DNA from: a virus
Direction: 5' to 3' (one strand)
DNA length: 20,023 bases
IMG/VR virus record: IMGVR_UViG_3300044640_000187
Coordinates: 1 to 20,023 of that record
Below are positions 1 through 20,023 of this stretch, one piece after another. Below the pieces are notes generated by a model. The model had not been told where the DNA came from. It searched no databases and saw nothing but the letters and a program-made list of their open reading frames with translations. Numbering within the stretch: the stretch's first letter is position 1; every line of letters starts with the position of its first letter. A program made the translations under genes and the position numbers.

Positions 1-2
1 GG

Positions 3-25
3 GATAGAACCCACCCCCCGCTATC
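3..25. other. Small inverted repeat downstream of the last gene
   Basis: GATAG (3-7) and CTATC (21-25) form a 5-bp inverted repeat around a C-rich loop. It lies just after the stop of the 141-residue gene at 31. The stem is short and the window ends before any following U-tract could be seen on the minus strand, so calling it a terminator would be premature. Confidence 0.25.
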
Positions 26-30
26 AGGGA

Positions 31-456
31 TTAGGAGATAGCACCAGGATCAAGGATCGTAAGTGCAATCGTAAATTCGCCGCCAGTAAGGTTGGCAACG
101 GTTCCACCAAAACGAGCGAACACAGGGGTCGCTGCAGTGGTGTTGTTGATGAGGCCGGGTTCCGTGTCGACCGCTGAACCAGTGTTGTAAGCAACCTTGG
201 TAAGGTTGTCGAGGTCTGTGCTAGCGATCAGGTTGGTAGCAGTACCAGTCACCGTTCCAACGGAGATCGTGATGTCAGACGCACCAGCAAGTGCGGTATT
301 AACAACAACGGCTGCGTTGGTGATGATGCCACCTGCGGGGAGGGAAGCGATAAGCTTCTCCGACGAGGTGAGGTAACCAGTGGTAGCAAGTTCAGTACCA
401 GTGATGCGGAAGAAATGCGTGAAACCACGCGATTCTTGATTGACGAGTTGTGGCAT
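31..456 (-). CDS. Small virion-like protein after the capsid gene, possibly head decoration
   Basis: A 141-residue protein, read right after the major capsid gene with 33 bases between them. I do not recognise the family with certainty. The sequence is rich in Thr, Ala, Gly and Val with alternating hydrophobic residues, as in an all-beta protein (for example TGTATNLIAS, GGEFTIALTIL), has no Cys, and has no signal peptide or membrane helix. The place directly behind the coat gene and the beta-rich composition are typical of head decoration or stabilisation proteins, which is an inference. The leader before the ATG at 456 is A-rich (a purine stretch AAAAGAAAGAAAA) without a clear Shine-Dalgarno core. 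It could equally be a head completion or fibre component. Confidence 0.75.
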   Translation of the reverse strand: MPQLVNQESRGFTHFFRITGTELATTGYLTSSEKLIASLPAGGIITNAAVVVNTALAGASDITISVGTVTGTATNLIASTDLDNLTKVAYNTGSAVDTEPGLINNTTAATPVFARFGGTVANLTGGEFTIALTILDPGAIS

Positions 457-489
457 AATATTTTCTTTCTTTTAGTGTTTAGTTGCGGA

Positions 490-1476
490 TTAGTAAGCGA
501 TCTTGCCGTGTGCGCCAGGGTGCTTACAAACAAGCGTTCCAACCATGTCCACGAAACCACGCTCGCCACCACCTTGGTTCTCAAGGCGAGTCGAACCCAT
601 CGGGATAAGGGTATTGAAGCCGAGATACTTCGGATTCACCACATAACCACGGGTAGCGGCAGGCATACAGGAAGGGTTGCCGTTGATGACATTAACAACA
701 CCGAAGTCGGAGTCGTACAGGGTCACTGCGTGGGTGATCTTCTTGGACGATGCGTCTTGGTTGATATGGTAAACAGCTTCCGAGGCAGCTTGACCAGACG
801 AACGTTGGAAGTTCGAGATCACCTTGCGGAGAGCAACACCAGCGATAAGGGTAAGGTTATTAGCCTCGCCATTGACTGTGTAGATCGAAGCGATGATGTC
901 ATTGAAGGTCGTGTCCGTAGGAGCAGCAGCAAGGATCGAGGCCGAAGGCGTACGATAAGCAGCAGGAACATCCGAGGGGCCAGCCGAGTCGAGCCAGTCA
1001 CCAAGACCACGGAGGGCGTATGGAGTGCCAGCACCGTTCTCAACGGTACGATCATTGTCCGAGCAGATAGCAGCTTCGACATCGCGCTTCAACTCCCTCA
1101 TACTTTTTGCCTCAGCCTGTGCAACGTTTGCTGGGCCAACGGAGCTAACGGCTTGTTGCAGGTTCGACACGATGTAGTCGCGGCGGAAGATTTGGGTGTA
1201 GTTGCCAAGACGAGCGCGGCTAGCGAACTTGTCATCAAAGGCAGTAACATCCGTACCTTCAGAGATACCAGCAGTCGAAGGAGCCGAAAGAACATCGGCA
1301 GTCCACTCGCTGAAAGTACCACTTGCTTTACCCTTGGCGCAAAGGCTAAGGAGCGGGGTTTCTTCGGGAGCAAGGAGGGTCAACTCGTTAGAGAGATCTT
1401 CGCGGTTGGAAATAGCGGAACCCGTGCCAGTCTTGGCTTGGGGCGCATTTGGTTGATAGGTATTTGAGATACTCAT
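490..1476 (-). CDS. Major capsid protein, SU10/DUF5309-like
   Basis: A 328-residue protein that would be the shell subunit of the head. The N-terminal half shows a pattern I associate with the DUF5309 (SU10-type, HK97-fold) coat family: NREDLSNELTLLAPEETPLL (about residues 24-43), a segment with FSEWTADVL (about 55-63), then ARLGNYTQIFRRDYIVSNLQ (about 88-107) followed by a helix with AKSMRELKRDVEAAI. Length also fits such coat proteins. It follows the acidic scaffold-like gene by 20 bases, the usual scaffold-coat order. The start at 1476 lacks a Shine-Dalgarno sequence. Its leader is almost pure A/T (TTTATTTAAATAATCATT before the ATG), which is unusual for what should be the most abundant phage protein. 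Family assignment is from pattern memory, not from a search. Confidence 0.88.
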   Translation of the reverse strand: MSISNTYQPNAPQAKTGTGSAISNREDLSNELTLLAPEETPLLSLCAKGKASGTFSEWTADVLSAPSTAGISEGTDVTAFDDKFASRARLGNYTQIFRRDYIVSNLQQAVSSVGPANVAQAEAKSMRELKRDVEAAICSDNDRTVENGAGTPYALRGLGDWLDSAGPSDVPAAYRTPSASILAAAPTDTTFNDIIASIYTVNGEANNLTLIAGVALRKVISNFQRSSGQAASEAVYHINQDASSKKITHAVTLYDSDFGVVNVINGNPSCMPAATRGYVVNPKYLGFNTLIPMGSTRLENQGGGERGFVDMVGTLVCKHPGAHGKIAY

Positions 1477-1496
1477 AATGATTATTTAAATAAAGG

Positions 1497-2537
1497 TTAT
1501 TTTAACTTAGCGATTCGTGAGGCAACCCAATCATCGACCGAACCAGTCGTTTCAAACCTGCTATATGCGTCTTTGACCTTTGCTTTGGCGTTAGAACCAG
1601 ACTTAACCGAACCAGATCCAACTGGGGAAGCGGGTGGTGACACCTTCAACTTGTTCCCAGCTCCAGCTTGGATAGCCTTAGCTTTCTTTCCAAAAATAGA
1701 CCTTGCCGCATGAGCAAGAATGTATTCAATTTGCATCCCAATCTCGGGGATTTCGCGTTTCACTCTGGAAACTAGGGGATCTTCGACTAGCACCTTGTAG
1801 TTCTTTCCGATCTCGGACTCTTTGTCTTGGATCTCTGGAACTTCTTTTCGTGCTGCCTCGGAGTACTGCTTGGACATCTCACCGAACTGAGCAACTTTGA
1901 TCAACTGCTGCTGTTGAGCTGGGATGTACTTGGTTAGTGCTTCCTTGGCGTTCCTGTTGGCCTTGCGGATTTGACGCTTGGTGAACTCTTTATCGCCAAC
2001 GGTGATGATGTCATCGGGGCCGTAGTCTTCGTGTTCGTCCAAGATCTCGTCCGTTGACTCTAGAGTCTTCGTCATTTCGTCGTAGAAGTCCTTGAGGTTC
2101 TCGAAGCTCTCCAATTTACGGATAGCCTCTGGGATCTCGTTTTCCTCGACTTGACGAGTCATCTGCGGTTGAGCCGCGAGCTTCTCCTCTAAGGTTCGCT
2201 TTTGGGCGGTGAGTTCACCAATCCGTTGAAGGAGGCGACTCTTACCTTTTTTGGCAAGCTCTTGGATCTGCTCCGGTGAGAGATTCAACAGGTCTATGTC
2301 TGACTGCTCCTCGGCTTCCTCTGATTCCTCCTCGGATTCTTCCTCGGTTTCCTCCACCTCTTCCTCGTCATCTTGACTGGCAGGTTCGGTTTCTTCGGTT
2401 TCCTCGGCATCCTGGGGTTCCTCTTCGGTTTCCTCTGGTGCAGTTGCTTCCCCAATTCTCCGAGCGATAAGCTCCTCGAATGAGATATTGTCCACCGATT
2501 CTTCAGCTTCGGCGTTAGCTTGATTGGTATTAGTCAT
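1497..2537 (-). CDS. Capsid scaffolding protein (acidic, coiled-coil)
   Basis: A 346-residue protein with the composition of a phage scaffold. Residues about 30-80 are very acidic, dominated by runs such as EETEEEPQDAEETEETE and EESEEESEEAEEQ. They are followed by a helical, charged middle (for example SRLLQRIGELTAQKRTLEEK) that should form a coiled coil, a basic Gly/Ser-rich linker (about 290-320) and a short C-terminal helix (DAYSRFETTGSVDDWVASRI). Scaffolds usually bind coat protein through a short C-terminal helical module. The gene lies just before the coat gene and is the first gene after the large noncoding region, so it probably starts its own transcription unit. The leader of the ATG at 2537 has no Shine-Dalgarno sequence. 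Confidence 0.83.
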   Translation of the reverse strand: MTNTNQANAEAEESVDNISFEELIARRIGEATAPEETEEEPQDAEETEETEPASQDDEEEVEETEEESEEESEEAEEQSDIDLLNLSPEQIQELAKKGKSRLLQRIGELTAQKRTLEEKLAAQPQMTRQVEENEIPEAIRKLESFENLKDFYDEMTKTLESTDEILDEHEDYGPDDIITVGDKEFTKRQIRKANRNAKEALTKYIPAQQQQLIKVAQFGEMSKQYSEAARKEVPEIQDKESEIGKNYKVLVEDPLVSRVKREIPEIGMQIEYILAHAARSIFGKKAKAIQAGAGNKLKVSPPASPVGSGSVKSGSNAKAKVKDAYSRFETTGSVDDWVASRIAKLK

Positions 2538-2575
2538 TTTGTACGCTGGTTAACGCCCTGCGGTGGCGATGAACG

Positions 2576-2632
2576 AAGTCAAGCATTTAATCCTTACTAA
2601 GTCAAGTAGTTTGGTAAGGTATTAGACTTGAC
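2576..2632. repeat. AAGTCAAG repeats upstream of the scaffold gene
   Basis: AAGTCAAG occurs at 2576-2583 and 2599-2606, with an inverted ACTTGAC at 2626-2632. CCTTAC and GTAAGG also form an inverted pair around the second copy. Read on the minus strand these give TTGACTT words, which resemble -35 hexamers, but no matching -10 lies at proper spacing. A further copy is at 3277-3284. They could be binding sites for a phage late regulator of the scaffold-capsid operon, which is inference. Confidence 0.45.
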
Positions 2633-2638
2633 GCATTA

Positions 2639-2668
2639 TGTCAGAAATAATGTGTAGTTTTTCTGACA
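2639..2668. promoter_or_regulatory. Perfect 9-bp dyad, operator-like
   Basis: TGTCAGAAA (2639-2647) and TTTCTGACA (2660-2668) are perfect inverted repeats separated by 12 bases. The two arms are about two helical turns apart, as expected for a dimeric regulator. In RNA it would be a weak A/U-rich hairpin. On neither strand is it followed by a good U-tract, so a terminator is unlikely. It lies about 100 bases upstream of the scaffold start. Confidence 0.45.
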
Positions 2669-2718
2669 AAACCGTGATAAATACTGGGTTAAATTTGTCA
2701 CAAGATTTGACGCAAAAA

Positions 2719-2770
2719 CATACGTCTTTTCCCGTCTAACATACGTCTTTCGGCTCAAGCATGCGTCTTT
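2719..2770. repeat. Three phased iteron-like repeats CATRCGTCTTT
   Basis: CATACGTCTTT at 2719-2729 and 2740-2750 and CATGCGTCTTT at 2760-2770 are direct repeats with starts 21 and 20 bases apart, so all three face the same side of the helix. Upstream flanks also start with AA or nearly so. Such phasing is typical of cooperative protein binding sites (activator sites or origin iterons). The block lies between the scaffold gene and the plus-strand promoter-like element, so it could serve divergent transcription. The protein that would bind it is not evident in this window. Confidence 0.6.
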
Positions 2771-2802
2771 AGGGTTAGCCTAACCCTTGGCCGCAAATTG
2801 CG
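2771..2802. promoter_or_regulatory. Two adjacent palindromes next to the iterons
   Basis: AGGGTTA (2771-2777) and TAACCCT (2781-2787) form a 7-bp inverted repeat with a 3-base spacer, directly abutting the third iteron. Five bases further, CGCAA-A-TTGCG (2792-2802) is a perfect 5+1+5 palindrome. Neither is followed by a U-tract. They look like operator dyads and end 17 bases before the TTGACT of the plus-strand promoter-like element. Confidence 0.45.
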
Positions 2803-2819
2803 ACCTTAAATATTTCCTA

Positions 2820-2847
2820 TTGACTGGACGGTAAAATAATGTATTTT
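2820..2847 (+). promoter_or_regulatory. Promoter-like element pointing opposite to all genes
   Basis: TTGACT (2820-2825) is followed after a 16-base spacer by TATTTT (2842-2847), a fair sigma-70-type match. The same bases also fit loosely the Bacteroidota pattern TTG then about 19 bases then TAnnTTTG, because TATTTTG follows. Transcription would start near 2853-2856, at the foot of the first RNA hairpin. It is a motif match only. Confidence 0.4.
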
Positions 2848-2912
2848 GGCGTTGACGAGAGGTCGGACTCATCGTCACTATTCACCCCTCCGGCGCGTAG
2901 AGCAATGGATCT

Positions 2913-2960
2913 AGGGCTGGCACGAGTACTCCGACCTCCTCGTGCTAGCCCTTTGTTTTT
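2913..2960 (+). terminator. 14-bp hairpin followed by a U-rich run (intrinsic-terminator-like)
   Basis: Bases 2913-2926 pair with 2939-2952 in a 14-bp stem with one G-U, followed at 2952-2960 by TTTGTTTTT. On the plus strand this has the form of a rho-independent terminator. The 12-base loop is longer than usual, and nine of its bases match the loop of the upstream hairpin. The stem may therefore be a terminator, an attenuator controlled by the loop pairing, or just part of a larger folded RNA. Confidence 0.45.
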
Positions 2961-2991
2961 CAAGGTGCTAGTTCCTAGTGGAACGAGACAG

Positions 2992-3038
2992 CCATTAGGA
3001 CGGGCAAAGGGGTATGAGAATACTTCACTACCATTAGG
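2992..3038. repeat. Direct repeat CCATTAGG
   Basis: CCATTAGG occurs at 2992-2999 and 3031-3038, both inside the candidate RNA and flanking the GNRA hairpin on either side. Both copies sit in predicted internal-loop positions of the same domain. Meaning unknown. Confidence 0.35.
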
Positions 3039-3271
3039 CTCGCGGCTGGCTCTGATTCCAACCTATCATCCAGCGTCCGTTATAGGCTTTAATCCGAAGC
3101 GGGGGGAAGAGCGCACAACCGAATTGGGTCTCTAGAGATAGGGGTTCCACATGGTAGACCACGAATCATAGGGCTTGTTAAAACGGCCCTAAGAGGTTGG
3201 TGTGTCTTTTTCCTCTCGGAGGGAAGTTTGATCGAGCGTAAGCGAGGTGACTGTCTTAATTAAAGGTCACA

Positions 3272-3336
3272 AGTATAAGTCAAGTGTAAGTCAACTTAAC
3301 CTTTAGTAACGCTAAGTACCATGCTTAAGTACCATG
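3272..3336. repeat. Two short direct-repeat pairs near the operon terminator
   Basis: AGTATAAGTCA (3272-3282) and AGTGTAAGTCA (3283-3293) are tandem 11-base units differing at one base. TAAGTACCATG occurs at 3313-3323 and again at 3326-3336 with two bases between. The AAGTCA core matches the repeats near 2576-2606. They may be regulator sites or remnants of slippage. Confidence 0.45.
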
Positions 3337-3344
3337 TAGCATGG

Positions 3345-3382
3345 GACAAAAGAAAAGGCCACAGATTTTAACCTGTGACCTT
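3345..3382 (-). terminator. Intrinsic terminator of the packaging/portal operon
   Basis: On the minus strand, bases 3382-3373 and 3364-3355 form a 10-bp stem around an 8-base loop, followed by TTCTTTTGT. One pair (3359-3378) is G-U on the minus strand but a C-A mismatch on the plus strand, which supports minus-strand use. It lies about 90 bases after the stop of the last small gene at 3474, so it ends the long operon and implies that the scaffold-capsid genes need their own promoter. Confidence 0.75.
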
Positions 3383-3473
3383 CTCCCAAACTATGAACGA
3401 TGAAACGAAACAAAACACCTACCGAAGCAGGTTCGAGAAATGCTTAGACCATTCTAGCGGGTTTGTCAAGCAG

Positions 3474-3662
3474 TCACATGCCACCCATTGGCTTGTAAGT
3501 AGCAGACGACATTGTTCCGCGAGCCTTATTCTGTGATATAGCTGGTCGGTAAAACATGCTTGTAGGCATTGCTTTTGCGGCTTGGGTTCTCATGGCATTC
3601 ATGCCACCCATTGACTGTATCTTGTTGGAGATTGCCTTGTTAAGGCCTTGGCGATTCATCAT
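3474..3662 (-). CDS. Small Met-rich hypothetical protein
   Basis: A 62-residue protein and the last gene before the terminator. Unrecognised. It is basic and strikingly rich in methionine (about ten of 62), with the motif MGGM once in the middle and once at the very C-terminus (KPMGGM). The start could be either of two consecutive Met codons (3662 or 3659). The leader is A/T-rich with no Shine-Dalgarno sequence. No membrane helix or Cys. It lies 25 bases after the previous gene. Its place in the portal-to-capsid interval suggests a minor head-associated role, but that is weak. Confidence 0.6.
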   Translation of the reverse strand: MMNRQGLNKAISNKIQSMGGMNAMRTQAAKAMPTSMFYRPAISQNKARGTMSSATYKPMGGM

Positions 3663-3687
3663 GATTTATTATTTTCTATATTGATTG

Positions 3688-3891
3688 TTAGGATAACACT
3701 GAGAGTAATTCATCCAGCGTAGAGATGCTTCCTGCGAGCTTCATCACATCATTCGATGATTCTGCTTGGCGAAAGTCACCAAAGAACTTCTCACGCTCAT
3801 CGTGGATAAACTGGAGGATAGCGGCATACTCCTCACGGTCACGGAGGGCTTCTACGGCTACTTGGATGCTTGGTTTCGGTATCGGTGTCAT
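3688..3891 (-). CDS. Small helical hypothetical protein
   Basis: A 67-residue protein, unrecognised. It should be mostly helical: EALRDREEYAAILQFIHDER (about 15-33) and a second helix (about 44-66) ending in LDELLSVLS, a pattern compatible with a small helical hairpin that dimerises. No Cys and no membrane segment. It starts three bases after the stop of the preceding 50-residue gene, so translation is probably coupled. It is moderately acidic, unlike its Lys-rich upstream neighbours. Confidence 0.7.
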   Translation of the reverse strand: MTPIPKPSIQVAVEALRDREEYAAILQFIHDEREKFFGDFRQAESSNDVMKLAGSISTLDELLSVLS

Positions 3892-3894
3892 AGC

Positions 3895-4047
3895 TTACTT
3901 GCGCTTCTCTGCGCGTTTGATCTTGCGTTCTTGCTTGAGCATTTCCTTGGTGGGCTTCTTACCAGAACCAGCAGCGGCACGGATGTTGTCGTAAAGCCCA
4001 TGTTTGGACATGGAACCATCCGCTCGTTTGATCATCTTGGATTTCAT
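3895..4047 (-). CDS. Tiny Lys-rich protein (50 residues)
   Basis: A 50-residue, strongly basic protein, with TAA at 3897-3895. The first half contains GSMSKHGLYDNIRAAAGSGK. The second half is a Lys/Arg helix (KEMLKQERKIKRAEKRK). The element LYxNI...AAGSGK reminds me of a small basic protein often seen in phage head gene clusters, of unknown function. The charge would suit nucleic-acid or capsid-lining contact. It starts three bases after the preceding gene ends, within a tight series of tiny genes. Reality is supported by that spacing and the clean frame, while the role is unknown. Confidence 0.65.
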   Translation of the reverse strand: MKSKMIKRADGSMSKHGLYDNIRAAAGSGKKPTKEMLKQERKIKRAEKRK

Positions 4048-4050
4048 GGC

Positions 4051-4182
4051 TTACTTGCGTTTGGCGGTCTTCTTAGGCACACGGTTCATCTTGATCTCAA
4101 TCTCGACATAGCCTTTACCTTTACCCTTGCCTTTACGCTCCATCTTTTCGTGGTCGCAGCCACATGATTTACCTTTTTTCAT
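4051..4182 (-). CDS. Tiny basic protein with a CGCDH motif (43 residues)
   Basis: A 43-residue, Lys-rich protein ending at TAA 4053-4051. It begins MKKGKSCGCDHEKM, giving Cys7, Cys9 and His11 as a possible metal-binding or redox cluster, followed by a KGKGKGKG repeat and a short beta-like strand (YVEIEIK). Unlike nearly all other genes here it has a clear Shine-Dalgarno-like AAGG seven bases before the ATG. It starts three bases after the portal stop. Function unknown. High charge suggests DNA or capsid contact. Confidence 0.68.
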   Translation of the reverse strand: MKKGKSCGCDHEKMERKGKGKGKGYVEIEIKMNRVPKKTAKRK

Positions 4183-4185
4183 AAG

Positions 4186-6255
4186 TTATCCTTGTCCCAT
4201 TCCTTGAGTTGTCATTCCGCCCATTTGAGCTGGGGCTGTGCCGATGCGACCGATCTCAGCGTTCTGAGCTTGCATGAGCATCATGGAATATTGCTGGCTG
4301 TATTTCTCAAGTCGTGCTGCAAACGCCTCGTCCTGCTGCGCGCGTTGCATGATGTCTGGTTGCTGGACATACGCTTGGATCATCTGCATTGCCATCTGTG
4401 CGCCATTAGGCTGGGCAGGAACTTCGATTCCAGCGAATATCTTAGCAAGGTCATCTGTGACATTCTTAGCGACCTTCTGTTGAGCTTCCTCAGCGGGTTG
4501 TAGAACATAGTCAGCAAAGATTGGGTTGATGCTGGATGCCGTAAACTCAAGCAACTTGTTGACATCCATAATGCCATTACGGTCGAGCTGCACCAATGAC
4601 ACCATATTCTTGAGCTGAGTCTCGGCAGTCTCTGGGTCGTTGCTCTGTGAGTCAAAGTTCACCACGATGCTGAAGTTCTCATCAGCCGAACCCTTGGTCA
4701 TCACCTGTGGGTTTGGATTGCCAGTAACTTGGAAGAACACCTCGTCCGGCCCCATGCGCTGATACAACTTCCACGCCATGTTCAGCACATCGCGGACATG
4801 ATCCAAGAACTTAGATACCACGAATTGCTGGCGGGAGGCGGAGATTGGGTTGGACATATCCAGACCAACGGCACGATCTGCCTGCGCGGTCATGGATACT
4901 TCAACCTCAACAGAACCATTGTCGGCTGGAGGCGGTGGCCCCCATTGGATCTCACCCAAACGACGATACGGAACCCTTACGCCTGGCCCCCAATCAGAGG
5001 GAGGACGACCAGCCGGGTGCAACAATGGAGGGAGAGTAGCCAGAGAAGCACGATCAATACGAGAATCACGCTCGGTCTTGATTTGCATTTGCGCTCCACG
5101 GAGGATGTCCGAGAAGGTCTGGGTTTCGTACATGCGCTTCTGGTCGTTCGATAGGCGCGTAACCACAAAGGGGTAGTCGTCATAGCCGTTGAGGAGTTCG
5201 TGTTTGGCGAAGCCTTCTGTGGTTGGGTGGAAGACCGTACAGTAAATGCCCTCGCTGCCGTCCTCTTCGTCGATCAAACGCTGGTAGCCATACACCACCA
5301 TAACAAGGTCGTTGTCGTCCGTGATAGGCAAGCGGTCGATTGTCTTGAGCTTCTCGCCGTCGAGGTACATGGAGTCCTTGCCACGAAGTCGCTCGATAGC
5401 GTTCTCAACCCAATCAGCATCCCAGCCTTCAGAGGTTACTTTTTTCTCAAGCTCCTGAGATGTTAGGAATGTGCGCCAGAAAACATACGGAGCGCGTTGA
5501 GGATCAGTCACATACGATGGGAAAAGAACCTCGCCATCGGGGGCGCATGAGTAAACTACTGGGCAATCTACCGATGTACGAGGGACAGAGACTTCAGCCA
5601 GACCCTTCTTACGAAGATCCATAATGGCTTTTTTTGCACGCTTTGACGATAGGTCGGGGAATGCTGTCTGAAGCATACCTAATACCATCTCGTCATCAGC
5701 ACCACTAACAATAAGTTCCGCTAGATCGGGGGAGACTTGTGCGATTTCCTCGATGGATACCTGTTGCAAATATGTCCTTTTTTCACGCTTCCATCCGACA
5801 TATGACACCATCAACCCCTTCTCTAGCAGATAATTAGCACCCAATTCCATCTGTTGACGGAAGTTTGGGATATAAGACGAGCGCATCCATTTAAGGAACC
5901 CAGACACCATTGAGGCCCGTGGCATAGATGCCATTGATGTCGGGAACGCCTTAATGTGGGAACGCTGCAATGCTTGGTCTAGGATGGCCACAAATGCGTC
6001 GATACGCTCCCCGACGACATTGACCTCAATATCACTCGCCCCCTGCCAAGGAAAGGCATTTGCGCCCTGTTTGCGGAGGTCGTCAGATTTCCCTTCCCAG
6101 AGGTTTCGGCGGTCATCATACGAGCGCAAGCAAGCCTCGAAGTACTCCTCCAAGTCAATAAGGCATTTGTCGTAGGCATCAGCCAACGCCATGACATTAG
6201 GACCGTCCTCGGCGTAGATCATCGACTCTTCTTGCTCTTCTGTTGGTGCGCTCAT
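4186..6255 (-). CDS. Portal protein
   Basis: A 689-residue protein, the size of large podovirus-type portals. The portal forms the dodecameric ring at one vertex through which DNA is packed and ejected. Evidence: a segment NAFPWQGASDIEVNVVGERI (about residues 66-85), typical of this portal family; a long alpha/beta body; a Pro/Gly-rich stretch RVPYRRLGEIQWGPPPPADN (about 433-452); helical segments after it; and a Gln/Met-rich, Gly-ending tail. It follows the terminase with two small genes between and shares an ATGA overlap with the preceding 96-residue gene (start 6255, stop 6252), which supports the start. The Gln-rich C-terminus may form a barrel-like extension, which is inference. Confidence 0.88.
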   Translation of the reverse strand: MSAPTEEQEESMIYAEDGPNVMALADAYDKCLIDLEEYFEACLRSYDDRRNLWEGKSDDLRKQGANAFPWQGASDIEVNVVGERIDAFVAILDQALQRSHIKAFPTSMASMPRASMVSGFLKWMRSSYIPNFRQQMELGANYLLEKGLMVSYVGWKREKRTYLQQVSIEEIAQVSPDLAELIVSGADDEMVLGMLQTAFPDLSSKRAKKAIMDLRKKGLAEVSVPRTSVDCPVVYSCAPDGEVLFPSYVTDPQRAPYVFWRTFLTSQELEKKVTSEGWDADWVENAIERLRGKDSMYLDGEKLKTIDRLPITDDNDLVMVVYGYQRLIDEEDGSEGIYCTVFHPTTEGFAKHELLNGYDDYPFVVTRLSNDQKRMYETQTFSDILRGAQMQIKTERDSRIDRASLATLPPLLHPAGRPPSDWGPGVRVPYRRLGEIQWGPPPPADNGSVEVEVSMTAQADRAVGLDMSNPISASRQQFVVSKFLDHVRDVLNMAWKLYQRMGPDEVFFQVTGNPNPQVMTKGSADENFSIVVNFDSQSNDPETAETQLKNMVSLVQLDRNGIMDVNKLLEFTASSINPIFADYVLQPAEEAQQKVAKNVTDDLAKIFAGIEVPAQPNGAQMAMQMIQAYVQQPDIMQRAQQDEAFAARLEKYSQQYSMMLMQAQNAEIGRIGTAPAQMGGMTTQGMGQG
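4190..4193 (-). promoter_or_regulatory. Rare Shine-Dalgarno-like site of the 43-residue gene
   Basis: AAGG on the minus strand, seven bases before the ATG at 4182, inside the last portal codons. It stands out because most other starts in this window have no such element, and it supports the chosen start. Confidence 0.5.
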
Positions 6256-6542
6256 GATGGCATGTATTCGTAGAACTGCTCGCCTACTTCTGGGCGTATC
6301 ATAACAACTTTTATAGGTTTGCCAACTAGTTTGTGCGATACCCTAGGTGGAGCCTTAACTGGGACTGCCTCACCATCCATGCGAACCATTACCCAACTAG
6401 GGTTTGGGCATTTGCGGATAACTAGATAATCACCCTCATAGGTGGTATCATCTTGAGGTTCCACGGGGGAATCAAGGGTTTCTGGCTTAGCTTTAGGTGG
6501 GCGACCGCGCTTTGCTGCTTTCTTAGTTGGTGCTGTTTTCAT
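6252..6542 (-). CDS. Small basic protein with an AT-hook-like N-terminus
   Basis: A 96-residue protein, unrecognised. The N-terminus KTAPTKKAAKRGRPPKAKPE contains RGRPPK, close to the AT-hook core (RGRP) that inserts into the minor groove of A/T-rich DNA. The rest (about 33-96) looks like a small beta domain (DYLVIRKCPNPSWVMVRMDG, then KPIKVVMI). Read between terminase and portal, it overlaps the previous gene by 20 bases and the portal gene by four (ATGA). DNA contact during packaging is plausible but not shown. A bare basic tail could mimic this motif. Confidence 0.72.
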   Translation of the reverse strand: MKTAPTKKAAKRGRPPKAKPETLDSPVEPQDDTTYEGDYLVIRKCPNPSWVMVRMDGEAVPVKAPPRVSHKLVGKPIKVVMIRPEVGEQFYEYMPS

Positions 6543-6711
6543 GGTTTAGTTTAGATTTCATGTATCGAATCGCATGTTCAAGGGTTTCAATCTCCTCCGT
6601 AAGTCTAGGGGTTTTCCCGTATTCTTCCATTTTTGCCCTCTTAAGATACGCTTCTTTTAGGCAATCGATGATAAGTTCCTCGGCAACTATCGGTTTGTTT
6701 TGAGTTTTCAT
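6523..6711 (-). CDS. Small helical hypothetical protein after the terminase
   Basis: A 62-residue charged protein starting seven bases after the terminase stop. Likely almost all helical with a coiled-coil-like spacing of Leu/Ile (EELIIDCLKEAYLKRAKMEE, about 11-30, and ETLEHAIRYMKSKL, about 43-56). Family not recognised. The end overlaps the start of the next gene by 20 bases, which suggests coupled translation. Both this gene and the next begin MKT. Confidence 0.7.
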   Translation of the reverse strand: MKTQNKPIVAEELIIDCLKEAYLKRAKMEEYGKTPRLTEEIETLEHAIRYMKSKLNHENSTN

Positions 6712-6717
6712 AGCTTG

Positions 6718-8316
6718 TTAGTAGCCTCCAGCTCCCTGTCTTGTAGCAAGATTTCGGGTTTCGTCAACATGATCTATTCCAGCAATAGCGGCGTAGCGGC
6801 ACGTATCAATTGGGTCCTTCCATGCCTCTTTTAGACCGCCTTCTCCTGTATATTCAGCCAACGCTTGGATGATGTTCTCACACTCTGATGAGACATAGAA
6901 ATGCGGTCGATTGACCGAATCTGCAGGTCTAGTGGTGTCCCATGACATCTTGCCAATAAGTGCCTGTAGTCCATCGTCGATGTCTAACCCTGGAGCTGGA
7001 ATACAAACCATGCCGGCATCGTTCAAATCCTCGATAATAGAGGATGCTCCATCCGCTGACTGGTACTTGGCAGCTCCAAGCCGAGGGTCAATCAGTCTCT
7101 CAAAGATCTTCTCGTCACCCTCAAGCTCGGCAATTAAGTCCATGTAGTCACGGATACCAAAGCCCTGTCCTTTAGCCCCTTGTCCTGGCATCCACTTCCC
7201 ACCCTTCCACTCAGCCCAGTCGCCTACATCGACACCCGGCCACTCACGATATACCCAAAATGTACCAGACGCATCCACAGCAATCCAAGCCATAAACCAA
7301 TTCTTTGCACCCGCCGGGTCAATAATCTGATAGCGAGTAACATTCGTAGTTGGGATCTCTGATGGCTGGACAACATTGACTTCTTTATTGAACTTGGGAA
7401 ACTTGGTGGCGTGGGACTTAACTGGAACCCCGTACGCGCGAATTAGGATCTCCTCCCGAGGCCTTCCAACTAGGGTCTCCTTGATTCGCTCGTAGCCACC
7501 GAAAGGGTTATCCTTGCTATGGAAGTAGTGGACGCTGGCATTGCGTTTTTTACTACGCTGGACATAGGGGACAAGTTCGCCGTTGAGCAGCTCAGCCTCG
7601 ACGCTCTGGACGCTTGCAGCCCCATCTAAGTATTCCTTAATCACTTCCGTCCACCCATCAATCGGGGTGAATGTTACCAGCATCTTGGAGTTGCGGGTAG
7701 CAAGACGGAAGCGCAGGGTGTCAATAAGCTCGTTACCAAGAAGGTACTCGTCGAGCCATACGCCAATATTGTGCCACTGGGGGTCACGGCTACCAAGCTC
7801 CGCGCCTTCTAGGATAGTTGGGTTATTCTGATACTGAGAGTAGGTCTTAAAGATGATCTGTGAAGCATTAGGCAAAATCAACGAGTTATCCGTGAAACCG
7901 TTCTTTTTCGTGTACGAAATGTAGGCATTAGCCGAGGTTTGCTTTGTCCTCATCTCATGCGGCAACCAGTTCCACACCGCGCTTTGTTGCTGGCGGATGC
8001 TTACCTCTGAGGTCTGGGCAAAACAAAAGATCTCCGACTTTGGGTTTTCGATGGCAGCTTTGACAACACAGTAAGAACCCCACGCAGTTTTGCCGCTGCG
8101 ATTCCCCCCGAGTGCTAGAACTTCAGAGACTTGCGCTAGTTGCTCTTCAGCTTTCTCCCAATGCGGAAGCCTAAACCCATAGCGGAATGGGTCTTTCTCA
8201 GCGTTCTCGATGGCCTCATGATAGATTCGATGAAGCTCAACGAGATCATCTGGCTCCATCAATGCTACCTCGTCATCGCTGGGAGGCTGAAGGATTGGAT
8301 GTTTGCGCCACTGCAT
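6718..8316 (-). CDS. terL: Terminase large subunit (ATPase and nuclease)
   Basis: A 532-residue packaging motor and DNA-cutting enzyme. ATPase half: Walker A GGNRSGKT (70-77), Walker B GVWLDE (185-190, catalytic Glu190) and a motif III-like LVTFTP (213-218). Nuclease half: RNase H-like fold with RYQIIDPAG (Asp333 first catalytic acid), ERLIDPRLG (Asp410 second) and DPIDTCRYA (about 501-509, third). Length is typical for a TerL. It starts on a TAATG overlap with the zinc-ribbon gene, which supports the ATG at 8316. The motor would dock on the portal encoded just downstream. Which packaging type (headful or site-specific) cannot be read from this sequence. Confidence 0.96.
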   Translation of the reverse strand: MQWRKHPILQPPSDDEVALMEPDDLVELHRIYHEAIENAEKDPFRYGFRLPHWEKAEEQLAQVSEVLALGGNRSGKTAWGSYCVVKAAIENPKSEIFCFAQTSEVSIRQQQSAVWNWLPHEMRTKQTSANAYISYTKKNGFTDNSLILPNASQIIFKTYSQYQNNPTILEGAELGSRDPQWHNIGVWLDEYLLGNELIDTLRFRLATRNSKMLVTFTPIDGWTEVIKEYLDGAASVQSVEAELLNGELVPYVQRSKKRNASVHYFHSKDNPFGGYERIKETLVGRPREEILIRAYGVPVKSHATKFPKFNKEVNVVQPSEIPTTNVTRYQIIDPAGAKNWFMAWIAVDASGTFWVYREWPGVDVGDWAEWKGGKWMPGQGAKGQGFGIRDYMDLIAELEGDEKIFERLIDPRLGAAKYQSADGASSIIEDLNDAGMVCIPAPGLDIDDGLQALIGKMSWDTTRPADSVNRPHFYVSSECENIIQALAEYTGEGGLKEAWKDPIDTCRYAAIAGIDHVDETRNLATRQGAGGY

Positions 8317-8669
8317 TACTTGGTTTTGTATGCGTCTGTCTCCATGAGGATGTCAACAATCCTGTAAACGCTGCCGCATTCCTTACACCCAAAGGTATCG
8401 TCCTCTGGAGGTAACGACCCTCTATTCCCGTCAACGAAATGAAGCTCTCGACGCTTCTTGCAATGCTTACATACGCCAATGAAGGGTTTGACGAACTTCT
8501 CCAGCACCACATTCCAAATCTTAGCGTTGAACTTCTCGGCTAGATACGAAGCGTAGCAAAGCGTATGGCACTTGTGCTGAACGCCGTCATGCTCGACCAT
8601 GTAGTGGCGAACTAGATTTCCACCATCTTTGAGGTGGTCAGCGTATCTTGATTTTGGTTCTGGTATCAT
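8316..8669 (-). CDS. Zinc-ribbon-like small protein between the terminase subunits
   Basis: A 117-residue protein. CKHC (67-70) and CKEC (95-98) are spaced as in a treble-clef or zinc-ribbon, with a further CHTLC (34-38) in the N-terminal part. It is coupled on both sides: ATGA overlap with the small-terminase-like gene (8669/8666) and TAATG overlap with the large terminase (8316). Such context suggests a packaging accessory or DNA-binding factor. The family is not recognised. An alternative is a transcription-related zinc protein. Confidence 0.8.
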   Translation of the reverse strand: MIPEPKSRYADHLKDGGNLVRHYMVEHDGVQHKCHTLCYASYLAEKFNAKIWNVVLEKFVKPFIGVCKHCKKRRELHFVDGNRGSLPPEDDTFGCKECGSVYRIVDILMETDAYKTK

Positions 8670-9217
8670 TCTACGATTTCAGCTTCAACTGCTTGGGCTT
8701 TGACTTTATTGGCAATACGAGACTTAGCTTCCGCAATCATCTTGGCAGCATCATCAATAGACGGCCCCTTGCGATGCTCAACAATGGTACTCGCCATACC
8801 AGAAAGCTGTCCAGCCTTATCGGTCATAATGCCAATAGTCAACGCTAATCGGTCTGGTGAGATTGCCTTGAGCTGGTCTGGATCACGGCTCAGTTGTTCG
8901 GCTTTCTCGAACAACAGATCTGTGTACTCAGCCGCAGCAATAGCGTAGCGTTTTGAGAACTCTTTACGCTTTGACTCCAGCGTATCGTTATGCCTCCACT
9001 CCAGCGCACGAACAGTCTCATGCGTCACCCTGCACTTCTTTGCAATAGCATTGATACGCCCACCCTGCGCCAGCATCCAAAGGATCTGTGCCGCCACATT
9101 CGGGTTGTAGTTCTCGATAGTGTTCCGAGGGAATTGCTTAGCCCTTTCCTTGACCTCAAGGAAGAACTCTTTCATCGCCTCTTTGCTATCAATCGCTGAT
9201 AGGTCTTCGTCGCTCAT
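8666..9217 (-). CDS. Small terminase subunit-like HTH protein
   Basis: A 183-residue protein upstream of the large terminase. A helix-turn-helix-like segment lies at about 42-75 (AQILWMLAQGGRINAIAKKC then VTHETVRALEWRH), followed by long charged helices (about 80-175) ending in an acidic tail (AVEAEIVE). An N-terminal HTH plus an oligomerising helical body is the usual plan of TerS, which recognises DNA for packaging and activates the motor. The gene overlaps the 45-residue gene by four bases (ATGA). The name is based on layout and fold pattern, with no family signature I can be certain of. Confidence 0.72.
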   Translation of the reverse strand: MSDEDLSAIDSKEAMKEFFLEVKERAKQFPRNTIENYNPNVAAQILWMLAQGGRINAIAKKCRVTHETVRALEWRHNDTLESKRKEFSKRYAIAAAEYTDLLFEKAEQLSRDPDQLKAISPDRLALTIGIMTDKAGQLSGMASTIVEHRKGPSIDDAAKMIAEAKSRIANKVKAQAVEAEIVE

Positions 9218-9351
9218 TTGGTCTTCTTGCCGTTTTTAACCTTAACGGCCCCAGAGTGCAACTCTTTTTTGAGCTTATTCTGTTGCGTCGAGGAAAGCGG
9301 AGAACCCTTGCTGAGCAGGTAACCTACTTGCTTTTTACTTTTTGTCTTCAT
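9214..9351 (-). CDS. Tiny basic protein before the small terminase (45 residues)
   Basis: A 45-residue, Lys-rich protein (starts MKTKSKKQVGYLLSKGSPLS, ends KNGKKTK). It is tightly embedded: its ATG at 9351 overlaps the TGA of the 1271-residue gene (ATGA), and its own TGA overlaps the ATG of the next gene in the same way. That double coupling and a clean frame argue it is a real gene. The motif LLSKGSPLSxxQxxKLxxELHSGAVKV looks like a small phage protein I have seen in general in such positions, but I cannot name a function. Charge suggests nucleic-acid contact. Confidence 0.7.
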   Translation of the reverse strand: MKTKSKKQVGYLLSKGSPLSSTQQNKLKKELHSGAVKVKNGKKTK

Positions 9352-12300
9352 TTCTTCTGTAGGATTCTAATGTCGCGCACGACCTCTGGCGTAGCAATGC
9401 CCTTCTTCATGAACATTTTAAGAACAGAGTCTGGCTCTTGGTTTTTCTGCATCTGCTTCCAGATGTATCTAGCCCTAGTCCCATCGCTAGAGCTAAGTGC
9501 TTTTACCAGTTTGTCTTTATCACCAATGTTCAGTCTGTCATCAATAAGGCGTTGTTTGTGGTGGCTTGCCAACGACTTACCCTTGTTTGGATCTTGCTTA
9601 GCAATCTCACGAATCCTTGCTTCAAGGTCTTTTCTTGGGAGAGTGGAAATCTCATCATAAGCATCTGTGATTGTATCACGCTTAATTTTGGGCGCATCAA
9701 GAACCTCCCCATCAAGAGCCGCAAGGGAAATCTCGCTGCCAAATCCGTTATCTCGGAGCATTCCTGCAATCTTGCCTTCATCAAGTCCAATTGTTCGCAA
9801 GTTACTTACATGGCGGTTTAGGGATTGAAGATTGTCCCTGTATGACTGGTTGCTTTGATTGTAGATATTATCAAATTCCTGTTGGCTCATCTTTCCATCT
9901 TCAACACGAAACCTTGCTGACTTGATATTGGATCGTTCAGTATTAAGGTTATCGTTTAAGGATCTAGCCCTAAACCCAAACCCTTTATCTATTGTTGTGT
10001 CGTTAAAACGAAGGCCAAGCAGTCTTTGAGCGGTTTGACTTACTGGTCTTGTTTTTGACTTTTCCACTTCATTTACAAAACCAGGAGTCAGTAGCTCACC
10101 GACAAAAAACTTGCCTTTATCAAGCATCTTTGTTGACGGATCTTCAGCCGTAGTTATTTTGCGATCTCTTTCAAAATCGTAATTATTTAGAGCTTGGGTA
10201 AGAGCATTCATTGTGAACGATCCTTCTCCAAGAATGTCTTCGCTAATGCCCTCGACTCCATACTTCAAACCCTCCCCGAACGACCTGCCATTAAACCCTG
10301 CCATAAACGGGCCAACAAACTGTTGTTGAGGAATTAGATAAGATGTGTTCATCCACCTTACATCACCAGTCTTTGGATCTGATGTGATAAACAATGGACG
10401 CTTTTCAGCATATTCCGGCAAAACTGTTTCGCGCAGTGCTCGGTTCTTTTCCCTAGTGGTTCCAAGGAACTCCATTGTTTTTTCTATGGTCATTGCACTT
10501 GTTCCGTAGACAACAGCAAGGGATGCCATTTTTTTGATGGCCTCATCTCTAATTGCTTTTTGATTTGCCTCCACCCCAAACTTCCCAGATAGCTCTTGGG
10601 CGTAGGAACCATCGAGCATCTTCTTAATCAGCTTTCCTTGGTTGTACTGATTGCGAGCCAGTTCAACAGTAAATGTTGCAAATTGGCCAAACGGAACACC
10701 ATATCTTGAAAGGGTCTTAAAGTTTCTATTTACAAAGTCGTAGTTTTGGAATGTATTATTTGTAAACTCGGCGGACTGCTTTTCAATCAAATCAAGCGGC
10801 GCATTAGGGAATTGCCTAGTGAGCTGTAACTCGTAATTCTTTGCAGTAGCAAGCCTGTTAATAACATCGAAAGAACTATATAATTTCCCAAATGGGTCTA
10901 TTACCTTTTGTGCAGATTTGCCGATTGATCCGGATTGCAACCCAGCTTGTATGTCAGAAAATGTCAGACCCTGTGGAATAAGCCCAAGTTCTTTTTTCCT
11001 TTTGAACTCGTCCAAATCAACATTGGAAAGTTTTTTGGCTATCGACTCAAATTGAGCGGCAGCAAATTTGCCACCCTGTTTGAAGTCTTTAAATGGATTC
11101 ATGCCCATTCCAGCTATGTTTACTGGGCCATAAATATAATTGGACGCAAATGAGACTGGGTTAAATACAGTCTTTGCTGCCTTCGAGGCAGATACCGATG
11201 TTTGCCACAAGTCTTTTGCGGTTTTTTCAGCAAAGTCCATCGCTGCATTGTCAGTGCCATTTGCGTACAAATGATTGATTGCCACTTGCAATTCCGGTGG
11301 ACCGTAAAGCTCTTGATCTCCGATTCTTGCGTTTCCTCTGCGTAACTTGATCGGCTGAAGTCCCTCCACTCCCTCTCCAGCAAACTTAGCGATCCCCATA
11401 TCTCTAAAGATATTAGAGATCTGGTTGTCAGCTTTATCGTATGCTACAAGCCTAGATAGCTTTGACATAGTCTCGCTGATCTTTTCACCTGGTGTTGTAT
11501 ACTCACCAAGGTACTTCCTTAACGCTGGAGATAAGTCCTTCTTCTCTTTTAGGATTCCAGCGTTCTGAGAGTAGATCCAATTGTGTAGCTCATCTGGATT
11601 ACTGGCCTTTTTTGCGTTTAGGTCAGCTATGTACTTTTCCGCATCCACCCTGCTCATTGGAGGAAGATCAATCTCAGAGCCGTAATTAGGGTTGTCAACC
11701 TCAAGCCTGTTGCCCTGAGCATCAGTTTTACGGATAAATTTACGCTCATCTATTCCAATGCGAGGCTTCGTTGTTAGGTCGTCAAGTAACTCTTGAGACG
11801 ATTGTTTAGATGGAGAATAGTTTGCGTCTCCAAAGAAAGCGTAAGATCTAGTAAGGTAATCACCTTCATTCTTGCTTTCTTCGATATACTTGGCAAGAAG
11901 GTCTGGCATTTTTCTTTGCCCATTGTAGTGCATCTCAAGAAGTCCATCTTGATACTCAGCAATGTACTTTCTGGCTTGAGAAAGATCAGCAGCAAGAGAC
12001 TCAAGCTCCTTGGGAACCTTAGGGGCTTTACCTGTGATGTACTCCAACGCAAACTGCTGGACTGCGGATGGATCGGAAGACTTGGCAATAGCGTCATTTA
12101 CCCTAGAACCAAGGATGCCTCCAACCTCGCGACCAGTAGAAGCAATGTTGGCTGCGTCACGCATTGCTTGAGCTGCCTCTTTTCCAACGACTTTGGTTGG
12201 AGCAATGTTAGCCTTTGCGGTTTGCCCAAGAGTTCCAATAAACTCTTTCAGGTTGTCCTTGGTCAAAAAGTCCTTGGGGTCCACATCTTGAGTCAGCGCA

Positions 12301-13163
12301 TCAACATAAGAAACTGCCCCGCTATCTCCACGGTTGACTAAGTTATTTAATTCATTTGGGGATTTTCCAGCAAACTTCTTCAGAATAGGGATCATTTCTT
12401 TTTGGGTCTTCCCGATGCCAGCCCCAAATAATCCAGCAACAACGCTAGATCCCGCAAGTTCACCGGTACTAGGAAGCTCGCCAGTTTCATAAAGCTCTTC
12501 AGCGGCAACCGTTGTAGGGGCCGCGACAGCACCAACAGCAGCAGTAGTTGCAATGGGGCGTTTAGCTAATGCCTCAGATGCTTTAACTAATGCCTGTGGC
12601 CCCTTTGTGATCTTGCTTCCTGGAATCCAATTCATCAATGCTGAGACAGCAGTTCTGCCCCAGTTGATTGAATCACGGCCCTCAATTTTTTGAGCCGCAA
12701 TACTTCCAACTGCCCCACCACCAGTAGCACTTGTGGCATAACCAATTCCCATTCCAATCGGAACTGTTATAAATTCCTCTGGAAGAACGGTAAATGGTGG
12801 GACTTGTCCTATACCAGCGGCAATAGCACCACCTGCTAGTGTACCAGCAACCTTGGAGCTTTCTGCAATTCCAATCTCTGCTAGAAGCCCAGCACCTATT
12901 TGCATAAGTGACGGCTCCTTCTCTGGGTTTTTCTCTGCCTCTTTAACCCTAGATTCAAGCTCCTTATTTACAGATTCTTGCGTCCGTTTTGCAGTAACTG
13001 GTATTGCAACTCCATCAATATCAACAGTTGGCTGGATACCTTGTGCCTCTTTGTCAAGGTTCTCCGCTACCTGCTCGTTTTGTTTTTTCTGAGCAAGCCA
13101 CTCTTCTGGAGACAGCGTGGCTTTTTTTTCTTGCTTTTGCCTTAGCCATTCTTCCGGACTCAT
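9348..13163 (-). CDS. Large internal-virion / ejection-like protein (1271 residues)
   Basis: The largest gene of the window. The N-terminus repeats a short motif: MSPEEWLRQKQEKK then LSPEEWLAQKKQ (residues 1-14 and 17-28). Next comes a long Gly/Ala-rich hydrophobic region (about 90-240) with glycine-zipper-like stretches (VAGTLAGGAIAAGIG, GMGIGYATSATGGGAVGSIA, VVAGLFGAGIG) that could cross a membrane. The rest is mixed helical, with the hydrophobic-aromatic segments FNPVSFASNYIYGPVN and GKLYSSFDVINRLATAKNYE and a charged, helical C-terminus. This resembles large polyvalent-type or internal core proteins that enter the cell with the DNA. No transglycosylase, polymerase or protease motif was evident to me. 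The product could act as ejection conduit. Confidence 0.75.
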   Translation of the reverse strand: MSPEEWLRQKQEKKATLSPEEWLAQKKQNEQVAENLDKEAQGIQPTVDIDGVAIPVTAKRTQESVNKELESRVKEAEKNPEKEPSLMQIGAGLLAEIGIAESSKVAGTLAGGAIAAGIGQVPPFTVLPEEFITVPIGMGIGYATSATGGGAVGSIAAQKIEGRDSINWGRTAVSALMNWIPGSKITKGPQALVKASEALAKRPIATTAAVGAVAAPTTVAAEELYETGELPSTGELAGSSVVAGLFGAGIGKTQKEMIPILKKFAGKSPNELNNLVNRGDSGAVSYVDALTQDVDPKDFLTKDNLKEFIGTLGQTAKANIAPTKVVGKEAAQAMRDAANIASTGREVGGILGSRVNDAIAKSSDPSAVQQFALEYITGKAPKVPKELESLAADLSQARKYIAEYQDGLLEMHYNGQRKMPDLLAKYIEESKNEGDYLTRSYAFFGDANYSPSKQSSQELLDDLTTKPRIGIDERKFIRKTDAQGNRLEVDNPNYGSEIDLPPMSRVDAEKYIADLNAKKASNPDELHNWIYSQNAGILKEKKDLSPALRKYLGEYTTPGEKISETMSKLSRLVAYDKADNQISNIFRDMGIAKFAGEGVEGLQPIKLRRGNARIGDQELYGPPELQVAINHLYANGTDNAAMDFAEKTAKDLWQTSVSASKAAKTVFNPVSFASNYIYGPVNIAGMGMNPFKDFKQGGKFAAAQFESIAKKLSNVDLDEFKRKKELGLIPQGLTFSDIQAGLQSGSIGKSAQKVIDPFGKLYSSFDVINRLATAKNYELQLTRQFPNAPLDLIEKQSAEFTNNTFQNYDFVNRNFKTLSRYGVPFGQFATFTVELARNQYNQGKLIKKMLDGSYAQELSGKFGVEANQKAIRDEAIKKMASLAVVYGTSAMTIEKTMEFLGTTREKNRALRETVLPEYAEKRPLFITSDPKTGDVRWMNTSYLIPQQQFVGPFMAGFNGRSFGEGLKYGVEGISEDILGEGSFTMNALTQALNNYDFERDRKITTAEDPSTKMLDKGKFFVGELLTPGFVNEVEKSKTRPVSQTAQRLLGLRFNDTTIDKGFGFRARSLNDNLNTERSNIKSARFRVEDGKMSQQEFDNIYNQSNQSYRDNLQSLNRHVSNLRTIGLDEGKIAGMLRDNGFGSEISLAALDGEVLDAPKIKRDTITDAYDEISTLPRKDLEARIREIAKQDPNKGKSLASHHKQRLIDDRLNIGDKDKLVKALSSSDGTRARYIWKQMQKNQEPDSVLKMFMKKGIATPEVVRDIRILQKK

Positions 13164-13175
13164 TTGAAGTTGTCT

Positions 13176-14189
13176 TTATTTGTTTTGTGACTGAATGGTT
13201 TTAATGTACTCGTCCCACTCTTGATCGGTAAATTCCTTGGGTCTGTTGTAGGTTTTGCCTTTGACCTCGATGGATAAAGGAAGTTCTTGTTGCTTCCGCT
13301 CACCAAAAACATCTGGTAGGTCAGTCTTGGTAAATACACCCATTAGACCCTTGCCGCCAGCAGCGTTCATTAAGATAACAGCCTCTTCATCATTACCAGC
13401 TTTATATGCCTCTGATGCTTTACGCATGGTAATTTGTTTTTCCTCCATGCTTGTTGGAGCGGTTTGAATTCCTTGAGTGTAAACCTCTGGTTGAGCCACA
13501 ACTCCCTCAACTGGCGCGACATCGTAAGTTTGTCCAAGCGCAACTGGAGCTTGAGAAACAAATGGAACACCCATTGCCTCAGTTTCAGCTTTAGGTTCCT
13601 TTTGATACATCGAGTTAAATACATTAGAGTTGATTGCTCCTTTGCTTACTGGCTGTCCGCCCATATATCTCGTGCCAGACTTAGACCCGATTTCAATCTG
13701 TGTTCCGTCAGCAAGAACCTTTGGCTTCTTTTCCTCTTCAGTTTGGATTGCAAGAGACTTGTCGATAAAAGAAGAAACCTTCGCTAGTTGCTCACTAGCT
13801 TTCTTCGTGTCACCCTTTGCAACAAACGACGAAAGCCTAGAAAGATCAGAGTTTGGAAGATCAATCCCGCGCTCATCGGCAAGCGCAATGGAGTCTTGAA
13901 TGCGCACCGCAAGCTCATCAGAACTGTATTCTGGCGTTTGCTCCTTCTCTTCTTTGGTGGAGACTTGAGGTTTTGGAGCTTTGTAATAATAATCATCAAG
14001 GGACTTTATAGCAGACCCAATAGCGGTCATGTCACCAGATTGAAGCGCACCTGCAATATCACTAGCTAATAGGTCAGCATCGGCGGCAAGCCCCCTGTTA
14101 CGGAGCATCTGAACCTTCCTTGAAGCATCCTTAAATTTGCTTTTGGTTACAGGCCCAGCATTTTGTGGAAGTAAACTAATAAAGTCCAT
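13176..14189 (-). CDS. Internal-virion-like hypothetical protein (337 residues)
   Basis: A 337-residue protein, unrecognised. Helical start (residues 1-75: VTKSKFKDASRKVQMLRNRG, then SDIAGALQSGDMTAIGSAIK), a charged linker with STKEEKEQTPEYSSDE, a second helical part to about residue 150, a flexible Gly/Pro/Val-rich middle with TYDVAPVEGVVAQPEVYTQG, then a short C-terminal module with FTDQEWDEYIKTIQS. That last element echoes the short (S/T)xEEWL-type motif at the start of the next protein. No Cys. Position between two other virion-core-like genes suggests a loaded head protein or tail-tube component. The ATG at 14189 has an A-rich leader and no Shine-Dalgarno sequence. Confidence 0.68.
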   Translation of the reverse strand: MDFISLLPQNAGPVTKSKFKDASRKVQMLRNRGLAADADLLASDIAGALQSGDMTAIGSAIKSLDDYYYKAPKPQVSTKEEKEQTPEYSSDELAVRIQDSIALADERGIDLPNSDLSRLSSFVAKGDTKKASEQLAKVSSFIDKSLAIQTEEEKKPKVLADGTQIEIGSKSGTRYMGGQPVSKGAINSNVFNSMYQKEPKAETEAMGVPFVSQAPVALGQTYDVAPVEGVVAQPEVYTQGIQTAPTSMEEKQITMRKASEAYKAGNDEEAVILMNAAGGKGLMGVFTKTDLPDVFGERKQQELPLSIEVKGKTYNRPKEFTDQEWDEYIKTIQSQNK

Positions 14190-14195
14190 TTTTGT

Positions 14196-14687
14196 TTATT
14201 GCGTTAAGCTGTTCCAATTACCACCATCACCTCCAGAAGAACCGCCTCCGCCAGATCCACCACCACCTTGTGATGCAGCAAACTTCTGCTGGCGAAGGTT
14301 CATCATTGCGTTTTGATTGATAAGTTGCTGAACTTCAAACCCAGTTTTCATTGTTCCAAACAGCGATTCTGCGGCAGCAATTCGCTTAGACAATGGTATC
14401 TCTTGGTCGTCAAGAGTAGATTTAAGTTGCCCAATTCCCGGAACTAGGTCTGGGGCTTTAGCTTCAAGCAATCCAGCAATACGGCTTGCAGTATCAACAG
14501 ACTTAGCCTTTTCCTTTTGTTGCTTGTAGTAATCTCCAATTTGAGTTATCCCTTGTGCAATCCCTTGCCCAAGGTTCTGTATCCCCTGCGCTTGGATCTC
14601 CGCAGCCCTTGTGAAGCCAGAGTAATCCTGCACAAACATCCGTGGGTCTACACCCGCTCCTAGCATCTGTCCTTGTCCGTATGGCAT
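14196..14687 (-). CDS. Small virion-associated protein with a Gly/Ser tail
   Basis: A 163-residue protein, family not recognised. Residues about 20-130 are helical with repeated Gln/Gly (AEIQAQGIQNLGQGIAQGIT) and amphipathic spacing. Residues about 140-157 form an almost pure Gly/Ser linker (GGGGSGGGGSSGGDGG), then GNWNSLTQ. Such a tail reads as a flexible tether for a short C-terminal peptide. It starts with an early Gly/Pro segment (MPYGQGQMLGAG). It lies between the PP-loop gene and the 337-residue gene with a few bases between each, so it belongs to the same unit. Confidence 0.7.
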   Translation of the reverse strand: MPYGQGQMLGAGVDPRMFVQDYSGFTRAAEIQAQGIQNLGQGIAQGITQIGDYYKQQKEKAKSVDTASRIAGLLEAKAPDLVPGIGQLKSTLDDQEIPLSKRIAAAESLFGTMKTGFEVQQLINQNAMMNLRQQKFAASQGGGGSGGGGSSGGDGGNWNSLTQ

Positions 14688-14691
14688 ATTA

Positions 14692-15495
14692 TTAGTCTTT
14701 CATGTAGCTTAATTTTTCTTGATCCGCCCAAGGGACAAGAGAGGAAATATTTTCAATGGTCATGCTTAGTTTTGGGCAGTATACAAATTTAGGTGATTGT
14801 GGGTTTCGATTGATACAGCTAGTACAGGCATGAACATAATCAACATTATGGCGTTTGTCTATCTTTTCCCCCCAGACCCCATTGAGTTTCTCGTAACGAT
14901 CCTCATCGTATGGAACATTGTTTGCCTCAATGTAATCCCATATATCTTCATGAGTCCAATCACGAAGTGGGAACATCATCGTAGCCTGTTCAGTCAAAAC
15001 CCTTGATTCAATTCTTGTTCCAGCATCACCACCTAGAATTGGGTCTGAGTCGCATCCTTTGTGACCAATCCACAGGCAATCAAATGCAGGTACTTCAAGG
15101 TAATGCTGCTTTGGCCGTTTAAGAATATCCAAAGCACAAGCAAACTTAGTGTCGTTTGTCGGCTCGGTAATTCCAGTTGGACAAGTTAAGATTGTTGAGT
15201 TCGCTCTGTAGTGATTTTGAACCTCCCACTCATCGCCTTCTTGTTGGAATGCTGATTGATAAGGATGCCACGAGTAAACAAGCAACCCCCAATCCTGCAC
15301 GATTTTATCATGAAACTTATATTTCCATGGTTGCCACGGTTCTCGAAAAAATACTAATGGCAGCTCAATCCCCATGTCTCGCATGACATGCAACAAAACC
15401 ATGCTATCTTTGCCGCCAGACCAACAAATCATTCCTTTTGGGAAGTGCTTTGCGCCAGAGGCAATTAGCTGTTTTGTTTTTTCAAGTTTTGTCAT
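14692..15495 (-). CDS. PP-loop ATPase of the PAPS reductase/sulfurtransferase superfamily
   Basis: A 267-residue enzyme-like protein. SGGKDS (26-31) is the ATP pyrophosphatase PP-loop, followed by a Rossmann-like pattern, and PLRDWTHEDIWDYI (176-189) is the segment typical of the PAPS reductase family. Cys224, Cys227 and Cys240 (CTSC and YCP), perhaps with Cys105 or Cys120, could hold an Fe-S cluster or zinc. The C-terminal ECGLH motif of true CysH is absent, and no paired CC of APS reductase is seen, so a sulfate-reduction role is doubtful. DNA sulfur modification (DndC-like) or tRNA thiolation are alternatives. It is unusual to find it among virion genes. The ATG at 15495 overlaps the previous stop (TAATG). 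Confidence 0.85.
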   Translation of the reverse strand: MTKLEKTKQLIASGAKHFPKGMICWSGGKDSMVLLHVMRDMGIELPLVFFREPWQPWKYKFHDKIVQDWGLLVYSWHPYQSAFQQEGDEWEVQNHYRANSTILTCPTGITEPTNDTKFACALDILKRPKQHYLEVPAFDCLWIGHKGCDSDPILGGDAGTRIESRVLTEQATMMFPLRDWTHEDIWDYIEANNVPYDEDRYEKLNGVWGEKIDKRHNVDYVHACTSCINRNPQSPKFVYCPKLSMTIENISSLVPWADQEKLSYMKD

Positions 15496-16313
15496 TAAAT
15501 GAGTGCTGCTCCTACTGCTCCAGCGACAGCCCCACCTGCGGCCATCATGCCAGCAGAACGTGTTGCGCTTGCCTGTGCGTTAGCTGACCCTGCACCAACG
15601 GCGTTCTGCCTGTTAGCAGCACCAAGGTTAAGCGCAGATCCAACATCAAAGAGTTGAGGCTTACCAGCACCAATTGCGTCAAGACCAAGGCCCATCATTT
15701 GGTTGCCAACTTGGTAGGAAAGAGGTTGGCTACCAAGAAGCTGGAGTCCGGGTGCGGTGTAAAACTGACCTGCAAGATTGAACGCTTGTTGTCCAGCTTG
15801 TGCCGCCTCTGCTCGCTTCCGCGCCATGATGTCCTCACGGCCCATGATCTCTGAAGCAATGGCGGCATTTCCACCAACACGACCAGCGGCTTGTGCGCCT
15901 TCTCTAGCTGTTTGCTGATACATGCGCCGCTCCTGTGGCGTTACACCTTGAGCTGAGGCATATGCGCGTTGTGACTCTTGTTGCGCTTGTTGTACTGCAC
16001 TCGCCTGTTCGGGTGATAGACCAGCCATCAGCCCACGGGTGAGCCCAGCTTGTCCAGTCATCTGACCGAGTTCAGCCTCACGCGCCGCACCAAGTTGCTG
16101 TGCCGTCTGTTGGGTGAACTCTGGAGACATCCCAAGCATTCCAAGTCCAAACCGAGAAACATCTTGAAGATTGAGGTCTTGAAACTGTGGGCGATATTGT
16201 TGCTCAAACGACAAAATGCCAGGCATCGACTTTTGATACGCCGCGAGCATTTTTGATATATCTTTTGAGTAGTTCGCAACTGGTGCTTGAACTGATTTAG
16301 GTTTGCTTCCCAT
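15495..16313 (-). CDS. Ala/Gln-rich internal-virion-like protein
   Basis: A 272-residue protein rich in Ala, Gln and Gly. Long amphipathic helix patterns (SAVQQAQQESQRAYASAQGV; TAREGAQAAGRVGGNAAIAS; KRAEAAQAGQQAFNLAGQFY) are joined by Gly-rich turns, and the last 18 residues are a hydrophobic glycine zipper (MMAAGGAVAGAVGAALI) that could insert in a membrane. This plan matches ejection proteins carried in the phage head. There is a long leader, AAAGTTAAAAGAAAGTT, A-rich rather than a proper Shine-Dalgarno, before the ATG at 16313. Family not recognised. The call is by composition and place. Confidence 0.74.
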   Translation of the reverse strand: MGSKPKSVQAPVANYSKDISKMLAAYQKSMPGILSFEQQYRPQFQDLNLQDVSRFGLGMLGMSPEFTQQTAQQLGAAREAELGQMTGQAGLTRGLMAGLSPEQASAVQQAQQESQRAYASAQGVTPQERRMYQQTAREGAQAAGRVGGNAAIASEIMGREDIMARKRAEAAQAGQQAFNLAGQFYTAPGLQLLGSQPLSYQVGNQMMGLGLDAIGAGKPQLFDVGSALNLGAANRQNAVGAGSANAQASATRSAGMMAAGGAVAGAVGAALI

Positions 16314-16317
16314 TGGA

Positions 16318-16656
16318 TTAACTTTCTTTTAACTTTGAACAAAACTTGTATATGTCGTGGATTCTTACGCGGTCACTTCCTTTGAAGCTGCGTTGGAATG
16401 CAATAAAGTCGTAGTTTTGAATGTATTTAGATAACGCTCCGCGCATATCACCAGTGGAGAATGTGACAAACAAGGTGTCACCATCGTCGACATGGACTGC
16501 TTGAGTTGGGTTTCCACGGAACGCACTAAAGCCCATAGCAAAACAATCCATATCGCAAACAACAATGCCATGACATAAGTGCCATGTGAGAAGTTGCTGG
16601 AAGTCGATACCTTCTTGTTCATAAATTGCTATTGCTTTAGCTAGGTGCTGGTTCAT
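16318..16656 (-). CDS. Small uncharacterised phage protein (112 residues)
   Basis: A 112-residue protein whose ATG overlaps the fibre-like gene stop (ATGA at 16656-16653). Pattern: a short N-terminal helix, WHLCHGIVVCDMDCFAMGF (about 25-43) with three Cys, a strand DTLFVTFSTGD (about 60-70), then helix and FIAFQRSF...VRIHDIYKF. I associate the plan HLxHGxVxxxxxxFxMG ... FxxxxxD ... IxFxR with a small alpha/beta protein often found beside ejection genes in podovirus-like phages. It has no function I can name. The Cys trio is conspicuous but may be chance. Confidence 0.68.
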   Translation of the reverse strand: MNQHLAKAIAIYEQEGIDFQQLLTWHLCHGIVVCDMDCFAMGFSAFRGNPTQAVHVDDGDTLFVTFSTGDMRGALSKYIQNYDFIAFQRSFKGSDRVRIHDIYKFCSKLKES

Positions 16657-17489
16657 TCCATAATCATGACATTGTTTTCACTCAAGTCAGCCGGGCCTCC
16701 ACTTAGGTTGTCAATTTCAATTTTAATCGAACTAGTAGTAATGCTTGTTCTATCGGCACAAGCAAACCTTGGTGTCCCCGCTGACCCAGAATTGCATATT
16801 GCCATGTAATTAAGTCCTTGCATCGGAGTGGTAAAATTAACTGTATACTTTCCAGTGTTAGTTCTAACAACGCTGCTTACATTCCCACTTGATCTAATTG
16901 TGCAGGTTCCGTTTGTGGTTCTTCCATTAAAGTTAACCCATGCCCTAACACCAAAAAGTGGAGCATTACCAACAGGATTGGGCATATGGGCATCCGCAAA
17001 CTGGAACCCTCCAGCGGATGAAAATGAGATTCTTCCCGCTCCTTGGTTTTGAATTGCAAACCACCCATCTACTCCAATATCCCTCACAATCCTAGTCTCA
17101 TAATCAGTTAATGGGTGTACTGAATGGAAGTCAATAAAGCATCCAGAATTTGATGTAATACCAGTAGCAAGCTCAAGAACGTTTTGCTGAATGTTAAAGT
17201 TGCTAAGTCCGTTACTCCATGCCGGGCCAAATGGAGAAAGCTTTACTGGGGTTACTGCTCCATCAGCAATGGCATTAGTTGTAACCGAACTTGCGGCGAG
17301 CCTACTGGAGTTAATTGCATTAGCGGAAATGCTCAACTTGCCAGACGCAATATCCAGTCCACCGCTTCCACCAGATCCGCCAAGAACAGCGTCAGAAGTC
17401 ATCACGGTTTCGTCGATGATATTATTCATCTTTGCGCTAGTGATTGTGTCAGTAGCAGTAAAGGTGTATGTTGTATTAACCGCGCCCAT
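16653..17489 (-). CDS. Tail-fibre-like protein
   Basis: A 278-residue protein. The N-terminus has TFTATDTITSAKMNNIIDET (about 9-28), typical of phage fibre modules that begin a trimeric stalk. Then come Gly/Ser-rich residues and short repeats with Thr/Ala (SSRLAASSVTTNAIADGAVT). The C-terminal half is an all-beta domain ending in TGKYTVNFTTPMQGLNYMAI (about 210-229), a segment common at the distal ends of fibres, and a last ILDNLSG-type loop. Together these suggest a receptor-binding fibre or spike. It lies immediately after the large tail protein, fitting assembly on it. The family name is inferred from these modules, and no enzymatic site was seen. Confidence 0.73.
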   Translation of the reverse strand: MGAVNTTYTFTATDTITSAKMNNIIDETVMTSDAVLGGSGGSGGLDIASGKLSISANAINSSRLAASSVTTNAIADGAVTPVKLSPFGPAWSNGLSNFNIQQNVLELATGITSNSGCFIDFHSVHPLTDYETRIVRDIGVDGWFAIQNQGAGRISFSSAGGFQFADAHMPNPVGNAPLFGVRAWVNFNGRTTNGTCTIRSSGNVSSVVRTNTGKYTVNFTTPMQGLNYMAICNSGSAGTPRFACADRTSITTSSIKIEIDNLSGGPADLSENNVMIME

Positions 17490-17492
17490 AAC

Positions 17493-19964
17493 TTATTTCT
17501 GTGAGATGATTTGTCTATTTGTTACTGATCCAGCAACTTTGATTGAGTTTATCTTGGCTGAACCCTGTGTTCTTGTCAAGATCATGGTTCCTGTATAGCC
17601 CCTAATACCACCAAGCCTGCACCTAATGCTTGCTGTTTCAGCCTCCAATGGGTTGGTTGATTGTAAGATTTGTCCATCAAGGAATTGAGTGGTAGTGCCA
17701 ATAGTCGATGAGTTGTCTGGGTCTTCAGCGGCAAACTCAATTAGGTATTCAGAATTCTGGCTGGGCAACCCCTGCATATTGATCTGCGAGTCGGTGTACC
17801 TTTTCCGCTCCAATGTCTCAAGGTCGTAGCCACGGGTGATTAGTTTAGACAGAATGGGTGCTGATGTCTTAACATCATTAGTGTTGGATACGCTAATAGT
17901 GTCATTAGAGTCATCAAACGCTTCTAATTGGTGCAATCCACCGTTAGCGGTCACAGCATACAGGTTGTTCCTTACCCCCGCTGAACCAATAATAAGGTCT
18001 TCAATCAAGAATCTAGTGTCACCAAAGGTGTCTAGCGATTCCCATCCTCCATTTAGGAAGTTGTACACCAAGATTGAGTTATTTCCGCGAGCATCGTTAA
18101 TGCCCGGAGCGGAATCCAGCGGAACCGCAAGGTAGTACCTGTTATCAAACAGGATTCCAACCGACTTGTTGGACAAATCCTTGTTGAGCCTGTCGATATA
18201 TGGCTGGATATTCTTGGAAATTGGCTCCTCGGCCCCGCGAAGGTTGTAATCGTTAAGGAACTCTATACCATACACCCCATCGTCCGACAGGAACATCATG
18301 GTGTTAGCCCTCATCACTACGGACTTGCGAGCTAAGCAGCCAACCTCGGAGGTTAGTTCTGTAACCCTAGTGTCTAAAAGAGTCCCCTGAGTCCCCTTAA
18401 TCTGGTGGATGCTGTTTCTGTTGAGGACAATCAACGCATCGTCGTAGAACCCATGCATCCCAACCACATAGTCAGCAGTACCACCAGAAATACGGAACTG
18501 GTTTTCGATCTGGTCGAATGTAGTGGTGTCAAGAATGTCGGATACGGCAATCTCGTCTGTGATCTTGCGGTCGGTGTAGGTGACTGCGTTGTAAGCCCCA
18601 GACTGGTCGTAATAATACGGAACCCACAGGCGGCGTTGGAAGTGAATACCCCAAGGCGCACCCGGTTGATGCATGAACCCACCGCCCTCGCTGAACCTAC
18701 CACCAAACTCAATCTGACCAGTGGAACCGCTTGCAGTGATATTTGCCACAGGCGCAAAGAATTTGATGTTTGTCAGCGTTGCCGACGACACTTGGAATTC
18801 CTGTCCAACAATTGCTGAGAATTCTGGAACCGTGCTTTCGTAAACCCTAATAACATCACCAGCAAATACGGTATTGTTGGATACGCCAAGGTTTAAGGAA
18901 ACCTCTCCATTAGAAACCGAAACTTGGTTACCGCTAGAATTAAATACTTGTGGTTGAGTGTAAGCCCCGCCCGGAGAGAATGTAAATCCGTCAGTCATAG
19001 TGGCGGAAGTTACCACAAAGGTCTGGGTCTGACTTGTAGCAAAGGTGTATTGGAACTGGTCTTGAGTTAGCCCTGCGCCAGAAAGAACCGTAAATGTTCC
19101 GTTGGCTGGAGTGCCACCAGTTAGACCAGCGACAACTACAGATGTTCCTGCCACAAGCCCGTGTTCACGGACGCGCATTGTAACGGTGGTTCCACTCTGT
19201 GACGCAGAAAGAATGGGCCTACCATTAGGATACCACTCCAACGCCTGCTGCCCCTCTCGGAATAGCATCACCTTGTCGAACACTTGAATCATGTCGGTGT
19301 CCGCGCCCAAGGCAGTTCCAGCTGGATATGCGATATTCTCTGGAACATAGGCGGAATTAGACTCAACAGCAGCCAAGTCAATCTTCTTAGCAACCGTGTC
19401 CAACGCCACAATCACATATTCTTTATTATTGGTGTTGGGGTCGCTGAACAGACAGGAGGCTCGGACATTGGCGTTAGCTGCATCGTTAATCGGCATCTGG
19501 GACAATGTGCCAGTCCCGGAAACCGCAGTCACCCCAGTTACGGGGAAGCTTAATTGGTTCGCTGAAACATAAGTCAGAACCTTGGCCCCGTTGTTGTTAG
19601 TGCCAGTAAAGGTCAGTCCAGCCACTACGGCATACCCACTAGAACCAATCTCAAACCCATGATTGGCGGACATGGTAATCGTTACCACATTGGGGGCGTA
19701 TGTCGCTGACGAGATGGTCTTGGCAACATCAATCAGGTAGAACGGCAACTGCAACGGATCACCCCCAACGGTCAACGCACCAGTCCTAGAAACCACCACC
19801 TTGCGGGGCTTCCAGTAACCTTCCATGCGCCCGTTCAGAGACTCCCTTACCTCCCCAGCCTTCAACTGGTTTAGTTGCAACCGCTGGTTCACGCCGACAA
19901 ACCCACGATCACCATCCTCGGCAATCGAGTCATCCATCCCACCAGTGGATCGGAACTGGGACAT
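17493..19964 (-). CDS. Large tail / head-stabilisation-like protein with FCCH-like repeats
   Basis: An 823-residue protein. Residues about 93-152 and 258-320 are two related copies of a beta module: HGFEIG...VVAGLTFTG...NNGAKVL...LSF and HGLVAG...VVAGLTGG...NGTFTVL...QFQ, resembling the FCCH-like domain seen in many phage tail proteins. The C-terminal half (about 430-823) has repeated DxxxVxxMxxFYDDALIVLNR-like strands reminiscent of the beta-propeller of P22 gp10-type stabilisation or tubular B-type proteins. It likely closes the portal channel or forms the tail hub. The ATG at 19964 overlaps the preceding stop (TAATG). No Shine-Dalgarno precedes it. Exact homology is inferred. Confidence 0.74.
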   Translation of the reverse strand: MSQFRSTGGMDDSIAEDGDRGFVGVNQRLQLNQLKAGEVRESLNGRMEGYWKPRKVVVSRTGALTVGGDPLQLPFYLIDVAKTISSATYAPNVVTITMSANHGFEIGSSGYAVVAGLTFTGTNNNGAKVLTYVSANQLSFPVTGVTAVSGTGTLSQMPINDAANANVRASCLFSDPNTNNKEYVIVALDTVAKKIDLAAVESNSAYVPENIAYPAGTALGADTDMIQVFDKVMLFREGQQALEWYPNGRPILSASQSGTTVTMRVREHGLVAGTSVVVAGLTGGTPANGTFTVLSGAGLTQDQFQYTFATSQTQTFVVTSATMTDGFTFSPGGAYTQPQVFNSSGNQVSVSNGEVSLNLGVSNNTVFAGDVIRVYESTVPEFSAIVGQEFQVSSATLTNIKFFAPVANITASGSTGQIEFGGRFSEGGGFMHQPGAPWGIHFQRRLWVPYYYDQSGAYNAVTYTDRKITDEIAVSDILDTTTFDQIENQFRISGGTADYVVGMHGFYDDALIVLNRNSIHQIKGTQGTLLDTRVTELTSEVGCLARKSVVMRANTMMFLSDDGVYGIEFLNDYNLRGAEEPISKNIQPYIDRLNKDLSNKSVGILFDNRYYLAVPLDSAPGINDARGNNSILVYNFLNGGWESLDTFGDTRFLIEDLIIGSAGVRNNLYAVTANGGLHQLEAFDDSNDTISVSNTNDVKTSAPILSKLITRGYDLETLERKRYTDSQINMQGLPSQNSEYLIEFAAEDPDNSSTIGTTTQFLDGQILQSTNPLEAETASIRCRLGGIRGYTGTMILTRTQGSAKINSIKVAGSVTNRQIISQK

Positions 19965-20023
19965 TATGCGCGGTACGCAATAACCACCCCAGAAGCAAGC
20001 GTAAAGCCAGTGATGTTGCCACC
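19964..20023 (-). CDS. Partial gene at the window edge (C-terminal 19 residues)
   Basis: The frame open from the right edge encodes 19 residues (ending FTLASGVVIAYRA) and then TAA at 19966-19964, one base overlapping the next ATG. That stop-start coupling, the same style as elsewhere in this operon, supports it being the tail end of a real gene whose start is outside the window. It is too short to identify, although its Gly- and Val-rich end fits a beta-strand terminus of a virion protein. Confidence 0.6.
   Translation of the reverse strand, partial: GGNITGFTLASGVVIAYRA

Follow-up and report, generated by a model that had tools for sequence, protein, structure and literature searches.

The question raised by this locus is what three short and evenly spaced repeats do in the gap in front of the structural genes of a phage. 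The window, the 20,023-nucleotide stretch of viral DNA analysed here, covers part of the roughly 40-kb genome of a tailed phage with an SU10-type capsid; its relative G002 is 39.6 kb long and has identical 127-bp ends. The first-pass annotation had described three iteron-like repeats in one orientation, spaced at whole helical turns and lying next to two palindromes, and this description is borne out. The word CATRCGTCTTT occurs on the same strand at 2719, 2740 and 2760, with steps of 21 and 20 bp, close to two turns of the helix. The 20-kb record contains no other exact match, so that the word clusters solely here. The arrangement is beyond chance, as no 11-mer occurred three times within 55 bp in any of 100 dinucleotide-shuffled windows. 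The only other triple cluster of an 11-mer in the real window, at 2308, comes from repetition at the codon level in the acidic stretch of the scaffold gene. Read along the gene strand, which is the minus strand, copy 1 (2760-2770) is AAAGACGCATG, while copy 2 (2740-2750) and copy 3 (2719-2729) are both AAAGACGTATG; the corresponding plus-strand letters are CATGCGTCTTT for copy 1 and CATACGTCTTT for the other two. The palindrome adjoining the repeats, GGGTTAGCCTAACCC (2772-2786), is decayed in several relatives, and the second, GGCCGCAAATTGCGACC (2789-2805), contains one imperfect pair and reads GTCGCAATTTGCGAC or ATCACAATTTGTGAT in relatives.

The main genes of the window all lie on the minus strand, in the order small and large terminase, portal, small ORFs, a 930-nt gap, scaffold and capsid, and the repeats are inside the gap. 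The scaffold gene is probably just that, judging from gene order; no family model matched its protein. Following the minus strand, the gap begins with two terminator-like hairpins (3432-3349), both with T-rich tails, of which ACCTGCTTCGGTAGGT is at 3407-3432 and AAGGTCACAG/CTGTGGCCTT at 3349-3382, upstream of a structured RNA. Next is a conserved promoter-like stretch, GTTGACTTACACTTGACTTA (3276-3295), directly 5' of this RNA (about 3255-2849) and common to its type A and type B alleles. The palindromes and repeats (2805-2719) come after the RNA on its 3' side, and are followed by two hairpins (2701-2639), GTGACAAAT-N10-ATTT(A/G)TCAC at 2674-2701 and TGTCAGAAA-N12-TTTCTGACA at 2639-2668, whose stems are kept in relatives despite sequence change. 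About 115 bp downstream of the repeats is the promoter-like element of the scaffold gene, TTGACT-N17-TTGACT (2605-2577). A promoter area for the scaffold and capsid genes had been suspected near the block, and the relatives agree with this: nearly all 99 forms compared have TTGAC[AT] at 66-78 nt upstream of the scaffold ATG, and 97 have it within 110 nt, where 2.75 would be expected. This element passes a sigma70 -35 test, with a TTGACA-like hexamer at a near-fixed distance, and its -10 hexamer is poor. Our search of the relatives for a T7-like RNA polymerase gave no match, and its control likewise matched nowhere.

The data are metagenomic contigs, and searches for the wider context of the locus gave little. 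No tRNA genes were found in the window, a blastn-level search of 50,697 phage records with the non-coding region gave no match, a portal search of genome contigs for the host gave no match, and a literature search found no description of the locus. The comparison relies on capsid and portal searches, which gave about 160 loci, with the gap from a 67-aa ORF to scaffold extracted in 99 distinct forms. In the capsid gene itself (490-1476 in the window, and in relatives) we observed an extreme bias at fourfold sites in G007 and G010, unlike the neighbouring genes, with T and C favoured and A nearly absent.

Whether the repeats matter to the phage can be judged in part from how they are kept. A degenerate pattern (AAAGAYRYRYG three times with 9-10 nt linkers) found the triple array in just 10 of the 2.9 million viral contigs of IMG/VR, every one from this phage group and with the array adjoining scaffold; the same contigs had also surfaced as members of the group. 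The block is known in 11 distinct sequences, with three copies, or four in L006, and the 20/21 spacing holds without exception and without an indel. The AAAGA core is nearly invariant, as is the best conserved part of the block, a 6-bp hairpin (GACGCA/TGCGTC) formed by copy 3 and the following TTTTTGCGTC. At positions 6-10 of copy 2 the variation in relatives consists of transitions only. The comparison of spacing in relatives proposed by the first-pass annotation thus came out in two parts: the spacing is constant where the block is present, but the presence is patchy. Within the window's own clade 10 of 24 members carry the block and 14 do not, and L027, with a portal identical to that of the window, is without it. 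Members with the block are scattered across the portal tree (7 changes against a shuffled mean of 7.9), a tree that was built quickly and has weak support at many of its forks around the window, and presence is independent of the RNA type.

The repeats share the gap with other specialised elements. A second iterated element, CTTTTCTCCGAC, with a 12-bp step and 3-4 copies, occupies the same spacer in L020, L028, L199, L214, L216 and L239, and in these relatives' spacers it is accompanied by the DnaA-box-like TTATCCACA. Across 81 distinct loci the repeats and the other iteron family are nearly confined to the spacer (iteron A 17/17, iteron B 39/39), and so are the hairpins (34/34 and 55/59 occurrences). 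Iterated or hairpin elements occur in 32 of 59 gaps that bear the RNA and in 0 of 40 that lack it, a contrast that is inflated by shared ancestry, which confounds the association of array and RNA. At the other extreme, L025 and L099 have a spacer of 104-109 nt without repeats, palindromes, hairpins, iterons or DnaA boxes.

The structured RNA that adjoins the array on its 5' side turned out to be the more important discovery. It is about 400 nt long (2849-3255, minus strand), with a 5' end estimated as the point where relatives stop aligning, and gave no match in Rfam at gathering or permissive thresholds for the window or relatives; weak matches to mir-3, ctRNA_p42d and StyR-3 were far below their own thresholds and were rejected as chance. 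Its constant 3' domain (2849-2960) consists of hairpin P1 (loop GAGGTCGGA), P2 and hairpin P3 (loop TCCGACCTC), and the P1 and P3 loops are complementary over 8-9 bp. These loop pairs diverge yet stay complementary, from GAGGTCGGA/TCCGACCTC to AGACGGGGG/CCCCCGTCT, CGACCGAAA/TTTCGGTCG and GGAATGAGC/GCTCATTCC. In 38 sequences the structure has 85% standard pairs, a percentage biased by the structure having been written by hand, with its pseudoknot, from the same sequences, and changes on both sides are found in 24 of 31 pairs. Because of this bias the case for loop pairing rests on the double-change counts (129 cells, where shuffles gave 43±8 and slid controls no more than 44) and on the widely different loop sequences. 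The covariation fits pairing within or between molecules alike, and the G-U pairs fit the minus strand. RNAalifold found almost no structure in the first long alignment of the domain, for which misaligned ends are the probable cause. A covariance model, with E-values from a shortened calibration, finds the domain as a single copy per genome (window minus strand, E 1.9e-34) and matched neither phage C75C1 nor any of the RNA-less genomes searched; weak matches on the opposite strand are the domain's own mirror image. One locus, L112 (10343-10454), has a loop pair with one mismatch (GAGGTCGGA vs TCCTACTTC), which points either to natural recombination inside the 3' domain or to a chimeric assembly. 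Among the 99 gaps the 3' domain is present in 59 and missing from 40, and 34 of the 40 RNA-less gaps are just 87-257 nt long.

Upstream of this constant part the RNA is exchangeable. The 5' domain of the window, type A (2961-3255, minus strand), is replaced in relatives by the unrelated types B, C or D, which gives at least four types at one fixed site. What types A, B and C have in common is limited to the 3' domain and the upstream stretch, and type D is detected by its own profile and by no A, B or C profile. Searches with DNA patterns gave 35 stretches for type A, 37 for B, 16 for C and 10 for D. Every one that is not cut by a contig end adjoins the 3' domain and, as judged by neighbouring genes, sits between the 67-aa ORF and scaffold. 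The types are mutually exclusive, with no gap holding two, and at least 16 switches between them are needed on the portal tree. Folding exceeds that of column-shuffled alignments for type A (z -8.1, with 20 covarying pairs) and type B (z -4.8), while the type C alignment is too uniform to judge. In L068 and L070 (4726-4836) the 3' domain occurs without any of the four 5' types and with unrelated ORFs upstream.

Several mobile-type genes were seen at the same place. HNH or endonuclease VII-like genes occur at the RNA locus of L239 and L021, and a T5orf172-like gene, which we take to belong to the GIY-YIG clan, at that of L004. Nuclease-type genes lie beside the RNA on the opposite strand and 5' of it in L239, L151, L140 and L019, on the 5' side in L004, and on the 3' side in L021 and L207. 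Homing-type cleavage is a possible driver of the exchange of 5' domains. A gene of 161-163 aa with a weak sigma70 region 4-like HTH, absent from the window, is found divergent upstream of the RNA across types A-D, in the gaps of L004, L005, L012, L014, L015, L025, L112 and L080.

For the repeats themselves, the reading we prefer, with a probability of about 0.4, is an array that is optional and specific to this locus, flanking on the 3' side a structured non-coding RNA gene which some phages of the group have between the genes on the portal side and the scaffold-capsid operon. The RNA would be its own transcription unit between the terminators and the scaffold promoter. A protein of the phage or the host may bind the array and its palindromes along one face of the DNA, and the bound array could tune transcription through or after the RNA into scaffold and capsid. 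Relatives might use different arrays for the same role, the 20/21-bp AAAGACGYATG in some and the 12-bp CTTTTCTCCGAC in others. Fixed spacing and confinement to the spacer argue for a function, patchy presence and loose copies for an accessory one, and any effect is likely to be modest since close relatives do without the array. The free transitions at positions 6-10 of copy 2 look unlike a tightly read operator and count against this explanation, as does the lack of any link between presence of the array and RNA type. Pairing of the repeats with the RNA was also considered and rejected, as there is just a short AAAGAC resemblance at 3200-3214 that is lost in distant type A members.

The same patchiness, together with copy numbers of 3 or 4, the decay of copies 1 and 2 and the frequent swapping of neighbouring modules, would be expected of a neutral short tandem duplication spread by recombination in a mosaic spacer. 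We regard this as unlikely, since the 11 distinct sequences contain no indel in the 20/21 spacing, the AAAGA core and the copy 3 hairpin are nearly invariant and many specialised elements are packed into the spacer. It is also quite unlikely that the arrays are replication-origin iterons, at which a phage initiator or host DnaA would bind and open the DNA in the spacer, the iteron family varying from one phage lineage to another as it does in other modular replicons. An iteron origin should have several direct repeats of about 20 bp that all point the same way, as they do here. The spacer is also home to two iterated families unrelated to each other, one of them with the DnaA-box-like element, and a DnaC-like loader ORF in G002, judged by eye, suggests helicase loading. 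The satellite PLE likewise has three iterons in a non-coding region with abundant non-coding transcripts (PMC8263062, PMC7567579). However, the 14 of 24 close relatives without the block would be expected to replicate alike, the RNA-less relatives have none of these elements, and no DnaA box was found near the array in the window. The cumulative GC-skew maximum at this region in G002 and G007 was rejected as an origin test, being confounded by the strong codon bias at scaffold and capsid fourfold sites. Skew maxima normally mark termini.

Improbable too is that the block acts as RNA, in the form of a transcribed 3' hairpin tail serving to stop, process or protect the RNA upstream of it. It lies on the same strand as that RNA, the 300-nt flank folds better than shuffles (z -2.8), and both the copy 3 hairpin and the neighbouring stems kept through sequence change would suit such a tail, but a U-tract terminator is absent, no conserved partner exists for copies 1 and 2, and DNA palindromes account for the same signals. 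A switch for divergent transcription or a packaging (pac/cos) site, as the first-pass annotation had offered, is largely refuted. Tandem sites near a promoter and a position within the late gene cluster had made it attractive, yet the main genes are on one strand, the small terminase gene is 6 kb off and the block is missing from the nearest relatives with near-identical portal genes. The bare 104-109-nt spacers of L025 and L099 speak against an origin and a packaging site alike.

By themselves the repeats are a small optional feature, and there is nothing unusual in optional tandem sites close to a promoter. The RNA, in contrast, combines strong covariation, a single copy and a fixed site with unrelated 5' domains in close relatives, and to our knowledge outright exchange of unrelated RNA 5' domains has not been described. 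The interchangeable 5' domain suggests that a specificity which varies, for a target or partner, is shown on a constant scaffold domain, and rapid whole-domain exchange beside capsid genes suggests that a changing partner exerts the selection. We tentatively see here an allelic RNA locus, in which a constant kissing-loop domain carries at least four recombination-swapped 5' domains that set specificity and the repeats belong to the regulatory flank. The specificity would be towards a host factor, a defence system or a rival phage, and the swapping is possibly driven by the neighbouring homing-type endonucleases. If true, the 5' domain would be an RNA counterpart of swappable protein specificity modules. 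Such a modular RNA offers a direct and testable entry to what large phage RNAs do.

Comparison with known systems helps to place both parts of the locus. The array resembles iteron-type origins in its direct repeats near two helical turns apart, but it is optional and has neither a DnaA box nor an AT-rich unwinding element tied to it in the window. The pRNA of phi29 is a phage RNA with complementary hairpin loops, as is the window RNA, which is encoded beside portal and scaffold genes; unlike pRNA, the latter has no Rfam match and is not a required motor part, since the 40 of 99 relatives that lack it keep the same portal-scaffold neighbourhood. ICP1 produces an orphan transcript of about 800 nt, and PLE an abundant non-coding transcript and three iterons in its non-coding region that swap with replicon type (PMC7567579, PMC8263062), but the phage here is another one and its iterons are dispensable in relatives. 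ROOL, a phage and prophage RNA with conserved kissing loops (PMC12286853), shares the conserved loop pairing and differs in site, size and the Rfam match that ours lacks. In plan the RNA resembles GOLLD, the large ornate phage RNA, where the 3' region is conserved and the 5' region less so (PMC12286853), much as the window RNA has a constant 3' domain and a 5' part that varies. The window RNA is about 400 nt rather than more than 800, without an Rfam match and without the tRNA genes that are frequent, though not universal, at GOLLD, and its 5' domains are outright unrelated, interchangeable types.
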